Below are positions 1-64,000 of a DNA stretch of 64,000 nt, piece after piece. The position numbers were made by a program, and so were the translations under genes. The stretch is taken from contig WFNZ01000023.1 in assembly GCA_015488335.1 (NCBI GenBank), positions 1 to 64,000 on the forward strand, in the 5' to 3' direction. Below the pieces are notes generated by a model, which made no database searches, was not told the origin of the DNA, and saw only the letters and a list, made by a program, of their open reading frames with translations. Position 1 is the first letter of the stretch, and every line of letters begins with the position of its first letter. Source of the stretch: Thermovibrio sp. GTDB lineage: Bacteria; Aquificota; Aquificia; Desulfurobacteriales; Desulfurobacteriaceae.

Positions 1-134
1 AAAGTGAATCGTAAATCACAACAGCAACAGTTCTAAGAGCTCCTTCTGATAGAATGCAGTCTTTAGACTTAGAAAACCTTACAAAATTTGAAATAAACTT
101 TTCCTTGTAATCTAAAAAGAATTTCTCCCTGAGC
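1..134 (-). other. possible 5' part of an unrecognised minus-strand gene at the left edge
   Basis: Downstream of the response regulator, one minus-strand frame stays open from about position 134 to the window edge and reads as plausible protein (about 45 residues, including a stretch ILSEGALRTVAVVIYD). No ATG, GTG or TTG opens this frame; the only ATG nearby (141-143) is in another frame that stops after 24 codons. A sensor kinase partner of the regulator would be expected here, but nothing kinase-specific is visible in this short piece. It may be a gene with an unusual start, a frameshifted gene or chance. Confidence 0.25.
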
Positions 135-149
135 TTTTAGCATTAAGAT

Positions 150-800
150 TTAAATGTTCCTCGTCAAGATGTAGCCAACGTTTGTTAATGTTTTCAGATG
201 TTTACCCTTATCCCCCAATTTTTTTCTCAGCCTGTAGATATAAACGTCAAGGCTTCTTGTGTTTCCCTTTCCCTTCCATACCTTTTGGAGGATAAACTCT
301 TTTGGTAGAACTTCCTCTGAATACTTTATTAGGAGCTCCAGAATCTCAAGCTCAATCTTTGTCAGATTTACACTCCTTTCCCCGATTATTAACCGCCCTT
401 CCTTCTTTTTGAGAATAATTCCTTCAAACTCTAGAACGTTTTTCAGCTTTTCCCTGTAGCGCCTCATTATCGCAAGGCACCTTGCAAGGAGCTCCCTTGT
501 GCTGAACGGCTTGACCAGAAAGTCGTCTGCCCCCATTTCAAACCACTTCACTTTTGTGTTAACGTCACAGACGGAACTCAGAACAATAATAGGAATACCT
601 TTTCTCTCCTTTATTTCCCTGCACATCTCAAGACCTTTACTTCCAAGGAGTGTTAAGTCAAAAATCAGAAAAGAGTAGCCGTTCCTGTGAAAGATGTCGT
701 CCCTGCTGGTTCCTGTTTCAACCTCTATACCGTGAAGGTCAAACGTATCAACGATTTCCTTTGCCAGACTTTTGTCATCCTCTATCAGGAGAACCTTCAT
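150..800 (-). CDS. OmpR/PhoB-family two-component response regulator
   Basis: DNA-binding response regulator of 216 residues. The N-terminal receiver domain (about 1-112) shows the acidic pair D8/D9, the phospho-acceptor D48 in the strand FLIFD, and the conserved K97-P98 of the LVKPF loop. The C-terminal winged helix (about 120-216) ends with the typical recognition-helix and wing region (SLDVYIYRLRKKLG). It is transcribed away from the porin gene, with about 130 bp between their starts, so control of outer-membrane composition is possible but only inferred from position. No kinase gene is complete in the window; the sequence downstream runs off the left edge. Family assignment is firm, target genes unknown. 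Confidence 0.93.
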   Translation of the reverse strand: MKVLLIEDDKSLAKEIVDTFDLHGIEVETGTSRDDIFHRNGYSFLIFDLTLLGSKGLEMCREIKERKGIPIIVLSSVCDVNTKVKWFEMGADDFLVKPFSTRELLARCLAIMRRYREKLKNVLEFEGIILKKKEGRLIIGERSVNLTKIELEILELLIKYSEEVLPKEFILQKVWKGKGNTRSLDVYIYRLRKKLGDKGKHLKTLTNVGYILTRNI

Positions 801-880
801 TTTTACATCCTTTTAACAGGGTGTTTACAACAAATTTAGATACTATGTTAAATATATTGTATAAGGAAATATTAAAATTT

Positions 881-889
881 TGCTACAAT
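881..889 (+). promoter_or_regulatory. candidate extended -10 element upstream of the porin gene
   Basis: TGCTACAAT matches an extended -10 (TG-N-TACAAT) 39 bp upstream of the porin start codon, which itself has a very strong AGGAGGAAGGAGG ribosome-binding site at about 914-926. No good -35 box lies at the usual spacing. The surrounding 130 bp between the divergent regulator and porin genes is AT-rich. Confidence 0.35.
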
Positions 890-928
890 AATCGCAACAC
901 AGTTTAACAGTATGGAGGAGGAAGGAGG

Positions 929-2161
929 ATGAGAAGAGTATTGTTAACGGCAACATCCCTTGCTTTTCTGTTCCAGCCTGCACTTGCCCAGGACGAAGTT
1001 TCTCAGCTGAAAGCCCAGATTCAGAAACTCCAGGAGCAGATGACAAAGCTCCAGGAGAAACTCTCTGAACTTGAAGCCCAGAGGGGCGTTGGGGCAAGGG
1101 CAGTAACGGGACTAAAGAGCGGAGTAAAACTCTACGGTAGAATCAAAATGGACGCCATCTACGACACCCACAACATGGGAACAGACGCATTCATAACAAG
1201 ACTCCCCAAAGGAGACAGGCAGGACAGGTCAACCTTCAACGTAAAAGACACCCGAATAGGCTTAATCATCAACGGTCCTGAAGCAGACGGCTGGAAGATA
1301 ACAGGAAGGATAGAGGGAGACTTCTACGGACTTGGAGGAAGTGGAGAAGACAACGGAGGATTCAGGATAAGGCTCTCATACATCAACTTCAGCAATGGAG
1401 AGGGGACAAACATCAGAATAGGACAGGACTACATCCCAATAGCTTCCCAGATGGCGTCAACCTTAGACTTCCTAAGCATGGGCGGTTCTGGAAACCTGTG
1501 GGACAGGACACCCCAGGTAACAATAACCCAGACCTTTAGCAATGGATTTGGAATCCTTGGAACAGCGTGGAAAAGCTCAGCCACGACAGACCACGTAGGA
1601 ATGAGAATGCCCTGGGTAGGAGCAAAAATCTTCTACAAGGGAGACCTGTTGGGAACCGGGAAACCCCTCTACTTAGCCCTTGGAGGGGCCTACAGACACG
1701 GAAGCGACGAAGTAGATGGAGTAAAAGACGACGTATCGGACTACCTGGCGGCGTTAGAGTGGAACGTTCCCTTCAACCTGATAGTTCCGATGGGAATAAA
1801 GGGAGAGGCATACGTAGGTCAGGGGCTTACAAAGAGAGACTTCTTGGTCTTCACAACCCCCCACTACAAGAACGGAAACGGACTTGACGAACTCCAGACC
1901 TGGGGAGGATTTGTCCAGCTGACGGTGAAGCCCTACAGGAAGTTCACAGTAAACCTTGGGGCAGGAATGGACAACCCGGACAACGACGATGCAGACAAGG
2001 CAGGAACGTATGAGAAGAACTGGAGGGCATTTGGGAACGTCATTTACAGCCTTGCGCCAAACGTTTCCCTTGGGGCTGAGTGGGACCACCAGGAAACCCT
2101 CTACAAGGGAGATGTTGAGCACGGTGAAAGGTTCATGATGTCTGCTATCTACAACTGGTAA
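929..2161 (+). CDS. outer-membrane porin
   Basis: Predicted trimeric beta-barrel porin, 410 residues. Residues 1-20 are a Sec signal peptide ending PALA, cleaved before QDE. Residues about 24-50 form a heptad-repeat coiled coil (LKAQIQKLQEQMTKLQEKL), a common periplasmic or trimerisation segment in porins of this kind. The rest alternates aromatic and hydrophilic strands and Gly/Asn/Asp-rich turns, and the protein ends in an aromatic residue (IYNW), the usual signature for outer-membrane insertion. It resembles phosphate-selective OprO/OprP-like porins in layout, but substrate cannot be read from the sequence. Codon use (ACA, ATA, GGA) is strongly biased, as in highly expressed genes. Divergent from an OmpR-type regulator; satP-acs follow on the same strand. 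Confidence 0.88.
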   Translation: MRRVLLTATSLAFLFQPALAQDEVSQLKAQIQKLQEQMTKLQEKLSELEAQRGVGARAVTGLKSGVKLYGRIKMDAIYDTHNMGTDAFITRLPKGDRQDRSTFNVKDTRIGLIINGPEADGWKITGRIEGDFYGLGGSGEDNGGFRIRLSYINFSNGEGTNIRIGQDYIPIASQMASTLDFLSMGGSGNLWDRTPQVTITQTFSNGFGILGTAWKSSATTDHVGMRMPWVGAKIFYKGDLLGTGKPLYLALGGAYRHGSDEVDGVKDDVSDYLAALEWNVPFNLIVPMGIKGEAYVGQGLTKRDFLVFTTPHYKNGNGLDELQTWGGFVQLTVKPYRKFTVNLGAGMDNPDNDDADKAGTYEKNWRAFGNVIYSLAPNVSLGAEWDHQETLYKGDVEHGERFMMSAIYNW

Positions 2162-2183
2162 TAAAATTAGAGGAGGAGGCGTT

Positions 2184-2726
2184 ATGGAGGGGAAGATCGC
2201 AAACCCTGCACCTTTAGGCCTTTTTGCCTTTGGTATGACAACTGTTCTTTTAAACCTTCACAATGCGGGGCTTTTCGGCCTTGGGACGATGATCCTTGCC
2301 ATGGGAATCTTCTACGGAGGCCTTGCCCAGGTAATTGCAGGTATCTTTGAATTTAAAAAAGGTAATACCTTTGGAGCTCTCGCCTTCTCATCCTACGGCC
2401 TTTTCTGGGAAACCCTTGTCTTCCTTCTCCTAATGTCTAAATGGGGCTGGTGGGCAGGCCCGGATAAGGGGGGAATAGTAGCTTATCTAACTATCTGGGG
2501 GATTTTCACATTTCTCCTGTGGATAGTTCTCTACGTTACGAAGCACGGCTGGGACATTCAGGCGGTTTTCATAACCTTATGGATTCTCTTTTTCCTCTTA
2601 GCCATTGGAGACTATACAGGGAGTTCCGTCATAAAACACTTTGCCGGCTGGGAAGGGATACTGTGTGGAGCTCTGGCCATGTACGTTGGATTTAAGACTG
2701 TTTTAACTGAGTCAAAAACGGCATAA
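2184..2726 (+). CDS. satP: acetate uptake transporter, SatP/YaaH (GPR1/FUN34) family
   Basis: Inner-membrane acetate/succinate-proton transporter of 180 residues, the normal size for the family. It starts with the family signature NPAPLGL (residues 7-13) followed by [14 protein letters not shown], and has six predicted membrane helices. [13 protein letters not shown] matches a second conserved stretch. The start ATG follows AGGAGGAGG. It sits 22 bp after the porin stop and 19 bp before acs, so uptake and activation of acetate look co-transcribed. In an autotroph this pair may scavenge acetate or retrieve acetate lost from the cell; that role is inference. Confidence 0.93.
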
Positions 2727-2745
2727 CCAAATAGAGGAGGTAGGT

Positions 2746-4641
2746 ATGGCAGAGGAAAAACTTGACCATCTACTAAAGAAAGAGCTGGTTATTGAGCCGC
2801 CGAAAGAGTTTGTGGAAAGGGCGAATGTAAAGGACTACGAGGCAGAGTACAAAAGGTTCCTTGAAGACCCTGAGAAGTTCTGGGCAGGGGTTGCCGAGGA
2901 GCTCTTCTGGTATGAGAAGTGGGAGAAAGTCCTTGAGTGGAACTACCCCTACGCCAAGTGGTTTGTTGGTGGGAAGACAAACATAACCGTCAACGCATTA
3001 GACCGCCACGTTAAAAACGGAAAGAGGAACAAGGTTGCCTTCTTCTGGGAAGATGAACTTGGAAACGAGAGGGTTGTAACCTACGGGGAGCTCTACAGGC
3101 TCGTTAATAAATTCGCCAATGCCCTGAAGGCCGCAGGGATAAAGAAGGGAGACAGGGTAGTTATCTACATGCCCTTAGTTGTTGAGCAGGTTGTTGCAAT
3201 GCTTGCCTGTGCCCGCATAGGTGCAATCCACTCTGTTGTTTATGCAGGTTTTAGCGTTCCAGCTCTCCGCCACAGGATTGAGGACGCAGAAGCCAAAATG
3301 GTCATAACCGCCGACGTAACAATAAGGCGTGGAAGGGCTATTCCTCTTAAGAGGATTGTTGACGAGGCCATTTTAGACCTTCCGTTTGTTGAGCAGGTTG
3401 TTGTTCTGAGGAGGCTTGAGCCGAAAGTTGACCTGATTGGTGAGAAGGAAGTTGACTTCTACGAGTTCATGGACGGCCACTTAGACTACTGCGAGCCTGA
3501 AGTCATGGATGCAGAAGACCCGCTCTTTATCCTCTACACTTCCGGTTCAACAGGTAAGCCAAAGGGGGTTCTCCATACAACTGGCGGTTATATGGTTGGA
3601 ACTTACTACTCAATGAAGACCGTTTTTGACCTGAAAGACGACGACGTCTTCTGGTGCACTGCAGACCCAGGGTGGATTACGGGCCACAGCTACATCGTTT
3701 ATGGTCCACTTGTTGCAGGAGCTACTCAGGTGATTGCAGAGGGAGCTCCCAACTACCCCGACTACGGCCGCTGGTGGAGGATAGTTGAGAAGTACGGCGT
3801 AAACATCTTCTACACGGCTCCTACAGCAATAAGGATGTTCATGAGGGCAGGAGAGGAGTGGCCAAACAAGTATGACCTCTCTTCTTTAAGGCTTTTAGGT
3901 TCCGTTGGTGAGCCCATAAACCCTGAAGCGTGGCTCTGGTACTACAGGGTAATCGGTAAGGAGAGGTGCCCGATAGTTGATACCTGGTGGCAGACAGAAA
4001 CAGGAGCCGTAATGATTACAACCATTGACGGCCTTCCCATGAAGCCCGGAAAAGCCGGAAAGCCCGTTCCAGGCGTTATTGCAGACGTTGTTGACAAAGA
4101 AGGAAACCCTGTTGAAGTTGATAAGGGCGGATTCTTAGTAGTTAAGTATCCGTGGCCTTCCATGATGAGGACAATCTGGAAGAATCCCGAAAGGTACGAG
4201 CAGTACTGGAACACAATTCCCAACTGCTACACGGCCGGCGATGTTGCAGTTAAGGATAAAGACGGCTACATAATGATTTTAGGCCGTGCAGACGACGTTA
4301 TTAACGTTTCCGGCCACAGGATTGGAACGATGGAGGTTGAGTCTGCCCTCGTTTCCCACCCGGCAGTTGCAGAGGCTGCGGTTATAGGTAAGCCGGATCC
4401 CGTTAAGGGTGAAACTATTAAAGCCTTTGTAATCCTTAAAGAGGGTGTGGCGGCTTCTGACAAGCTTGTTGAAGACCTTAAGTACCACGTTAAGATGGAG
4501 CTTGGAGCTCTTGCCGTTCCATCTGAAATTGAGTTTGTTGACAAGCTTCCAAAAACAAGAAGTGGGAAGATTATGAGGAGGGTTCTTAAGGCAAAAGAGC
4601 TCGGCATTGACCCGGGAGACCTCTCAACCCTTGAAGATTAA
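2746..4641 (+). CDS. acs: acetyl-CoA synthetase (AMP-forming)
   Basis: Converts acetate, ATP and CoA to acetyl-CoA, AMP and pyrophosphate via acetyl-adenylate. The 631-residue length is typical. Visible landmarks are the N-terminal ACAS domain, the nucleotide-binding loop [11 protein letters not shown] (about residue 263), the [10 protein letters not shown] motif near 407, the hinge region with [13 protein letters not shown], and the C-terminal catalytic lysine in [10 protein letters not shown], the residue regulated by acetylation in other bacteria. Preceded by AGAGGAGG. It is the last gene of satP-acs and is followed immediately by a strong intrinsic terminator. Confidence 0.96.
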
Positions 4642-4650
4642 TTATTTTTC

Positions 4651-4680
4651 TGGGGGAGGGAGCTCCCCCTTCTCCTTTTA
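4651..4680 (+). terminator. intrinsic terminator after acs
   Basis: A 7-bp GC stem, GGGGGAG (4652-4658) pairing with CTCCCCC (4663-4669) around a GGAG loop, followed by TTCTCCTTTT. It begins 10 bp after the acs stop. The hairpin contains one copy of the window-wide palindrome GGAGCTCC. Confidence 0.8.
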
Positions 4681-4772
4681 GGCCTTCGGAAATAATAAAA
4701 ATTAAAGAAACTTCCCCCTTAAAGGTCTAAACTTTCCAATTAATTCAAAACAAAACTTTATAGGGGGAAAAG

Positions 4773-5315
4773 ATGAGGAAACTCCTTACAGTTCTTACAT
4801 TGACCTCTTTTGCTGTTTCCGGAGTAACCTTAAGTGGTTGCTTCAATAAAGAGGAAGGACAAAAGGGGACTTCAAACATTAAAAGTCAGATGCAGGAGAA
4901 AGTTGAGTCTGCAGGCCAGAAGGCCGGAGCTACTGCTCAATCTACTGAGGAAAGTGCTGGAACTGTTGCTGGCAAAGCCTCTTCTGTAGCTCACTCCGCT
5001 AAAAAAGCAACGGGTAATGCGGCTTCATCTGTTAAAAACGCTGTTCACAATGCTGTAAAGAGCGGAACTTCTGCTGCTAAAGAGAAAGCTGAAAGTGCCC
5101 AGAAGGCTGCTAATGAGACTGTCCAAAAAGCTCAGGAGCAGAAGAAAGAGGCAGGAAATAAAGCCTCTTCTACTGTAGAGAAGGTAAAAAAGGCTGTTAA
5201 AAACGTGAAGGTTGAGGAGATACCTTCAAAAATACAGAAGGCGAAAGAGAAGGTAAACCAGGCTAAAGAGACTGTAAATGCCGTTAAGAACGTTGTTAAA
5301 GGTTTAGGTAATTAA
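4773..5315 (+). CDS. Lys/Ala/Glu-rich helical lipoprotein, function unknown
   Basis: 180 residues. The N-terminus is a lipoprotein signal with lipobox LSGC (Cys23), so it is probably anchored to the inner or outer membrane. The mature part is almost entirely Ala, Lys, Glu, Ser, Thr, Val and Gln with repeated AKE, QKA and VKNAV-type units, predicted to form one long amphipathic or coiled helix; it resembles LEA-like or apolipoprotein-like stress proteins by composition only. Monocistronic: terminators stand before and after it. Low-complexity composition makes homology unreliable, so no function is proposed. Confidence 0.75.
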   Translation: MRKLLTVLTLTSFAVSGVTLSGCFNKEEGQKGTSNIKSQMQEKVESAGQKAGATAQSTEESAGTVAGKASSVAHSAKKATGNAASSVKNAVHNAVKSGTSAAKEKAESAQKAANETVQKAQEQKKEAGNKASSTVEKVKKAVKNVKVEEIPSKIQKAKEKVNQAKETVNAVKNVVKGLGN

Positions 5316-5317
5316 AC

Positions 5318-5341
5318 CTGGGAGCGGGAGCTCCCCTTCTT
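5318..5341 (+). terminator. intrinsic terminator after the lipoprotein gene
   Basis: GGGAG (5320-5324) pairs with CTCCC (5331-5335) around CGGGAG, followed by a CTTCTTTC tract. It lies just before the end of the convergent multihaem cytochrome gene and again includes GGAGCTCC. Confidence 0.6.
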
Positions 5342-7561
5342 TCACCTCTTCAGCTTAAAAACTTTCTCAAGGTGGTCAAGCAAGAACCCTGCCGGCTCAA
5401 CCTGAGGGAACGGTTTTTTGTGGCAGGCAAGGCAGACTCCCCGCCTGTCAAGGAGAGCTCTCTCCCTGCTGTTCAGCGGCCTTGAGCCCTTAAAGTGATG
5501 GCCTACCGTTTGGAGCTGTTTCCCCGTTTCTGTTACAAACCTGCTCCAGTCTGACGGCAGGTCTGGAATTGCGTTAATCTGAACCCTTGCCCTTTCGGGA
5601 ACAACTCTTCCATCTTGAGTTTTTATGTCAACAACGTAGGGTTTATCAGGGGGAGCCATCAGCCTTCCGCCGGAAATTCCATACCCCATTGCTACAGGGT
5701 TGTTGTGGCAACTTTCACAGCTCCTTGCCCTCTTTGAAACTGTGTGGGGTTGAACGGGGGCTATGTCTATTGTCCTCTGCCCCTCTTTTCCTGCACCTTC
5801 AGCATCTGGAACCCTGAAGATGTGGTTGAGGATTATCGGTTTTCCATCTTTCCCTATAACGGTTATAACTGTCTGGCAGCCGGGAATTGCCGGAGAGACC
5901 CTGTGTTCTCCGTTAACGACAAGGGGCGGGTTCTCCCACCTTAAGTAGCTTCTCGTCTCCTTTACCTCTCCATCTATTTTCTTCCCCTTTCCTTCAAGGC
6001 CGTTTTTCAGGTGCTCTTCGCCTTTAGACAGCCAGTTGCAGTGCTTTTTCCCTTTGGAGTAGTCAATCCTTACGTGGCAGCCGTAGCACTGGGGAGCCCA
6101 GTCTGAGTGGCAGGTGTAACATTCTAACTTCCCGTGGCCTTTAACGAACTTCATTGCAACGAGGGCTTCTTTGGGGATTTTTCCTTCTTCGTATAGGAGT
6201 TTTAAAGGTTTAAGTATCAGGTCTTTCCCGCCGGCGGTGTGAACTACAACTAAGTTCCCCCTGCGGACAACATTTCCAAAGGGATTCCCCCTTGACGTTA
6301 AGAGGTATCCGTCTTCCGGTTTGTAGACTTTTCCAAATTTCATGTAGTCTGGAAGTTTGAAAACGACGCCCCTGGGTTTTCTGTAATTCCCCTCAAGCTC
6401 GTCGCCGTAGCCTAAGGGGAGCTCCCACGGGAACTTATCAACCGTTCCGTGGCAGTCCTGACACTCAACTTCCACAGCCGCAAGGTTTGTTCCTGCAACT
6501 ATTCCGTTTCCGTGGATGTCAAGGGTTGTGTGGCAGTCCTGACAGGTCATCCCTTTTTCGTAGTGGACGTCTGGGTGCAGGTGGATGTAGCGCTTTGTGT
6601 GGAGTTTTGGCTGCATTGAACCGTCTTCAGAGTAGGGAGAGCCGTAGGGAGACTCCATAAGCCCTTCGTATGAAACCCCTATCCTCTTTCCCCTGTTGTG
6701 GCAGGAGTTGCAGGTCTCTACTGGAATACCGCTGTAGGTTATTCCGTGAACTCTTACCTTTAAGCTCCTTGTTCCCTGAAGCTCGTGAACCAGCGGGTAG
6801 CCCGGTTTATCCTTTGGAATTGTTGGGTCTTTCCCCTCGTAGTAGCCCTCGTTTGAGTAGGGAACGTGGCAGGCAGAACAGCCCATTCCCCTGTAGTCTC
6901 CCCTCTTTGTCCTTCCCTTAACCCCTGTGTGGCACCTTAAACACTCTTCCCTCAGGTATGTGTAAACGGCCTTTCTTACGTCTTTTTCAACTTCTTCAGC
7001 CTTTGGAGCTTTCGGAACCGGAACGGTCTCTTCGGGGAAAAGCTGAGGTTCAGCCTTTTTCAGCTCTTCCACGTATTTCCTGTATTCGTCTGTTCCGTAG
7101 AGCTTTCCGCTCTTAACTTTGTAGTTGGCAACTCTGTGGTTGTATCCTTCAAGGCCGCCGAAAGCCCAGAGAGCTCCCTGAATCTTCCCCACCTCTGTAA
7201 ACATTAGAGAGGTCTTCTGAACCTTTACCTCAAACCTGTGGCACAGTCCGCAGGTGTGCTTGTTTATCCACGGGCTTCCAGGGTCAGGGTAGAAATCTTC
7301 CGCTCCGCCTATCTTTTTAAGGGCTTCAACGGTTCCAGAGTGAGCCTCTTTCTCCGTCTTTCCCTCAGGGTTTCCACCGTGGCACACTATACAGGTGTTG
7401 TCGGGGTATCCAATTCTTTTGGCAACGGCTTTAAGGGCTTTTGCCATTTTGCTCTCTGGCGGAACGATGTTCTCTATTCTTCTGTGACACTTAAGGCAGT
7501 TGTTGGCCTCAGCTTCACTGAAAATGAGAGTTAAGGCAAGTATGGGAATCAGTTTTCTCAA
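5342..7561 (-). CDS. dodecahaem (12 CXXCH) periplasmic cytochrome c
   Basis: Exported multihaem cytochrome of about 739 residues with twelve CXXCH haem c sites: CLKCH, CIVCH, CGLCH, CLRCH, CSACH, CNSCH, CQDCH (twice), CYTCH, CYGCH, CESCH and CLACH. A Sec signal peptide (RKLIPILALTLIFSEAEA) precedes the first site. I prefer the TTG start at 7561, which has GGGGGA upstream and shares TTGA with the stop of the preceding permease; a GTG at 7573 would add four residues. No known enzyme class is evident, though spacing and SCHNN/GTVD segments suggest an electron-transfer or sulfur/nitrogen-oxide reductase-type protein. It is the second gene of a two-gene minus-strand unit. Confidence 0.85.
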   Translation of the reverse strand: MRKLIPILALTLIFSEAEANNCLKCHRRIENIVPPESKMAKALKAVAKRIGYPDNTCIVCHGGNPEGKTEKEAHSGTVEALKKIGGAEDFYPDPGSPWINKHTCGLCHRFEVKVQKTSLMFTEVGKIQGALWAFGGLEGYNHRVANYKVKSGKLYGTDEYRKYVEELKKAEPQLFPEETVPVPKAPKAEEVEKDVRKAVYTYLREECLRCHTGVKGRTKRGDYRGMGCSACHVPYSNEGYYEGKDPTIPKDKPGYPLVHELQGTRSLKVRVHGITYSGIPVETCNSCHNRGKRIGVSYEGLMESPYGSPYSEDGSMQPKLHTKRYIHLHPDVHYEKGMTCQDCHTTLDIHGNGIVAGTNLAAVEVECQDCHGTVDKFPWELPLGYGDELEGNYRKPRGVVFKLPDYMKFGKVYKPEDGYLLTSRGNPFGNVVRRGNLVVVHTAGGKDLILKPLKLLYEEGKIPKEALVAMKFVKGHGKLECYTCHSDWAPQCYGCHVRIDYSKGKKHCNWLSKGEEHLKNGLEGKGKKIDGEVKETRSYLRWENPPLVVNGEHRVSPAIPGCQTVITVIGKDGKPIILNHIFRVPDAEGAGKEGQRTIDIAPVQPHTVSKRARSCESCHNNPVAMGYGISGGRLMAPPDKPYVVDIKTQDGRVVPERARVQINAIPDLPSDWSRFVTETGKQLQTVGHHFKGSRPLNSRERALLDRRGVCLACHKKPFPQVEPAGFLLDHLEKVFKLKR

Positions 7562-8586
7562 CTTTTCCCCCACTTTTTCTTAAAAACGTAATAGACGCAC
7601 AGTGTTAAGAGTATAACAGAGGAGACCATGTTTAAGAGGCCGTTTGACTCCTCTACCCTTAAAACGCTCTTCGGGTCTATGTGGAACTGATGGAACGTGT
7701 AGTCTATTAAAAGGCCAAAGAGAAGGCTTCCGATGATAACTGTTAAGAGGTAAACAACAGTTGCCCTTTTCCCTAAAGTTTCCTTTACAACCCCAATTGA
7801 AACGGCGTTTGTTGCAGGGCCTGCAGTTAAGAAGAGGAAAGCCGCTCCCGGGGGAGCTCCCGCCAGAATGAGAGATGCCGCTATGGGAATGGAAGAGGTT
7901 GCGCAGACGTACATCGGAACGGCAATTAATAGGGCTGCTGTATAGCCAAAGAGAGAGCTTGAAAGGGCAGTTTTCAGGTAGTTTTCGCCTAAAACAGTTA
8001 TGAGAGCTCCAACGATTAAACCAACCAGCAGAGGTTTTGCAATGTCTGAGAGGATGTTCTTAAAGCCGTAGCGGAGAGCTCCCCGGAGTGAGAACTTCTT
8101 TTCTTTCTCCTCTGCCGGAACCGAACAGCTGCAGCCGCAACACCCGCAGGTGGAAGTTTCAACCTTTTCTTCTCCTTTCAATGTGAAAAGGCCTACAACT
8201 CCTGCGACAACTGCAATAACTGTTGAGGCAACGATTCTAAGAACCGTAAAGAGCCATCCGAAAACACCGTAGGTGGCAAAAATTGAATCAACCCCGGTTA
8301 TTGGAGTTGCAATCGTAAACGCCAGAACTGCTCCGCTGTTTGCCCCCTTCTTCTTAAGTGCGCTTATGAACGGGATAACGCTGCAGGAACAGAGGGGCAG
8401 GGGAATCCCAAAGAGAACAGCCTTGAAAACAGAAGAGATTTTTTTCTCTCCAAGGTGTTTCTTTATAAAGTCGTCCGGGAAAATCTCGTGGAGTAGCCCG
8501 GCAAGGAAGAGGCCTAATAGTAGGTAGAGGCTTATTGAGTTTGTAAATTCCCAGAAAGCCTTTAAAAACTGTAGTGCTAACTCCAA
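7558..8586 (-). CDS. SO_0444/ArsP-type permease (DUF318)
   Basis: Integral membrane permease of 342 residues with about eight to ten helices. The family hallmark GIPLPLCSCSVIP lies at about residues 60-72, and a second conserved half contains VPMYVCATSSIPIAASLILAG. The central cytoplasmic loop carries a cysteine cluster STCGCCGCSCSVP (about 146-158), likely a metal-binding segment, as in the SO_0444 group proposed to export Cu or Zn; ArsP relatives export methylarsenicals. TTG start with AGGGGG upstream. Its stop overlaps the start of the dodecahaem cytochrome gene, so the two are translationally coupled. Substrate is inferred from family only. Confidence 0.8.
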   Translation of the reverse strand: MELALQFLKAFWEFTNSISLYLLLGLFLAGLLHEIFPDDFIKKHLGEKKISSVFKAVLFGIPLPLCSCSVIPFISALKKKGANSGAVLAFTIATPITGVDSIFATYGVFGWLFTVLRIVASTVIAVVAGVVGLFTLKGEEKVETSTCGCCGCSCSVPAEEKEKKFSLRGALRYGFKNILSDIAKPLLVGLIVGALITVLGENYLKTALSSSLFGYTAALLIAVPMYVCATSSIPIAASLILAGAPPGAAFLFLTAGPATNAVSIGVVKETLGKRATVVYLLTVIIGSLLFGLLIDYTFHQFHIDPKSVLRVEESNGLLNMVSSVILLTLCVYYVFKKKWGKS

Positions 8587-8667
8587 AACGCCCCCTTTTT
8601 GAAAAAGGTTCTCAATAAGGTCTATTAAGTCTAAATTTTAACAGTGAATTTTTGCAGAGGAGATACT

Positions 8668-9900
8668 ATGAGGAAGCCTGAAGTTCTCTCGCCTGCTGGA
8701 AACCTTGAGAAGCTGAAGTTTGCCGTTGATTTTGGAGCAGATGCCGTTTACTTAGGTGGGAAGCTCTTTAACCTGAGGGCAAAGGCCGGAAACTTTACCA
8801 TAGATGAGATGGCTGAGGGGATTGACTACGCCCACAGCAGGGGTGTTAAGGTCTACATAACGCTTAACGCTTTTGCAAGGAACTCAGACTTTAAGGCAGT
8901 AGAGGAGTTTGTTGACGCCGTTAAAACCCTCTCCCCCGATGCCTTTATCGTTTCCGATTTGGGAGTTCTTAAAACGGTTAAAGAGAGAGCTCCCGAAATA
9001 GACGTCCACATAAGCACCCAGTCCAACACAACAAACTACAGGGCAGTTGAAGTTTATAAATCTTTGGGAGCGAGCAGGGTTGTTCTTGCAAGGGAGCTCT
9101 CCATTCCTGAAATCAGGGAGATTAAGGAGAGAGTTCCCGACATGGAGGTTGAAGTTTTCGTTCACGGTGCTATGTGTATGGCCTACTCCGGAAGATGTCT
9201 CCTCTCAAACTACCTCTCCCACAGGGAGAGCAACAAGGGAGCCTGTTCTCAGAGCTGCCGCTGGAAGTACTACGTTGTTGAGGAGACAAGGCCGGGGGAG
9301 TTCTACCCGATAGAGGAAGACGAAAGCGGAACATACATCTTCAACTCAAAAGACCTCTGTGCACTTCCCGTTTTAGATGAGCTGATAGACGCCGGCGTTG
9401 ATTCACTGAAAATTGAGGGTAGGGTTAAGTCTGCCTACTACGTTGCCGTAACAACAAGCGTTTACAGGAGGGCAGTTGACTTGATCCTCTCCGATAGAGA
9501 GGCGTTCAGGAGGGAGCTCCCACACCTCTTAGAAGAGCTTGAGAAGGTGAGCCACAGGCCTTACACCCTTGGCTTTTTAAAAGGAGGTAACGAAGTCCTC
9601 CAGCACTACGAGACGAGTTCATACATCAGGAACTACAAGTTCTTAGGAATTTTCAGAAACGGCCTCTGGCAGGTGAGGAACAAGGTAAGCCTTGGAGACG
9701 AAGTTGAGGTTTTCACCCCCTCTGCAGAGGTTCTAAAGCTCAAAGTTTCAGGGATAAAAGTCTTAAAGAAAGACCGGTTAGTTGAGACAGACTCGGCAAA
9801 CCCCAACCAGCAGGCCGTAATTTCGTTTGACGGAGAGGTAGAGATTCCGGAAAAGGCGATCCTCAGACGGAAAGAGGTTACCGAACCTGTAGCGGTTTAA
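8668..9900 (+). CDS. trhP: U32-family tRNA hydroxylase TrhP (YegQ-like)
   Basis: Peptidase-U32-fold protein of 410 residues, the family that hydroxylates U34 of certain tRNAs using prephenate (TrhP/YegQ) or modifies 23S rRNA (RlhA). The N-terminal TIM-barrel begins PEVLSPAGN; the U32 signature VEVFVHGAMCMAYSGRC appears at about 166-182, followed by cysteines in GACSQSC that with the first site can bind an iron-sulfur cluster. The ATG at 8668 is chosen because AGAGGAG lies just upstream; an in-frame GTG at 8644 is not needed. TrhP is preferred over RlhA by length and the C-terminal domain. Confidence 0.82.
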   Translation: MRKPEVLSPAGNLEKLKFAVDFGADAVYLGGKLFNLRAKAGNFTIDEMAEGIDYAHSRGVKVYITLNAFARNSDFKAVEEFVDAVKTLSPDAFIVSDLGVLKTVKERAPEIDVHISTQSNTTNYRAVEVYKSLGASRVVLARELSIPEIREIKERVPDMEVEVFVHGAMCMAYSGRCLLSNYLSHRESNKGACSQSCRWKYYVVEETRPGEFYPIEEDESGTYIFNSKDLCALPVLDELIDAGVDSLKIEGRVKSAYYVAVTTSVYRRAVDLILSDREAFRRELPHLLEELEKVSHRPYTLGFLKGGNEVLQHYETSSYIRNYKFLGIFRNGLWQVRNKVSLGDEVEVFTPSAEVLKLKVSGIKVLKKDRLVETDSANPNQQAVISFDGEVEIPEKAILRRKEVTEPVAV

Positions 9901-9914
9901 TATGGTTCTATCGG

Positions 9915-10322
9915 TTAAGCTTTTTCTAACTTCTGGGCTGAGTTGATAAGGATAATTTTCTCCTTTTCACAGGCTTCTTTAAAGTCGGAGTCCAGAGAGA
10001 TTAAATGGGAGATATTGTATTGCTTACAGGTTGCTAAGATTAGTGCATCGTTTGGTTTTAGTGCGTATTTCTCTATCAGGTTAAACATAAGGTTTATCGT
10101 TTTTTCGTTCGTTTCCAGAATTGAAAAGCTTAGAAGATGTTGTTCCAGCTGCTTCAGGTTATATCCTCTTTTTGAGTGCAACTGATAGACAACTTCACTT
10201 GCAACAACACTATTAATATAAAGCCTGATACTAAGTTTTGTTAGTTTGATTAAAATCCTTAGGGCTTCAGGATTACCTTTAAGACCCTCAATTATTAGAC
10301 TACTATCTAAAAACACTTTCAA
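9915..10322 (-). CDS. PIN-domain protein, probable VapC-type toxin
   Basis: 135 residues with the PIN ribonuclease layout: D6 in VFLDSSL, E43 in VVASEV, an acidic residue in PNDALILA and another in SLDSDF. Such proteins act as Mg-dependent RNases, usually cutting tRNA or rRNA as toxins. It is preceded by, and overlaps by four bases, a small gene likely to encode its antitoxin. The pair is clearly more AT-rich than its neighbours and uses codons such as AAA, ATA and TTA more freely, consistent with acquisition. Confidence 0.8.
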   Translation of the reverse strand: MKVFLDSSLIIEGLKGNPEALRILIKLTKLSIRLYINSVVASEVVYQLHSKRGYNLKQLEQHLLSFSILETNEKTINLMFNLIEKYALKPNDALILATCKQYNISHLISLDSDFKEACEKEKIILINSAQKLEKA

Positions 10323-10540
10323 TCGCCCTGCATATGCAGTTCTTCCTCGGAAACTTTAAAATCTTCTGGTAATGTTCCAGCGTTCTTTATGAAAAACTCT
10401 AGGGCTTTTTTTTGATTTTCTATGTTTTTCATTTCCTGTAATTTATCTAAAGCTTCATCTATATTATCAAAAACCTGTTTTATGTTACCTGACACTTTAA
10501 TTATTATCTCTCCCACATTTTGCCTCTGAATCTTGTTCAC
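10319..10540 (-). CDS. putative antitoxin partner of the PIN protein
   Basis: 73-residue protein from a GTG start, the most upstream possible because a TAG lies in frame just before it. It overlaps the PIN gene by four bases. Residues 1-20 (NVGEIIIKVSGN) resemble a short beta-strand DNA-binding segment and the rest is helical and acidic, fitting an antitoxin that wraps a toxin. No family is recognised from sequence; the call rests on size and gene order. Confidence 0.6.
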   Translation of the reverse strand: MNKIQRQNVGEIIIKVSGNIKQVFDNIDEALDKLQEMKNIENQKKALEFFIKNAGTLPEDFKVSEEELHMQGD

Positions 10541-10582
10541 TAGGTTCTAACATAGGCATAGTTCCGTTGGCTGCAACCGATA

Positions 10583-10607
10583 AATTAAAAAGGGAGGGGA
10601 GCTCCCT
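10583..10607 (-). terminator. intrinsic terminator after the zinc-ribbon gene
   Basis: On the minus strand AGGGAG pairs with CTCCCT around a five-base loop (10591-10607), followed by TTTTAATTT. It starts two bases after the stop of the zinc-ribbon gene and contains GGAGCTCC. Confidence 0.75.
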
Positions 10608-10608
10608 A

Positions 10609-10842
10609 TTACCACCAGCGACAGAACCCTCTACCGCGTCTGCGACCAAACCAGCCTCTACCGGCTCCTGCGCCAGCTCCTCTCCTGAATCCCCAGCCCT
10701 GACCTGTAGGAACGTCAACCCTTACAAGGTTTTCGCTTCCACACTTAGGGCAGGTTACCATCCAGCGGGGCTTCCCAAAGGAAACTTCAAACTCCTCTCC
10801 GCAGTCTAAACACTTAAACTTTCTTTTCGGAATTACTTCCAT
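10609..10842 (-). CDS. small zinc-ribbon protein with Gly/Arg-rich tail
   Basis: 77 residues. The first half is a zinc ribbon with two CXXC knuckles, CLDC (residues 10-13) and CPKC (32-35), resembling FmdB-like putative regulatory ribbons. The second half is Gly, Arg, Ala and Trp rich (GRGWFGRRRGRG) and ends in CRWW. Such GR-rich small proteins are often found beside NifX-like or NifB-associated genes, and here a NifX-like gene is divergent 127 bp away. Could bind metal, nucleic acid or both; function unknown. Confidence 0.68.
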   Translation of the reverse strand: MEVIPKRKFKCLDCGEEFEVSFGKPRWMVTCPKCGSENLVRVDVPTGQGWGFRRGAGAGAGRGWFGRRRGRGFCRWW

Positions 10843-10925
10843 AGTTAGTATCTCCTAATTAAGGTTCTGATTAAAATCTAAATCTCTGGTTTGTGCGGTG
10901 TCAAGAGTGGCGCAGAAGAATCTTT

Positions 10926-10937
10926 ACAATATATTGT
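10926..10937. promoter_or_regulatory. 12-bp perfect palindrome between divergent genes
   Basis: ACAATATATTGT is a perfect inverted repeat 32 bp upstream of the NifX-like start and 83 bp upstream of the zinc-ribbon start. TACAAT within or beside it could also serve as a -10 for the rightward gene. It may be an operator; no regulator is identified. Confidence 0.35.
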
Positions 10938-10969
10938 TAGTAATAGCGAATTCTGTTCTAAACTACTAA

Positions 10970-11275
10970 ATGAGGATAGCGATACCTGTAGAGGAAAACA
11001 GGGGAATTGACTCTCCGGTTTGTGAACACTTTGGGAGAGCTCCCTATTTCGCCGTTGTTGAGATCGGTGAAGGTGGAGTTTCCGTTGAAGTAAGGGAGAA
11101 CCCCCTCCTTGAACATACGGAAGGGGCACTGCCGGAGTTCCTTAAGAGCTGGGGAGTTGAAAGAATTGTTGCCTACCGTATGGGGACAAAAGCTCAGGAG
11201 TTTTTCAGAAGGTTTGGTATTGATGTTGGTCTTGGAGTATCCGGTTCAGTTCAGGATGTTGTTAAAGACCTGTAG
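10970..11275 (+). CDS. NifX/NafY-type dinitrogenase cofactor-like domain protein
   Basis: 101-residue protein of the MTH1175-like dinitrogenase iron-molybdenum cofactor family. It opens with MRIAIPVEENRGIDSPVCEHFG, in which the cysteine and C-E-H-F-G segment are characteristic, and continues with YFAVVEI and the GVERIVAYRMGTKA segment. Stand-alone members occur widely in anaerobes that do not fix nitrogen and probably bind a metal cluster. No clear ribosome-binding site precedes the ATG, so it may be leaderless or start elsewhere. Divergent from the zinc-ribbon gene. Confidence 0.82.
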   Translation: MRIAIPVEENRGIDSPVCEHFGRAPYFAVVEIGEGGVSVEVRENPLLEHTEGALPEFLKSWGVERIVAYRMGTKAQEFFRRFGIDVGLGVSGSVQDVVKDL

Positions 11276-11283
11276 GGGAGATC

Positions 11284-12411
11284 CTAACTCCTGATAAGTT
11301 TTCCCATCAGGGCTGATGAGAGGAAGCAAAACAGTGAGAAGAGGAGAAAAGAGGCGTTTCCCCACAAGTTCCACAGGTAACCAGCGGAGAGATTACCTGC
11401 AAGAGCTCCCACCCCTGTAATCCCGTGAAACAGGCCGTAGGCCGTTCCCCTTTTTGTCTTTCCCGTTATCTCTCCAATGAGAGCTCTCTGAACCGTGTCT
11501 GTAATTCCCATGGCAATGCCGTAAAGAAGGAATGAAATGGTTAAAAGAAGCAGGTTTTTATGGACGGCAAGGAAAAGAAGGGATATTGCTGAGATAGCGT
11601 ATCCCGCCGAGAGGACTCTCGTCTTCCCTGCCCTGTCGGAAAGATTCCCTGCAGGGAGGGATGTTGAAAGGTAGGCAATATTTAGGAGAAGGTAGAGGAG
11701 TAAAGCTGTTTCCTCTGAAGTCTCTTTTCCTGCAACGAAGATGAGGAACATAAAGCTGAGAGCTCCCGCCGAGTAGAGGGTCAGAACTAAAAGGATTTTG
11801 AAGAACTCCCTGTTTAGCGGCTCTTTTCTTTCTGAAAGATTTTCCTTTTTAGGGCTTGCCGTTTCAACCTCTTTTACGGGAATTAGAGGAACCAGACTGA
11901 AAAAAGAGATAACTCCGCCTGTAAGGATTACGGTTCTGTTTGAGAAGCCCAGATAGATTAGAAGCGTGGCGAGGATAACACCTACAAGGGCTCCCGCTGT
12001 ATCCATACTCCTGTGGATTCCAAATTTTTTGCCGCTTTTTCCTTTGGAGAGGGAAATGAGAGCATCCCTTGGTGCTGTTCTTAAACCTTTTCCCACCCTT
12101 TCAAGTGTTGAGCTGAGAACAACCTGATTCACGTTCTTTGAGAAGCCTATCAGGAGCTTGAAAATGGCAGAAACGAGATAACCTGAAACTATTAGGGGCT
12201 TTTTCTTCCTAAATCTGTCAGAGAGGTAGCCGGAAAATGGTTTAAGGCCGTTTGAGAGGAGCTCCCTCAAGCCACTTACCATACCAAGAGCAACTCCTTC
12301 CCCACCAAGCTGAGAGATAAAGAGGGGGAGAACGGCAGAGATGAGCTCACTTGAAACGTCGTTTATAAAGCTTGTCAATCCTAACAGGAGAACGTTCCTG
12401 TCAGCCCTCAA
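11284..12411 (-). CDS. MFS transporter
   Basis: 375-residue major facilitator protein with about twelve hydrophobic helices. The loop between helices 2 and 3 carries the MFS signature region GYLSDRFRKKKPLIVSGY and a related GNLSDRAGKTRVL stretch follows helix 8. TTG start overlapping the aroA stop as TTGA, so it is coupled to aroA. The segment GLRTAPRDALI resembles a subgroup of bacterial MFS exporters, but substrate is unknown. Confidence 0.82.
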   Translation of the reverse strand: MRADRNVLLLGLTSFINDVSSELISAVLPLFISQLGGEGVALGMVSGLRELLSNGLKPFSGYLSDRFRKKKPLIVSGYLVSAIFKLLIGFSKNVNQVVLSSTLERVGKGLRTAPRDALISLSKGKSGKKFGIHRSMDTAGALVGVILATLLIYLGFSNRTVILTGGVISFFSLVPLIPVKEVETASPKKENLSERKEPLNREFFKILLVLTLYSAGALSFMFLIFVAGKETSEETALLLYLLLNIAYLSTSLPAGNLSDRAGKTRVLSAGYAISAISLLFLAVHKNLLLLTISFLLYGIAMGITDTVQRALIGEITGKTKRGTAYGLFHGITGVGALAGNLSAGYLWNLWGNASFLLFSLFCFLSSALMGKLIRS

Positions 12412-13700
12412 GTTAAGAGCCTTTCAAGGTCTTTGAAAAATCCAGGATAAGATGTTGAGACGCACCCTGTATCATCTATCTCAACGGGATTTTCAGTTAT
12501 TAAGGAAGCAACGGTAAAGGTCATTGCTATCCTGTGGTCTCCGTAAGATTTGACCTTTCCGCCCTTTAGTTTAGCCTTTCCCCTTATTACCATTCCGTCG
12601 GGGAGCTCCTCTGCATCCGCCCCAATGGACTTCAGGTTATCAACCGTTGACTTAATCCTGTCGCTCTCTTTAACCCGGAGCTCCGCCGCATCCCTTATAA
12701 CGGTTTCCCCTTCAGCCTGAGTTGCAAGGAGGGCAATAACGGGAAGTTCGTCAATGAGGGTCGGAATCTCATCTCCCTTAATCTCAGTTGCTTTAATGTC
12801 TGGAGAGTAGTAAACGGCAATATCTCCAATCTCCTCTCCGGAGGTTTCCCTTCTGTTTAGTATTTCGTATTTAACTCCCATTCTGTCAAAGACATTTAAA
12901 ATCCCTGTTCTTGTGGGGTTGAGTATTACCTCTTTTAAAACAACCTCTGAGCCTGGAGTTATCGCTGCTCCAACCATGAAGAACGCAGCGGATGAGATGT
13001 CTGCAGGAACTGTTATCTCAAGGTCTCTGCTGAGTTCTCTGTTTTTCCCTAACCTTACAGTTAAACCTTCAACTTCAATGTCAACGCCGAATGCCCTCAG
13101 CATTCTCTCTGTGTGGTCTCTGCTCTTAGCAGGTTCTGTAACAGAAACCGGCTCGTCTGTGAAAAGGCCTGCCAGCAGAACTGCAGACTTTACCTGAGCG
13201 GAGGCTTTGGGACTTTTATAGTCAATCCCCTTCAGCTTCTCCCTTCCAACAATCGTAAGGGGCGGGTATTTGCCGTTTTCCCTTCCCAATATGAGAGCTC
13301 CCATCTCCCTTAAGGGAACGGCAATCCTGTCCATGGGCCTTCGCCTTAAATACCGGTCTCCAGTTAAAACGGAGTAGAAAGGCTGGCCAGAGAGGATTCC
13401 GCTTATCAGCCTTATGGAAGTTCCGGAGTTCCCGAGGTCTATAACGTTGAAAGGCTCCTTCAGTGAGCGCTTTCCTTTCCCCTTTATTACTATCTCACTT
13501 CCCCTATCGTCTATTTCAGCTCCCAACTCTAAAAAGGCCTTCAGTGTGTTTAAACAGTCCTCAGACCTTAAAAACTCCCTTACAACAACCTCACCTCTGT
13601 TTATGCTTCCAAGCATTACTGATCTGTGGGAGATTGACTTGTCGCTGGGGGTTCGGAGCTCCCCTTTCAAACTCTTTTCCTTAAAGTGGAAAACAGCCAT
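12408..13700 (-). CDS. aroA: 3-phosphoshikimate 1-carboxyvinyltransferase (EPSP synthase)
   Basis: Joins shikimate-3-phosphate and phosphoenolpyruvate to form EPSP, the sixth step of the shikimate pathway. The 430-residue protein has the two-domain inside-out barrel landmarks: SDKSISHR near residue 19, LGNSGTSIRLI near 89, QVKSAVLLAGL near 168, and ELRVKESDRI plus GDHRIAM near the C-terminus. It lies one base after the amidase stop and overlaps the MFS gene, forming amidase-aroA-MFS. Another shikimate gene, aroD, is 4 kb away on the other strand. Confidence 0.96.
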   Translation of the reverse strand: MAVFHFKEKSLKGELRTPSDKSISHRSVMLGSINRGEVVVREFLRSEDCLNTLKAFLELGAEIDDRGSEIVIKGKGKRSLKEPFNVIDLGNSGTSIRLISGILSGQPFYSVLTGDRYLRRRPMDRIAVPLREMGALILGRENGKYPPLTIVGREKLKGIDYKSPKASAQVKSAVLLAGLFTDEPVSVTEPAKSRDHTERMLRAFGVDIEVEGLTVRLGKNRELSRDLEITVPADISSAAFFMVGAAITPGSEVVLKEVILNPTRTGILNVFDRMGVKYEILNRRETSGEEIGDIAVYYSPDIKATEIKGDEIPTLIDELPVIALLATQAEGETVIRDAAELRVKESDRIKSTVDNLKSIGADAEELPDGMVIRGKAKLKGGKVKSYGDHRIAMTFTVASLITENPVEIDDTGCVSTSYPGFFKDLERLLT

Positions 13701-13701
13701 C

Positions 13702-14859
13702 CTACTCCTCTACCATTGCAACGGTGTTAAGAGACTGTATGTAACGTTCAATTCCCTGAGCTATTCCCTTTGCTATCTCGTCCTGATACCAGTCTTTAAC
13801 AAGCCTTTTTCTATCCAGAGGGTTTGTCATAAAACCGCTCTCTATGAGAACTGCAGGTCTTCCGGGAGTCTTGAGAACCAGAATGTTTCTATACATGTCC
13901 TTGATTCCGTTTATGAGCTCGTCGTTTACGTGTGCTTTAAGGCTCTGAACTATAGCTTCTGCCAGCTTGGAGCTCTCTGCAAAGGTTACAGTTGTTGCAA
14001 GGTTTATGAGAAGAGGGCTTATACTCCAACACATAACGTCGTTGCAGAGCCTCACGTTCTTTGCCACCGCTTTTGCAGTATTCTCAGCCTTTGCAAAGAG
14101 CCTCGGTGAAGCTTTAAATACCGTTACACCGCTCCACTGGGGATATCTTGGCATAGAGTCTGCGTGGATGCTTACAAATGCATCTGCACACGACTTTGCA
14201 GCAATTTCTGCCCTCTTAAGAAGCGGAACGTAAACGTCTCGGGTTCTTGTCATTACAACTTTTATGTCTGGATTCTTTTTCAGGTATTTCCTCACTTTTA
14301 GTCCGATGGAGAGGGTTATCCACTTCTCCTCAATTTTGGGGTGTTTTGACCTAACAGGCCATACGGCTCCCGGATCTTTACCGCCGTGCCCCGGGTCAAT
14401 AACAACAACCCTTTGGGGAGTTTTTCTTACTTTGCACTCTGTAGTTACAAATTCCGGGAAAACGTCAATAACGATTCTGAAGGGTCTTCTTCCACAGCTT
14501 TTAAGGCCGAATATCTTAAACCTGTGGGGTTCTTTGAAAACAATCTTTACTTTTGTTCTTCTGTAGCTTATCGGGATAACTTCAACCTCTTTAACCAGAG
14601 GGCTTTTTAGGTATCGTTTAAGCTTCCTTACGGCTCCAACTCCGTTAAGGTCAAGCCAGAGTATATTCCTTTTGAATTTCTCTTTTATGCTCTTCCTTAG
14701 AACTGTATGGGTGCAGTCAAGAACAATTCTGGTTCTTGCCTCTGTTGAAGAGTATCGGATTCGCAGTATAACAGGATGTCTTTTTGCCTCTGCTTCATCG
14801 GTAAGTTCAGCAAACAGACTACCGAGTAGCAGCGATTTAAGGAGAGCTCTCCTGTCCAT
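13702..14859 (-). CDS. N-acetylmuramoyl-L-alanine amidase (AMIN + Amidase_3)
   Basis: Peptidoglycan hydrolase of 385 residues, similar in layout to E. coli AmiA/AmiC. The N-terminus MDRRALLKSLLLGSLFA has a twin-arginine-like RRxxLK pattern, suggesting Tat export as for AmiA/AmiC. Residues about 30-135 are an AMIN-type beta domain for envelope targeting. The Amidase_3 domain starts at VVVIDPGHGGKDPGA, with zinc ligands in that PGH, in SIHAD and in the conserved glutamate of LIESGFMTN. Likely needed for daughter-cell separation. First gene of the amidase-aroA-MFS unit. Confidence 0.9.
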   Translation of the reverse strand: MDRRALLKSLLLGSLFAELTDEAEAKRHPVILRIRYSSTEARTRIVLDCTHTVLRKSIKEKFKRNILWLDLNGVGAVRKLKRYLKSPLVKEVEVIPISYRRTKVKIVFKEPHRFKIFGLKSCGRRPFRIVIDVFPEFVTTECKVRKTPQRVVVIDPGHGGKDPGAVWPVRSKHPKIEEKWITLSIGLKVRKYLKKNPDIKVVMTRTRDVYVPLLKRAEIAAKSCADAFVSIHADSMPRYPQWSGVTVFKASPRLFAKAENTAKAVAKNVRLCNDVMCWSISPLLINLATTVTFAESSKLAEAIVQSLKAHVNDELINGIKDMYRNILVLKTPGRPAVLIESGFMTNPLDRKRLVKDWYQDEIAKGIAQGIERYIQSLNTVAMVEE

Positions 14860-14952
14860 TATTTTTCCCCTTTTAGTTTGCCCAATTCTAACAATTTGCT
14901 TCAGACAGAATATAATTTAAAAAATGTGAAAAATCCTTTGAAGGAGGGAGCG

Positions 14953-15621
14953 ATGGTAGTAGAAGTGAAACCAAAAGAGGTGGATTACGATGCTCTCGCT
15001 TTAAGAGTTTTTCTTAAAGCTATAGAGTTGATAGGTGGTCCGAGAGCTCTGTTTGAGTACAGGAATCTGACCTGGGTTCCAAGCCTTATGGAAGCCTCTT
15101 ATGCAGTTGTTCTCAAGTATGAAGCCATGAAAACTGATGATGAGATTGCAGAGTTTTTAGGGCTTACGAAGCAGACTGTCAGGAATATGCTCTCTGCAGA
15201 TCCAGAGCTTGTAATGATGAAACTCAAAGGAGAGCTTGAAAGCGGAGAAGTTAAAGTTCACACTGCTGGTGGACTTGCTAAAAAAGCCTACGAGGAGGTT
15301 AAGAAAGGAAACGATTACGTTTCCTTCGTTGCTTATCTGTGTGAGGAGTACATTAAAAAGCCCATGGAAGCTGCAGAATCCGGCCAGCCGGCTGCAGCCT
15401 GCCCGGATATAGGCCTTGTATGGCCTGTTTATGTTCTTAAAGCCATTAAAGGTATGGATTTCCCTGTTGACGAATCTAAGAAAAAGGAGCTCAAAGAAAG
15501 GCTTAAGGGAATAAAAGTTAAAGACGTTTCAGCTGAAGAACTCATTGATAAGATAGAATTTCCTGTTAAAAGTCCGGCGGAACTTCTCCATAAATTGGCA
15601 GCTGCTGTTAAAGGAGGTTAA
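14953..15621 (+). CDS. HTH-containing probable regulatory protein upstream of pilB
   Basis: 222 residues from the ATG at 14953, chosen because GGAGGGAG lies directly upstream; an upstream ATG at 14878 lacks one. A helix-turn-helix is visible at about 72-92 (DDEIAEFLGLTKQTVRNML). The first 100 residues resemble the 'probable regulatory domain' found beside KaiC-like ATPases in archaea and Aquificota; that resemblance is from memory and should be checked. Eight bases before pilB, so it may regulate or act with the pilus/secretion ATPase. Confidence 0.6.
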   Translation: MVVEVKPKEVDYDALALRVFLKAIELIGGPRALFEYRNLTWVPSLMEASYAVVLKYEAMKTDDEIAEFLGLTKQTVRNMLSADPELVMMKLKGELESGEVKVHTAGGLAKKAYEEVKKGNDYVSFVAYLCEEYIKKPMEAAESGQPAAACPDIGLVWPVYVLKAIKGMDFPVDESKKKELKERLKGIKVKDVSAEELIDKIEFPVKSPAELLHKLAAAVKGG

Positions 15622-15629
15622 ATCCGATA

Positions 15630-17336
15630 ATGCAGAAGGCCGATGAGGCAAAACTAAAGGAGTTCATTTCGGAAAGGCTGGGGGTCCCACCCCAGCTCCT
15701 TAAAGGCCCCGATTGGGAGAGGACACTTATAGAGAAAAAGGTCGTTACTGAAGATAAGCTCCTTTCCCTTCTATCTGAGTTTTACAACTTCCCGGCAGTA
15801 GACTTAAGGAAGATAGAGATTCCCCCCGACATCGTTAAGATAGTTCCGAGGGTTACTGCCGAGAAATTTCTGGTTCTTCCCTTTGATAAAAAAGGGCCTG
15901 TTTTAAAACTTGCAATGGCAAACCCTTCTGATATTCAAATAAGGGAAAGGATTAGGTTTACTACCGGTTTTAAGGTTCAACCTTACGTTGCTCTTCCTTT
16001 CAGAATAAGAGAGAAACTGATTGAGGTTTATGGAAAAGCAGAAGAGGAGTTTTTTTCACGCTTAAAGTCTGAACTTGAAAAGGAGAAAGTAGCTTCTGAA
16101 ACGGAAGGTTTTGAAACTGTCTCTATCACTTCTCAAGTTGTAAGTCTTGATGACTTAAAGAGTCTTGCATCTCAAGCTCCTATAGTTAAACTGGTGAACG
16201 CCCTCATCCTTGAGGCTATCCAGAAAGGGGCTTCAGACATTCACATAGAGCCCTTTGAAAAGGAGCTCCGCATCCGCTACCGTGTAGATGGCGTTTTAAG
16301 AGTTGTGGCAAAGTACTCGCCTGAAATAAAAGATGCCGTTGTTGCCCGTATAAAAGTTTTGAGCGGTTTAGACATTGCTGAGAAAAGGCTCCCCCAGGAC
16401 GGCCGTATGAAAGCAACCTTTAAAGGAAGGCAGATAGACTTTAGGGTTTCAACGGTTCCCACAATTTACGGGGAAAAGGTTGTTCTCAGGATTTTGGACA
16501 AGGGAGCTCTCAAGCTTGACCTTTCAGAACTCGGCCTTGAAGAGAGGGAATACAACTTGCTCCTTAAGGCTATCCACTCACCATACGGAATGGTTCTTGT
16601 TACAGGCCCTACAGGTTCAGGTAAAACAACAACCCTTTACTCTTCTCTCCTTACAGTCAACAAGCCTGAAGTTAACATAATGACCGTTGAAGACCCGGTT
16701 GAGTATAACCTTTACGGTATCAACCAGGTTCAGGTAAATCCTGAAATTGGCCTGACCTTTGCAAGGGCTCTAAGGGCCTTCCTGCGTCAAGACCCAGACA
16801 TCATAATGGTTGGAGAGATAAGGGATACAGAAACGGCCGAAATTGGCGTTGAAGCCGCTTTAACCGGTCACCTGGTTCTTTCAACCCTTCACACAAACGA
16901 CGCTCCCAGCACCGTAACAAGGCTTGTTGATATGGGAATAGAACCTTTTTTGGTCTCTTCATCTGTCATTCTGGTCATAGCTCAGAGACTTGCAAGGCAG
17001 ATATGCCCTTACTGTAAAGAGCCTTACAAATATCCACCTGAAGTTTTAAAAGAGGTAGGCTTTACAGATGAGGAGATAGCCCATCTTCAGACCTACAAAG
17101 GAAAGGGCTGCGAGAAGTGTGACTACACGGGATATAAAGGAAGGGTTGCCCTCTACGAGGTTATGGAGGTTGTTCCTGAAATTAAAGATGCTATAGTGAA
17201 AGGAAAAAATGCTGATGAGATAAGGAAGCTGGCTAAAAAACACGGGATGAGAACTTTAAGGGAGATTGGAAGGATAAAAATTGCAAAAGGTATAACTACA
17301 CCAGAGGAAGTTTTGAGGGTAACCAGGAGCTACTGA
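15630..17336 (+). CDS. pilB: type IV pilus / type II secretion assembly ATPase (PilB/GspE)
   Basis: Hexameric cytoplasmic ATPase of 568 residues that powers pilin assembly. The N-terminal MshEN-type region spans about 1-140. The ATPase core has Walker A GPTGSGKTTT (about 329), an Asp-box region with VEDPVEY, Walker B DIIMVGEIRD, and the His-box STLHTNDA. A tetracysteine zinc motif, CPYC then CEKC, lies near 457-498, as in PilB/GspE but not PilT. No other pilus or secretion genes are adjacent. Its TGA shares one base with the ATG of the next gene. PilB is preferred, but GspE cannot be excluded. Confidence 0.9.
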   Translation: MQKADEAKLKEFISERLGVPPQLLKGPDWERTLIEKKVVTEDKLLSLLSEFYNFPAVDLRKIEIPPDIVKIVPRVTAEKFLVLPFDKKGPVLKLAMANPSDIQIRERIRFTTGFKVQPYVALPFRIREKLIEVYGKAEEEFFSRLKSELEKEKVASETEGFETVSITSQVVSLDDLKSLASQAPIVKLVNALILEAIQKGASDIHIEPFEKELRIRYRVDGVLRVVAKYSPEIKDAVVARIKVLSGLDIAEKRLPQDGRMKATFKGRQIDFRVSTVPTIYGEKVVLRILDKGALKLDLSELGLEEREYNLLLKAIHSPYGMVLVTGPTGSGKTTTLYSSLLTVNKPEVNIMTVEDPVEYNLYGINQVQVNPEIGLTFARALRAFLRQDPDIIMVGEIRDTETAEIGVEAALTGHLVLSTLHTNDAPSTVTRLVDMGIEPFLVSSSVILVIAQRLARQICPYCKEPYKYPPEVLKEVGFTDEEIAHLQTYKGKGCEKCDYTGYKGRVALYEVMEVVPEIKDAIVKGKNADEIRKLAKKHGMRTLREIGRIKIAKGITTPEEVLRVTRSY

Positions 17337-17677
17337 TGAAGGGAATTGTTGGAAAGAGGAAACTCCTGAGAATATTCGTTGACCTAGAAGATAAATACGA
17401 AGGGAAGCCTCTCTGGGAGTATATACTGAAGCTTGTTAAGGAAAAGGGATTGGCGGGAGCGACAGTTTTTAAGGCCGCTGCCGGTATAGGGGCCCACTCG
17501 GAGCTCCGCACCTTCTCCGTCTGGCGCCTCTCACAGAACCTTCCCGTTGTTGTAGAAATCATAGACCGGGAGGAGAAAATAAGGGATTTCCTTAAGGTTC
17601 TTGACGAAATCCTTGAAGAAGGGCTTGTGGTTCTTGAAGATGTTGAAGTTGTCAGCTACAGGCACAGGGAGAAGTGA
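17336..17677 (+). CDS. DUF190 family PII-like protein
   Basis: 113-residue DUF190 protein, a small ferredoxin-like fold related to PII signalling proteins. Typical segments are LLRIFVDLEDKYEGKPLWEYIL, GLAGATVFKAAAGIG and LPVVVEIIDREEKI. Members often sit beside ion transporters such as CrcB and may bind nucleotides; here the neighbours are pilB and aroD, joined by TGATG overlaps on both sides. Role unknown. Confidence 0.85.
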   Translation: MKGIVGKRKLLRIFVDLEDKYEGKPLWEYILKLVKEKGLAGATVFKAAAGIGAHSELRTFSVWRLSQNLPVVVEIIDREEKIRDFLKVLDEILEEGLVVLEDVEVVSYRHREK

Positions 17678-18435
17678 TGCAGATAGGGACTGTTGAGCTT
17701 GGAAAAGAGCCGGCTGTAATAGTTGCCTTAAATGGAGAAAACCTGAAGGAAAACCTTGAGAAAGCCAGAAGATTGAGAATAGACCTTGTTGAAGCCCGTT
17801 TAGACCTGTTATCTGAAATAACTCCTGAAACCATCAGAAGGTTTTTAGATACAGTTGCCGATTTCGGCTTCTATGCTGTTTCAACTTTAAGGCCTGTCTG
17901 GGAAGGTGGAGAATTTAAAGGAGAGGAATCTGAAAGGCTGAAGCTCTTTGAGGTTATAGTTAAACACCCTGCAACGGGGGCTGTTGACGTTGAGCTGAGG
18001 AGCTCCCTTTTGCCAGAAGTCGCCTCTATGGTCAGAGAGGATAGGAAAAAGCTGATAGTCTCTTACCACGATTTTGAGAAAACCCCTTCAGAAGAAGAAA
18101 TTGAGGAGATAGTCAACAGGTGTAAAGAATCGGGAGCAGATATAGTTAAAGTTGCCTTTATGGGAAAGAGTCAGGAAGACGCTGCAAGGGTCTGCTGTGT
18201 TCTCTCTAAATTTGACTACCCAAAGATTTTCATGGTTATGGGAGAAGTAGGTTCATTTACAAGGGTTGTCGGTTTCTCCTTTGGCTCACTCCTTACGTAC
18301 ACCTTCTTTGGAAAACCTGTAGCTCCCGGCCAAATAGAGGCTGAGAGGTTGATAAAGCTCCTTTCTAACCTCTATCCATCTTACAGGAAAAAGAGGGAGA
18401 AGTTCCTTTCTGAAGAGTTTTTCCAGTTGATATAA
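17677..18435 (+). CDS. aroD: type I 3-dehydroquinate dehydratase
   Basis: Third step of the shikimate pathway, dehydrating 3-dehydroquinate through a Schiff base. 252 residues from ATG at 17677, which overlaps the DUF190 stop as TGATG; a GTG one codon upstream is possible. Class I features are DLVEARLDLL (substrate-binding glutamate), the catalytic histidine in IVSYHDFEKTPS (about 129) and the Schiff-base lysine in DIVKVAFM (about 155). The C-terminal APGQIEA loop closes the active site. Confidence 0.93.
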   Translation: MQIGTVELGKEPAVIVALNGENLKENLEKARRLRIDLVEARLDLLSEITPETIRRFLDTVADFGFYAVSTLRPVWEGGEFKGEESERLKLFEVIVKHPATGAVDVELRSSLLPEVASMVREDRKKLIVSYHDFEKTPSEEEIEEIVNRCKESGADIVKVAFMGKSQEDAARVCCVLSKFDYPKIFMVMGEVGSFTRVVGFSFGSLLTYTFFGKPVAPGQIEAERLIKLLSNLYPSYRKKREKFLSEEFFQLI

Positions 18436-18443
18436 TCTCAGCC

Positions 18444-19262
18444 ATGAGTCCGGAAGTTTTTACCTACTCAACAGCTGTCCTTTACGGTATATCAACTCTC
18501 CACTATCTCCTCTATCTCCTTTTCCGGAAAGAAAAACTGGCAACTGTTGGGCTATACTCGGCAAGGTTCGGCTTCCTTACAAACCTATTGGCCCTTATTT
18601 TCCTGATTGTTAAAAACGGTTCTGTAAGCCTCTTCACTCCAAAGGGAGCATTCCTTCTGTTCGCAATCAGCGTGGTTACCGTTTACCTCTACTTCTCAAC
18701 CAAACATAAACTCTCCCTCTCCGGCGCATTCCTTATGCCGTGGGCAACTCTCTTTGCCTTCATCTCCTCTTTAGTTTCTGGAGCTCCGAAAGAAGTTTTC
18801 CCCGTGGGAATTGTTGGAATGGTTCACATAGTTTCGGCTTTTTTAGGCTACAGCGCCTTTATCTTTGCCTCTCTTCTCTCTATCCTATACCTCATTTTTG
18901 AGAACCACCTTAAGAAGAAGAAGTTTTCAGTTTTCTTCCAGAAACTCCCTTCCCTATCTCTTATGGAATCCGTAATCTACCACTCTGTTGCACTTGGGTT
19001 TTTCTTCATAACCCTTTCAATGTTTGCCGGTGCTGTTTGGTCTGAGAAGATTTTTGGAACCTACTGGAGCTGGCATCCAAAACAGGTTGCTACCCTTATC
19101 TCCTGGTTTGTCTATGCCGGGATAATCCACCTATACCTTTACGGAGAGTGGAGGGGAAAGAGGTTCTGCTATCTCAACATTTTAGGTTTATTTGTAATAG
19201 TGTTAAACTTTTTCGGAGTAAATTTATTATCAAGCAAAGATGTCCACTCTTTTAAGGGGTAG
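18444..19262 (+). CDS. CcsA/HemX-type cytochrome c assembly membrane protein
   Basis: 272-residue integral membrane protein with about eight helices. It carries a tryptophan-rich haem-handling segment, YWSWHPKQVATLISWFVYA (about 208-226), equivalent to the WSWDPKE motif of CcsA, and conserved histidines in membrane loops (HIVSAFLGY near 131, VIYHSVALGF near 181). Such proteins form the haem delivery part of system II cytochrome c maturation, consistent with the multihaem cytochromes in this window. HemX next to hemA is a common arrangement, so the name is ambiguous. It is 9 bp before hemA. Confidence 0.82.
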   Translation: MSPEVFTYSTAVLYGISTLHYLLYLLFRKEKLATVGLYSARFGFLTNLLALIFLIVKNGSVSLFTPKGAFLLFAISVVTVYLYFSTKHKLSLSGAFLMPWATLFAFISSLVSGAPKEVFPVGIVGMVHIVSAFLGYSAFIFASLLSILYLIFENHLKKKKFSVFFQKLPSLSLMESVIYHSVALGFFFITLSMFAGAVWSEKIFGTYWSWHPKQVATLISWFVYAGIIHLYLYGEWRGKRFCYLNILGLFVIVLNFFGVNLLSSKDVHSFKG

Positions 19263-19271
19263 AGGGAAACG

Positions 19272-20546
19272 ATGAAAGAGCTTAAACTGTGCTGTCTGGG
19301 GGTGAGCCACAAAACAGCTCCCGTATCTGTAAGGGAGCAGTTCTCGTTTAAGGGAGAGGAGCTTGAGAAGGCCCTTCTTAAACTTAACTCCCTTCCTTCA
19401 ATTGAGGAGAGCATGATTCTTTCAACCTGCAACAGGGTTGAAATCTACTTCACCACCAGGTCTGAGACGCCTTTTAAAGAGGTTGTTGACTTCCTGATAG
19501 ACGAAAAGGGAGCCTCTGTTGACCAGATAAACCAGCACTTCTACAGGAAACTGGACAAAGACGCCGTTCGCCACGGTTTCTACGTTGCCTCAAGCCTTGA
19601 CTCTATGGTTGTGGGGGAGCCCCAGATAGTTGGACAATTCAAGGATGCCTTTTCACTTGCTAAGGAGCTGGGAACCGTAGGAACGGTCCTCTGCAGGTTC
19701 TGTGAGACTGCACTTAAGGTTTCTAAGAGGGTGAGAACTGAAACGGGGATTTCTAAAAACGCAGTTTCAATAAGTTTTGCGGCGGTTGAGCTTGCAAAGA
19801 AGATATTTGGGGACTTACACGGTAAAAGGGTGGCGATAATAGGTGCCGGAGAGATGGCAGAGCTTGCCGTTAAGCACCTCATAACAAACGGAGCTTCGGA
19901 AGTTTTTGTTGTTAACAGAACCTTTGAAAGGGCTCAAAAGCTTGCCGAGGAGTTTGGAGGAAAGGCGTTCCCTCTCACAGAGCTTGAAACCGTTTTAAAG
20001 ATGGCAGACATCGTTATCAGCTCAACGGGAGCTCCCGGCTACGTCCTCACCCCTGAGAACGTCCTTCCAGCCCTTAATACCAGAAAGCACCGTCCAATGT
20101 TCCTGATAGACATTGCCGTTCCGAGGGATATAGATCCTGCGTTAAACGACTACGAAGGCCTCTACGTTTACGATATAGACGACCTTCAGCAGGTTGTTGA
20201 CGCCAACATAAAGGAGAGGCTCAGGGAGGCTGAAGTAGCCAAGGAGATAATAGAGGGATACGTTGAGCGTTTCATGAAGTGGCTGAGAGAGTTAGAGGTT
20301 GCTCCACTCATCGCAGAGCTGAAAGAGAAAGCAGAGTCAATCAGAAAAGAGGTTCTCTCTAAGAGGCTTCCAAAACTGGGTTTAACTCCAGAGCAGGAGC
20401 AGGAGGTTGACAACATAACCAGAATAATCATCAACAAGCTCCTCCACCAGCCCATAACCAACGTTAAGAAGAAGGCCGTTGAGGAAGAGACGAGAAATCA
20501 GGTTGTCCAGATATTCAGGGAAATCTTTGGACTGAGCAAGGAGTAG
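19272..20546 (+). CDS. hemA: glutamyl-tRNA reductase
   Basis: First committed enzyme of C5 haem synthesis, reducing glutamyl-tRNA to glutamate-1-semialdehyde with NADPH. 424 residues. The catalytic cysteine is in the motif STCNRVEIY (about residue 51), preceded by GVSHKTAPV; the Rossmann domain begins VAIIGAGEMAEL (about 194); the C-terminal helical dimerisation domain follows. It is followed after 4 bp by hemC and hemD in pathway-related order. A regulatory N-terminal degron cannot be judged. Confidence 0.96.
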   Translation: MKELKLCCLGVSHKTAPVSVREQFSFKGEELEKALLKLNSLPSIEESMILSTCNRVEIYFTTRSETPFKEVVDFLIDEKGASVDQINQHFYRKLDKDAVRHGFYVASSLDSMVVGEPQIVGQFKDAFSLAKELGTVGTVLCRFCETALKVSKRVRTETGISKNAVSISFAAVELAKKIFGDLHGKRVAIIGAGEMAELAVKHLITNGASEVFVVNRTFERAQKLAEEFGGKAFPLTELETVLKMADIVISSTGAPGYVLTPENVLPALNTRKHRPMFLIDIAVPRDIDPALNDYEGLYVYDIDDLQQVVDANIKERLREAEVAKEIIEGYVERFMKWLRELEVAPLIAELKEKAESIRKEVLSKRLPKLGLTPEQEQEVDNITRIIINKLLHQPITNVKKKAVEEETRNQVVQIFREIFGLSKE

Positions 20547-20550
20547 TTGG

Positions 20551-21486
20551 ATGAAGATAAGAATAGGAACCAGGAAGAGCAAGTTAGCCCTGTGGCAGTC
20601 TGAGTGGGTAAAGGCGCAGATAGAGAAGAAGTTTCCAGAAGTTGAGGTTGAGCTTGTAAAGATAACAACAAAAGGAGACAAAATCTTAGATGTTCCCCTT
20701 GCAAAGATTGGAGATAAAGGCCTTTTTACTAAAGAGATTGAAGAGGCAATGCTGAGAGGAGATGTTGACATAGCTGTCCACAGCCTTAAAGACGTTCCCA
20801 GTAAGCTTCCGGAGGGCTTAAAGCTCATAGCCTATTCAGACAGGGAAGACCCAAGGGATGCGTTCCTCTCTAACGGTAAATACACCCTTGAGACCTTACC
20901 TGAGGGAGCTGTTGTTGGAACGAGCTCTCTGAGGAGGAAGGCACAGCTGAGGATTTTGAGGCCGGATCTTGAGATAAGAGATCTGAGGGGAAACGTTGAT
21001 ACCAGGATAAGGAAGCTGAAAGAGGGCCAGTACGATGCAATAATCCTTGCAGCTGCTGGTGTTAAGAGGCTCGGCTGGGAAGATGAGATAGACGAAATTC
21101 TCTCTCCCGACAGGATGATTCCCTCTGTTTCTCAGGGTATTTTAGGAATAGAGGGGAGAGAGGGTGATGAAGAGATAGAGAGAATTGTTCGTGAGGCTAT
21201 CAACTCTTACGAATCTGAGGTTGCTGCAGCCGTTGAGAGGGCTTTTCTCCGAACGGTTGAGGGAGGATGTCAGGTTCCTCTCGGGTGTTATGCCGTTGTA
21301 AACGAGGACAGGGTTCACGTCAGGGCTTTTATATCAGACCTTGATGGAAAGTTTTTCCATAAGGAAGAGGGTGTTTTCAGGTTCTCTTCAATTGAAGATG
21401 CAGACAGGATAGGTGTTTCCGTTGCAGAGAGGCTCCTCTCTGCCGGAGGAAGAGAGATTTTAGAGGAGCTTATGAAGTGCCAGTAA
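20551..21486 (+). CDS. hemC: porphobilinogen deaminase (hydroxymethylbilane synthase)
   Basis: Polymerises four porphobilinogens into hydroxymethylbilane. 311 residues with the canonical start IRIGTRKSKLALWQS, HSLKDVPSKLP (catalytic aspartate region near 79), GTSSLRRKAQL near 125, and the dipyrromethane cofactor cysteine in EGGCQVPLG (about 237). The 3' end overlaps hemD by ten bases. Confidence 0.96.
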   Translation: MKIRIGTRKSKLALWQSEWVKAQIEKKFPEVEVELVKITTKGDKILDVPLAKIGDKGLFTKEIEEAMLRGDVDIAVHSLKDVPSKLPEGLKLIAYSDREDPRDAFLSNGKYTLETLPEGAVVGTSSLRRKAQLRILRPDLEIRDLRGNVDTRIRKLKEGQYDAIILAAAGVKRLGWEDEIDEILSPDRMIPSVSQGILGIEGREGDEEIERIVREAINSYESEVAAAVERAFLRTVEGGCQVPLGCYAVVNEDRVHVRAFISDLDGKFFHKEEGVFRFSSIEDADRIGVSVAERLLSAGGREILEELMKCQ

Positions 21487-22190
21487 GGGTTTTCATATCG
21501 GCAGAGCTCCCTTCTGATTTAAAGGAAAAACTTGAAAGTGTGGGAGTGGAGCTCCTCTCCCTTCCCCTTATAAAAACGGTTCCTGTTGATTTTAACCCTC
21601 TGATTGTTAGAGCTTTCTTTCCAGATTACGTTGTCTTTTCAAGTAAGAACGGCGTTAAGTGGTTCTTTGAGAAAGTTCCTGCTGATTGGGTAAAGGGAAG
21701 TGTTGTTGCCGTTGGTTCCTCAACTGCTAAGAAATTGAGAGAACTTGGATTCTCTCCACTGGTTCCCTCAGAGTTCAGCGGTGAAGGACTTGTTGAACTA
21801 TTTAAAAATCAAAATTTATGCGGAGTTAGATTCCTGATTGTCAGGCCAAAGGTTGCAAGGAGAGTCTTTTCAGAATTTTTAAAGGAAGAGGGGGCAGTTG
21901 TTGAGGAGTTAATTGTCTATGAGACTGTTCAGGATACGTCAAACAGTGGAAAGATTTTGAAATTCTTTGAAGCTGGCGTTGATTTTGCAGCCTTCACAAG
22001 CCCTTCAAACTTTAAGTCTCTCCTCTCTCAGATTCCGGCGGAGCTCCTTAAAAACGTAAAGCTCATTCCCATAGGAACAACAACAAAAAGGGCAATTGAG
22101 AATGCTGGCTTCTCCTGCTATACTGTTCCGGAGGAGTTCTCTTTAAGGGGGATTACCGGAGCTGTTTTGAAAAGCCTTCCTCAGGTATAA
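21477..22190 (+). CDS. hemD: uroporphyrinogen-III synthase
   Basis: Cyclises and inverts ring D of hydroxymethylbilane to give uroporphyrinogen III, precursor of haem, sirohaem and cobalamin. 237 residues from a GTG start overlapping hemC. The family is poorly conserved; recognisable features are the FSSKNGVKWFF segment, VGSSTAKKLRELG, and AFTSPSNFKSLL with IPIGTTTKRAIE in the second domain. Gene order with hemA-hemC supports the call. Confidence 0.88.
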   Translation: MPVRVFISAELPSDLKEKLESVGVELLSLPLIKTVPVDFNPLIVRAFFPDYVVFSSKNGVKWFFEKVPADWVKGSVVAVGSSTAKKLRELGFSPLVPSEFSGEGLVELFKNQNLCGVRFLIVRPKVARRVFSEFLKEEGAVVEELIVYETVQDTSNSGKILKFFEAGVDFAAFTSPSNFKSLLSQIPAELLKNVKLIPIGTTTKRAIENAGFSCYTVPEEFSLRGITGAVLKSLPQV

Positions 22191-22214
22191 ATTTATGGGG
22201 GGAACTTCCGATAA
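22188..22214 (+). promoter_or_regulatory. sigma-28 (FliA) promoter for flgM
   Basis: TAAA (22188-22191), a 15-bp spacer, and TCCGATAA (22207-22214) match the flagellar sigma-28 consensus TAAA-N15-GCCGATAA at all but one position. The TAAA overlaps the hemD stop codon. Transcription would start roughly 20 bp before the flgM ribosome-binding site. Confidence 0.7.
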
Positions 22215-22243
22215 TTTAACTGGAACGTTCAGGAGGGCAAAAG

Positions 22244-22513
22244 TTGAGGATAAACGGCCTTTCGTCGGAGCTCCTGAAACTCCTCTCGGGAGAGCTGAAA
22301 GAGACTGTAAGTAAAAAGGGCTCTACGGCTAAAAAGGTTCATAAGTTTGAAGGAATCTCTGTTGAGATAACCGAGGAGATTTCTTCTTTAGAGCCTGAAA
22401 AAGTTTCTAAGGAAAAGGTTGAAGAGATTAAGAGGGCCATAAAAGAGGGAAGGTACGAGGTTAACCCTCACAAAATCTCTGAGGCCATCATTAAGGAGTT
22501 CTTCGGCGAGTAA
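22244..22513 (+). CDS. flgM: anti-sigma-28 factor FlgM
   Basis: 89-residue protein that binds and inhibits flagellar sigma-28 until it is exported through the hook-basal body. The C-terminal half carries the FlgM signature: SKEKVEEIKRAIKEGRYEVNPHKISEAIIKEF. The N-terminal half is Lys/Ser-rich and probably disordered. TTG start with AGGAGGG upstream. A matching sigma-28 promoter lies in front, fitting the feedback loop known from other bacteria. Converges on, and overlaps by 23 bp, the FlhB-tail gene. Confidence 0.85.
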   Translation: MRINGLSSELLKLLSGELKETVSKKGSTAKKVHKFEGISVEITEEISSLEPEKVSKEKVEEIKRAIKEGRYEVNPHKISEAIIKEFFGE

Positions 22514-22760
22514 TCCTGTAAACGTAGGCGAGGACCTCTGCAACTGCCCTGTAGAGTTCCGGCGGTATCTCCTGCCCTACATCTAAGGCTACCAGAAACT
22601 CAACAAGCTCCCTGTCCTCTAAAACTTCAACGCCGTTTTCCCTTGCAAGCTCAACAATCTTCTCTGCAATGGGCCCCGTTCCCTTTGCTACCAGGCGGGG
22701 AGCTCTATCTTTTCTCCTCTCATACTTTAAAGCTGCAGCCTTTTTAACTTTCTCTTCCAT
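22491..22760 (-). CDS. FlhB C-terminal-domain-like protein (FlhB2/FlhX type)
   Basis: 89-residue stand-alone version of the cytoplasmic tail of the flagellar export switch FlhB. Typical segments are KAAALKYE, APRLVAKGTGPIAEKIVELA, and the IPPELYRAVAEVLAYVY near the end. The autocleaving NPTH motif of full FlhB is absent, as in other short paralogues. ATG at 22760 chosen because homologues start there and GGTGG lies upstream; longer frames would overlap gltX. In other bacteria such proteins can replace the FlhB tail; its job here is inferred. Confidence 0.83.
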   Translation of the reverse strand: MEEKVKKAAALKYERRKDRAPRLVAKGTGPIAEKIVELARENGVEVLEDRELVEFLVALDVGQEIPPELYRAVAEVLAYVYRITRRRTP

Positions 22761-22808
22761 AGGTTTGATTATAAAATTTCCACCAAGCTTGTTTTTAGGA
22801 GGAAATTG

Positions 22809-24266
22809 ATGAGCGTAAGAGTAAGGTTTGCGCCGAGCCCAACGGGATTCATGCACGTTGGAAACGCAAGGACTGCCCTCTTTAACTACCTCTTTGCCCG
22901 CCACAACAACGGAACCTTCGTTTTAAGAGTTGAGGACACGGATATAGAGAGGCACAGCGAAGAGGCCGTTAACGTCATATACGAGGCTTTAAGGTGGATG
23001 GGAATTGAGTGGGACGAAGGGCCCGACGTAGGAGGACCTTACGGCCCATACAGGCAGTCTGAGAGGCTTTCCATCTACAGGGAGTTTATTGAGAAGCTAA
23101 AGGAGAAAGGGCTTGTCTATGAGTGCTACTGCACCCCTGAAGAGCTTGACGCAATGAGGAAAGAACAGCTTGAGAGGGGTGAGCCCCCAAGGTATACAGG
23201 CAAGTGCAGACACTTAACCGAAGAAGAGAAAGAAAAGTTGAGAGCTGAAGGGAGAAAACCTGTTTTAAGGTTTAAGGTTCCTGAGGATGAGGTTATTGTC
23301 TTTGAAGACCTTGTCAAGGGGAGGATAGAGATAAACTCCCGCCAGCTTGGTGGTGACTTTGTAATCGTCCGTTCAAACGGGATGCCGGTTTACAACTTCG
23401 TTGTTGTTATAGACGATGCCCTTATGAAGATTACTCACGTTATAAGGGGAGAAGACCACATCTCAAATACTCCCAAGCAGATACTTCTTTACAGGGCTTT
23501 AGGCTTTGACGTTCCACAGTTTGCCCACCTTCCAATGATTTTAGGACAGGACAGGTCAAAGCTCTCTAAACGCCACGGCTCCACCTCTGTTAAGGAGTTT
23601 AAGGAAAAGGGCTACCTTCCAGAAGCTTTTACAAACTTCTTAGCTCTCCTTGGCTGGTATCCGAAGGACGGAAAAGAAGTTCTCTCAATGGAGGAGCTCA
23701 TAGAGAGGTTTGACATAAAAGACGTAAACAGCGCCCCTGCCGTTTTTGACACCACGAAACTCAACTGGCTCAACCAGGTCTACATAAGGAGTTACCCGAT
23801 AGACAAGCTCACAGACCTCGTTATCCCATACCTTGAAAAGGCCGGTTTTGACCTTTCAGGTTTCAGTAGAGAGTGGCTTGAGAGGGTTGTAGAGGTTACG
23901 AGGGAATACTTTACAGTTCTTTCAGACGCTCCCGTTTACATGGAAACATTCCTTAAAGACGACTTTCAGGTTCAGCCTGAAGCTAAGGAGTTCATCTCAG
24001 AAGACCCTAAGAGGCTTGAGGTTATTAAGGCTTTTAAGGAGAAACTTTCAGGTTTTGAAGGAGAGCTCTCCCAGGAGTCCTTTAAGAAGTTAGTCAAGGA
24101 GGTTGGAAAGGAAGTTGGAGTTAAGGGTAAGAACCTCTTTATGCCCATAAGGATTGGACTGACAGGAAAGATGAGCGGACCGGAGCTCCCCATCCTCTCA
24201 GAGCTCCTTGGAAAGGAGAGGGTCTTAAAGAGGCTTGAGAATAGTTTGAGGCAGTTAGAAGGTTAA
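22809..24266 (+). CDS. gltX: glutamyl-tRNA synthetase
   Basis: Class I aminoacyl-tRNA synthetase of 485 residues. HIGH-type motif in PSPTGFMHVGNARTALFN near the start and KLSKRHG at about 250. ATG at 22809 preceded by AGGAGGAAATTG. A zinc-binding-like stretch CYCTPEEL is seen near 107, as in many bacterial GluRS. Many Aquificota have two GluRS-like genes with one non-discriminating; which type this is cannot be told from sequence alone. Followed directly by miaA. Confidence 0.95.
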   Translation: MSVRVRFAPSPTGFMHVGNARTALFNYLFARHNNGTFVLRVEDTDIERHSEEAVNVIYEALRWMGIEWDEGPDVGGPYGPYRQSERLSIYREFIEKLKEKGLVYECYCTPEELDAMRKEQLERGEPPRYTGKCRHLTEEEKEKLRAEGRKPVLRFKVPEDEVIVFEDLVKGRIEINSRQLGGDFVIVRSNGMPVYNFVVVIDDALMKITHVIRGEDHISNTPKQILLYRALGFDVPQFAHLPMILGQDRSKLSKRHGSTSVKEFKEKGYLPEAFTNFLALLGWYPKDGKEVLSMEELIERFDIKDVNSAPAVFDTTKLNWLNQVYIRSYPIDKLTDLVIPYLEKAGFDLSGFSREWLERVVEVTREYFTVLSDAPVYMETFLKDDFQVQPEAKEFISEDPKRLEVIKAFKEKLSGFEGELSQESFKKLVKEVGKEVGVKGKNLFMPIRIGLTGKMSGPELPILSELLGKERVLKRLENSLRQLEG

Positions 24267-25181
24267 ATGGAGAAAAAACCTTTAATCGTTATAACGGGGC
24301 CAACTGCAGCCGGTAAAACAGACTTTTCACTGAAACTTGCAAGGGAAATAGGCGGGGAGATAATCTCTGCCGACTCTATGCAGGTTTATAGGGGCTTGGA
24401 CATCGGAACCGATAAGGTTTCAGAAGAGATAAGGAAGGAAATTCCCCACTACCTCATAGACGTTGTTGAACCAGATGAAAAGTTCTCCGTTGCAGACTTC
24501 GTTCGGCTATCTGATGAGGCCATAAGGGAAATCTGGAGTAAGGGAAAATACCCCATAGTTGTTGGGGGAACGGGTTTTTACATAAAGGCTCTTCTTTACG
24601 GCCTTCCAGAGACTCCGCCGGCAAGCGAGGAGGTAAGGAGGGAGCTCTCCAGACTCCCTACAGAAGCTCTATACAGGGAACTCCTCTCTGTTGACCCTGA
24701 GTACGCAAAGAAAATCGGCGAGAGGGACAGGAAGCGGATAATTAGAGCTTTAGAGGTTTACAGGCTGACAGGAAGGCCACTCTCATCGTTTAAGGTCTGG
24801 TCTGAAAAGCCCAGATATCCCTTCCTTGGCTACTTTCTCTACCGGAACAGGCCGGAGCTCTACAAAAGGATAGAGAACAGAGTTGATTCTCAGATTAAGA
24901 GAGGGCTTTTGAGGGAAGCGGAAGGGCTTTTAAAGTTCGGAGAGGATACGACGGCATTCCAGGCCCTCGGCTACAAGGAAATGGTAGACTACTTAAAGGG
25001 CAGGAAAACCCTTGATGAAGCTGTAAAAACTCTTAAAAGGAGAACTAAGGAATTTGCAAAACGGCAGTTCACCTGGTTCAGGAAGGAGCCCGGCTTTAAG
25101 TGGATAAACCTTTCTGAAGTTCCAGAAGAGAAAGTTCTGGAGCTGATAAAGAAAGACCTGAAGAGTTATAAAAAGGGCTAA
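24267..25181 (+). CDS. miaA: tRNA dimethylallyltransferase
   Basis: Adds dimethylallyl to N6 of A37 in tRNAs reading U-starting codons. 304 residues. P-loop GPTAAGKTDFS at 10-20, SADSMQVYRGLDIGTDK at about 36-52, GGTGFYIKALLYG near 100, and the QALGYKEM segment near 230. It starts one base after the gltX stop and is followed 46 bp later by hfq, the classical miaA-hfq pair. Confidence 0.96.
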   Translation: MEKKPLIVITGPTAAGKTDFSLKLAREIGGEIISADSMQVYRGLDIGTDKVSEEIRKEIPHYLIDVVEPDEKFSVADFVRLSDEAIREIWSKGKYPIVVGGTGFYIKALLYGLPETPPASEEVRRELSRLPTEALYRELLSVDPEYAKKIGERDRKRIIRALEVYRLTGRPLSSFKVWSEKPRYPFLGYFLYRNRPELYKRIENRVDSQIKRGLLREAEGLLKFGEDTTAFQALGYKEMVDYLKGRKTLDEAVKTLKRRTKEFAKRQFTWFRKEPGFKWINLSEVPEEKVLELIKKDLKSYKKG

Positions 25182-25227
25182 AAGGCCTAAATTTAAAACA
25201 TAAAGATATTAAATTAGGGGAGGAACC

Positions 25228-25467
25228 ATGAATCTTCAGGACGCTTACCTCAACAGACTGAGGAAGGAGAGAATTCCTGTCAGCATTTTCCTTGCTAAGG
25301 GGACAAGGCTTCAGGGGGTAATTACATTCTTTGACCAGTTTACGATTCTCCTTGAAAACGGAGGGACCCAGCAGCTCATCTATAAACACTCCGTTGCAAC
25401 AATAGTTCCATCAAGACCTGTTAAGAACATCTTTGCAGAGCAGAAAGAGGAGAACGAAAATGGCTAA
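25228..25467 (+). CDS. hfq: RNA chaperone Hfq
   Basis: 79-residue Sm-like protein forming hexamers that pair small RNAs with mRNAs. Sm1 is the segment [24 protein letters not shown], and Sm2 is [15 protein letters not shown], with the YKH triad conserved. Good GGGGAGG site before the ATG. The C-terminus is short and acidic. The next gene begins eight bases before the hfq stop. Confidence 0.96.
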
Positions 25468-26872
25468 AACTCTGCTTTTTGGTGGCCTTACACCCATTCA
25501 CGAGCTCTTCATAAAGGGAGCCGTAGAGAGTTTGGGATACAGTGCCCAGTTCCTTCCAAACCCTGACAACACTTCCCTTGCCATCGGCAGGGAATTCTGC
25601 AACAGGGGAATGTGCAATCCCACATATTACACCGTTGGAAACCTCGTTAAGTTTTTACTTGATGAGTCTAAAAAGGGTATTGACGTTGAAAACAGGTATT
25701 TCTTCGTCACCGTTGGAGCCTGCGGCCCGTGCCGCTTTGGAATGTATGAGACGGAATACAGGCACGCCCTTAAAGAGGCGGGTTTCAAGAACTTTAAAAT
25801 CTCTATTCTCAATCAGAGCGAGCTCTCTTCTGAGGGGGATTTTGAGCTAACACCTTCACTTATGTGGGCACTTGTTAAGGCCGTGTGGCTTGCAGATATA
25901 GTCAGAGATTTGGGCTACCAGCTGAGGCCTTATGAGATTGAAAAAGGTTCTGTAGATGGAGTTATAGAAGAGTTTAAACCGAGGATTTATGGAGCTTTGA
26001 AGGAGGGAGCTCCCGTCAAAGAGACCGTTTTACTCCTGAAGGAACTCCGAAAAGAGCTTGAGAAGCTCAGGTTTGACTACACCAGGGTTAAGCCAGTTGT
26101 AAGCGTAATTGGAGAGTTCTGGGCCCACACAACAGAAAGTGCCGGAAACTACCACATCCACAGATGGCTTGAGGAGGAGGGAGCAGAGGTTCGCCCCGAG
26201 CCCATAGCCGGCTGGATAGACTACCAGCTCTTCATAGAAGAAGAGAGAATTAAGAGAGACTTTAAGGTCAAAGGCTTCTCTTTAGATAGGTTAAAAAGGC
26301 TCCTGGCTGTAAAGTCTATGGCGGCTGTTTTCAGGGGCCTTTACAACCTCTACCGTTCAGTCTTCTCCTTCAGACCGAAAGCCCTTCCACCTCAAAAAGA
26401 ACTTTCTGAGCTTGCTAAACCCTACTTTGACCACTTTGTCGTTGGCGGAGAGGGCCATTTAGAGGTTGGAAAGCACGTTTACAACGTTATCCATAGGAAA
26501 GCCCACATGGTTCTCTCCGTTAAGCCCTTTGGCTGTATGCCATCTACCCAAAGCGACGGAGCTCAGGCAAAAGTCCTTTCAGACTACCCCGAGAGCATCT
26601 TCATCTCTATAGAGACCTCTGGAGACAGCGAGGTAAATGTTAAGAGCAGAGTTCAAATGAAGCTCTTTGAGGCAAAGAGGGCTGCAGAGAGGGAGTTTTA
26701 CAGCCTTCTTTCAAGCTTAAACGTCAGTGAGTCCGCCTTTAAAAAGGCCTTCTCTTCATCAGAACCCTTTATCAAGCTCAAAGGGAAGTTTGCTGGAACC
26801 GCCGCAAGGGCTCTCTACGGAAACCAGACAAAACTTCAGCCATACCTTGACCTCATTCCAGAGGCGACTTAA
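25460..26872 (+). CDS. DUF2229-type protein related to 2-hydroxyacyl-CoA dehydratase activation components
   Basis: 470 residues starting [24 protein letters not shown] at 25460 has AGAGGAG upstream. It resembles the C-terminal half of large proteins that fuse a BcrA/HgdC-type ATPase to a DUF2229/HgdB-like region, here without the ATPase. Conserved cysteines occur in [28 protein letters not shown] and [14 protein letters not shown], consistent with an Fe-S cluster. Physiological role is not established for this family. Flanked by hfq and rqcH, with very short spacing; no hydroxyacyl-CoA dehydratase genes are near. Confidence 0.7.
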
Positions 26873-28479
26873 TGGACTACCTCTACATAGAGAAGCTGGC
26901 CGGGGAGCTCCACTCTCTTCTTAGAAAAACCCGTTTGAAGGAAATTTTAAGAGGAGAGAAGGAGCTCTCCTTCCTCTTTGACAGGTTCTGGCTCAACTTC
27001 TACTGGGGAGTTCCCAACGCCCTCTTTATTGGCAGAGAACCTATATCTGAAACAGTCTTTTCTCCCCTTTTGAGGATTAAGGGAGCTTTTGTTAAATCTG
27101 TTTCCCTTCCCGTTGTTGACAGAGTTCTTGAGTTTGAGCTTCTGAAACCCTTGCCCGGAAATAGATTTTCCCGTTTTTTTCTCATTTTTGAACTAACGGG
27201 AAAGAACGTCAACCTTTTCCTGCTGAACGAAGAAAGAAAAATTACCTTCCTTTTGAGAGCTCCGGAGAGCTCCGTCCGTCCCCTCTCTGTTGGCGACGCT
27301 TACACATTCCCGCCGTCTGATAAAAAACCATTTGAGGAGCTCCGGTTCGGAGAAGTTACTCCAGAAGGGGTAGAAAAGAAGCTCTACAGATTCGTTGCCG
27401 GAATTTCTCCCCTCAACTCAAAGGAAATTGCCTACCTAACTGAAAAACTTGGAAGCCTGGAAAAGGCTTACAGGAGATTTATGGAGCTCCACAGAGAATC
27501 TAAAAAAGCTTACCTCTACTACCAGAACGGAAAGCCGAAATACCTTACAACTTTTCCCTATGAATCCCTTTCACACCTTCAGTTTAAGGAGTTTGATGGA
27601 GAATTTCCCTACTCTTCAGCGTGGGAAGAGTTTTACAGAGAAGCAGTTGAGAAAGAACAGCTTAGAGCAGTTAAAGAAAAAATAGTTTCAAGAATTGAAA
27701 AGAAAATAAAAGCCCTTGAAAAGGAGTTAAGGGAACTTTCAGATATTGAGAGTCTTCAGAGAGAGGTAGAGAGGTGGAAGAGGTGGGGGGAGCTCCTCAA
27801 ATACAACCTTCACCTCGTAAAACCGGGGCAGAAAGAAGTAAAAGTTTTAGACTTTTCAACCGGGAAAGAGGAGAGTATTCCTTTAGATCCTTCGCTTTCG
27901 CCAAAGGAAAACCTGAACAGTTTTTTTAGAAAGTACCGGAAAGCCCTAAAGAAACTGGAATTTGCAAAAAGCAGGATTCAGGAGCTTAAAGACGAGCTTG
28001 AAAAGAGCCTGCTCCTTAAAGAAACAGTTATTTCAAAAGAGAGTTTGGAGCATTTAGAACCCATTTTTCAGAAAGGAGACAGAGAAATCACCGTTCCCAA
28101 CTTTTTAACCTTTACATTACCTTCAGGTAGGAAAATACTTATAGGCAGAAACGCCTCTGAAAATGAGTTCCTTTCACTAAAGCTCGCAAATCCGTGGGAT
28201 ATCTGGTTCCACGCGAAAGATATTCCTGGTTCCCACGTTATCCTGAGGCTCCAGAAAGGAGAAAAACCGACAGAAGAGGACATTTTGCTCTCAGCCTCAG
28301 CAGCGGCCTACTTCAGCAAAGGGCAGGATTCGGGAAAAGTTTTAGTTGATTATACAGAGGTAAAAAACTTAAAGAACCCCCCAAAAACACCTAAAGGGTT
28401 TGTTATCTATTCAGGTGAGAGAACAGTTGCAGCAAAACCTGAAGATTTTAAGGAATTTTTAGAGAAGGGAAAGAAATAA
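26872..28479 (+). CDS. rqcH: NFACT protein, Rqc2/RqcH homologue
   Basis: Ribosome-associated quality control factor that binds split 50S subunits with stalled peptidyl-tRNA and promotes alanine tailing in bacteria. 535 residues: NFACT-N domain with the DR pair of the active lineage at D83-R84 (VVDRVLEFEL), a central coiled coil (about 260-400), and the NFACT-R domain at the C-terminus (GRNASENEFLSLKLANP, DIWFHAKDIPGSHVIL). ATG shares one base with the preceding stop. Historically annotated as a fibronectin-binding protein. Confidence 0.88.
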   Translation: MDYLYIEKLAGELHSLLRKTRLKEILRGEKELSFLFDRFWLNFYWGVPNALFIGREPISETVFSPLLRIKGAFVKSVSLPVVDRVLEFELLKPLPGNRFSRFFLIFELTGKNVNLFLLNEERKITFLLRAPESSVRPLSVGDAYTFPPSDKKPFEELRFGEVTPEGVEKKLYRFVAGISPLNSKEIAYLTEKLGSLEKAYRRFMELHRESKKAYLYYQNGKPKYLTTFPYESLSHLQFKEFDGEFPYSSAWEEFYREAVEKEQLRAVKEKIVSRIEKKIKALEKELRELSDIESLQREVERWKRWGELLKYNLHLVKPGQKEVKVLDFSTGKEESIPLDPSLSPKENLNSFFRKYRKALKKLEFAKSRIQELKDELEKSLLLKETVISKESLEHLEPIFQKGDREITVPNFLTFTLPSGRKILIGRNASENEFLSLKLANPWDIWFHAKDIPGSHVILRLQKGEKPTEEDILLSASAAAYFSKGQDSGKVLVDYTEVKNLKNPPKTPKGFVIYSGERTVAAKPEDFKEFLEKGKK

Positions 28480-28482
28480 GGA

Positions 28483-28515
28483 AAGCCCCCAGAAAGGGGG
28501 CAGTTTAAGTTTTAC
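28483..28515. terminator. bidirectional hairpin terminator between rqcH and the cyd operon
   Basis: GCCCCC (28485-28490) pairs with GGGGGC (28496-28501) around AGAAA. Rightward it is followed by AGTTTAAGTTTT, leftward by TTTCCTTATTTC, so it can close both the rqcH transcript and the minus-strand cytochrome bd transcript, which converge here. Confidence 0.65.
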
Positions 28516-28622
28516 TGGCTTGTGATAATAACGAAAGATGTAATGAGAACGATGAGGATGTATATTCCAAACACTCCGTAGAAAAGGAGCGTCTTAATTG
28601 GGCTGTTTTCTACAGTTCCCAT
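28512..28622 (-). CDS. 36-residue single-pass membrane protein at the end of the cyd operon
   Basis: Short gene with a strong GGAGGAG site directly before its ATG. The product starts MGTVENSPIKTLLFYG and then forms one hydrophobic helix (VFGIYILIVLITSFVII) before TSQ. It overlaps the end of the preceding 140-residue gene by 29 bp and ends 10 bp before the terminator hairpin. Its layout (short polar head, one helix) suggests a small accessory subunit or a regulator of the oxidase, but no known family is recognised. Confidence 0.65.
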   Translation of the reverse strand: MGTVENSPIKTLLFYGVFGIYILIVLITSFVIITSQ

Positions 28623-29016
28623 CTTCTCCTCCTTCAATGATGGCTTTTAAGGCTTTCAGTTCTTCCTCAAATCTATCTCTGTTAAGGAAGACAATAACAT
28701 AGTGCCCAACAATCCCTTTAAGGGAAAACATGGCTGCCAGTATGAAGATTAGCCTTGCTATAAAGTGGGCTCCAGTTCCTGGAGGAAAAACAACCTTCCA
28801 GAGGTATAGAAAAGGAAGAAGAAGAGCTCCACCGATTAACAGGAAGTATGTAAAGAGGTTTGGCTTGAAAAAGCTCAAGTCCCTCTCAAACTCTTTTCTC
28901 AAGAAACTTTCAATTTCCTGCCAGGACTTCCCTTCCCTTTTGAGCTGGAAAGCCCTGTCTATCAGGTCTCTCCTTCCCTTCAGGAACTGCTCTTTCAGAC
29001 CCACTATGGCAGCCAT
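28594..29016 (-). CDS. two-helix membrane protein of the cyd operon, unknown function
   Basis: 140 residues. The N-terminal 50 are a charged helical cytoplasmic part (REGKSWQEIESFLRKEFERDL), followed by two membrane helices (FTYFLLIGGALLLPFLYLW and LIFILAAMFSLKGIVGHYVIVFL) and an acidic tail. ATG at 29016 preceded by GGGAGAGG. It lies between cydX and a 36-residue membrane protein in the same orientation, so a role in assembly or stability of the bd oxidase is possible. No family recognised. Confidence 0.7.
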   Translation of the reverse strand: MAAIVGLKEQFLKGRRDLIDRAFQLKREGKSWQEIESFLRKEFERDLSFFKPNLFTYFLLIGGALLLPFLYLWKVVFPPGTGAHFIARLIFILAAMFSLKGIVGHYVIVFLNRDRFEEELKALKAIIEGGEDGNCRKQPN

Positions 29017-29044
29017 CTACCTCTCCCATCAAGGGGTTGGGGGA

Positions 29045-29137
29045 CTAAGCCCCCTGACCCTCAAACTTAGATTTAACTAAAACGTATGTCAACCATGGAA
29101 CGAATACCCACCAGATAAAGGCAATTATCAGCCACAT
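29045..29137 (-). CDS. cydX: CydX-like small subunit of cytochrome bd oxidase
   Basis: 30-residue protein beginning MWLIIAFIWWVFVPWLTYVL and ending in a charged tail (KSKFEGQGA). One membrane helix with an N-terminal Met-Trp is typical of CydX/CbdX peptides, which bind CydA and stabilise its haems. It starts 12 bp after the cydB stop with an AGGAGG site. Too short for ordinary gene finders; identification rests on position, size and the MW start, not on strong identity. Confidence 0.75.
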   Translation of the reverse strand: MWLIIAFIWWVFVPWLTYVLVKSKFEGQGA

Positions 29138-29149
29138 AGCTTTCCTCCT

Positions 29150-30343
29150 TTAGTGTTCTTTTGCCTCTTCAAGTTCTTTCTTCAGGCTTTCTGGAGAGAT
29201 CTTGAAGAGGAACATCTTGTAAACCCATGCCTGGTAAGCGATAACGATTGGAGCAAAGATAAGAGCAGCAACTAACATAACTGTAAGTGTAAGATGGCTG
29301 GAACAACCGTTGTAGATGGTGATGGAGTGTTCAAGTCCTAAGCTTGAAGGAACTGCCAGCGGATAAGCTCCGAACATTACGGCAAATCCGGCAAAGATGA
29401 ATGTAAGTGTTGTAAAGAAAAATGCCTGTCCGCCTTTCATGTTCTTGACGGCCAACAGCCAGCCTACTGCACAGAGAGCTGCAAGAACGATGAGTATGAG
29501 CTCAATTACAGGGAACCTGAAGAGAGCGTGGGGAAGAACGTTACCCTGAACCATAGAAGCAACCTGTTGCATCATATCCTGTGGAAGGTTCAGGAACTTA
29601 AGCTTTGATGGGTCTCCGATCTTGAAGGAGATCATGTAAGCAACGCCTGTGCAGATGACGTACATGATTACAAAAGGAAGCCAGACTTTCATTCCAATGT
29701 TCCTTGCCCTTTCAGCAATTGAACCTTCAGTCTTCCAGATAAGCCAGGATACACCGTGCATAATGATGAATAGAACAGTTGTAACGCCGACTAACAGTCC
29801 AAAGAGACCGTGGAAAGTAAATGGATTTACAAGGTTGATGAAGCTGATTGGGAACTTTTCAGCGTAAACGAACCCGTGGAGAAGGTCTCCTTCAATAGCG
29901 GAGTTCTTAATAGGAATTCCAGCAAGGATGTTTCCAATTGCTACACCGATGAGGAGAGCAACGAGAAGTGATGACCAGAAGATGCTCTGATCCCAAAACT
30001 TCCTCCAGCCTTCGCTCTCTTCTTTACTCCTGAACTCAAAGGATACTGCCCTGTAGATGAGGGCAAGGAGAACTACAAAGAGAGCGATGTAGAGAGAGCT
30101 GAAGAGTGCTGCGTAGAGTTCAGGAAACGCTGCAAAAGCAGCACCACCAGCTGTAATAAACCATACTTCGTTTCCGTCCCATACAGGACCGATTGCGTTG
30201 ATGGTAACCCTTTTCTCAATGTCTGTTTTTGCAACAAGACCGTGGAGTATTCCAACTCCAAGGTCAAAACCGTCTGTGATTATGTAACCGGCGATCAGGA
30301 TGGTAACCAGGATCGCCCAAATTGTTTGCAGGTCAAAGTGCAT
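29150..30343 (-). CDS. cydB: cytochrome bd quinol oxidase subunit II
   Basis: 397-residue membrane subunit with about nine helices. It opens with the CydB-type segment LQTIWAILVTILIAGYIITDGFDLGVGIL and continues with NAIGPVWDGNEVWFITAGGAAFAAFP, both family-characteristic. Together with CydA it reduces O2 with quinol at high affinity, fitting a microaerophilic or oxygen-defending lifestyle. GGAGGAGG precedes the ATG, 15 bp after cydA. Confidence 0.95.
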   Translation of the reverse strand: MHFDLQTIWAILVTILIAGYIITDGFDLGVGILHGLVAKTDIEKRVTINAIGPVWDGNEVWFITAGGAAFAAFPELYAALFSSLYIALFVVLLALIYRAVSFEFRSKEESEGWRKFWDQSIFWSSLLVALLIGVAIGNILAGIPIKNSAIEGDLLHGFVYAEKFPISFINLVNPFTFHGLFGLLVGVTTVLFIIMHGVSWLIWKTEGSIAERARNIGMKVWLPFVIMYVICTGVAYMISFKIGDPSKLKFLNLPQDMMQQVASMVQGNVLPHALFRFPVIELILIVLAALCAVGWLLAVKNMKGGQAFFFTTLTFIFAGFAVMFGAYPLAVPSSLGLEHSITIYNGCSSHLTLTVMLVAALIFAPIVIAYQAWVYKMFLFKISPESLKKELEEAKEH

Positions 30344-30358
30344 CGCCCACCTCCTCCA

Positions 30359-31759
30359 TTAGTAGAGTTCTGCTTCTTTTTCTGGGCCTTTGGATGCAAA
30401 CTTGGCAAGGAGATAGAAGTCTGCAATCGCAAGGCCTGTAAATGTTGCAAGGAAGATGATGTAAGTGATGATTACTTCAATGTTTGTAAGGGGTGAAACG
30501 GCCTGTGCAGTTTTAAGTCCAATGTCGGGAAGGAGAATCTTTCCATAGTCGTCTGTAAGTGGGTAAACGATCCATGGCTGCCTTCCAACTTCAGCTGTTG
30601 CCCATCCTAACCAGCAGGCGATGTATGGAAGTGGCAGGGAGTAGAGTGCAACTTTGAGGAATCCTGTTGCATTTTCAAGGTCTTTGTACTTGATGAGTCC
30701 CCAAATGAAGAGGATTACGAAGAAGAATCCTAAGTAAACCATGATGTGGAATGCCCAGAATACGAAGTTAACAGGTGGGATGTAGTTGCCTGGACCAAAC
30801 TTGGCTTCAAACATCTTCTGAAGGTCTTTAGCGCCAAGGAGCTTTCCATTGAAGTCGTGGGTTGCAAGGAAGCTTAAGAGTCCTGGAATTGGAAGAGGAA
30901 TCTCAATTATGTTTTTCTGGGCTTTCTGGTCTGCCCATACTGCAAGCTGAATGTTTGCGTGGCTCTTTGTATCCCAGAGGGCTTCCATTGCTGCAAGTTT
31001 TGTTGGCTGTGTTTTGGCAACTTCATGGGCGTGGAAGTCACCGATGATAACTTCACCGATTGAAGCTATAAGACCAAAGATAAGGGCGATGTAGGCAGAT
31101 TTCTTAAAGAACTCAACGTGCTGCTTCTTGAGGAGGTGGTAAGCACTTACTGATAGGACGAATACTGAGGAGAGAACCATTCCAGCTGTTGCTGTGTGCC
31201 AGAACTTAACGTCTGCTACAGAGTTGAATACAACTGACCACCAGTCAGCAAGCTCAGCCCTTTTTCCTGCAACAAACATGGAGACTTTAGCTCCTACAGG
31301 GTGCTGCATCCAGCCGTTGGCTATGAGGATCCAGAGGGCGGAGAGGTTAGAACCTATGGCAGAAAGCCATGCAGCTAAAAGGTGAACTGCCTTTGGTACC
31401 TTGTCCCATCCGAAGAGGAATACACCCATGAAGGTTGACTCCATGAAGAACGCCAGGAGACCTTCAATGGCCAGTGGAGCTCCAAAGATGTCTCCAACGA
31501 ACCTTGAGTAGACAGACCAGTTCATACCGAACTCAAACTCGTGAACAAGTCCTGTAGCTACTCCAAGTGCGAAGTTGATGGCAAAGAGCTTTGACCAGAA
31601 CTTTGCCATGTCCCGGTAAATCTCTTTACCGGTTGTGTAGTGAAGCGTTAACATGAGTGCAGATAGCGTTGACAGCCCCAAAGTTAATGGAACGAAGATA
31701 AAGTGGAAGAAGGCTGTCATCGCGAACTGCAGTCGCGATACCAGTAGTACGAAGTCCAT
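30359..31759 (-). CDS. cydA: cytochrome bd quinol oxidase subunit I
   Basis: 466-residue subunit carrying the three haems. Starting at the ATG 31759 (GGGAGGTG upstream) places the haem b595 ligand at H19 in FFHFIFVPLTLG, exactly as in the family; the longer frame from 31774 would not. GWMQHPVG and the GIN/VATGLVHEFEFGMNW region are also conserved, and the Q-loop appears short. First gene of cydA-cydB-cydX-140aa-36aa. Confidence 0.95.
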   Translation of the reverse strand: MDFVLLVSRLQFAMTAFFHFIFVPLTLGLSTLSALMLTLHYTTGKEIYRDMAKFWSKLFAINFALGVATGLVHEFEFGMNWSVYSRFVGDIFGAPLAIEGLLAFFMESTFMGVFLFGWDKVPKAVHLLAAWLSAIGSNLSALWILIANGWMQHPVGAKVSMFVAGKRAELADWWSVVFNSVADVKFWHTATAGMVLSSVFVLSVSAYHLLKKQHVEFFKKSAYIALIFGLIASIGEVIIGDFHAHEVAKTQPTKLAAMEALWDTKSHANIQLAVWADQKAQKNIIEIPLPIPGLLSFLATHDFNGKLLGAKDLQKMFEAKFGPGNYIPPVNFVFWAFHIMVYLGFFFVILFIWGLIKYKDLENATGFLKVALYSLPLPYIACWLGWATAEVGRQPWIVYPLTDDYGKILLPDIGLKTAQAVSPLTNIEVIITYIIFLATFTGLAIADFYLLAKFASKGPEKEAELY

Positions 31760-31807
31760 CGCGGCACCTCCCAAAAAGTTTTATAGGTCTTATTCTATTT
31801 TTAACTC

Positions 31808-31836
31808 CAAAATCTGATTATATCAAAATCTGATTA
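31808..31836. promoter_or_regulatory. 13-bp tandem direct repeat upstream of cydA
   Basis: CAAAATCTGATTA occurs twice, at 31808-31820 and 31824-31836, with a 16-bp period. On the minus strand the junction forms TATAAT (31822-31817), about 60 bp upstream of cydA, so the repeats overlap the likely core promoter and could be an operator. Confidence 0.45.
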
Positions 31837-31867
31837 ACACTAAGTCTTTAGTTATATTCAAAGTTGT

Positions 31868-33357
<1,490 letters not shown>

Positions 33358-33377
<20 letters not shown>

Positions 33378-34293
33378 GGAGCTCCCCAACAGTAAAAGGA
33401 ATAACCTCTGAGATTTTTTCTTTTCCCAGCAGAACCATTAACAGCCTATCAAGTCCCAGCGCTACTCCTTCGCAGGGAGGTAAGGGTTTCCTTTTAAGGA
33501 GCTCTAAAAATCCTCTATCAGAACTTCCCTCCTTTTTGTCCATCTCCTTGGCGTATTCTTCGTATTCGGTCATTTCCGTGTATCCGTTTGCTATCTCAAC
33601 TCCCCCAATGTATACCTCAAACCTCTCTGCAACTTTTCTTCTTCTCTTTGAGAATGCTCCAAACTCTTTCGGGTAGTCGTATAGAACCACAGGGCCGGGG
33701 AGCTCCCCGATTCCCGGTTCAACCTTTTCAACCAGAATCTTAAAAAATGCCGTTTCGTAGTCTTCCTCTTTAGCCACTCTTTTGAGCTTTTCTTTTTCAA
33801 AGGGTGAAACCCCTGCAAACTTTAAAAACGCCTCTTCAACGGTTAAGAATATGGGATTTAAAAGGTTTACCCTTCGGCCTTTTAACACAACCTCTTTGAT
33901 TCCGAGTTCCTCTCCGCATTTAACTATCAGGTTTAGAGTTTCTTCCATACCTTTCCTGTAGTTTTCCCCTGTTCTGTACCACTCAACCATTGTGAACTCT
34001 ATATTGTGGAGCTCCGTTATCTCCCCATCCCTGAAAACCTTTGTTATCTGGAAAATCCTCTCTGCGCCGTGCCAGATTAAACGTTTCATGAAGAACTCAG
34101 GAGAGGTGTGGAGAAACCAGGTGTGTCCTTTCCCTTGAAAGTCGTGAAACAGTGCCTTGACGTTCTCAACGTTTGAATCGGGATTTCTATACGGGGTCAT
34201 TATGGGAGTTTCAACTTCTGTATAGCCCCAACTGTCAAAAGTTTCCCTAATTCTCTTAAGTATTTTGCTTCTAAGGTTTAAAATTTCTAACAC
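33358..34293 (-). CDS. epmA: EpmA-type EF-P lysine ligase (GenX/PoxA)
   Basis: 311-residue class II lysyl-tRNA-synthetase core without the N-terminal anticodon-binding domain, the hallmark of EpmA, which attaches lysine to elongation factor P. Class II motif 2 is seen in ITKVFRDGEITELHNIEFTMVEWY and motif 3 in GVALGLDRLLMVLLG. GTG start with AGAGAGGG upstream. The associated aminomutase EpmB and EF-P are not in the window. Confidence 0.9.
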
Positions 34294-34316
34294 TGGAACC
34301 CTCTCTGGAGCTTTCT

Positions 34317-35039
34317 ATGAAAACTGCCGTCATTTCAGATATCCACGGGAATATACACGCCCTCAGGGCCGTTGAAAAGCGTTTAAGGGAGTTGAACGTT
34401 GATAATGTCTGGTGTCTTGGAGATACGGTAGGCTATGGGGCATTTCCGAACCAGTGTGTTGAATGGGTGAGAGAGAACTGTTCTGTTGTTCTCCTTGGGA
34501 ACCACGAGCTTGCCCTTTTGGGATTTGTTGACACCTTTCTCCTCAACGATTACGCCAGGCAGGCCATTGAGTGGACAAAAGGGGTCATCAGCCCGGAAAA
34601 TTTAGAATTCTTAAGGGAACTTGGAGTTCAGCACTTTACAGAGTGCTGCCAGCTTGTCCACGACACTCCCGAGTCTCCCGGCAGTATGGACTACATCCTG
34701 AGTAAAGGGGATGCCTACAGAGCTCTCCTCTCTCAGAGGAAAGACATCTGTTTTTTCGGCCACACCCACATACCTGCCGCTTACAGGCTTTTAAGCTCAA
34801 CTGTAGATAGATTGAGCGTCTATTCCCTTTCCATTTACGCCGGCAGATATCTCATAAACCCGGGAAGCGTTGGCCAGCCGAGGGACAACGACCCAAGGGC
34901 TTCTTTTGGAGTTTTTGACTTGGATGAGAAAAGGTTTTCACTCTATAGGGTAGAATACGATACAAAGGCGGCTGCCAGGGAGATTTTGAGAGCAGGCCTT
35001 CCTGAGTATCTTGCAGCAAGGTTAGTTCTGGGGGTTTGA
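34317..35039 (+). CDS. metallophosphoesterase (MJ0936/YfcE-like)
   Basis: 240-residue calcineurin-like phosphoesterase. Metal-binding motifs in order: SDIHGN (residues 7-12), GDTVGYG (35-41), GNHE (61-64), a histidine in QLVHDTPES, and FFGHTHIP near 140. The C-terminal NPGSVGQPRD is typical of the MJ0936/YfcE group acting on phosphodiesters or phosphoproteins. Followed one base later by the aldehyde dehydrogenase gene. Substrate unknown. Confidence 0.88.
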   Translation: MKTAVISDIHGNIHALRAVEKRLRELNVDNVWCLGDTVGYGAFPNQCVEWVRENCSVVLLGNHELALLGFVDTFLLNDYARQAIEWTKGVISPENLEFLRELGVQHFTECCQLVHDTPESPGSMDYILSKGDAYRALLSQRKDICFFGHTHIPAAYRLLSSTVDRLSVYSLSIYAGRYLINPGSVGQPRDNDPRASFGVFDLDEKRFSLYRVEYDTKAAAREILRAGLPEYLAARLVLGV

Positions 35040-35040
35040 G

Positions 35041-36474
35041 ATGAAAGGATACATGCTTATAGCTGGAAAGAGGGTTTTTAAGAAGGAGGAGATTGAGATT
35101 CACTTCCCCTACGACGGCTCTCTGGTAGGAACGATTCCCAGGGGAGATGAGAAGGACGTTGAGCTTGCCGTTGAGTCGGCCAAAGTGGGATTTAAGAAGA
35201 TGAAGGAACTTACAGCCTACGAGAGGTTCAGGATTTTAGAAAGGGCTGCGAGGCTCCTCTCTAAGAGGAGCAGGGAGTTTGCGGAGATTCTCGTCATGGA
35301 AGTTGGGAAGACGATAAACGAGGCGATGGGAGAGGTTGGAAGGGCCGTTAACACGATTACCCTCTCTGCAGAAGAGGCTAAAAGGGTTCTGGGCGAAGAA
35401 GTCCGGTTTGACGCAGCTCCCGGAATAAAGGGAAAAGTAGGATTCTACAGGCGGGTTCCCCTTGGAGTTATTGGCTGTATCACTCCTTTTAACTTTCCAC
35501 TAAACCTTACCTGCCATAAAGTTGCTCCAGCTCTGGCTGCCGGAAATGCCGTTGTTGTGAAACCCTCTGAGAACACCTCTTTAACAGTTATAAAGCTGGG
35601 GGAGCTCCTCGTAGAGGCCGGCTTCCCACCAGAGGCAGTGAACATTGTTACGGGCTACGGGGAAGAGGCAGGAGACGCCTTAGTTCGCCACCCCGATGTG
35701 AGGATGATTACCTTCACGGGAAGCGTTGAGACAGGAAAGGTAATAATGAGCCGTGGAGGGCTGAAAAAGTATGCAATGGAGCTGGGCTCAAATGCCGGCG
35801 TTTACGTTGATAAAGACCAGAGAGAGAAACTTCCTCAAATTGCCGAAAAGATTGCGAGAGGCGGTTTTGCTCTCGCCGGCCAGGTCTGTATCTCCGTTCA
35901 GAGGGTTTTCGTCCACTCGTCCCTCTTTGATGATTTCGTTAAAGAGGTTGTTGAGTTTACCAGGAAGCTAAAAGTTGGAGACCCCCGCCTTGAGGATACA
36001 GATGTAGGTCCCGTAATAGATAAAGGGGCGGCTGACAGGATTATGGAGTGGATAGAAGAGGCGGTTTCCATGGGGGCTGAGGTTGTCTGCGGCGGAAAGA
36101 GACTATCGGACACCCTTATTGAGCCCACCGTCGTTGTTAACGTTCCCCGCGAGGCAAAGCTCTTCAGGAGGGAGGTCTTCGGCCCAGTTATAGCCGTTAA
36201 CTGGGTTGACTCGCTGGAAGAGGGGATAGAGGCCGTTAACGACTCCCCTTACGGTCTTCAAGCTGGAATATTTACAGATAACTTGAAGTCTGCATTTAAA
36301 TTTGCTGAAGAGGTGGAGTGCGGCGGGATAATGGTTAACGAAATTCCAACCTTCAGGGTTGACCAGATGCCCTACGGCGGAGTTAAGGAGAGCGGAATCG
36401 GAAGGGAAGGCCCCAAGTTCGCCGTTGAGGAGATGACTGAGATTAAAACTATCTGTTTTGATACCAGTTTATAG
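35041..36474 (+). CDS. NAD(P)-dependent aldehyde dehydrogenase
   Basis: 477-residue ALDH superfamily protein. Features: ITPFNFPLNLTCHKVAPALAAGNAVVVKPSE, FTGSVETGK (cofactor loop near 228), general base glutamate in MELGSNAG (about 249) and catalytic cysteine in GQVCISVQR (about 283). It resembles archaeal/bacterial GapN-like or lactaldehyde (MJ1411-type) dehydrogenases more than betaine-type ones. Substrate remains open; a non-phosphorylating GAP dehydrogenase would fit a thermophile but is inference. Confidence 0.88.
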   Translation: MKGYMLIAGKRVFKKEEIEIHFPYDGSLVGTIPRGDEKDVELAVESAKVGFKKMKELTAYERFRILERAARLLSKRSREFAEILVMEVGKTINEAMGEVGRAVNTITLSAEEAKRVLGEEVRFDAAPGIKGKVGFYRRVPLGVIGCITPFNFPLNLTCHKVAPALAAGNAVVVKPSENTSLTVIKLGELLVEAGFPPEAVNIVTGYGEEAGDALVRHPDVRMITFTGSVETGKVIMSRGGLKKYAMELGSNAGVYVDKDQREKLPQIAEKIARGGFALAGQVCISVQRVFVHSSLFDDFVKEVVEFTRKLKVGDPRLEDTDVGPVIDKGAADRIMEWIEEAVSMGAEVVCGGKRLSDTLIEPTVVVNVPREAKLFRREVFGPVIAVNWVDSLEEGIEAVNDSPYGLQAGIFTDNLKSAFKFAEEVECGGIMVNEIPTFRVDQMPYGGVKESGIGREGPKFAVEEMTEIKTICFDTSL

Positions 36475-36861
36475 CTCAATTAGTTTCTCTAAGGCTTTCA
36501 GATAGCCGGGGAGCCTGCTGAATATCTCCTCGGCCACCTCTTCCCTGTATGTATGAACTGTAAAGTTTTTATCTTCAACCATTTTGAGGAGCTCCCTTGC
36601 AGTTTCTTCATCAATGAATCTATCTGAGAAAAGTTCCCTGAAGCACGTTCTTGGACTTCGGCAGATAGTTCCCTCTCTCTCAAGGAGTGCTTTTACAAGT
36701 TTCCAGGCTACCTCAAAAGTGAACTCAAATCTCTGAATGGCAGAGTCTCTAAAGAAGGGATAATCGGAAGACTGTTTTTCTCTTTTAGCTCTTTCAACGG
36801 CCTCTCTTAGCCTTAGCAGAGCTTTTCGGAAATCGTCCCTCACTTTTTCAAGTCTACCCAT
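36469..36861 (-). CDS. HepT/HI0074-like nucleotidyltransferase substrate-binding protein
   Basis: 130-residue four-helix protein of the HI0074 (NTase_sub_bind) family; QRFEFTFEVAWKLVKALLE and SPRTCFRELF are characteristic, as is the late segment VEDKNFTVHTY, close to the RX4-6H element of HepT toxins. Normally paired with an MNT nucleotidyltransferase that modifies or neutralises it. Here only a C-terminal remnant of that partner survives upstream, overlapping this gene. Its 3' end overlaps the convergent ALDH gene by six bases. Confidence 0.83.
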   Translation of the reverse strand: MGRLEKVRDDFRKALLRLREAVERAKREKQSSDYPFFRDSAIQRFEFTFEVAWKLVKALLEREGTICRSPRTCFRELFSDRFIDEETARELLKMVEDKNFTVHTYREEVAEEIFSRLPGYLKALEKLIEL

Positions 36862-37019
36862 ACCTTTTTCTCTTTTTCTATTTCCTCTTTGAAACCCTCT
36901 GGAAGTTTTCTGAGTTCAACGATGTCAACCTTGTGGGGTAGGAAAGATTCCTCAAGGAGCTCCTTTATCTCACTGTAATTTTCTCTAACCTCTTCAAAAC
37001 TATCTCCTGAACTTTTCTT
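36840..37019 (-). pseudogene. 5'-truncated MNT nucleotidyltransferase remnant
   Basis: An open frame of 59 codons without any start codon reads as the C-terminus of an HI0073/MNT-type nucleotidyltransferase: EIKELLEESFLPHKVDIVEL followed by EIEKEKKVW, matching the usual end of that family. The catalytic GSXXXGD region is missing, replaced by the end of coaD. The frame overlaps the start of the HepT-like gene by 22 bp, as an intact MNT-HepT pair would. Likely a deletion remnant. Confidence 0.65.
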
Positions 37020-37491
37020 TTAGTTTCTTTTCAACAAATGGAGTTACAAACTGTGAAACATCGCCGCCGTAGAAAGCTATTTCCCTTACCGCAGAAGAGG
37101 ATAGATAAGCATAATCGTCTGAAGGCATCAGGAAAACTGTTTCAATTTCAGGATATAGCTTTCTGTTCAGTGAAGCCATAGTAAACTCGTGGTCCATATC
37201 TGAGACTATCCTTATTCCCCTTAGGATTGCCACTGCCCCTTCTCTCTTTGCAAACTCAACTAACAGGGTGTTGAACGTCTTTACCTTTACTTTCCCGTTA
37301 AGACCAATCTCTTTTAGGCTTTCAATGAACATCTCTTTCCTTTCTTCAATAGAGAAGAGAGGTTTTTTCTTAGGGTTTTCAGCAATTCCTACTATGAGCT
37401 CAGGGAAGAGCTCCAATCCTCTTTTTACTATGTCTAAATGCCCTAACGTTACGGGATCAAAGGTTCCGGGGTAGATAGCTCTCTTTATCAT
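37000..37491 (-). CDS. coaD: phosphopantetheine adenylyltransferase
   Basis: Penultimate step of coenzyme A synthesis. 163 residues, normal length. The nucleotidyl-transferase TxGH motif lies in YPGTFDPVTLGHLDIVKRG (8-26), RGIRIVSDMDHEF near 88 and YLSSSAVREIAFYGGDVSQFV near 125 (ISS-type motif). The last bases overlap the frame of the MNT remnant. Good GGAGG-type site before the ATG. Confidence 0.95.
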   Translation of the reverse strand: MIKRAIYPGTFDPVTLGHLDIVKRGLELFPELIVGIAENPKKKPLFSIEERKEMFIESLKEIGLNGKVKVKTFNTLLVEFAKREGAVAILRGIRIVSDMDHEFTMASLNRKLYPEIETVFLMPSDDYAYLSSSAVREIAFYGGDVSQFVTPFVEKKLKEKFRR

Positions 37492-37560
37492 GTTCGCCTC
37501 CTTTGGTGAAATTTTAAAAGTTCTCGCTTCAGATAAGTAAACCTGAATATAAACAACACC

Positions 37561-37588
37561 TAATATTCCGTAGTATTTATGAATATTA
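37561..37588. promoter_or_regulatory. inverted repeat upstream of the hydrogenase promoter
   Basis: TAATATTC (37561-37568) and GAATATTA (37581-37588) form a perfect 8-bp inverted repeat with a 12-bp spacer, ending 7 bp before the -35 box of the hydrogenase locus. Position fits an activator or repressor site; regulator unknown. Confidence 0.5.
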
Positions 37589-37595
37589 GAAAGTA

Positions 37596-37624
37596 TTGAC
37601 TAAATAAATTTGTTTTTATATAAA
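37596..37624 (+). promoter_or_regulatory. near-consensus sigma-70-type promoter of the hydrogenase locus
   Basis: TTGACT (37596-37601), 17-bp spacer, TATAAA (37619-37624). The hydB start codon is 30 bp further, with GGGAGGAAACG before it. It is the clearest vegetative-type promoter in the window and the only one seen for the following ten kilobases of same-strand genes. Confidence 0.7.
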
Positions 37625-37653
37625 TCAACAAGATTGCTTGATGGGAGGAAACG

Positions 37654-38745
37654 TTGGACTTCCACATAGAGAGAGCAAAGATTCTTCCAAAGTCAAATCT
37701 CTGGGGTTTCTTAGAGGGGTTAAAGGGCGTCGCTCCCCTTATAGCTCCAGTAGAGAGGGGAAATAAGACCGTTTTCTCTGAGGTAAATGATATTTCTGAT
37801 GTAACAATTAACTACACCAGGACTGTTCTTCCCCCCAAGAAGTTCTTAGTTCCGTACAGAAGAGTAAGGTTTACTTACTCAACTGGAGAGCTATCATTCT
37901 CCTCAAACTTTAAAGCCCGCGACCAGATAATATTCGGTATCCACTCCTGCGATCTCCACGGTATTTCAATCCTTGACTCTGTTTACCTAAAGGAGAGCCC
38001 TGACCCTCGTTATCTTGAGGTGAGGAAAAAGACTGTTCTTATTGGAATTTCCTGTATGCCCGACGATTACTGTTTCTGCCTTTCAACAGGGACAGCCTTT
38101 CCTGATGGGGCCAACTGGGACCTGTTCTTAACAGATATTGGAGCAGATTACTTTGTATCAATAGGAAGTCCTAAAGGCGATGAACTGATAATAGAACTGA
38201 AGGAGCTCTTTAGAGATATTGAGCGTGAAGATCTGGAGCTCTACAAACGTTCAACCCGAAAGAAGAAAGAGGCCTTTAGAGATAAGAAACTTCCCGACCT
38301 GGAGAGGATTTCTCAGCTGATAGAGCTTGAGTATGAGTCTCCGGTCTGGGATGAAGAGGCGAAGAGATGTCTTTCCTGCGGAACCTGTACAAACGTCTGT
38401 CCTACCTGCTTTTGCTATACCTCTGTAGACGTTCCCGATTTTGAAGGGAAAACTGTAAAGAGAGTTGAGTTCACAACTTCCTGTCAGTATCCCTACTACT
38501 CCTTGGTTGCCGGAGGGCACTACTTCAAGCCAACAAGGACGGCCCGTTTCAGACACCGTTACTACCACAAGTTGGTTGGTTATCCCTACCAGATTGAGAA
38601 GTTGGGTTGCGTGGGCTGTGGCCGTTGTAGTGCAGAGTGCCCGGCAAAGATAAGTATGGTTGAAACTCTTATTAAGCTGAGAGGAGCTGATGAAAAAGAG
38701 TCTGGAAAAGCTACTGAACAAACCTCTGCCGGTAGATCCCTTTAA
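37654..38745 (+). CDS. hydB: group 3b hydrogenase (sulfhydrogenase) beta subunit, Fe-S
   Basis: 363-residue electron-transfer subunit like Pyrococcus HydB and AsrA. The C-terminal third carries two [4Fe-4S] motifs: CLSCGTCTNVCPTCFCY (about 241-257) and CVGCGRCSAECPAK (about 324-337). The N-terminal region includes FGIHSCDLHGI. TTG start behind GGGAGGAAACG. It is the first gene of beta-gamma-delta-alpha, the same order as in archaeal sulfhydrogenases, and overlaps hydG by 56 bp. It passes electrons between the flavin subunit and the nickel subunits or to sulfur. Confidence 0.88.
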   Translation: MDFHIERAKILPKSNLWGFLEGLKGVAPLIAPVERGNKTVFSEVNDISDVTINYTRTVLPPKKFLVPYRRVRFTYSTGELSFSSNFKARDQIIFGIHSCDLHGISILDSVYLKESPDPRYLEVRKKTVLIGISCMPDDYCFCLSTGTAFPDGANWDLFLTDIGADYFVSIGSPKGDELIIELKELFRDIEREDLELYKRSTRKKKEAFRDKKLPDLERISQLIELEYESPVWDEEAKRCLSCGTCTNVCPTCFCYTSVDVPDFEGKTVKRVEFTTSCQYPYYSLVAGGHYFKPTRTARFRHRYYHKLVGYPYQIEKLGCVGCGRCSAECPAKISMVETLIKLRGADEKESGKATEQTSAGRSL

Positions 38746-39568
38746 GCCTCAAAGAGCAGTTATAACAGATGTAGAGGAGCTGGCTCCTGATCACAAGAAG
38801 TTTACTTTCGCTTTTCTTGATGAGAGTCTTGCAAAGGTCTGGGATTACATTCCCGGTCAGTTCGTCATGCTCACTGTTCCAAAGGCTGGAGAGATCCCTA
38901 TTTCCATATGTTCTTCTCCAACCCGTAAAGGTTTTTTTGAGTTAACCGTAAGGAAAGTGGGAAGGAAGACAAAGGTTCTTCACCGACTTAAGCCGGGAGA
39001 TGTTGTTGCAGTTAGAGGACCTTACGGAAACGGCTTTCCCGTTGGGATTATGGAAGGACACAACGTTCTCATTATTGCCGGTGGTCTGGGAATGGCCCCT
39101 TTAAGGTCCTTGGTCTGGTACATCCTGGACAGGCGCAGCCGGTTTAAAGAGGTCTATCTCCTTTACGGAACGAGAAATTATGAGTTTGTTCTCTACAAAG
39201 AGGAGCTCCGTCGCCTCAAAGAAAGGGAAGACATTAAGTGCCTTTTCTGTTTAGACAGGGTAGAAACGCCAGAGGACAGGGAATGGGCCGATATAGAGGG
39301 ACTTCTTACTGAGCTTATTCCACAGGTTAAGCTTGAACCCTCTGAAACTTACGTTGCCGTCTGTGGTCCTCCTGTTGCCTACAAGTTCATCGGAAAGGAG
39401 CTCCTCAAAAACGGTTATCCTGAGAGCCAGATATTCGTCTCTTTAGAGAGGAAGATGGAGTGCGGCATAGGAAAGTGTGGCCACTGTCAGATTGGCTACA
39501 AGTTTGCCTGTGTTGACGGCCCCATCTTCCCTCTGTGGGACACAAAAAACCTTCCGGAGATGCTCTAA
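38690..39568 (+). CDS. hydG: group 3b hydrogenase gamma subunit, FAD/NAD(P)-binding
   Basis: 292-residue ferredoxin-NADP reductase-type subunit. FAD-binding barrel with FVMLTVPKAGEIPISI, NAD(P)-binding part with IAGGLGMAPLRSLVWY (about 126-141), and a C-terminal [2Fe-2S] site CGIGKCGHCQIG plus the next cysteine in FACVDGP, as in dihydroorotate dehydrogenase PyrK. Provides the NAD(P)H site of the hydrogenase. Its ATG follows GAGAGGAG inside the hydB gene; its TAA shares a base with hydD's ATG. Confidence 0.9.
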   Translation: MKKSLEKLLNKPLPVDPFKPQRAVITDVEELAPDHKKFTFAFLDESLAKVWDYIPGQFVMLTVPKAGEIPISICSSPTRKGFFELTVRKVGRKTKVLHRLKPGDVVAVRGPYGNGFPVGIMEGHNVLIIAGGLGMAPLRSLVWYILDRRSRFKEVYLLYGTRNYEFVLYKEELRRLKEREDIKCLFCLDRVETPEDREWADIEGLLTELIPQVKLEPSETYVAVCGPPVAYKFIGKELLKNGYPESQIFVSLERKMECGIGKCGHCQIGYKFACVDGPIFPLWDTKNLPEML

Positions 39569-40338
39569 TGGTGAGAGTAGGGATTATGGGTTTAACGGGC
39601 TGTTCGGGCTGTCAGTGTGAAATCCTCAACTGTGAGGATGCGATAGGTAAGCTCATTGGAAAGGTTGAGTTTGCCTACTTCCCCTTAGCTCAAGATGTGA
39701 ACGACTTTTCAGAGTTTGACATCCTCTTTGTTGAGGGTTCTGTTTCCACAAACCTAGACAGAGAGAAACTGGTTAAGGGTAGAGAGAGAACGAAGATACT
39801 CGTTGCCGTTGGAACCTGTGCCTGTTACGGAGGTGTTCAGTCTCAGAGAAACGATGAGATCTCTTTAGACGAAATGCTTAAGGCTGTTTACGGAGAGAAC
39901 AAACTTGACCTGGAAGTTTTTAAACCTATGCCTCTTAGCGATGTTGTTGATGTTGATTACGAACTTCCTGGTTGTCCTTTAGATAAGAGGCAGTTTGTCT
40001 ACACCGTTGCTTCACTCCTGAATGGAGTTGAGCCTTTCTTCCCCAAAATCCCTGTCTGCCACGAGTGTAAGCTTAGTGAGACTGACTGTTTGCTTCTTAA
40101 AGGAATTCCCTGTCAGGGGCCTGTTTCGTTCTCTGGCTGTGGAGCTCCCTGCACCTCAGCCGGCGTAGGATGTCAGGGGTGCAGAGGGAACTGCGACTTC
40201 CCGAACTTTGACGAGATTCTCTCCATCTATCGGGACATCGGTCTCTCTTTTGACGATTCCGTGAAGTTCTTAAAGGTCTTCCGAGGAAAAACAATTTCCG
40301 GTTTAAAAGTGGGGTTTTCCGATGAAAAGGGAGCTTAA
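39568..40338 (+). CDS. hydD: group 3b [NiFe] hydrogenase delta (small) subunit
   Basis: 256-residue small subunit. Proximal cluster ligands appear in GLTGCSGCQCEIL (about 8-20), VGTCACYGG (about 90) and PGCPLDKRQF (about 141). The C-terminal half has additional Fe-S cysteines (CHECKLSETDC, SGCGAPCTSAGVGCQGC), as in group 3 enzymes. ATG overlaps the hydG stop (TAATG). Overlaps hydA by 17 bp. Relays electrons from the active site to HydB/HydG. Confidence 0.9.
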   Translation: MVRVGIMGLTGCSGCQCEILNCEDAIGKLIGKVEFAYFPLAQDVNDFSEFDILFVEGSVSTNLDREKLVKGRERTKILVAVGTCACYGGVQSQRNDEISLDEMLKAVYGENKLDLEVFKPMPLSDVVDVDYELPGCPLDKRQFVYTVASLLNGVEPFFPKIPVCHECKLSETDCLLLKGIPCQGPVSFSGCGAPCTSAGVGCQGCRGNCDFPNFDEILSIYRDIGLSFDDSVKFLKVFRGKTISGLKVGFSDEKGA

Positions 40339-41626
40339 CGTTAACCACCTTTCAAGGGTAGAGGGCCACGGTGCCGTTGATATTGTTTTTGAGAATGAAA
40401 GGCTTAAAGAGATAAGGCTTAGATTTACAGAGGGGCCTCGGTTCTTTGAGTTTATTACGAGAGAAAGGCTCTACTCTGAAATTCCAAAGATCGTTTCCCG
40501 TATCTGCGGCATTTGTTACGTTTCCCACAGGCTTGCTTCTGCCTTTGCCGTTGAAGATGCCTTTGGCGTTAAAGTTCCGAGGGAAGTGGAACTCCTCAGA
40601 AGGCTTTTGGTAGTTGGAGAATACCTGGAGAGCCACGCACTTCACCTCTACTTCCTTGCCCTTCCCGACTACATGGGATATCCCGGTGCCATTCAGATGG
40701 CCAAAGACTATCCCAACGTCGTTAAGAGGGGATTCAGAATTAAAGAGCTTGGGAACAAAATAATGAAATTATTAGGAGGGAAGACAGTTCACGGTGAGAA
40801 CATTCTGGTAGGCGGTTTTGCCTCTTTTCCAACTGAAGAAGCCCTTGAGTCTGTTGGAAATGAGCTGAGATCCATTATCCCTGAGCTTGAGGCTACGCTT
40901 TCCCTGTTTGATTCCCTTGACTATCCTGAGTTCACGTCAGAAGTTTCCGTTGCCGTTTCGGTTGATTCTAAGGACGTTACAGAGTTTTCCGACACTGTTT
41001 CCACCTCTGATGGAGTCCGGTTTACGAGAAAGGAGTACGAGCTTTTCATCAGGGAAGAGACCGTTCCGTATACAACTGCAAAAGTTTCAAGGTTTGAAGA
41101 GGAGCCGTTTCTTATAGGTCCCCTTTCAAGAGTGAACCTCCACCTTGAGGAGCTCCACCCGGCCGTAAAGAAAGAGATATCACTTCTGAAAACAGATTTT
41201 CCCTCTAAAAACTCTTTTCACAGCAACGTTGCAAGGGCTGTTGAGCTGTTAAACGTTGCCTACAGGGGAGTAGAGATAGTTGAGGAGCTCCTTAACTGTG
41301 AACGTACTCCTTCCAAAATTTCTGTTGAGCCCAGAGCTGGAACGGGCTACGGCATAAAGGAAGCTCCGAGGGGGACACTCTACCACAGGTACTCCTTCTC
41401 AGATGACGGTCACTGCACCGGTGCAAACATCATAACTCCAACAGCCCAGCTTCAGGCGGCCATTGAGAGTGATTTGAGGAACCTTACCGAAACCTACAGC
41501 TCCGTTTCAGATAGAGAACTCAGAAAGCTTGCGGAGATGCTCATAAGGGCTTACGACCCGTGAATTGCCTGTGCAGTCCACCAGTTCGGTGGAGAGTTTG
41601 AAACTGTGAGGATAGAGAGGTTGTAA
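40322..41626 (+). CDS. hydA: group 3b [NiFeSe] hydrogenase alpha (large) subunit with TGA-encoded selenocysteine
   Basis: Catalytic H2-activating subunit, 434 residues when the in-frame TGA at 41561-41563 is read through. N-terminal motifs: SRVEGHG (11-17) and the L1 nickel ligands in RICGICYVSH (C62, C65). The conventional frame stops after AYDP, exactly where the C-terminal L2 motif DPCxxCxxH should begin; beyond the TGA the same frame continues IACAVHQFGGEFETVRIERL, so residue 414 is U in DP-U-IACAVH with C417 and H420 intact. The restored stop TAA (41624-41626) overlaps the ATG of the next gene, the coupling style used elsewhere in this cluster. A SECIS-like hairpin follows the TGA. The last residues after VR may be removed during maturation, as in archaeal relatives. 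Ordinary annotation would give a 413-residue truncated protein. A TGC/TGT sequencing error is the main alternative. Confidence 0.9.
41561..41593 (+). promoter_or_regulatory. bacterial SECIS-like element at the hydA TGA
   Basis: After the TGA, TCCACC (41577-41582) pairs with GGTGGA (41588-41593) around a five-base loop AGTTC, a 6-bp perfect stem. The loop starts 19 bases after the TGA and contains G-T, close to the 18-base spacing and GU-bearing loop of the E. coli fdhF element recognised by SelB. CAGT (41574-41577) and ACTG (41603-41606) might extend it. Confidence 0.65.
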
Positions 41627-42111
41627 TGGTGAAATTGGGAGAACTTCAGGAGTGTGCGCTCCTTAAAAACTTTACTAATGATGAATTAAAGGAGCTGGCC
41701 GGCTACTTTGACCTTATAACCTTTGGTAAAGGGGAGCTCCTCTTTGACGAGTTTGACCAGCCGGAGTGTTTTTACCTGATAAAGGAGGGAAAGGTTGGCC
41801 TTTACAGGAGTGACAACTTTGGCCGGTGGACTAAGGTTGCGGTTGTTTACGGCGGAACCCCCTTAGGAGAGTGTGCTTTCTTCCTTAATTCTCCCCACTC
41901 TTTGAGGGCAGTTGCAGAGTCTTCTGTAAAGGCGTTCAGGATAGACAGGGCTTCTTTTGATGAGCTCAGGGAGAAAAGGCCGGAGCTCCTTGTAAAGTTC
42001 ATGGAGATTGTTCTCTCTGTTCTCGCCGAAAGGCTTAAAACCGAAGACAGGAAATTTTCTGAACTGTGCGGATTCTTTTCCGTTCCGGGAGGAGGCAGAT
42101 GGAGAAGATAG
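41626..42111 (+). CDS. cyclic-nucleotide-binding-domain protein without DNA-binding domain
   Basis: 161-residue protein made of one CRP-type cyclic-nucleotide-binding domain (FYLIKEGKVGLYR, GGTPLGECAFFLNSPHSLRAVAESSVKAFRID) and a helix, with no helix-turn-helix. The GE pair is present, but an arginine in the usual phosphate-binding position is not obvious; the ligand may not be cAMP. Its ATG overlaps the restored hydA stop and its 3' end overlaps the next gene by 13 bp, so it is co-translated between the two hydrogenases and may gate one of them. Confidence 0.8.
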   Translation: MVKLGELQECALLKNFTNDELKELAGYFDLITFGKGELLFDEFDQPECFYLIKEGKVGLYRSDNFGRWTKVAVVYGGTPLGECAFFLNSPHSLRAVAESSVKAFRIDRASFDELREKRPELLVKFMEIVLSVLAERLKTEDRKFSELCGFFSVPGGGRWRR

Positions 42112-43970
42112 TCTACTCTCTCTTTTTGGTTCCCTGGGTGCTGGCCCTTGCAGTCTTTCTTCTGCCGGGAGCCCGTTTCCACAGGTTGAGGCAGCTGATT
42201 ACCTTTCTCTCGCTTCCTGCTCTATCCTTTCTTACCTATTTGGTCTGGAACGGCCATCTTCCTCTGCAGATAGAAACTCCTCGGTGGTTAAATCTGGCCT
42301 TTACCGTTTACGACTACGGTCTTCTTCTCTATTTCCTCTATCAGGGTATAAAGTTCAGGGATTTCCTGGTAACTGTTCTGGCACTCTTTCAGCTCTTTCT
42401 CCTCACCTGGATTCTTCTGATAATGCCTGAAAGTTCCGTTCCCGACTTCTACGTAGACAGGCTTTCGGCCTTTATGTTCCTGATAGTTTCAACTGTTGGA
42501 ACCCTTATCTGTATCTACGCAACCAAGTATATGGAACAGGAGAACTTAGAGAGAGAAAATAGGTTTGTTGCTATTCTCCTCTGGTTCTTAGGGGTTATGA
42601 ACCTTGCCGTTTCTGTAAACAACATTGAGTGGTTCTTTGCACTTTTTGAAACAACAACTCTTGCTTCTTACATCCTCATCAGGTTCAGGTGGGATGAAGT
42701 AAGTATTAAAAACGCCCTCAGAGCTCTCTGGATGAACCAGATAGGGGGAATAGCCATCCTTTTAGGCCTTCTCTTTGGAATAAAGTACTACAGTTTTACC
42801 CACTTTACTCAGTTCCTCTCCCTATCTGGAAAGCCGGCCATTGTTATGATTCCTTTAGGCTTCCTTGCCGTTTCAGCCCTTGTTAAAGGTGCTCAAATGC
42901 CCTTCCACAGGTGGCTCCTTGGAGCTATGGTTGCTCCAACTCCCGTTAGCGCAATTCTCCACTCGGCTACTATGGTTAAGATAGCTCCTTACCTCATACT
43001 CAGGCTCTCACCGGTAATAAAGGGAACACTTCTTGCAAAGCTCCTCATTATTACTACCGGTTTTGTCTTTGTCGGTGCAGGTCTTTTAGCACTTACACAG
43101 GAAAACTTTAAGAAGATCCTCGCTTACTCAACCATTTCCCTTTTAGGTCTTATGATGCTTACTGCCAGTATGGGGAGCTCCATGGCTATTCTTGCTTCTC
43201 TTACCCTCATTCTCTTTCACGCCGTTGTTAAAGCCCTTCTCTTTATGGAAGCCGGGGTTATGGAGAAGCTATTTAAAGCCAAGTATATAGAGGATATAAG
43301 GAGGCTTGTAGAGAGAGCTCCCATCACAGTTGCCTTCACTTCTATCGGTTTTATGAGCATGACCATTGTTCCCTACGGGATTTTCGTTTCAAAGTGGATG
43401 GCCATTGAAGAAGCTTCAAACTTCCTCTCCCACGGGGCTTACGTTGGTTCAATCATCTTTATGGCCACAGGTGGCGTAATCCTCGCCCTTCTCTACTTTA
43501 AGGTTATAGGTGTTATGACCAGGAAAAGGGGAGAGTTTTTAAAGTTTCAGTTAGAAAAAGTCCCGTTTGCGTACCTTTTCTCAACCGTTCCCCTGGTTCT
43601 TTTCGTTATTGTTGGTTCCATCTTTATAGCCAAGCTCCTCTGTCTTTCAGTTAACCCGGTCGTTGAAGCGGTTATTGGAACTCCAGCTCCCATCATAGCC
43701 AAAGGGCTTACTCTGATCACTCCTGTTTCGGAGCTCTACGGGTGGCAGATAATCGGTGCCTTTGTTCTACTTCTCATCGTTCCAATACTTGCATACTTTG
43801 TCCACTTTACGGGAACAGACAGGGTTTACGAGTACACCTGTGGCGAAAAACTTGAACTGAACATAGGAACTTACAACTTCTTCTGCATTCAGGTTGTTGA
43901 ACCCTTTGTTGAGACGGCAGCTGTTGCTCTTTTCATCCTTACCCTTGTTCTCGGGGGAGGTCTCGTATGA
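42099..43970 (+). CDS. group 4 hydrogenase proton/ion-pumping subunit (NuoL/HyfB/MrpA-like)
   Basis: 623-residue polytopic membrane protein of the complex I antiporter family. ATG at 42099 has GGGAGGAGG upstream. Landmarks: a membrane segment with WFFALFETTTLASYILIRFRW, the antiporter core lysine region VKGAQMPFHRWLLGAMVAPTPVSAILHSATMVK (about 268-300), and LLALTQENFKKILAYSTISLLGLM. The C-terminus ends with GTYNFFCIQVVEPFVETAAV, as in HyfB/EchA-like subunits. Couples hydrogenase electron flow to H+ or Na+ transport. Confidence 0.88.
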   Translation: MEKIVYSLFLVPWVLALAVFLLPGARFHRLRQLITFLSLPALSFLTYLVWNGHLPLQIETPRWLNLAFTVYDYGLLLYFLYQGIKFRDFLVTVLALFQLFLLTWILLIMPESSVPDFYVDRLSAFMFLIVSTVGTLICIYATKYMEQENLERENRFVAILLWFLGVMNLAVSVNNIEWFFALFETTTLASYILIRFRWDEVSIKNALRALWMNQIGGIAILLGLLFGIKYYSFTHFTQFLSLSGKPAIVMIPLGFLAVSALVKGAQMPFHRWLLGAMVAPTPVSAILHSATMVKIAPYLILRLSPVIKGTLLAKLLIITTGFVFVGAGLLALTQENFKKILAYSTISLLGLMMLTASMGSSMAILASLTLILFHAVVKALLFMEAGVMEKLFKAKYIEDIRRLVERAPITVAFTSIGFMSMTIVPYGIFVSKWMAIEEASNFLSHGAYVGSIIFMATGGVILALLYFKVIGVMTRKRGEFLKFQLEKVPFAYLFSTVPLVLFVIVGSIFIAKLLCLSVNPVVEAVIGTPAPIIAKGLTLITPVSELYGWQIIGAFVLLLIVPILAYFVHFTGTDRVYEYTCGEKLELNIGTYNFFCIQVVEPFVETAAVALFILTLVLGGGLV

Positions 43971-44809
43971 GTTACTGGACAGCCTTTATACTGACTCTCT
44001 TTTCTCCTGTTATAGGGGGCTTTATCTACGGGCTTGAGAGGATAGTAAGGGCCAGAATGCAGGGACGTGTCGGCCCTCCACTACTTCAGCCCTTCTACGA
44101 CTTTTTCAAGCTGATGGATAAAAGGAGCATAATAATTCACTCTTTCCACGCTTTTATGGGTGTTATGTACCTGATCGGAACCTGGTTTGCCCTCTTTGTC
44201 CTCCTTTCAGGGGGAGACCTCCTGATTGCCATCTTCTTCCACGTCCTCTCTCTGGCCTTTTTAGTTGTTGGCGGTTTCAGCGTCCGTTCTCCCTATTCGG
44301 TTATTGGGGCGATGAGGGAACTCCTCCACATGGTTGCATACGAGCCCCTCTACGTTCTGAGTGCCACAGCTCTCTACCTCGTTACGGGAACGTTCCAGGT
44401 TTCCGGCATTCTCCACTCAGAGCACGTGCCTTTAATTTACCTGCCTCTCCTCTTTATCGCTGTTCTCTTTTCCCTTCCTGCAATCCTGAAGAAATCACCT
44501 TTTGACACAGCAGAAGCTCACCAGGAGATAATCGGTGGGCCTGAAATAGAATACTCTGGAAAGTTCTACGAAGCCGTCTACACTGCAAAGTGGATAGAGT
44601 ACGTCTATGCCTTCTTCTTCATATTCCTCTTTGCCGGAGGGAACCACATTCTGGGAGCTCTCCTTATCATCTTTGCCTTCTTCTTCTTCAATCTCCTTGA
44701 TAACGTAACTGCCAGGGTCAACTTCAGGCAGATGGTTGCCTTTCACTGGTACATACTGATTCCCCTTGCTGTAACAAATCTCATGCTTATAGCTCTCTGG
44801 AGGAGCTGA
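43967..44809 (+). CDS. group 4 hydrogenase membrane subunit (NuoH/EchB/HycD-like)
   Basis: 280 residues, eight predicted helices. It has the NuoH-family signature ERIVRARMQGRVGPPLLQPFYDFFKL (about 24-49) and the loop KKSPFDTAEAHQEIIGGPEIEYSG (about 166-189), which connects the membrane arm to the nickel subunit. Overlaps the preceding gene by four bases (ATGA) and shares one base with the small-subunit gene. Confidence 0.92.
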   Translation: MSYWTAFILTLFSPVIGGFIYGLERIVRARMQGRVGPPLLQPFYDFFKLMDKRSIIIHSFHAFMGVMYLIGTWFALFVLLSGGDLLIAIFFHVLSLAFLVVGGFSVRSPYSVIGAMRELLHMVAYEPLYVLSATALYLVTGTFQVSGILHSEHVPLIYLPLLFIAVLFSLPAILKKSPFDTAEAHQEIIGGPEIEYSGKFYEAVYTAKWIEYVYAFFFIFLFAGGNHILGALLIIFAFFFFNLLDNVTARVNFRQMVAFHWYILIPLAVTNLMLIALWRS

Positions 44810-45339
44810 TGGACTTTAAAAGCTTTAGGAAAAAGTCTCCCTGGATACTCCACTACAACACCGGAAGCTGTAACGGCTGCGACATTGAGATTCTGGCCTG
44901 CCTCTCTCCAAAGTACGATGTTGAAAGGTTTGGAATCCTCAACAGAGGAAACCCGAAGCAGTCCGACATCCTTCTTGTAACCGGCCCTGTAACAAAGAGG
45001 GCGAAAGAGAGACTTCTGCGTCTTTACTTTGAAATGCCCGAGCCAAAAGTAGTTGTTGCCGTTGGAGCCTGCGCCTGTTCCGGTGGGGTCTTTCGCCACA
45101 TGTACAACGTGGAGAACGGAGTAGATAAGGTTATTCCCGTTGATGTCTACGTTCCCGGCTGTGCTGCAAGGCCAGAGGCCATAATAGACGGTCTTATAAA
45201 GGCCTTAGAGATTCTAAAGTCTAAAGGGAAAGACCTTGAACTACCCAGCTGGTGCAAAGCCGACGTGAAACCCCCCGTTAACAGGGCAAAACTTCTAAAC
45301 AGCTGTCTGGAGGAGTTCCATGGTTGTAGAAGAGATTAG
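44809..45339 (+). CDS. group 4 [NiFe] hydrogenase small subunit (NuoB/EchC/HycG-like)
   Basis: 176 residues holding the proximal [4Fe-4S] cluster: TGSCNGCDIEI (C21, C24), VGACACSGG (about 86) and VPGCAARPEAIIDGLIKAL (about 119). Shorter than group 3 small subunits and without extra clusters, as usual for group 4. Starts at TGATG with the previous gene and overlaps the next by 20 bp. Confidence 0.92.
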   Translation: MDFKSFRKKSPWILHYNTGSCNGCDIEILACLSPKYDVERFGILNRGNPKQSDILLVTGPVTKRAKERLLRLYFEMPEPKVVVAVGACACSGGVFRHMYNVENGVDKVIPVDVYVPGCAARPEAIIDGLIKALEILKSKGKDLELPSWCKADVKPPVNRAKLLNSCLEEFHGCRRD

Positions 45340-45664
45340 GGTTCCCTTAAGGGACGTGAGGAGGGCAATAAAGGAATTTTACAACCCAAGTGAGTGGCAC
45401 TTTATAACTGTGAACGGCGTTGACCTTGGCGGAAAAGTTGAGCTTAAGTGGTTTTTCACGAAATATGGAGAGAAAGAGCACTTTAAGGTAGTTACTACAG
45501 AAGCTTCTTACGACGATGAAATTCCAACAATAACCTACCTTATCCCTTCTGCCTGGATTTCGGAGTGGGAACTTGCAGATCTCTTTGGCCTGAACGTTGA
45601 GGGCGCAAAGAAGGGTCTCTTCTTAGACCCTGAAAGTCCCCAAGCCCCCTTAAGGAGAGGTTAG
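45320..45664 (+). CDS. group 4 hydrogenase NuoC/EchD-like subunit
   Basis: 114 residues corresponding to the NuoC (30 kDa) domain: WHFITVNGVDL, a central beta-sheet, then PSAWISEWELADLFGLNVEGAKK, where NuoC proteins have the ExE-D-G interaction motif. ATG inside the small-subunit gene. One base separates its stop from the large-subunit ATG. Forms the interface of peripheral and membrane arms. Confidence 0.85.
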   Translation: MVVEEIRVPLRDVRRAIKEFYNPSEWHFITVNGVDLGGKVELKWFFTKYGEKEHFKVVTTEASYDDEIPTITYLIPSAWISEWELADLFGLNVEGAKKGLFLDPESPQAPLRRG

Positions 45665-45665
45665 T

Positions 45666-46751
45666 ATGGGAAAGAGGATAACCGTTCCTTTTGGAAGTCA
45701 GCACGTTGCCCTTCCAGAACCTGTAAGGTTTGTATTCCAGACCGAGAACGAGAAGATTGTTGATGTTGAAGTTGATGTGGGTTACGTCCACAGGGGAATT
45801 GAAAAGGCCTGTGCAACAAAATTCAAATACATGCAGGTTGGTTACGTTGTTGCAAGGGTTTGCGGTCTCTGTTCTATTTCCCATACGCTGGGTTACGTTA
45901 CAGCCGTAGAGAGGCTTATGGGTGTTGAGGTTCCCAAAAGGGCTCTCTACCTGAGGCTTCTCGTCAGTGAGCTTGACCGGATCCACTCTCACCTACTTGC
46001 CATGGGACATACGGCTGAAGTTGCCGGGTACGAGAACCTGTTTATGCAGACCTTCCGCCACAGAGAACTTGTTATGGAGATGTTGGAGCTCCTTACCGGC
46101 AACAGGGTTCAGTTTGACTACGCCTGTATAGGTGGAGTTAACAGGGATTTAACTTCAGATGTTGAGAAAGTTTTAAGAGGAAAGCTGAAGGTTTTGGAAG
46201 AGAAAGCTCAATGGTTAAAAGATGTGTATGAGAACGACTTTTCTCTGAACCTCAGGTGGAAGGGAATAGGCGCTGTTACAGAAGAGATGGCAAAAGAGAT
46301 GAACGTTGTTGGCCCCCCTGCAAGGGCTGTAGGTCTTAAAACAGACGTTAGAGCTGAGTTTGATTATTTACCTTTTAAGGAAGTTGGCTACAGAATGGTT
46401 GTTCTGAAAGGTGGCTCAATTTATGAAAGAAACTTGGTTAGGGCTCTTGAGATTCTCAACTCAATAGAGATGTGTTGGAACATCTTAGACGGCCTTCCGG
46501 AGGGAGATATAAAGGTTCCTGTAAAAGGTCTTCCTGAAGGAGAGATGTTCGTCAGGATTGAAGCCCCCAGAGGAGAGCTCTTCTACTACATCAGAGGTTC
46601 TAAAAAGCTGATTTTGGACAGGGTAAGGATAAGGGTTCCTACCTTTGCCAACATCCCTGTGATGAAAGAGCTCTTTATTGGAATGGACTACGCCGATGTT
46701 CCGGCAACTGTTATAAGCTTTGACCCCTGTCTTTCCTGTACTGCAAGGTAG
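45666..46751 (+). CDS. group 4 [NiFe] hydrogenase large subunit (NuoD/EchE/HycE-like)
   Basis: 361 residues. L1 nickel motif RVCGLCSISH has C66 and C69; L2 is FDPCLSCTAR with C355 and C358, all cysteines, so this second hydrogenase is a normal [NiFe] enzyme. The protein ends three residues after C358, so no C-terminal peptide is left to be cleaved. HRGIEKACATKFKYMQ and SELDRIHSHLLAMGH are NuoD-like. Predicted to couple ferredoxin-linked H2 chemistry to ion transport. Confidence 0.93.
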   Translation: MGKRITVPFGSQHVALPEPVRFVFQTENEKIVDVEVDVGYVHRGIEKACATKFKYMQVGYVVARVCGLCSISHTLGYVTAVERLMGVEVPKRALYLRLLVSELDRIHSHLLAMGHTAEVAGYENLFMQTFRHRELVMEMLELLTGNRVQFDYACIGGVNRDLTSDVEKVLRGKLKVLEEKAQWLKDVYENDFSLNLRWKGIGAVTEEMAKEMNVVGPPARAVGLKTDVRAEFDYLPFKEVGYRMVVLKGGSIYERNLVRALEILNSIEMCWNILDGLPEGDIKVPVKGLPEGEMFVRIEAPRGELFYYIRGSKKLILDRVRIRVPTFANIPVMKELFIGMDYADVPATVISFDPCLSCTAR

Positions 46752-46760
46752 GAGGGAACG

Positions 46761-47081
46761 TTGAGAGTTTGGGCTGTTTTAACCACCTTTCTCCTTATGA
46801 CTTCTCCCGTTCTTGCCTGTAGCAGCGACTGTTATCAGTGCCACTCAAACATACCCAATGATAAAAACCATAAGGTTTTAAAAACCTGTATTCAGTGTCA
46901 TCCCAACCATTCTGAAAAGGGAATGTCTGGATGCGGTTCAGACTGTTTTGACTGTCACGATTACAGAAAGGTGATGAGTTTGTCTAAAGCCCACAGAGTT
47001 TTAGTCAGGTGTATTGGGTGTCATAAAAGGTTTAAAGAGAGGGAGCTCCCGCCTTACTACAGAGAACTGTTGGGAGGTTAG
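46761..47081 (+). CDS. tetrahaem cytochrome c inside the group 4 hydrogenase operon
   Basis: 106 residues with four CXXCH haem sites: CYQCH, CIQCH, CFDCH and CIGCH. The N-terminus is an export signal (VWAVLTTFLLMTSPVLA) followed by Cys20, so the start could be a plain Sec site or a lipobox (VLAC). TTG start with GGAGGGAACG upstream. It is located outside the cytoplasmic membrane yet encoded between the large subunit and the ferredoxin subunit of a cytoplasm-facing hydrogenase, an arrangement not part of known Ech or Hyc operons. Confidence 0.85.
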   Translation: MRVWAVLTTFLLMTSPVLACSSDCYQCHSNIPNDKNHKVLKTCIQCHPNHSEKGMSGCGSDCFDCHDYRKVMSLSKAHRVLVRCIGCHKRFKERELPPYYRELLGG

Positions 47082-47083
47082 CC

Positions 47084-47491
47084 TTGAAAGAGATGCTTAT
47101 AGAGACTATTAAAAACCTCTTTTCAAAGCCTGTAACTGTTAAATATCCGCAAGAGCCCTCACCCCCACCTGCCAACTACAGAGGGTTAATAGTTTACAAA
47201 GAGGAGCTCTGTATTTTCTGCACCAAGTGTGAAATGGTCTGCCCACCTGGGGCTATAAGGTTTACCTACGGAGAAGATGGAAGTAAGAAGTACCACTACA
47301 ACCCCTACCTCTGCATCTACTGTGGAGAGTGTGTAAGGGCTTGTCCCAAACCCGGATGTCTTACTCAAGTTGAGAAGACAGCACCACCAGATAGTTCAAT
47401 TCCCAACTGGGATGAACTTGAGAGGAGGGCTGAAAAGAGTAAAAAGGCCTTTCTGAAGGCAAAGGCTATTGCGAAGAAGTCGGGTAGTTAG
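47084..47491 (+). CDS. group 4 hydrogenase ferredoxin subunit (NuoI/EchF/HycB-like)
   Basis: 135 residues with two [4Fe-4S] motifs, CIFCTKCEMVCPPGAI (about 44-59) and CIYCGECVRACPKPGC (about 79-94), like NuoI/EchF. Its TTG start is taken because GGGAGG precedes it; ATG three codons later is possible. The C-terminal 40 residues are lysine-rich. It delivers electrons between ferredoxin and the small subunit. Last gene of the hydrogen locus; converges on a minus-strand gene, overlapping by four bases. Confidence 0.9.
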   Translation: MKEMLIETIKNLFSKPVTVKYPQEPSPPPANYRGLIVYKEELCIFCTKCEMVCPPGAIRFTYGEDGSKKYHYNPYLCIYCGECVRACPKPGCLTQVEKTAPPDSSIPNWDELERRAEKSKKAFLKAKAIAKKSGS

Positions 47492-47757
47492 TAGTACCTG
47501 TATATTTCAATCAGCTTGATGAGGAGCTCCTTGTTCTCTGTATTGAGCAGGGAGAGCTCCTTTAAATCTTTCCAGCTCTTTTGCAGTTCCAAATTTCCCA
47601 TGCAGAACAGTTCTTTAAGGAGCGGTTTTTTCCTCTGCTGAATCTCTTTCAGTTCATTCAGTGCGTCTGCAGAGATAAATTTCTCCTTTACCATTTCTTT
47701 AAGAAGGCTATTCTCTTTAATCAGCAGCTCTCTGAGGTTTTTCAAGAATTTTTCCAT
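47488..47757 (-). CDS. 89-residue helical protein, unknown
   Basis: Leu, Lys and Glu rich, predicted all-helical (ENSLLKEMVKEKF, ELKEIQQRKKPLLKEL). The pattern of leucines and the ENSLLKE start vaguely resemble FlgN-type chaperones or other coiled-coil adaptors, but no family is recognised. ATG at 47757 with GGAGAAG before it. No neighbours on the same strand. Confidence 0.55.
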   Translation of the reverse strand: MEKFLKNLRELLIKENSLLKEMVKEKFISADALNELKEIQQRKKPLLKELFCMGNLELQKSWKDLKELSLLNTENKELLIKLIEIYRYY

Positions 47758-47907
47758 AGCTTCTCCAAGAAGTCTGTTACCCTACCCATACACAATTCTT
47801 AATATTAACTAAACCTTACAAGAAGTCTTTGACCGTTATCAATTCCAAACTTAAACGTGTTAAATTCGTGTTAAAATACTTCAACCAAAGGATTAAGGGA
47901 GGAAACG
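47758..47907 (+). promoter_or_regulatory. AT-rich control region upstream of mdh with CGTGTTAAA repeats
   Basis: CGTGTTAAA occurs at 47856-47864 and again at 47867-47875, an 11-bp period (one helical turn). TGTTAAAAT at the second copy could be an extended -10 30 bp before mdh; TTGACC at 47829-47834 is a possible -35 for the earlier copy. No other gene is seen in the interval. Confidence 0.35.
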
Positions 47908-48849
47908 TTGGACCGGAAAAAGATAACAATAGTTGGGGCTGGAAACATCGGATCTACCCTTGCACTTCTGCTTGCAAGGCGGGAAACGGCAGATATCACT
48001 CTTATAGACATTAATGAAGGCGTTGCTAAAGGAAAAGCCCTTGATATCATGGAAGCTTCTCCGATTTTAGGTTTCAACGCCCACGTTACGGGAACAGGCA
48101 ACTACGAGGATACAGCAAACTCAGATGTTGTTGTTATAACTGCAGGCTTTCCCAGAAAGCCAGGAATGAGCAGAGACGACCTTCTTTTTAAGAACTTTGA
48201 GGTTGTAAAGTCTGTTTCTGAACAAATAAAGAAATATTCTCCTGAAGCTTTTATTATAGTTGTTACAAACCCCTTGGACGCAATGACTTACACTGCTCTT
48301 AAAGTTACCGGCTTCCCAAAGGAGAGGGTTATGGGAATGGCCGGAGTTCTTGACTCGGCACGTTTTGCCTACTTTATATCTGAAAAGACGGGAATTTCAG
48401 TTGAGAACATTAAGGCCTTCGTAATAGGTGGTCACGGAGATGATATGGTTCCCCTTCCCGAGTACACAACAATCTCCGGCATACCTGTCAGGAAGTTCCT
48501 TTCTGAGGAGGAACTCCAGGAGGTTATAGAGAGAACACGTTTTGGGGGTGGTGAGATAGTTCAGCTTCTGAAAACGGGAAGTGCCTTCTACGCTCCAGCA
48601 GCTTCAATCCTTGAGATGGTTCTTGCAATCCTCTGGAACAAGAGAAAGATACTATCTGCAAGCGTTTACTTAGACGGGGAAGTTGGAGAGTACTACGGAG
48701 CTTCAGGTCTCTGTGTCGGTGTTCCAATAGTTCTTGGGAAGGAAGGCGTTGAGGATATTATTAAACTTGAGCTTACTGATGAGGAGTGGCAGGCCTGGAG
48801 AAAGTCTGTTGACTCAGTTAGAAGGCTCGTTGAAAAACTGCCCCTTTAA
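47908..48849 (+). CDS. mdh: malate dehydrogenase (LDH-like type)
   Basis: Interconverts malate and oxaloacetate with NAD(H), a step of the oxidative and reductive TCA cycles. 313 residues. Rossmann start ITIVGAGNIGSTLALLLA, NAD-binding aspartate in ITLIDIN, PRKPGMSRDDLL (active-site loop with arginines), VTNPLDAMTYTA, and catalytic histidine in IGGHGDDMVPL (about 176). TTG start behind GGGAGGAAACG, identical to that of hydB. fumarase alpha follows after 11 bp. Confidence 0.95.
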   Translation: MDRKKITIVGAGNIGSTLALLLARRETADITLIDINEGVAKGKALDIMEASPILGFNAHVTGTGNYEDTANSDVVVITAGFPRKPGMSRDDLLFKNFEVVKSVSEQIKKYSPEAFIIVVTNPLDAMTYTALKVTGFPKERVMGMAGVLDSARFAYFISEKTGISVENIKAFVIGGHGDDMVPLPEYTTISGIPVRKFLSEEELQEVIERTRFGGGEIVQLLKTGSAFYAPAASILEMVLAILWNKRKILSASVYLDGEVGEYYGASGLCVGVPIVLGKEGVEDIIKLELTDEEWQAWRKSVDSVRRLVEKLPL

Positions 48850-48860
48850 GGAGAGAAAAG

Positions 48861-49706
48861 ATGAGGGAGATTCACGTAGATAAAGTTAGGGAAACTGTTA
48901 AAAGGCTCTGTATGGAGGCCAACTACTACCTTCCTCAGGATGTTCTAAATGCCTTCAAAGAGGGTAAAGAGAAAGAAGTTTCCCCAGTTGGGAAGAACGT
49001 TTTTGATATTCTCCAAGAAAACGCAAAGATAGCGGCTACCGAAGAAATTCCCTACTGTCAGGATACCGGGTTTGCCGTTGTTTTTATGGAGATCGGCCAG
49101 GACGTCAGGTTTGTAGGCGGAAACCTTGAAGATGCTATAAATCAAGGGGTTGCTGAGGGATACACTGAAGGATACCTGAGAAAGTCAATCGTTTCAGATC
49201 CCCTCTTTGACAGGAAGAATACGGGAAATAACACTCCCGCTGTTATTCACTATTCAATCGTTCCCGGCGATAAAGTAAAAATTACCGTTGCTGCTAAGGG
49301 CGGCGGAAGTGAGAATATGAGTAGACTTGCAATGCTTAAGCCCGCTGACGGCATTGAGGGAGTTAAAAAGTTTGTTCTTAAAGCTGTTAATGAGGCAGGG
49401 CCGAACCCCTGCCCGCCGATTACTGTTGGTGTTGGCATTGGAGGAACTTTTGAAAAAGTGGCCTATCTTGCCAAAAAGGCGATTCTCAGGCCTATTGGAC
49501 ACAGAAATCCAGACCCCCGCTATGCAAAGTTAGAAGAGGAGCTCCTTGAGGAGATAAACAAGTTAGGCATTGGTCCTTCAGGTTTTGGAGGGAAAGTAAC
49601 CGCTTTAGACGTGAAGATTGAGTGGTATCCCTGTCATATTGCCTCACTTCCCGTTGCTGTCAACATCCAGTGCCACGCTTCAAGGCATAAAGAAGCAGAG
49701 ATTTAA
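48861..49706 (+). CDS. class I fumarate hydratase, alpha subunit
   Basis: 281-residue N-terminal half of the Fe-S fumarase (FumA/TtdA-like). It carries the cluster cysteines in EIPYCQDTGFAV (about 57), in PNPCPPITVGVGIGG (about 187) and in IEWYPCHIASLP (about 258). The alpha half works with a beta subunit encoded separately in thermophiles; no beta gene is adjacent. With mdh it would run malate-fumarate steps of the (reductive) TCA cycle. L-tartrate dehydratase alpha is a less likely alternative. Confidence 0.9.
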   Translation: MREIHVDKVRETVKRLCMEANYYLPQDVLNAFKEGKEKEVSPVGKNVFDILQENAKIAATEEIPYCQDTGFAVVFMEIGQDVRFVGGNLEDAINQGVAEGYTEGYLRKSIVSDPLFDRKNTGNNTPAVIHYSIVPGDKVKITVAAKGGGSENMSRLAMLKPADGIEGVKKFVLKAVNEAGPNPCPPITVGVGIGGTFEKVAYLAKKAILRPIGHRNPDPRYAKLEEELLEEINKLGIGPSGFGGKVTALDVKIEWYPCHIASLPVAVNIQCHASRHKEAEI

Positions 49707-50407
49707 ACTTTCCTTGCCATTAAGAGGAGAACCTTATATTCAACTTTCGGGTTCTCCTCCAATTTCTCTTTAAATCTTTTTGCTTCTTTAAAGGGAGCTC
49801 TCCCAAAAGGGTTCCTTGCGCCAACTCCCGTTATCCGTTTCAAGGCTTCCCTTGCCGATTTAAACTTTTTCTTCAGAAACAGCCTTTCAAAGGAGACGAT
49901 TTCAAACCTCTTTTTAACAGAGTCAAATACCTTTCTCTCTTCTGGAAAATTGAAGAGAGGAAGTGAACCGGAGGCTTTCTTCCAGGCATTAAACACCGTT
50001 TCAAGGCTTCCCTTAACGGGAAGAGAAATCACCAGCCAGCCCCCTTTCTTTAAAACTCTTTCCGATTCTGAGATTGCCTTTTCAACGTCTGTCCACTGGA
50101 GTGAGAAGTTTGAGAATACGGCGTTAAAAGTTTCATCTCTGAAGGGGAGGAGCTCCCCATCGCCACATACAGACAGGTTTCCCCTCTTCCTGCAGTTTTT
50201 CGCCATTTCCAACGAGATGTCTAAGCTGACAACACCACTACCTGATAGTATCTTCCCCGTTCCGGCCCCAACATCAAGGACCGGTTTGGGACTTCCAACG
50301 AAAGAGTAGAGTTTTAGGAGCTCCCTTCCAGCCCTCTCCTGAAACTCCGAAAACCTCTCGTAGTTTTTAGCTGCTCTTGAAAAGTTCCTCTTAACCCTAT
50401 CTTTCAT
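49703..50407 (-). CDS. bioC: malonyl-ACP O-methyltransferase BioC
   Basis: SAM-dependent methyltransferase of 234 residues from ATG 50407, giving the family-typical start MKDRVKRNFSRAAKNYERFSEFQERAG. SAM site VLDVGAGTGKI (about 48-58), acidic residue in VVSLDIS, and FSNFSLQWTDV near 102. Methylates malonyl-ACP to start pimelate assembly for biotin. The frame extends upstream into ispG, not used. Converges on fumarase, overlapping by four bases. Generic methyltransferase is the fallback. Confidence 0.8.
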   Translation of the reverse strand: MKDRVKRNFSRAAKNYERFSEFQERAGRELLKLYSFVGSPKPVLDVGAGTGKILSGSGVVSLDISLEMAKNCRKRGNLSVCGDGELLPFRDETFNAVFSNFSLQWTDVEKAISESERVLKKGGWLVISLPVKGSLETVFNAWKKASGSLPLFNFPEERKVFDSVKKRFEIVSFERLFLKKKFKSAREALKRITGVGARNPFGRAPFKEAKRFKEKLEENPKVEYKVLLLMARKV

Positions 50408-50446
50408 AGGGGTTAAAATATAGCCAATTCCTGAAAGGAGAACTCC

Positions 50447-51523
50447 TTGAGCTGGATAGAGAGGAGAAAGACGAGAACTGTTTGGGTTGGGAACGTTCCG
50501 ATTGGGAGCTCCCACCCTATAGTTGTTCAATCTATGACAAACACATTTACAGAAGACGTTGACACGACAGTTGCCCAGATTAAGGAGCTTGAGAGGGTTG
50601 GCTGCGAGATTGTGAGGGTTGCAGTTCCATCTGTAAGGGCTGCAGAGGTCCTTCCCGAGATAAAGAAGAGAATATCAGTTCCCCTCATTGCAGACATCCA
50701 CTTTGACCACAGGCTTGCACTTCTCTCCATTGAAAATGGAGCCGACTGCATCAGGATAAACCCGGGAAACATCGGGGAGTGGTGGAAAGTTAAAGAAATA
50801 GCAAAACTTGCAGCTGAAAAGGAAGTTTCAATAAGGGTTGGTGTGAACTCTGGTTCAATTCCCAAAGAAGTTCTTAAAAAGTATGGAGTTCCCACACCGG
50901 AAGCTCTGGCCGAAACAGCCCTTGATTACGCTAAGCGGTTTGAAGACATAGGCTTTACAAACCTTAAGTTTTCACTTAAAGGTTCAGAGGTTAGAACTAC
51001 CGTTATTGCAAACAAACTCTTTGCAGAGAAAACTGATTACCCAATTCACATCGGCATAACGGAGGCTGGAACGTTCATATCCGGGGCCGTTAAATCGGCT
51101 GTTGGAGTAGGAATACTGCTGTATGAGGGAATTGGGGATACCGTAAGGATTTCCCTCTCAACTCACCCAAAAGAAGAGGTAAAGATAGCCTACAAAATCC
51201 TCTCTTCCTTAGAGCTCAGAAAACGGGGAGTTGAGGTTATCTCCTGCCCTACCTGTGGAAGATGTTTGGTTGACGTTGAGACATTAGCAGAGGAAGTTGA
51301 GAGAAGATTGGAGCACATAGACATTCCGCTGAAAGTTGCGGTTATGGGGTGTGCAGTAAACGGCCCCGGAGAGGCAATGTTTGCAGACGTTGGAATAGCA
51401 GGTGCCGGCGATTACTTCATCCTTTTCCTCAAGGGAAAGGTGATAGATAAGCTTTCCCAGGAAGAGGCTCTGGAGAGACTTGTAGGGGAGGCAGAGAAAA
51501 TTGCGGCCGAGAGGAAGAACTGA
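50447..51523 (+). CDS. ispG: 4-hydroxy-3-methylbut-2-en-1-yl diphosphate synthase (flavodoxin/ferredoxin)
   Basis: MEP-pathway Fe-S enzyme making HMBPP. 358 residues. Starts RRKTRTVWVGNVPIGSSHPIVVQSMTNT, with ADIHFDHRLALLSIENGADCIRINPGNIG; cluster cysteines in CPTCGRC (about 265-271) and MGCAVNGPGEA (about 303), all conserved. TTG start with AAAGGAG. It overlaps the folB-like gene by 23 bp. Another MEP gene, ispF, is 10 kb downstream. Confidence 0.96.
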   Translation: MSWIERRKTRTVWVGNVPIGSSHPIVVQSMTNTFTEDVDTTVAQIKELERVGCEIVRVAVPSVRAAEVLPEIKKRISVPLIADIHFDHRLALLSIENGADCIRINPGNIGEWWKVKEIAKLAAEKEVSIRVGVNSGSIPKEVLKKYGVPTPEALAETALDYAKRFEDIGFTNLKFSLKGSEVRTTVIANKLFAEKTDYPIHIGITEAGTFISGAVKSAVGVGILLYEGIGDTVRISLSTHPKEEVKIAYKILSSLELRKRGVEVISCPTCGRCLVDVETLAEEVERRLEHIDIPLKVAVMGCAVNGPGEAMFADVGIAGAGDYFILFLKGKVIDKLSQEEALERLVGEAEKIAAERKN

Positions 51524-51848
51524 GAGAAAAGTCTTTATAGAGGGTTTGAAGCTCCACTTGAAGTGTGGGGTTTACCCTGAAGAGAGGAAACTTGGTGTTG
51601 AAGTTGAAATGACTGTAGAAGTTTCTTCCGAAGAGTTTGTTGACTATCAAAAACTTTACGAGACAGTTCTAAAAGCTTCTGAGAAAACCTTTACTTACAT
51701 TGAGGAATTTCAGGATGACTTATTGAATAATATTATTAAACGCTGGAATCCTGATTTTGTTAGAATAAAATCTGTTAAACTTAGTGTGCCCTTTCAGAAC
51801 AGCTTTAAGGGAGCGGGGGTTGAACTGATATGGAAGAGAGAAAAATAG
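51501..51848 (+). CDS. folB: FolB-like dihydroneopterin aldolase
   Basis: 115 residues. KVFIEGLKLHLKCGVYPEERKLGVEVEMTVEV matches the FolB start (xxGIxxxERxxxQ-type), and the C-terminal VKLSVPFQNSFKGAGVELIWKRE has the usual KP/FxGxxxxVGVEI layout. The segment between is shorter and acidic. TTG start is the only one in frame; GGAGG lies 10 bases before it. Folate-pathway role is inferred from family. Confidence 0.7.
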   Translation: MRPRGRTERKVFIEGLKLHLKCGVYPEERKLGVEVEMTVEVSSEEFVDYQKLYETVLKASEKTFTYIEEFQDDLLNNIIKRWNPDFVRIKSVKLSVPFQNSFKGAGVELIWKREK

Positions 51849-52909
51849 AGTGTAAACTCCTGAAACAGGTGAGAGAAAAGAAAAAACTCACTCCTTCAGA
51901 ACTTCAGAGGATAACAGAAATTGCCAAGGAGGAGCTCCGCTTCCTTGCCAGGAACAACATTCCCCTCATACCGGAAAACTACGTCCTCTGGTTTGAGATA
52001 TTCTGCTACATACTTGAAAACGACCTGAAGCTCTCAGACCTTGAGATAATGGGGCTCTTCAAGGAGAAATACCCAACTACAACGGAAGTAGAGAACGTTC
52101 TTATAGAAGTTGAGCCGGAAGAGAAGGAGCTTGTAAAAAAGGTAGCTTCTGAGATAGTTTCCGAAATAGACAGCGTAATAGAGAGCCTTGAAAGACACAA
52201 CCGGAACCTTTCTGAAAAAGAAGAGTCCTTTAAAGAGATAGAGCAGAGCGTAGAAGACCGCTCCGTTAAAGATATGGTTGGTCAGGTTCTTGTAGAGCTC
52301 AAGGAAATAAGGAAACAGAACGAGGAGCTTAAAAAACGGTTAGAGGAGGCCAACAGCCAGATAAAAAAGTTAACTGAAGAGCTTGAGGAAAGGGAAAAAG
52401 AAGCAACTATTGACTTCCTTACTCAGGTTGCGAACAGGGCGAGCTTTGATAGAGCTCTCTCAGATATGGTTAACGACTTCTACCGGAGAAACTACCCCTT
52501 TGCACTCATAATGATTGACATAGACGACTTCAAAAAGATTAACGACACTTACGGCCATCAGGCCGGCGATTACGTTCTTCAGGAGCTTGCAAGGGTTTTG
52601 AAGAGCCAGCTGAGGGCAAGGGATGTAATAGCCCGCTACGGCGGTGAGGAGTTTGCAATTATCCTTCCCGGCGTTACATTCAGTCAGGCCTTAAGAGTTG
52701 CTGAAAGGCTCAGGCGTTCTATAGAGAAACACCTTTTTAAGTATAAAGATGTCCAGATTCCCGTAACCATTAGTGTTGGCCTTGCGATGATGAGGGACGG
52801 TCTTGACGAAACGGCAATCGTTGAAAAGGCCGATAAAGCCCTCTACCTTGCAAAACGTTCCGGCAAAAATCAGGTAAAAACAGACCTTGACGTGGAGCTT
52901 GAGGAGTGA
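51830..52909 (+). CDS. GGDEF diguanylate cyclase
   Basis: 359 residues. Cytosolic N-terminal helical region (RFLARNNIPLIPENYVLWFEIF), a coiled coil at about 90-190, then a GGDEF domain with IDIDDFKKINDTYGHQAGD and the catalytic GGEEF in ARYGGEEFAIILPG (about 270). It should make c-di-GMP. The RxxD inhibitory site seems to be present (RRS/RARD upstream). Starts inside the folB-like gene. Confidence 0.9.
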   Translation: MEERKIECKLLKQVREKKKLTPSELQRITEIAKEELRFLARNNIPLIPENYVLWFEIFCYILENDLKLSDLEIMGLFKEKYPTTTEVENVLIEVEPEEKELVKKVASEIVSEIDSVIESLERHNRNLSEKEESFKEIEQSVEDRSVKDMVGQVLVELKEIRKQNEELKKRLEEANSQIKKLTEELEEREKEATIDFLTQVANRASFDRALSDMVNDFYRRNYPFALIMIDIDDFKKINDTYGHQAGDYVLQELARVLKSQLRARDVIARYGGEEFAIILPGVTFSQALRVAERLRRSIEKHLFKYKDVQIPVTISVGLAMMRDGLDETAIVEKADKALYLAKRSGKNQVKTDLDVELEE

Positions 52910-53517
52910 GGGTTCTTCTCCACATCTGCTGCGCTCCCTGTGCCTGTTATCCAATAAAGTGGCTGAAGGAAAGGGGGTATGAAATAGTCGGCCTCTGGTA
53001 TAACCCCAACATCCACCCCTGCGCAGAGTTTGTTAAGCGGATGGAGACCGTTAAGAAGTTGGAAAAGATTGAAAACATAAAAGTTATCTACTTTGATACC
53101 TACGAGCCTGAAAAGTGGTTCAGGGCTGTTGCCTTTAGAGAGGAGAAGCCTGTCAGGTGTCAGATCTGCTATTCAATGCGCTTAGAAATGGCTGCTGCCG
53201 TTGCCAAAAAAGGGAAGTTTGATGCCTTCACTTCAACCCTCTTCTACTCAAAGTATCAGAAACGGGAGCTTATGGTTCCCCTTGCAGAAAATGCCGCTAA
53301 GAAGTTCGGCGTAAAGTTCTTAAACGTTGATTTCAGAGAGGGCTGGAAAGAGGGGATAGAGATATCTAAGGCAGAAGGTTTATACCGTCAGCAGTACTGC
53401 GGTTGCCTCTACTCTGAGAAAGAGCGCTACTGTCCAAAGGGTAAGCCGAAACCTGATTGGGTGATTGACCAGGTTCTTCAGGAAGCCGAGAGGGTAATAT
53501 CCCACTTTAAGGGTTAA
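52906..53517 (+). CDS. queH: epoxyqueuosine reductase QueH
   Basis: 203 residues, GTG start overlapping the previous stop. QueH (DUF208) reduces epoxyqueuosine in tRNA to queuosine. Conserved cysteines: LLHICCAPCACYP (9-14), RCQICYSMRL (about 87) and QQYCGCLYSEKER (about 165), which bind a [4Fe-4S] cluster and an additional metal. Replaces the B12-dependent QueG found elsewhere. Confidence 0.92.
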   Translation: MRVLLHICCAPCACYPIKWLKERGYEIVGLWYNPNIHPCAEFVKRMETVKKLEKIENIKVIYFDTYEPEKWFRAVAFREEKPVRCQICYSMRLEMAAAVAKKGKFDAFTSTLFYSKYQKRELMVPLAENAAKKFGVKFLNVDFREGWKEGIEISKAEGLYRQQYCGCLYSEKERYCPKGKPKPDWVIDQVLQEAERVISHFKG

Positions 53518-53570
53518 CCCGTCCCGCTGTTATAATTCCTTTCAGTTTAAAAATTTTTCAGGAGGTCAAC

Positions 53571-56099
53571 TTGTCTAAAAACCCCTTCTTAGAGTCTGAA
53601 AGGATATGGGTTTTGGACGGCGGGATGGGGACGATGCTCATGAAGAAGGGGGTAAATGTAAACTTCGCGCCGGAGCTCCTCAACGTTGAAAAGCCGGAAG
53701 TCTTAAAAGAAATACACTCTGAATACATAGAGGCCGGAGCTGACATAATAGAAACCAACACCTTTGGCAGCAACAGGATAAAGCTATCCCACTACGGTTT
53801 AGAGGATAGAGTAAAAGAGTTGACTACAGCCGGAGTAAAGGTTGCAAAAGAGGTTGCTAAAGGGAAAGCCTTGGTTGCCCTCTCCGTTGGCCCTACGGGG
53901 GTTTTCGTTGAGCCTGTTGGAGACTATACCTTTGATGAAATTGTTGATGTATTTAAGGAGCAGATAGAGGCCGGGGCTGAAGCTGGGGCAGACCTTGTTC
54001 TCATTGAAACAATGTCTGACACAAAAGAGGCAAAGGCTGCAGTTGTTGCAGCTCAGGAGGTTTGCGACCTTCCCGTAATGGTCAGTATGACCTATCAGGA
54101 TGATGGAAGAACCCTCCTTGGAACTCCACCTGAGGTTTCAGCTGCAATCTTTGAGGGCTTTGGAGTTGCAGCGGTGGGAGCAAACTGCTCCTTAGGGCCT
54201 GAGAGCTTTGTTGAGCTTGTGAAGAGAATGGCCTCGGTAACAGAAACCCCGATTGTTGTATACGCAAACGCGGGCCTTCCCATTCTGAAAGAGGGGAAGA
54301 CCATCTATCCTGAACCGCCTGAAACCTTTGGGAAGTATGCTGTTGATTTCGTTAAAGCCGGGGCAAACATAATAGGTGGCTGCTGCGGAACGACACCAGA
54401 CCACATAAGGGCGATTAAGGAGGCAGTTAAGGACCTGAAACCGGTTGAGAGAAATCCTGTTAAGGGATTGAAAGTTGCAAGCAGAACAAGACTTGTCTTC
54501 CTTGGAAGTGGCCACCTTACGAGGATGATAGGGGAGAGGATTAACCCAACCGGCAAAAAGAGGCTTCAGGAAGCCCTAAAAAAGGGTGATTTCTCCATAG
54601 TGAAGGAAGAGGCTAAAAAGCAGACGGAAGAGGGTGCAGACCTTTTAGACGTGAACGTTGGCGTTCCCGGGATAGATGAGGCTTCTGCTATGAAAGAGGC
54701 CGTTAGGGTAGTTATGGAGACGACGGACCTTCCTTTAGTTATTGACAGTAAAGACCCTGATGCCGTTGAAGAAGCTCTCAAGATGTGCGACGGAAGACCC
54801 ATAGTCAACTCATGTTCAGGGGAGGAGAAAGATATCAAGAACATACTTCCACTCGTTAAGAAGTATGGGGCGAACGTCCTTCTCCTCGCAATAGACGATG
54901 AGGGGTTGAAGGAGAAGGCGGAAGATAGGGTTGCAGTTGTTGAAAAACTCCTGGATGAGTGTGAGAGATTAGGAATATCAAAGGATTCAGTAGTTGCAGA
55001 CGTTCTGAACCTTGCAGTTAGCGCAATGCCTGAATCAACGGTTGAGACCTTAAAGGCAATAAGGTTGGTCAAAGAAAAATTCGGAGTTGCGACAACTCTT
55101 GGTGTTAGCAACGTCTCCTTTGGCCTTCCTGCCCGTTCTCTCATAAACTCGGCCTTTATGGCTATGGCCATTCAGTCTGGACTTGATTCTGGAATAGTAA
55201 ATACGGGCGACAGCAGGATGGTTGAGACCATCTACGCTTCAGACGTCCTTGTTGGTAAGGATAAGGGATCTCAGAGGTTCCTTGAGAGGTTCCAGAACTA
55301 CAGGCCTAAGGGAGAGGATAAAGAGTGCAGGGAGCTCCTCAAGAAGATCTGTCAGCTCACCTGTTCGTTCGTTGGAGGGGAGAAGGTCTCCTTTGAGGTT
55401 GAACCGAAAGGGGAGAAAAAAGAAGAGAAAGGGGAGTCTAAAGAAGAGGAGGGAGCTCCCCCCGGCGTTTTAGGTGAGATATTCAGGAAAGTTTTAGAAG
55501 GAGATAGAGAAGGAATCGTTGAGCCGACAGAGAGAGCCCTAAGGGAATACGAGCCCGTTGAGATAAGCGATAGAGCTTTAATTCCCGCTTTAGACGTTGT
55601 GGGAAAGAGGTTTGAGAAGGGAGAGATATTCCTTCCCCAGATGCTCCGGTCAGCTCAGGCTGTCCAGTCTTCCTTTGAGATTCTAAAAAAGGAGATGAAG
55701 AAGAAGGGAGGAAACGTAAAGCTCGGTGGAAAGATAGTTATGGCAACAGTCCACGGAGATGTCCACGAGATTGGAAAGAACATAGTGATAACGATGCTTG
55801 AGAACAGCGGTTTTGAGGTTATAGACCTTGGAACAAACGTTCCCCCTGAAAAAGTTGTTGAGACAGCAAAGAAAGAGAATGCCGATATAGTTGGTCTCAG
55901 CGCCCTTATGACGACAACCCTTCCGGCAATGGAGGAGACAATAAAAGCCATAAGGGAGGCTGGACTTAAAATTCCTGTTATTGTAGGCGGCGCGGTTGTA
56001 ACTCCCGAATATGCTGAATCCATCGGCGGAATTTACGGAGAGGATGCCCAGGAAGCTGTTAAAATTGTCAAAAAACTGCTTAAGGTGGAGGAGAAATGA
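53571..56099 (+). CDS. metH: methionine synthase MetH, short form without reactivation domain
   Basis: 842 residues; B12-dependent transfer of methyl from methyl-THF to homocysteine. Hcy-binding domain (about 1-290) with zinc cysteines in GANCSLGP and IGGCCGTTPDH; pterin-binding domain (about 315-590) with MIGERINPTGKKRL and LLDVNVGVPGID; a Glu/Lys-rich linker (about 600-640); B12-binding domain with the DxHxxG motif in HGDVHEIGKNIV (about 726-737). The C-terminal SAM-dependent activation domain of E. coli MetH is missing, so reactivation must use another protein. TTG start with AGGAGG. Confidence 0.94.
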   Translation: MSKNPFLESERIWVLDGGMGTMLMKKGVNVNFAPELLNVEKPEVLKEIHSEYIEAGADIIETNTFGSNRIKLSHYGLEDRVKELTTAGVKVAKEVAKGKALVALSVGPTGVFVEPVGDYTFDEIVDVFKEQIEAGAEAGADLVLIETMSDTKEAKAAVVAAQEVCDLPVMVSMTYQDDGRTLLGTPPEVSAAIFEGFGVAAVGANCSLGPESFVELVKRMASVTETPIVVYANAGLPILKEGKTIYPEPPETFGKYAVDFVKAGANIIGGCCGTTPDHIRAIKEAVKDLKPVERNPVKGLKVASRTRLVFLGSGHLTRMIGERINPTGKKRLQEALKKGDFSIVKEEAKKQTEEGADLLDVNVGVPGIDEASAMKEAVRVVMETTDLPLVIDSKDPDAVEEALKMCDGRPIVNSCSGEEKDIKNILPLVKKYGANVLLLAIDDEGLKEKAEDRVAVVEKLLDECERLGISKDSVVADVLNLAVSAMPESTVETLKAIRLVKEKFGVATTLGVSNVSFGLPARSLINSAFMAMAIQSGLDSGIVNTGDSRMVETIYASDVLVGKDKGSQRFLERFQNYRPKGEDKECRELLKKICQLTCSFVGGEKVSFEVEPKGEKKEEKGESKEEEGAPPGVLGEIFRKVLEGDREGIVEPTERALREYEPVEISDRALIPALDVVGKRFEKGEIFLPQMLRSAQAVQSSFEILKKEMKKKGGNVKLGGKIVMATVHGDVHEIGKNIVITMLENSGFEVIDLGTNVPPEKVVETAKKENADIVGLSALMTTTLPAMEETIKAIREAGLKIPVIVGGAVVTPEYAESIGGIYGEDAQEAVKIVKKLLKVEEK

Positions 56100-56656
56100 G
56101 CTTTAACGAAACGGACTTAAACATCCATAAGGAGATAGAGGAACTTAAATCTTTAATCAGAGACGTTCCAGACTTCCCAAAGCCGGGAATAGTCTTTAAA
56201 GACATAACTCCTCTTCTCCACAAACCCTGGGCTTTCCAGAAAGTTATTGACTACATAGGGAACAGGTATATCGGTGCTGGGGTTGAGATAGTTGCAGGTA
56301 TTGAGTCAAGGGGATTCATACTTGCAGCTGCCCTTGCCTACAAGATAGGTGCCGGCCTTGCCATAATCAGAAAGCCCGGAAAACTTCCATACAAAACCAT
56401 AAGTGCGACCTACACCCTTGAGTATGGAGAGGACAAGATAGAGGTTCATGAGGACGCGATACAGGAAGGAATGAAAGTTGTTCTTATAGACGACGTTCTC
56501 GCAACGGGCGGAACTATGAGTGCAGCAATAGACCTTGTTGAAAAGCTCGGTGGAAACATAATCAGCGTTGACTTCCTCTTAGAGCTGACCTTCCTTGGTG
56601 GAAGGAAGAAGATAGAGGAGAGAGGCTATCCTGTATTCTCACTTATAAAGTTCTAA
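56096..56656 (+). CDS. apt: adenine phosphoribosyltransferase
   Basis: Purine salvage enzyme, 186 residues. Conserved VPDFPKPGIVFKDITPLL, GIESRGFILAAALA, KLPYKTISATYTLEYG and the PRPP-binding loop VLIDDVLATGGTM (about 130). ATG overlaps the metH stop as ATGA. AMP formed can come from adenine released by SAM metabolism, which suits its place next to metH. Confidence 0.95.
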   Translation: MSFNETDLNIHKEIEELKSLIRDVPDFPKPGIVFKDITPLLHKPWAFQKVIDYIGNRYIGAGVEIVAGIESRGFILAAALAYKIGAGLAIIRKPGKLPYKTISATYTLEYGEDKIEVHEDAIQEGMKVVLIDDVLATGGTMSAAIDLVEKLGGNIISVDFLLELTFLGGRKKIEERGYPVFSLIKF

Positions 56657-56671
56657 AGAAGGAGTAGAGAA

Positions 56672-57913
56672 ATGGGAAGAAGAGTTGTCATTACGGGGTT
56701 GGGGGTTGTTTCACCTGTTGGGAGCTCTCTTGAGAAGTTCTGGGAAAACCTTACAGCTGGAAAGTCGGGAATAGGCAGGATTACAAAGTTTGACCCTGAA
56801 GGTTTCCCGGTTCAGATAGCCGGAGAGGTGAAAGACTTTGACCCTTTAGAGTACTTTGACAGGAAAGAGGTAAGGAGAACAGACCCTTTTATCCAGTTTG
56901 CAGTTGGAGCTGCAGTTCAGGCTGTCAAGAGTTCAGGTTTGGAAGAGTCAGACGTAGATAAAACGAGAGTTGGGGTTCTCATAGGTTCAGGAATTGGTGG
57001 TCTTTCAACGATAGAGCAACAGCTGAAAATACTGTGGGAAAAAGGTCCCAGGAGAGTTTCTCCGTTCTGTGTTCCCATGGAGATAATAAACATGGCTTCA
57101 GGCCTAGTTTCTATAAGGTTTGGGTATAAAGGGCCTAACATCTCTGTTGTTACAGCCTGCGCAACGGGAACCCACGCGATAGGAGAGGCTTACAGAACGA
57201 TTCAGTACGGCGATGCCGACGTTATGGTTGCAGGTGGAGCTGAAAGCTGTATTACTCCCTTAGCAGTTGCCGGTTTCGCTGCAGCCAAAGCCCTCTCCAC
57301 ACGCAACGACGAGCCTGAGAAGGCCAGCAGGCCTTTTGAGAAGAACAGAGACGGCTTTGTAATGGGGGAGGGTGCTGGAGTTGTTGTTCTTGAGGAGCTT
57401 GAGCACGCAAAGAGGAGAGGAGCAAGGATACTTGCCGAGATTGTAGGCTATGGAACAAGCGGAGATGCCTACCATATGACTGCTCCAGCTCCGGAAGGCG
57501 AAGGGGCTGCAAGGGCAATGGAGAACGCCATAAAAGACGCAGGTATAAAGCCGGAAGATATTGACTACATAAACGCCCATGGAACCTCTACGAAGTTCAA
57601 CGATCTTTTTGAGACCATGGCCATAAAGAAGGTTTTTGGAGAGCACGCCTACAGAGTTAAGATAAGCAGCATAAAGTCAATGATTGGCCACCTCCTTGGA
57701 GCTGCCGGAGGAGTTGAAGTCGTCTCCTCTGTTATGACTCTTCAAACAGGGGTTATTCCACCGACTATAAACTATGAGGAGCCTGACCCTGAGTGTGACC
57801 TTGACTATACACCTAACAGGGCAGTTAAGGCAGACGTTAAGTACGTTCTTAAAAACTCCTTTGGATTCGGTGGAACAAACGCCTGCCTTGTTCTGAAGAG
57901 GTATGAGGATTGA
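56672..57913 (+). CDS. fabF: beta-ketoacyl-ACP synthase II
   Basis: Elongation enzyme of fatty acid synthesis, 413 residues. Starts [22 protein letters not shown]; catalytic triad: cysteine in [13 protein letters not shown] (about 165), histidine in [11 protein letters not shown] (about 305) and histidine in [10 protein letters not shown] (about 342). [13 protein letters not shown] at the end. Good GGAG site. rnc overlaps its stop, an order (fabF-rnc) seen in many bacteria. Confidence 0.96.
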
Positions 57914-58626
57914 TAGGGAGTGAGAAGATAGTTGAGCTTGAGAGAAGGCTTGGCTACTCGTTTAAGGACAAGGGACTGCTGAAGAGAGCTCTCATCCACC
58001 GCTCCTTTGCCTTTGAGAAGGAGACGGGGGAGAACTACGAGGTTTTGGAGTTCTTGGGTGATGCCGTTATAGGCCTCATAGTCAGTGAGGAGCTGGTTAA
58101 ACGGTTTCCCGATAAAACAGAGGGGGAGCTCTCCCAGATTAGGGCCTTCCTTGTCAGCGAGCCCTCACTTTCAGAGCTTGCAAAAACCGTTGATTTAGGG
58201 AAGTTTATCTACCTTGGCAGAGGAGAAAAGAGGAGCGGAGGTAGCAGGAAATCCTCTCTCCTCTGCGATGTCTTTGAGGCGGTTTTTGGAGCTCTCTACT
58301 TAGACGCCGGTTTTGAAAAGGCAAAAGAGGTATTTAAAAGGAAATTTTTAGATAAGCTCTGGGAAATTTTAGAGAACGCTATTACCTATAAAGATTTTAA
58401 GAGCTACCTTCAGGAAGTTACGCAGAGGGAGTTTAGAGAACTTCCCACTTATACCCTCATAAGCTCTGAAGGGCCTGAACACGAGAAAACCTTTACCGTT
58501 GAGTGTAGGGTTAAAGACCTTAGAACCGTTGGAACCGGCAGGTCAAAGAAAGCAGCTGAACAGGAAGCGGCTAAGGAGATGCTTAAAGCTCTGGGGGTTA
58601 TAGATGGTAAGGCCAGAAAGAGTTAA
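57910..58626 (+). CDS. rnc: ribonuclease III
   Basis: Double-strand RNA endonuclease for rRNA and mRNA processing. 238 residues: RNase III signature [20 protein letters not shown] (about 38-57) with conserved acidic residues, second acidic site [15 protein letters not shown] (about 117), and a C-terminal dsRNA-binding domain ending [18 protein letters not shown] start overlapping the fabF stop (TTGA), GAGG upstream. Confidence 0.95.
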
Positions 58627-59179
58627 GATTGCCCTCGTCTCATCTTCCCCCCGAAGGAGGGAGATTCTCCAGATGACAGGATTTTCCTTTAGGGTTGTAA
58701 AAATTGAGGCTAAGGAAAGAGAGTACTCATCTCCGTATGAAACGGCAGTGAAAAATGCTGAGTCAAAGCTCCTTTCTGCTAAAGATCTTATTGAACCGGA
58801 AGAAGTGGGCCTTGCTGCAGATACGGTCGTTGTTTTAGGAGATGAAGTCCTTGGAAAACCGAAATCTGAGGAAGAGGCAGTTGAATTTTTAAAGAGGCTC
58901 TCTGGGACATGGCACACAGTAATTACCGGATTTTCTCTTCTGATTGAAGGAAAAGTTGTTTCCTCTTTTGAGGAAAGCAGGGTGAAGTTTAAACGGCTTA
59001 CCAGAGAAGAGATAGAGTGGTATGTATCAACAGGTGAACCCCTTGATAAGGCTGGAGCTTACGGCATTCAGGGAAAAGGAGCTCTCTTTGTTGAGAGGAT
59101 AGAAGGAGATTTCTTCAACGTAATGGGACTTCCTATAGGTAAAATTTACGATATACTTAGCTTAGAACTAAAAAAATGA
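58604..59179 (+). CDS. maf: Maf-family nucleoside triphosphate pyrophosphatase
   Basis: 191 residues. Begins IALVSSSPRRREILQMTGFSF, with AADTVVVLGDEVLGKP (about 67-82) and TGEPLDKAGAYGIQGKGA (about 144-161), the family motifs. Hydrolyses dTTP/UTP or modified nucleotides to monophosphates. ATG lies 23 bp before the rnc stop. Confidence 0.92.
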   Translation: MVRPERVKIALVSSSPRRREILQMTGFSFRVVKIEAKEREYSSPYETAVKNAESKLLSAKDLIEPEEVGLAADTVVVLGDEVLGKPKSEEEAVEFLKRLSGTWHTVITGFSLLIEGKVVSSFEESRVKFKRLTREEIEWYVSTGEPLDKAGAYGIQGKGALFVERIEGDFFNVMGLPIGKIYDILSLELKK

Positions 59180-59925
59180 GGATTCTGGAGATGGATTTAG
59201 GGGCAGTTACTTTAATTGTTGCTGTAACCTTTTCTGCCATAGGTATTGTTGCTGGCATTCTAATATCAAAATTCCTTTCAGGTGGGGAACAACCCCAACC
59301 TGATTTAACTGAAGTCAAAGAGAGGGTAGAGGGGATTTCAGACAGGATAACCCTTTTAGTTGATGAACTGAAAGAAAAACTAAAGAAGCTCCAGTCTGAA
59401 AGGATTGAGGAGATAAGGAGGGACGTTGATGACCTTCTTTCAGAAATTGAGAGGTTAAAGAGTTCCCTCCACAAGCTTGACCTTTCGGAAGACTCAATAT
59501 CGGCTCTGGATAGGGCTGAAAAGCTTTTGCAGGAAGTAGAGTTTAGGTTGCCAAAAATTGACGAATCACTGCTTACCCAGGTAAAAGATAGCCTTCTCAT
59601 TCTGAGAAACGATGTTGAAACGCTACTCTCCAGAAATAGAGAGAGTCAAACGCAAGAATCTCCTTCTCCTAACATTGATCTGTCTGCGATTGAATCTGTT
59701 ATTACCTCCCTTGACTCTGCAATCGCTCTTTCAAAACGCCTCAACGCTCTCCTTTTGAAAGGCGAACTTACAGCTCTGGCCGATTCTTTCAAAAATGAGG
59801 AGATAGCTTCACTGGTCAGAGAGTTAGATGATCAGGCTCTCAACTCTAAAGAGATAGTTGTTCTACTTGAAGATGTAAGGAAAAAACTGGAAGAGGTGAG
59901 GGATGAAGCTTCTCTACGTAGATGA
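59176..59925 (+). CDS. membrane-anchored coiled-coil protein, unknown
   Basis: 249 residues. One N-terminal membrane helix (AVTLIVAVTFSAIGIVAGILI) followed by a long charged, heptad-rich cytoplasmic or periplasmic region (LVDELKEKLKKLQSERIEEIRRDVDDLL and later repeats). ATG at 59176 overlaps the maf stop; ATG at 59191 has a better-placed GAGG and may be the true start. It overlaps the following response regulator by 23 bp, so they may form a signalling pair. No family recognised. Confidence 0.65.
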   Translation: MRILEMDLGAVTLIVAVTFSAIGIVAGILISKFLSGGEQPQPDLTEVKERVEGISDRITLLVDELKEKLKKLQSERIEEIRRDVDDLLSEIERLKSSLHKLDLSEDSISALDRAEKLLQEVEFRLPKIDESLLTQVKDSLLILRNDVETLLSRNRESQTQESPSPNIDLSAIESVITSLDSAIALSKRLNALLLKGELTALADSFKNEEIASLVRELDDQALNSKEIVVLLEDVRKKLEEVRDEASLRR

Positions 59926-60694
59926 TAAGAAAACGTGGCACAAACTGTTTGAGATAGTCCTTTCCCTAAGGGGGGTGGATGTTCTTCATGCCTATACTCC
60001 AAAGGAAGCGTTGAACGTCGCTTCTTTAGAGAAACCCGACGTGGCCGTTGTTGATGTTTCCATCTCTAACGGAACGGGCTACGATGTTATTCCAGATCTT
60101 ATTAGGCTTGGTATTCCGGTTATCCTTATAGGCTATAAGGCTGAAGGTTTTGATAGAGAAAAGGCCCTCTCTATGGGGGCTTACGGAGCCCTTGAGAAAC
60201 CCTTTACAGTTGAGGAGTTCTTAGACCTGTTAAGAGAGCTTAAGAAGAAAGCTCCTGAGCTAAAAGAACACTTTGAACTTACTGTTCCTCAGGAAGGGGA
60301 ATTTGAAGTTGTTAACCTTGAACCGGAAACCCACGAGTTGGAGTCAACACAACCGGAACTCCCTGTTATTCCTGTAGAAAGTGAGTTGGAAGAGAAAGTG
60401 CCTGTTGTTCCCGTTGAGGTTGAAGAAGAGGAAGAGGAAAAAGTGCCTGTAGAGTCTGTTGAGGAGAAGACAGAATCTACCGAAGAGGAGCTCCCCACAC
60501 CTGCTCCAGAGCCTGTTGTTGCTGAAGCTAAAGAAGAGGTTAAACGTAAAGCTGAAGAGGTATCTGGAATCACCGTTCCGGAGGAGAAGGTAGAGGAGAT
60601 AATAAGAGAAATTGCCTGGGAAGTTGTCCCTGAAATAGCGGAAAAAGTTATCAGGGAAGAGATTGAGAAACTGATAAGGAGCCGTCTTGCCTGA
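59903..60694 (+). CDS. response regulator with Glu/Pro-rich linker and helical tail
   Basis: 263 residues. Receiver domain (1-115): VDDKK with acidic D6/D7, phospho-acceptor aspartate in VAVVDVS (D50-51 region), and K in LEKPFT. A low-complexity Glu/Pro/Val linker (about 130-215) leads to a C-terminal helix, PEEKVEEIIREIAWEVVPEIAEKVIREEIEKLI, a tail known in regulators of motility and polarity in other phyla. No DNA-binding or enzyme domain. Paired with the upstream coiled-coil gene. Confidence 0.8.
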   Translation: MKLLYVDDKKTWHKLFEIVLSLRGVDVLHAYTPKEALNVASLEKPDVAVVDVSISNGTGYDVIPDLIRLGIPVILIGYKAEGFDREKALSMGAYGALEKPFTVEEFLDLLRELKKKAPELKEHFELTVPQEGEFEVVNLEPETHELESTQPELPVIPVESELEEKVPVVPVEVEEEEEEKVPVESVEEKTESTEEELPTPAPEPVVAEAKEEVKRKAEEVSGITVPEEKVEEIIREIAWEVVPEIAEKVIREEIEKLIRSRLA

Positions 60695-61171
60695 ATGTTC
60701 AGGGTGGGGATAGGATATGACGTTCATGCCCTTGTACCAGGCTACGACCTGATTATTGGTGGCGTCAAAATCCCCCACGATAAAGGTCTTAAAGGCCATT
60801 CAGATGCAGACGTTCTCGTTCACGCTATCTGCGATGCCCTTTTGGGAGCTCTCTCCCTTGGAGATATAGGCCGGCATTTTCCCGATACAGATCCCCAGTT
60901 TAAAGGGATCTCAAGTCTCAAACTTCTATCCTACGTGTCAGAACTTGTCAGAGAAAACAGCTATACCGTTGTTAACGTTGATTCCGTTGTAGTTGCCCAG
61001 AGGCCAAAGCTTTCTCCTTTTATTGAACAGATGAAAAAGAACATTTCGTCAGTTCTTGGTATACTTCCTTCTCAAGTTTCTGTTAAGGCTACCACAACCG
61101 AGAAGTTGGGTTTTGAAGGTAGGGAAGAGGGAATTTCTGCACAGGCTGTTGTTCTCTTAAAACGGCTTTAA
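60695..61171 (+). CDS. ispF: 2-C-methyl-D-erythritol 2,4-cyclodiphosphate synthase
   Basis: MEP-pathway zinc enzyme, 158 residues. [13 protein letters not shown] (metal-binding DVH at 8-10), [47 protein letters not shown], and the C-terminal [25 protein letters not shown]. Starts directly after the response-regulator stop. Second isoprenoid gene of the window besides ispG. Confidence 0.96.
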
Positions 61172-61187
61172 GGAGGCTTTTGAGGTG

Positions 61188-61619
61188 ATGGATATTGTTG
61201 AGATAATGAAGATTATTCCCCACAGGTATCCCTTTCTCTTAGTTGACAAAATTGTAGAGTTTGAGCCGAAGAAGAGGATAGTGGGGATAAAGAACGTTAC
61301 AATGAACGAGCCTTTCTTCCAGGGCCACTTTCCCGGCCACCCCATTTTCCCGGGAGCTCTCCTTATAGAGGCAATGGCTCAGGTAGGCTGTATTCTCATG
61401 TTCAAGTCCTTTGACATCTCCCCCGAAGAGTACGTTGTTTACTTTATGGGAATTGACAAAGCCCGTTTCAGGAAACCTGTAAGGCCTGGAGATACTGTAA
61501 AGTTCGTCCTTGAGCCGAAAGTCATAAAGAGCAGAATGTCAAAGATGAAGGGAGAAGCCTTTGTTGGAGAAGATCTTGTTTGCGATGCTGAAATAATGGC
61601 GATGATAACGAGGAAGTAA
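61188..61619 (+). CDS. fabZ: 3-hydroxyacyl-ACP dehydratase
   Basis: 143 residues; hot-dog fold enzyme removing water in fatty acid elongation. [14 protein letters not shown], then [28 protein letters not shown] with catalytic histidine in GHFPG (about 48) and glutamate in LLIEA. ATG at 61188 with AGGAGG upstream; GTG one codon earlier is possible. Overlaps lpxA (TAATG), the usual fabZ-lpxA pair for lipid A. Confidence 0.95.
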
Positions 61620-62395
61620 TGGTAAATATCCACCCGTTGGCTGTTGTTGAAAAAGGTGCTGAGTTAGACGATGGAGTTATTGTAGAGCCCTTTGCCTATG
61701 TGGGAAGTAGGGTAAAAGTTGGAAAGGGAACGGTTATAAGAAAGGGAGCCGTTATTGAAGGAAGGACGACAATAGGTGAGAACTGTGAAATATTTGCTTC
61801 CCACATTGGAGTTGTTCCACAGGATTTGAAGTTTAAAGGTGAAGATACAGAAGTTGTAATAGGTAACGGTGTTAGAGTCCGTGAATACGTAACGATACAC
61901 AAGGGGACTGAGGGAGGTGGAGGCGTAACTTACGTTGGAGATAACGTTCTCCTTATGGCCTACGTTCACGTTGCTCACGATGTCAGAATAGAGAATAACG
62001 TTATAGTTGCAAACGCCGTTCAGATTGCAGGGCACGTTGAGATAGGGGAGTTTGCGGTTATAGGCGGTTTAACAGGCATTCATCAGTTCGTTCGAATAGG
62101 AAAACATGCAATGGTTGGCGGTGCCTCTGCTGTCCACAGGGACGTTCCTCCTTTTTCTGTCGCTCAGGGAAACAGGGCAAAGCTTGAAGGAATTAACATC
62201 ATTGGCCTTAAAAGACGTGGTTTCAGCAGGGAGACGATAAGAGCTTTAACTACCGCCTTTGAGATGATTTTTAAGACCGATGAACCACTTCTCGTCTCCC
62301 TCGGTAGAGTTGAAGAGGAGTTTAGTGACGTTTCTGAAGTCCTTGAAATGGTTGATTTTATCAGGAAGAGCAGGAGGGGTATCTGCCCGACTTGA
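61619..62395 (+). CDS. lpxA: UDP-N-acetylglucosamine acyltransferase
   Basis: First step of lipid A synthesis, showing the organism has a lipopolysaccharide-type outer membrane. 258 residues. Left-handed beta-helix of hexapeptide repeats (VIVEPFAYVGSRVKVGKGTVIRKG), family motif GVVPQDLKFKGEDTEV, catalytic histidine in VHVAHDVRI (about 120), and a helical C-terminus (RRGFSRETIRALTTAF). Confidence 0.95.
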   Translation: MVNIHPLAVVEKGAELDDGVIVEPFAYVGSRVKVGKGTVIRKGAVIEGRTTIGENCEIFASHIGVVPQDLKFKGEDTEVVIGNGVRVREYVTIHKGTEGGGGVTYVGDNVLLMAYVHVAHDVRIENNVIVANAVQIAGHVEIGEFAVIGGLTGIHQFVRIGKHAMVGGASAVHRDVPPFSVAQGNRAKLEGINIIGLKRRGFSRETIRALTTAFEMIFKTDEPLLVSLGRVEEEFSDVSEVLEMVDFIRKSRRGICPT

Positions 62396-63198
62396 AGTTA
62401 AACAGAGAAACCCTGAAGGGGAAGCTTGTATTCCTTGGAACAGCAGGTGCCCGTTATGTGGCCTTTGGATTTGAGAGGCAGGCCGGCGGACTCTACTTCG
62501 GATTTCCCTCTTTGAACGTCCACGTTGATCCTGGCCCTGGAGCCTTCGTTCATGCCCACAGAAAGGGAATAGAGCCCCACTGGACAGATGTTGTTATTCT
62601 CTCTCACCGCCACTTAGACCACTGTGCAGATGTAAATCACGTTTTAGAGTCTATGACCCTTGGAGGTAAGAAGAAAAGGGGTTTACTGCTGTGCCCTTCA
62701 GACTGTATAGCAGAAGATCCTGTTGTCCTTGAGTATACGAGGAAGAATATAGAGAAGACAGAGATCGTTAAGGAAGGAATGGAGAGGGAGTTCCTTGCCG
62801 ACCTTTCCGTTTCTTTTCCCATAAGACACCTTCACGGAGTTGAAACCTACGGTCTTATCTTTAAGTGGAAAGGGACTGTTTACAGCTATATTTCAGATAC
62901 CAAATTTTTTGAGGAGCTCCTTTCCGCGTATAAAGGTTCAAATCTACTAATTCTGAATACAACACTTTTAAAGCCCAACCCGAGGATTGACCATCTATCT
63001 GCAGAAGATGCCAGAGTTATTATCGGAGAGTTGAAACCAGACCTTGCCGTTCTGACCCACTTTGGAAGGACGATGCTCTCTGCAAAGCCGTGGGAGGTCG
63101 CCCTCTCAATTTCCCAAGAAACAGGAATTAAAGTAATTGCAGCTTACGATAACATGATACTTGACCTTGAATCCCTCTCTGTTGTGAGGCAGAGGTGA
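62392..63198 (+). CDS. metallo-beta-lactamase-fold hydrolase
   Basis: 268 residues, TTG start overlapping the lpxA stop. Metal motif HRHLDHCAD (about 69-77, HxHxDH variant), further histidines in FPIRHLHGVETYGLIF, an aspartate in YSYISDTKFFE, and a late histidine in LAVLTHFGRTML. Resembles RNase Z-like or lipoate/PQQ-type cytosolic hydrolases. Substrate unknown. GTG of the next gene overlaps its stop. Confidence 0.82.
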   Translation: MKLNRETLKGKLVFLGTAGARYVAFGFERQAGGLYFGFPSLNVHVDPGPGAFVHAHRKGIEPHWTDVVILSHRHLDHCADVNHVLESMTLGGKKKRGLLLCPSDCIAEDPVVLEYTRKNIEKTEIVKEGMEREFLADLSVSFPIRHLHGVETYGLIFKWKGTVYSYISDTKFFEELLSAYKGSNLLILNTTLLKPNPRIDHLSAEDARVIIGELKPDLAVLTHFGRTMLSAKPWEVALSISQETGIKVIAAYDNMILDLESLSVVRQR

Positions 63199-63731
63199 AG
63201 GTAGCTCTTACAGGCAGGCCGGGGATAGGGAAAACCACCGCCGTTAAGAGGGCTGTTTCAATTCTGGGCGATAAAGCTAAGGGATTCTGGACTGAGGAGA
63301 TAAGGAGAAACGGGAAGAGGTGGGGTTTTAAGGTTGTAAGGACGGACGGGAAGGAGGAGCTCCTCGCCTCTACTGAAGCAGATTCCCTCTTCAGAGTTGG
63401 GAAGTACAGAGTTCTCGTTGAGCAGTTTGAGAGGTTTGCCGTTCCTTTCGTCTCTGAAGCTATTGATGAGGGGAAAATTGTTGTAGTTGACGAAGTCGGT
63501 AAGATGGAGCTCCTCTCAAAATCCTTTCAGCGTGTAGTTTCCCGATTGATTGATGAGGATATTGCCTGCCTTTTAACAATCCCCATAAAAGACGTTCACC
63601 CTCTTGTTGCCCGTATCCGGAAAGAGTTTAAAGTCATACATTTAACGGTTGAAAACAGAAACGAAGTTCCTTTTGAAGTTGTTAAGCTGTTGGAGGGAAG
63701 AGATGGAGAAAAAGGAAAAGAGAGACTTTAG
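63195..63731 (+). CDS. THEP1-family nucleoside-triphosphatase
   Basis: 178 residues, GTG start. P-loop GRPGIGKTTA (7-16), GFWTEEIRRNGKRWGFKVV, Walker B-like VVVDEVGKMELLS (about 95-107) and a C-terminal VENRNEVPFEV. Related to Aquifex THEP1 NTPase and human NTPCR. Cellular role unclear. Overlaps hslO by 29 bp. Confidence 0.9.
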   Translation: MKVALTGRPGIGKTTAVKRAVSILGDKAKGFWTEEIRRNGKRWGFKVVRTDGKEELLASTEADSLFRVGKYRVLVEQFERFAVPFVSEAIDEGKIVVVDEVGKMELLSKSFQRVVSRLIDEDIACLLTIPIKDVHPLVARIRKEFKVIHLTVENRNEVPFEVVKLLEGRDGEKGKERL

Positions 63732-64000
63732 GCAGATACCTGCAAGGGAGCAGGTTGTAAAAGAGCTTACGTCTGAAGTTAAGGAAGACCTTAAAAACTA
63801 CTTCCAGGATAGGGATTACGGCGTAATAGCCATAACCAGAGAGGATGCCTTAAGGGCTTTTGTTGTAAAAACGACAAACCTGTGCGAAATAGCAAGACTC
63901 AGACATAAACTCTCGCCTATGGCAACGGCCGTTTTAGGTAGAGCCTTAACAGGAGCTATTCTCCTTACTTCACTTCTAAAACACGGAACCGACCAGAGAG
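63703..64000 (+). CDS. hslO: 33 kDa chaperonin Hsp33 (5' part, cut by the window edge)
   Basis: First 99 residues of an Hsp33 redox chaperone. The start MEKKEKRDFRQIP follows GGAGGG. Recognisable parts: VIAITREDALRAFVVKTTNLCEIARLRHKLSPMATAVLGRALTGAILLTSLLK, the typical N-terminal core. The C-terminal CXC/CXXC zinc switch lies beyond the window. Identification is good although partial. Confidence 0.82.
   Translation, partial: MEKKEKRDFRQIPAREQVVKELTSEVKEDLKNYFQDRDYGVIAITREDALRAFVVKTTNLCEIARLRHKLSPMATAVLGRALTGAILLTSLLKHGTDQR

Follow-up and report, generated by a model that had tools for sequence, protein, structure and literature searches.

Predicted selenocysteine nickel ligand in the NAD(P)-linked group 3b hydrogenase of Thermovibrio and other Desulfurobacteriaceae

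The analysed window is a stretch of 64,000 nucleotides from Thermovibrio sp., family Desulfurobacteriaceae, phylum Aquificota (assembly GCA_015488335.1, contig WFNZ01000023.1, positions 1 to 64,000). Its forward strand carries four hydrogenase genes, in the order hydB, hydG, hydD and hydA, followed by a gene for a CRP-like protein; these genes, together with the features of hydA that are discussed here, are listed below.

37654..38745, + strand: hydB, beta subunit (4Fe-4S, sulfhydrogenase beta); NCBIfam ShyB 310 and HydB 303 bits (cut-offs of 690 and 750 not reached), Pfam Fer4_22; the TTG start is the choice of the ORF lister
38690..39568, + strand: hydG, gamma subunit (FAD/NAD(P)-binding reductase); NCBIfam PRK08345 337, ShyC 276 and HydG 270 bits (below the curated cut-offs), Pfam NAD_binding_1, FAD_binding_6 and DHODB_Fe-S_bind
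39568..40338, + strand: hydD, delta (small) subunit; NCBIfam HydD 186 and ShyD 180 bits (below the curated cut-offs), Pfam Oxidored_q6; ATG 39568 read from the sequence
40322..41626, + strand: hydA, alpha (catalytic) subunit, 434 amino acids when read through the TGA; Pfam NiFeSe_Hases, closest solved relatives SHI-type alpha subunits
41561..41563, + strand: in-frame TGA, predicted selenocysteine 414 and nickel ligand; this codon is TGA in 14 genomes of the family and TGT or TGC in 4
41577..41593, + strand: SECIS-like hairpin, beginning 13 nt after the TGA; stem TCCACC 41577-41582, loop AGTTC 41583-41587, stem GGTGGA 41588-41593
41582..41623, + strand: C-terminal tail QFGGEFETVRIERL, residues 421-434; its place after the L2 histidine and a HycI-type peptidase gene in the genome predict its removal by cleavage after His420
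41626..42111, + strand: gene for a CRP-like cNMP-binding protein (Pfam cNMP_binding), which starts within the hydA stop codon (one-base overlap)

The frame that opens at ATG 40322 contains a single in-frame stop, the TGA at codon 414 (41561-41563). Under translation table 11 the ORF ends there, at 413 amino acids (40322-41563), so that standard annotation loses the C-terminus, as the first-pass annotation had anticipated, and with it two nickel ligands. Read through, HydA is 434 residues long: it ends in ...RAYDPUIACAVH, then QFGGEFETVRIERL, then TAA 41624-41626, whose last base also opens the next ATG (41626). Re-reading of the sequence has confirmed the earlier description, i.e. a TGA at the position that opens the C-terminal (L2) nickel motif, 20 further codons that continue the frame (U414-IACAVH and the tail), and a TAA that overlaps the following ATG.

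The ligand pattern of [NiFeSe] enzymes is present at the level of sequence: U414-IAC417 is accompanied by an intact first motif, R60-IC62GIC65, and both are invariant in our alignment A1, which was also used for the structure model. This alignment has 17 rows (9 of the 14 genes with TGA, 3 of 4 genes with cysteine from a genus of the family that we designate g3, 5 of 9 from family f3 and none of 2 from family f5; some tails are clipped); D412, P413, residue 414, I415, C417 and H420 are invariant in 17/17 rows when selenocysteine is written as C, the column of residue 414 being cysteine or selenocysteine throughout. Elsewhere in the window TGA is a normal stop, ending 17 of the 56 non-overlapping ORFs of at least 150 amino acids (the truncated hydA ORF is counted among the 17), and the genetic code as a whole is thus unchanged. 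At 60692-60697, the TGA of a response-regulator-like ORF (59903-60694) abuts the in-frame ATG of an IspF-like gene (both named from their translations); this is an ordinary gene junction, which a naive scan might mistake for read-through.

The operon hydBGDA, with its FAD/NAD(P) and 4Fe-4S subunits, has the composition of group 3b, and the first-pass proposal of an NAD(P)-linked enzyme of the sulfhydrogenase type, in the order beta-gamma-delta-alpha, agrees with the gene order, the protein families and the fold. The best NCBIfam matches of HydA, HydB and HydD are sulfhydrogenase subunits, and that of HydG is PRK08345, the cytochrome-c3 hydrogenase gamma subunit. HydA scores below the equivalog cut-offs (ShyA 354.8 bits against 700, HydA 317.1 against 880), presumably set for close orthologues; these are still its two best matches. 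Its best sequences in the PDB, at 281-283 bits, are four entries of the sulfhydrogenase 1 alpha subunit of Pyrococcus furiosus, together with the alpha subunit of a cytosolic [NiFe] hydrogenase, all of group 3b; MvhA (197 bits) and the [NiFeSe] enzymes of group 1 (about 113 bits) come next. In the AlphaFold2 model (pLDDT 87.4, below 50 in the tail at 416-434) the fold is closest to SHI alpha subunits, which occupy ranks 1-3, the best being that of P. furiosus SHI (TM 0.91, 35% identity). By operon, best PDB sequences and modelled fold, HydA matches a group 3b alpha subunit, for which NAD(P)-dependent H2 activity is predicted. In the available text of two studies, the enzymes of Thermovibrio ammonificans and Desulfurobacterium thermolithotrophum are called group 3b or group 3 NAD(P)+-dependent, HydABCD (PMC5441870, PMC12724263).

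The arrangement extends beyond the window: homologues of HydD and HydG are located upstream in 18/18 family loci that show the site. Within the short flanks available, a homologue of the CRP-like protein follows hydA in 11/14 loci with TGA and in 0/4 with a cysteine codon; as a guess, this protein may regulate the hyd-ech cluster. Next after hydBGDA and the CRP-like gene, at 42066-47491, our reading of the ORFs finds a complex I-like, group 4 (Ech-type) hydrogenase cluster, and a cluster of this kind likewise follows the hyd genes of T. ammonificans, according to the available text of PMC5441870.

Our family search has covered 22 genomes, the window's own included. A full-length HydA frame with exactly one stop, a TGA, occurs in 14 of them (codons read), and TGT or TGC with no stop in four, all from genus g3 (G009-G012); the site was not found in the other four, of which G014 holds residues 1-218 only and was left out of the codon counts, and G004, G016 and G020 are without an orthologue at the level of this search. 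Beyond what the first-pass annotation could see, selenocysteine is thus predicted in 14 of the 18 family genomes where the site is readable, one genus having cysteine. The same TGA occurs in 14 genomes at protein identities down to 61%, and it is therefore not the error of one assembly. T. ammonificans HB-1 and D. thermolithotrophum BSA are matched among the carriers. Across the phylum, HydA is matched at E <= 1e-60 in 48 of 136 genomes; in the 29 that lie outside the family there is no stop within the match, and the codon is cysteine in all 11 that were read (families f3 and f5).

A motif scan of a contig collection has returned at least 119 loci with a selenocysteine motif (in eight of them fewer than 150 amino acids of open frame precede the motif, mostly at the end of a stretch). 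A HydG homologue lies beside the motif in four of these at least 119 loci, all from Desulfurobacteriaceae (Desulfurobacterium or Thermovibrio), and three of the four also have HydB. Among the matches listed, the other 115 comprise 93 with YDPUx[SA]CATH, 21 with [FY]DPUxAC[AS]VH and one with neither (L068, Lokiarchaeota, 25 amino acids upstream); judged by motif, we take the first class to be group 3c-like and the second group 1-like. No HydB or HydG match accompanies any of the 93 YDPUx[SA]CATH loci among the matches listed, some of whose stretches are short, and selenocysteine in group 3b was not seen outside the family among the matches listed from these at least 119 loci. As a separate observation, ten loci with FDPUxAC(A/S)VH and a TGA come from Thermoleophilia, Actinomycetes or Actinomycetota (L072, L081, L082, L085, L094, L100, L125, L132, L140 and L160); by motif they would be group 1-like selenocysteine hydrogenases, in lineages that are not known as sulfate reducers or methanogens.

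The search of the full genome for selA, selB, selC (tRNA-Sec) and selD that the first-pass annotation had suggested has found all four, over the curated cut-offs, in the genome to which the window belongs (70 contigs with 1.645 Mb in total, 99.3% complete): the tRNA-Sec, for which the cut-off is 47 bits, scores 81.7, with ARAGORN in agreement (tRNA-SeC(tca)), and selB, selA and selD score 444, 619 and 377 bits. The selD gene (G000:C31:11962-12888, L048) has an in-frame TGA of its own, within ASG-U-GAKLSP, followed at 12 nt by AGCCC-GGUC-GGGCU, i.e. by a stem with a small loop that contains a G, at a spacing that resembles that of the hydA hairpin. In 21 of the 22 family genomes selD has one in-frame TGA, the place of which was read in the window's genome only; among the 22 searched, selD was not found in G003. 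Across the 14 genomes with the hydA TGA, a tRNA-Sec over the cut-off is found in 12 (missing from G005 and G021), selB in 12 (missing from G003 and G005) and selD in 13 (missing from G003), always with a single in-frame TGA; all three occur together in 11 and at least one of them in 14/14. The genomes with gaps are drafts, G021 being 99% complete and 4% contaminated, and the absence of tRNA-Sec from G021 and G005 possibly reflects gaps in the assemblies.

Genus g3, with cysteine at the site, has tRNA-Sec, selB and a selD with TGA in 4/4 genomes; it is probably able to use selenocysteine and yet has cysteine in HydA, and the machinery alone is hence no predictor of selenocysteine at HydA 414. 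With regard to other potential sites in the window's genome, eight matches of the formate dehydrogenase family are free of in-frame stops, and two other hydrogenase large subunits (C70:32.5-39 kb) have cysteine, not selenocysteine; one other weak hydrogenase match that carries a stop, read in G000:C70, has it directly after the L2 histidine.

Bacterial SECIS elements are described, in the accessible parts of two papers, as stem-loops that follow the UGA immediately and whose small apical loop contains a G (PMC1088965, PMC1794560), and a stem-loop of this description, close after the UGA and with a G in its small loop, is found in 14/14 hydA genes with TGA (in one the end pair is lost). All 14 contain, starting 13 bases after the UGA, GTCCACCAGTT(C/T)GGTGG, i.e. 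UCCACC-AGUU(C/U)-GGUGG in the RNA, and GTCCACCAGTTYGGTGG is present in 14/14 genes with TGA and in 0/4 with a cysteine codon; the stem appears in the folds of all 14. The last stem base is A in 13, L030 reading GGT with loss of the end pair, and where the loop has U instead of C, an extra A-U pair can form. The codons of the stem are constrained: V419, H420, Q421 and G423 use one codon each in 14/14 genes, and G424 is GGA in 13/14, against a background in which only 2 of 159 degenerate columns with invariant amino acid upstream of residue 414 use one codon throughout (14 genes). The codon of F422, in the loop, varies, and that of C417 is invariant though outside the stem. At the level of protein, QFGG (421-424) is invariant in 14/14, and each position from 425 on has 3-6 different residues; the end of the constrained stretch coincides with the end of the hairpin.

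VHQFGG can be encoded in 512 ways; when these are ranked by hairpin stability, the variant with TTT that occurs in the genes falls among the best 2, that with TTC among the best 4 and that of L030 among the best 14. Weighted by codon usage, the chance of so stable a hairpin is 0.012 for a single gene. The free fold of the 63 nt that begin with the CC before the TGA is weak (z -0.78; 41 of 200 dinucleotide shuffles are at least as stable), so the argument for the hairpin rests on the enumeration of synonymous encodings and on codon invariance; the stem is nearly constant and hence offers no compensatory changes (covariation) in its support. Rfam gives no SECIS match at hydA, and none at the selD control locus either. 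Codons of the tail that is predicted to be removed supply 12 of the 17 hairpin bases, and the hairpin would thus cost the mature enzyme little.

Taken together, we consider it very probable, at roughly 0.94, that HydA is the catalytic subunit of a hydrogenase of group 3b (NAD(P)-linked, of the sulfhydrogenase type) and that its terminal nickel ligand is selenocysteine, inserted by means of the machinery and the hairpin. Selenocysteine at HydA 414 is a very well supported prediction, and the earlier claim of a selenocysteine hydrogenase is strengthened by the selenocysteine genes, by the pairing of cysteine and selenocysteine at the site and by the conserved SECIS-like hairpin. A TGA that acts as a true stop, in a pseudogene, through a sequencing error, or in a working HydA of 413 residues that does without the last two nickel ligands, would agree with the clean table 11 ORF and with the normal use of TGA in the window; such a stop would, however, cost two nickel ligands, this stop is the only one in each of the 14 frames, and IACAVHQFGG is unchanged after the TGA in 14/14 genes, a conservation by which this explanation is in practice refuted and by which we are left giving it almost no weight. 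It is also very improbable that the UGA is read through with no selenium involved, whether by a near-cognate tRNA or by cysteine delivered through the selenocysteine machinery when selenium is scarce, to give mostly a cysteine or tryptophan enzyme: cysteine does occupy the site in g3 and in the 11 read relatives outside the family, and a product loaded with cysteine might be active, but the same genome holds the selenocysteine machinery and a selD of the selenocysteine type, and, in the family genes read, the hairpin is confined to those with a TGA at the site.

A further question is whether the enzyme has been recorded before. The first-pass annotation did not know of a described selenoprotein class of this kind in the Aquificota, and our look-up has likewise found no published selenocysteine group 3b hydrogenase: in the available text of the open-licence literature, no report of selenocysteine in a group 3b or Desulfurobacteriaceae hydrogenase was found among the matches listed. 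The eLife paper on T. ammonificans (PMC5441870) mentions a selenocysteine tRNA and also a HydA of group 3b that it describes as 'unique' to the family; in its available text it makes no link between them. In another D. thermolithotrophum strain, HR11, the abundance of HydABCD protein is higher at 2 uM H2 than at 43 uM, in a medium that contains Na2SeO4, and no word that begins with 'selen' occurs in the available text of that paper (PMC12724263). The enzyme may already have been counted in selenoprotein surveys under 'F420-reducing hydrogenase alpha', which we regard as unlikely, though far from negligible: Peng et al. 2016 (PMC5029168) count 31 such selenoproteins in 26 organisms, which the available text does not name, and the genomes of T. 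ammonificans and D. thermolithotrophum were public by 2016 (PMC3570795, PMC3368423, available text); against this, no selenocysteine group 3b enzyme is named in the literature found, as far as its available text goes, and selenium is not mentioned for the orthologous enzymes in the main texts of the two papers that treat them (PMC5441870, PMC12724263), in the parts available.

If the main reading, selenocysteine at residue 414, is correct, SelA, SelD and tRNA-Sec would make Sec-tRNA, which SelB, aided by the hairpin that starts 13 bases downstream, would deliver to UGA 414, and the ribosome would continue for 20 more codons. The full-length precursor would then take up Ni-Fe(CN)2CO via C62, C65, U414 and C417, presumably with a nickel-selenium bond at U414. 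In the maturation of [NiFe] hydrogenases the tail is cleaved after the L2 histidine; a peptidase of the HycI type, for which the window's genome has a gene at G000:C70:39520-39951, would cut HydA after His420. HydA would join HydB, HydG and HydD, and electrons would pass between H2 and NAD(P). The benefit of selenocysteine may lie in faster turnover or, once the enzyme has been oxidised, in easier recovery, in line with other [NiFeSe] enzymes, where it speeds turnover or protects the nickel (see also the available text of PMC13188914).

A tree of 29 HydA rows, from which the L2 motif and the tail were excluded, places the 14 selenocysteine rows on one side of a branch with support 84/85, found in 90% of 200 bootstrap trees; they adjoin the cysteine rows of g3 and f5, and the cysteine rows of f3 lie further out. 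The tree is rooted on a long branch, and its arrangement of f5 with g3 departs from the named families. A single gain of selenocysteine from cysteine is the simplest reading of this tree, favoured with moderate support. At residues 421-424 the cysteine genes of g3 read MFGA or MFKA, against QFGG in the selenocysteine genes (Met421/Gln, Ala424/Gly). A fuller scenario, to which we would give slightly less than even odds, is that cysteine changed to selenocysteine beside a sister genus that still has cysteine; that the signal arose largely in the discarded tail, as a cheap cradle for a SECIS element; that Met421->Gln and Ala424->Gly were needed by the hairpin; and that the selenocysteine enzyme scavenges H2, making NAD(P)H at low H2 in vent autotrophs. 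T. ammonificans and D. thermolithotrophum are sulfur- or nitrate-reducing autotrophs with growth optima at 70-75 C (PMC3368423, PMC3570795, available text). The predicted enzyme would bring the [NiFeSe] type to heat-loving vent autotrophs and to the NAD(P)-linked subgroup, a heat-stable selenium enzyme being of practical interest; with two cultured type strains among the carriers, the prediction is directly testable.

Among known systems, the soluble hydrogenase I of P. furiosus (SHI, group 3b; PDB 9nez, 9nf0, 9e15), a four-subunit [NiFe] enzyme with cysteine, shares the alpha fold and belongs to the best-scoring sequence set, but its first L2 ligand is cysteine where the ligand here is coded by UGA. 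The cysteine-type HydA proteins of g3 (G009-G012) and f5 (G129, G133) are direct homologues, 48-55% identical, with HydD upstream in five of six loci, the sixth (L056) being cut inside hydA by the contig end; those of g3 read CISCSVHMF, as opposed to UIACAVHQFGG, with TGT or TGC at the site and no hairpin. The group 1 [NiFeSe] enzymes (Desulfomicrobium baculatum 1cc1, Desulfovibrio vulgaris 5jsh), whose PDB titles also name the selenium form, share selenocysteine as the first L2 nickel ligand, but are periplasmic, have no NAD(P) subunit, and reach only 22-24% identity and TM 0.70-0.73 to the HydA model. The selenocysteine hydrogenases of groups 3a and 3c (FruA, VhuU and bacterial MvhA-like proteins) are F420- or Hdr-linked, and share with HydA selenocysteine in a UxxC motif and membership of the cytoplasmic group 3; their UxxC motifs are tabulated in the available text of PMC13188914. 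Selenocysteine at this ligand is already known in hydrogenase groups 1, 3a and 3c, so what the predicted enzyme adds is a new subgroup and a new lineage for a known chemistry.

Follow-up and report, generated by a model that had tools for sequence, protein, structure and literature searches.

The 64,000-nucleotide stretch of Thermovibrio sp. DNA analysed here (henceforth the window) contains a complete six-gene operon for an Ech-type group 4 hydrogenase on the + strand (42066-47491), with the gene order echABCDEF and one additional gene, encoding a c-type cytochrome, between echE and echF (Table 1). EchE bears two Ni-binding motifs, RVCGLC at residues 64-69 and DPCLSCTAR at the C-terminus, whose cysteines are invariant in nine members. 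The presence of both motifs marks the protein as a catalytic [NiFe] hydrogenase and not merely a relative of complex I; its nearest solved relative by sequence is MBH (6cfw). The gene preceding echA, whose end overlaps the echA start, encodes a cNMP-binding-type protein that is a candidate regulator of ech, outside the complex; three other genomes (G007, G009, and G012) showed no match to it in their ech regions. Directly upstream lies a group 3b sulfhydrogenase-like operon, and this hyd-ech neighbourhood recurs in most of the Desulfurobacteriaceae members that could be read far enough.

Table 1. Genes and features of the window, with profile matches or context.
Feature	Position	Strand	Match or context
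12-haem protein	5342..7573	-	12 CXXCH sites
Permease	7558..8586		next gene upstream of the 12-haem protein; DUF318-type by eye
Group 3b sulfhydrogenase-like operon	37654..41563	+	directly upstream
cNMP-binding-type regulator (candidate)	41626..42111	+	Pfam cNMP_binding 1.2e-15; between group 3b operon and ech
echA, NuoL/MrpA-type antiporter-like membrane subunit, 634 aa	42066..43970	+	Pfam Proton_antipo_M 1.6e-42
echB, NuoH-like membrane subunit, 280 aa	43967..44809	+	Pfam NADHdh 4e-48
echC, NuoB-like small subunit, 176 aa	44809..45339	+	Pfam Oxidored_q6 6.1e-32
echD, NuoC-like subunit, 114 aa	45320..45664	+	Pfam Complex1_30kDa 7.8e-10
echE, large (NuoD-like) subunit	45666..46751	+	Pfam NiFeSe_Hases, Complex1_49kDa
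Tetrahaem c-type cytochrome, exported, 106 aa, TTG start	46761..47081	+	between echE and echF
echF, NuoI-like 2x[4Fe-4S] ferredoxin-type subunit, 135 aa	47084..47491	+	Pfam Fer4 family; TIGR01971 below its cut-off

The original prediction had described an exported 106-residue protein with four haem sites, encoded between the large and the NuoI-like subunit, and our analysis bears this out for the position, the open reading frame, the signal peptide and all four CXXCH motifs (residues 24, 43, 62, and 84). The reading frame is tightly packed into the operon, separated by 9 bp from echE and by 2 bp from echF, with a strong Shine-Dalgarno sequence at its own start (AGGAGG) and at that of echF (GGGAGG). 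More than two CXXCH motifs arose in none of 100,000 shuffles of the protein's own residues. The N-terminus, MRVWAVLTTFLLMTSPVLA followed by a cysteine, forms a signal peptide whose cleavage site is type-I-like, and the mature part lacks a transmembrane stretch. Comparison with two congeners shows the gene to be under purifying selection (dN/dS about 0.3 and 0.12), less tightly than echE (0.05 and 0.03).

In an alignment of the 13 Desulfurobacteriaceae members all four haem sites are invariant in every sequence, and so are Cys20, Cys58, His37, His50, and His78. The architecture is CX3CX2CH...H...CX2CH in two copies, with an extra cysteine before each half. The window protein contains seven histidines, four in the CXXCH motifs and three of distal type (His37, His50, and His78), leaving one of the four haems without an obvious conserved second histidine; the Nitrosophilus homologue lacks the His50 equivalent. 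Cys20 is probably the first mature residue. We considered a lipoprotein cysteine at this position and disfavour it, since the preceding residues (VLA, AVA, ALA, AWA, VLS, and the like) fit a signal peptidase I site better. The recurrence of the extra cysteine before the third haem (Cys58) also makes a disulphide or a repeat feature likelier than a lipoprotein cysteine, short of proving it; a disulphide between Cys20 and Cys58 would be a guess.

To which family does this cytochrome belong? No Pfam or NCBIfam model scored above its cut-off for the members tested. The Cytochrom_c3_2 model weakly matches all 13 members, below its cut-off, with a best E value of 1e-4 and 1e-3 for the window member, and the scores for PF02085 and PF14537 stay under the curated cut-offs (19.5 vs 25 and 15.6 vs 22.9). 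A single-chain structure model reached a pLDDT of 62, too poor for use, and a fold search with it gave no match with E below 5. Searching solved structures by sequence returned only matches that are weak or driven by composition (nitrite reductase, ACIII, and the RAD14 zinc finger), all of which we rejected.

We then asked how the cytochrome is distributed relative to Ech. Among 22 Desulfurobacteriaceae genomes, this EchE is present in 15 and the cytochrome in 13; the cytochrome accompanies this Ech in 13 of 15 genomes and occurs in none of the seven lacking it, four of which are only 83-91% complete, so that some of the joint absences may be assembly gaps. Synteny, which the original prediction had named as a check, was kept in large part: the order echE-cytochrome-echF is found in 12 of the 13 family homologues, but the gene is unlinked in one genome of the window's own genus (G004), and two further Desulfurobacteriaceae genomes with Ech lack it (G007, apparently D. 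thermolithotrophum, and G009). Among the genera that keep the gene at the identical site the protein differs by about 50%. In G007 and G009, each 99% complete, echE and echF are adjacent, echABCDEF is intact, and no cytochrome of this family was found anywhere in the genome. G017, the closest neighbour of G007 in the EchE tree, carries the cytochrome at the usual site, pointing to a loss in G007. In G004 the ech operon is likewise intact without the cytochrome, which sits on a different contig, flanked by a macrodomain gene and a zinc-ribbon gene. This solo copy (L018, 6061-6417, - strand) lies close to the contig end and to a transposase-like helix-turn-helix open reading frame, and its product has a longer C-terminus.

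Outgroup operons give the direction of change. In two genomes of the sister family (G022 and G023; EchE identity 65-68%) echF directly follows echE, with no cytochrome gene in between. The same ech order, again without a cytochrome separating E and F, occurs in Hydrogenimonas, Sulfurovum, Sulfurospirillum, and another Campylobacterota MAG (EchE 57-62%), and five Campylobacterota loci hold an intact echABCDEF without a cytochrome inside. The adjacency of echE and echF in the outgroups indicates that the operon originally had six genes and that the cytochrome was inserted later. The statement that classical group 4 operons have no cytochrome c holds, and extends to all outgroup operons examined. 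When EchA-F were compared between genomes with and without the cytochrome, one consistent difference was seen in about 1,740 aligned positions, an I/L exchange in EchA, with only two cytochrome-free genomes in the comparison. The operon of the window is a real, conserved, lineage-specific ech variant with an accessory cytochrome.

A profile search of 397 Campylobacterota genomes recovered the cytochrome in 116, nearly always in single copy. This is an uncharacterised, unnamed tetrahaem family that is widespread in Campylobacterota and Desulfurobacteriaceae. Of 20 neighbourhoods that we read, 15 are unrelated to hydrogenases, and the family as a whole lies mostly in housekeeping settings such as hemB-ribA-rsmG-x-CYT-glyS (gene names by eye from the sequences). 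Most Campylobacterota that carry both the cytochrome and Ech have the two unlinked. The original prediction named a location elsewhere in relatives as grounds for refutation, and such locations occur: most Campylobacterota copies lie away from hydrogenase genes and the G004 copy is unlinked. The remaining five neighbourhoods are ech-linked, with echA-B-C-D-E-F followed by a gene for a 2-hydroxyacid dehydrogenase and then by the cytochrome, all on one strand, and G106 is a sixth such case. The dehydrogenase and cytochrome genes touch, overlap or nearly so in these loci. The cytochrome is commoner in Campylobacterota with this Ech (26/36) than in those without it (90/361), in counts that ignore kinship. 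A further homologue resides on the Nitrosophilus labii plasmid pHRV44 (L062, 8941-9291), which has type IV transfer genes; the (incomplete) table of PLSDB has no gene entered at this position.

Five of the six ech-linked Campylobacterota copies were included in the cytochrome tree, where they branch with the Desulfurobacteriaceae cytochromes with a support of 90/96, just under the strict threshold. The EchE of the same lineage groups with that of other Campylobacterota (support 96/100). The differing trees point to histories of cytochrome and operon that are at least partly different, as would fit a cytochrome exchanged horizontally between Campylobacterota and Desulfurobacteriaceae. Lineages of two phyla have linked one tetrahaem family to the same hydrogenase in two ways, and the second linkage may be of either independent or shared origin.

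Presence tests of NapA-like molybdoenzymes, octahaem Hao, and group 1 hydrogenase singled out none of them as the redox partner of the cytochrome. We rejected the NapA-like molybdoenzyme because G009 has one without the cytochrome, and Hao because it is not enriched (12 of the 116 cytochrome-bearing Campylobacterota genomes). Group 1 hydrogenase, present in 366 of the 397 Campylobacterota genomes, is too universal for such a test. A link to the 12-haem protein near the start of the window had also been proposed. Its haem count was given correctly, but the protein is similar to ExtM from operons for selenite/tellurite reduction (253.5 bits against a cut-off of 800), lies 39 kb away, and shares no context with the cytochrome, so that we rejected this link.

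What, then, does the cytochrome do? Group 4 hydrogenases transfer electrons between H2 and ferredoxin in a cytoplasmic arm, and their NuoH/NuoL-like membrane arm moves ions; we know of no redox cofactor in the latter. Electrons would therefore have no plausible route between Ech and a soluble periplasmic cytochrome, and Ech does not need the latter, as the species that have Ech without it indicate. On balance we lean towards the cytochrome being a soluble, stand-alone periplasmic electron carrier, an optional companion of Ech and not a subunit, that is co-expressed with hydrogen metabolism; we infer the carrier role, the co-expression, and the lack of direct contact with Ech from the genomic evidence. 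The gene would go back to an old Campylobacterota family of stand-alone cytochromes and would have joined the ech transcription unit in an ancestor of most Desulfurobacteriaceae, where co-transcription would cause the cytochrome to be made when hydrogen metabolism is on. On the cytoplasmic side, Ech would couple electron exchange between H2 and ferredoxin to ion flow via EchA/EchB; on the opposite side of the membrane, the cytochrome would most likely receive electrons from periplasmic enzymes that oxidise quinol or H2 and hand them to acceptors in the same compartment. A gene unrelated to Ech would not be expected to show both the conserved insertion and the second ech linkage; this speaks against a role as carrier only and may reflect a direct functional link.

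The closest such link would be a true extra subunit through which electrons leave the complex towards periplasmic carriers or the 12-haem cytochrome, as originally predicted. The location between two subunit genes, the tightly packed translation signals, and the strong synteny would fit, but we regard this as very improbable: the cytochrome is missing from intact operons and unlinked elsewhere, it has no membrane anchor and no matching signature in EchA-F, transmembrane electron transfer would have to cross an arm in which no redox cofactor is known to us, and the 12-haem protein is ExtM-like and distant. With Ech intact in G007 and G009 without the cytochrome and no cofactor path known, the outer-face electron exit is unsupported. 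We consider it just as improbable that the cytochrome docks on the outer face of Ech and makes the turnover or regulation of the complex responsive to the redox state of the periplasm.

Hydrogen cycling, in which H2 released by Ech crosses the membrane and is oxidised by a periplasmic group 1 hydrogenase, with the cytochrome taking the electrons and the operon joining both ends, is conceivable but doubtful. Desulfovibrio offers an analogy, its type I cytochrome c3 accepting electrons from periplasmic hydrogenase, and the cytochrome studied here is tetrahaem, exported, and apparently co-transcribed with Ech, with ech linkage in two lineages of vent bacteria. However, Ech is expected to consume H2, towards ferredoxin reduction, in H2-oxidising autotrophs, and G007 and G009 keep Ech without the cytochrome. 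T. ammonificans is reported to have both Ech and the group 1 hydrogenase Hyn, but the reported Hyn includes a third subunit, HynC, and it is the quinone pool, rather than a soluble cytochrome, to which this enzyme is assigned (PMC5441870). We also think it unlikely that a general-purpose cytochrome, exchanged horizontally, is expressed from the ech promoter as a neutral passenger whose function is unrelated to hydrogen. Most Campylobacterota copies do have unrelated surroundings, one is carried by the N. labii plasmid with its transfer genes, and the gene was lost or relocated in three Desulfurobacteriaceae with the operon unaffected; yet a neutral passenger would hardly account for a site kept across several genera despite the divergence of the protein, for a second ech linkage in another phylum, or for the commoner occurrence with this Ech in Campylobacterota (kinship again ignored). 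The role of the cytochrome can be tested in pairs of species that differ in its presence, for example T. ammonificans and D. thermolithotrophum.

The carrier function that we favour is likened to that of class III cytochrome c3 or of NapM/NrfB. The cytochrome shares with class III cytochrome c3 and Cytochrom_c3_2 proteins (PF02085, PF14537) its small size, export, four haems, paired CXXCH motifs, and candidate histidine ligands, and differs from class III cytochrome c3 in falling under the curated Pfam cut-offs and in the extra invariant cysteine before each half. Moreover, class III cytochrome c3 has four distal histidines, giving every haem bis-His ligation, whereas only three histidines outside the CXXCH motifs are invariant here. 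NapM of the nap operon is likewise a small periplasmic tetrahaem carrier, with weak profile similarity (E about 1e-4), but the window cytochrome is not encoded with NapA and belongs to a different family and a different operon. The window's own genome also has a napC-napM-napA-like cluster (L134, G000:C22:8000-13500), whose NapM-like protein is a different tetrahaem protein.

The hydrogenase itself resembles the Ech-type enzyme reported for Nautilia profundicola (GAmH_0607-0612; PMC2628731), with six genes in identical order and the catalytic cysteine motifs. The operon of the window differs in having one more gene, that of the exported tetrahaem cytochrome, inserted between echE and echF, and no cytochrome c in a group 4 hydrogenase operon was found described in the open-access literature. 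A close published counterpart is the T. ammonificans cluster, given as seven genes, 'echABCDEFG' (Theam_0476-0482), in a paper whose main text mentions no multihaem or tetrahaem protein there (PMC5441870). The genome that we take as T. ammonificans (G013) contains the six ech genes and the cytochrome, exactly the seven genes of the window, and from this count the published set seems to include the cytochrome. We therefore caution that one of the seven ech genes published for T. ammonificans probably encodes a periplasmic cytochrome rather than a subunit of the hydrogenase.
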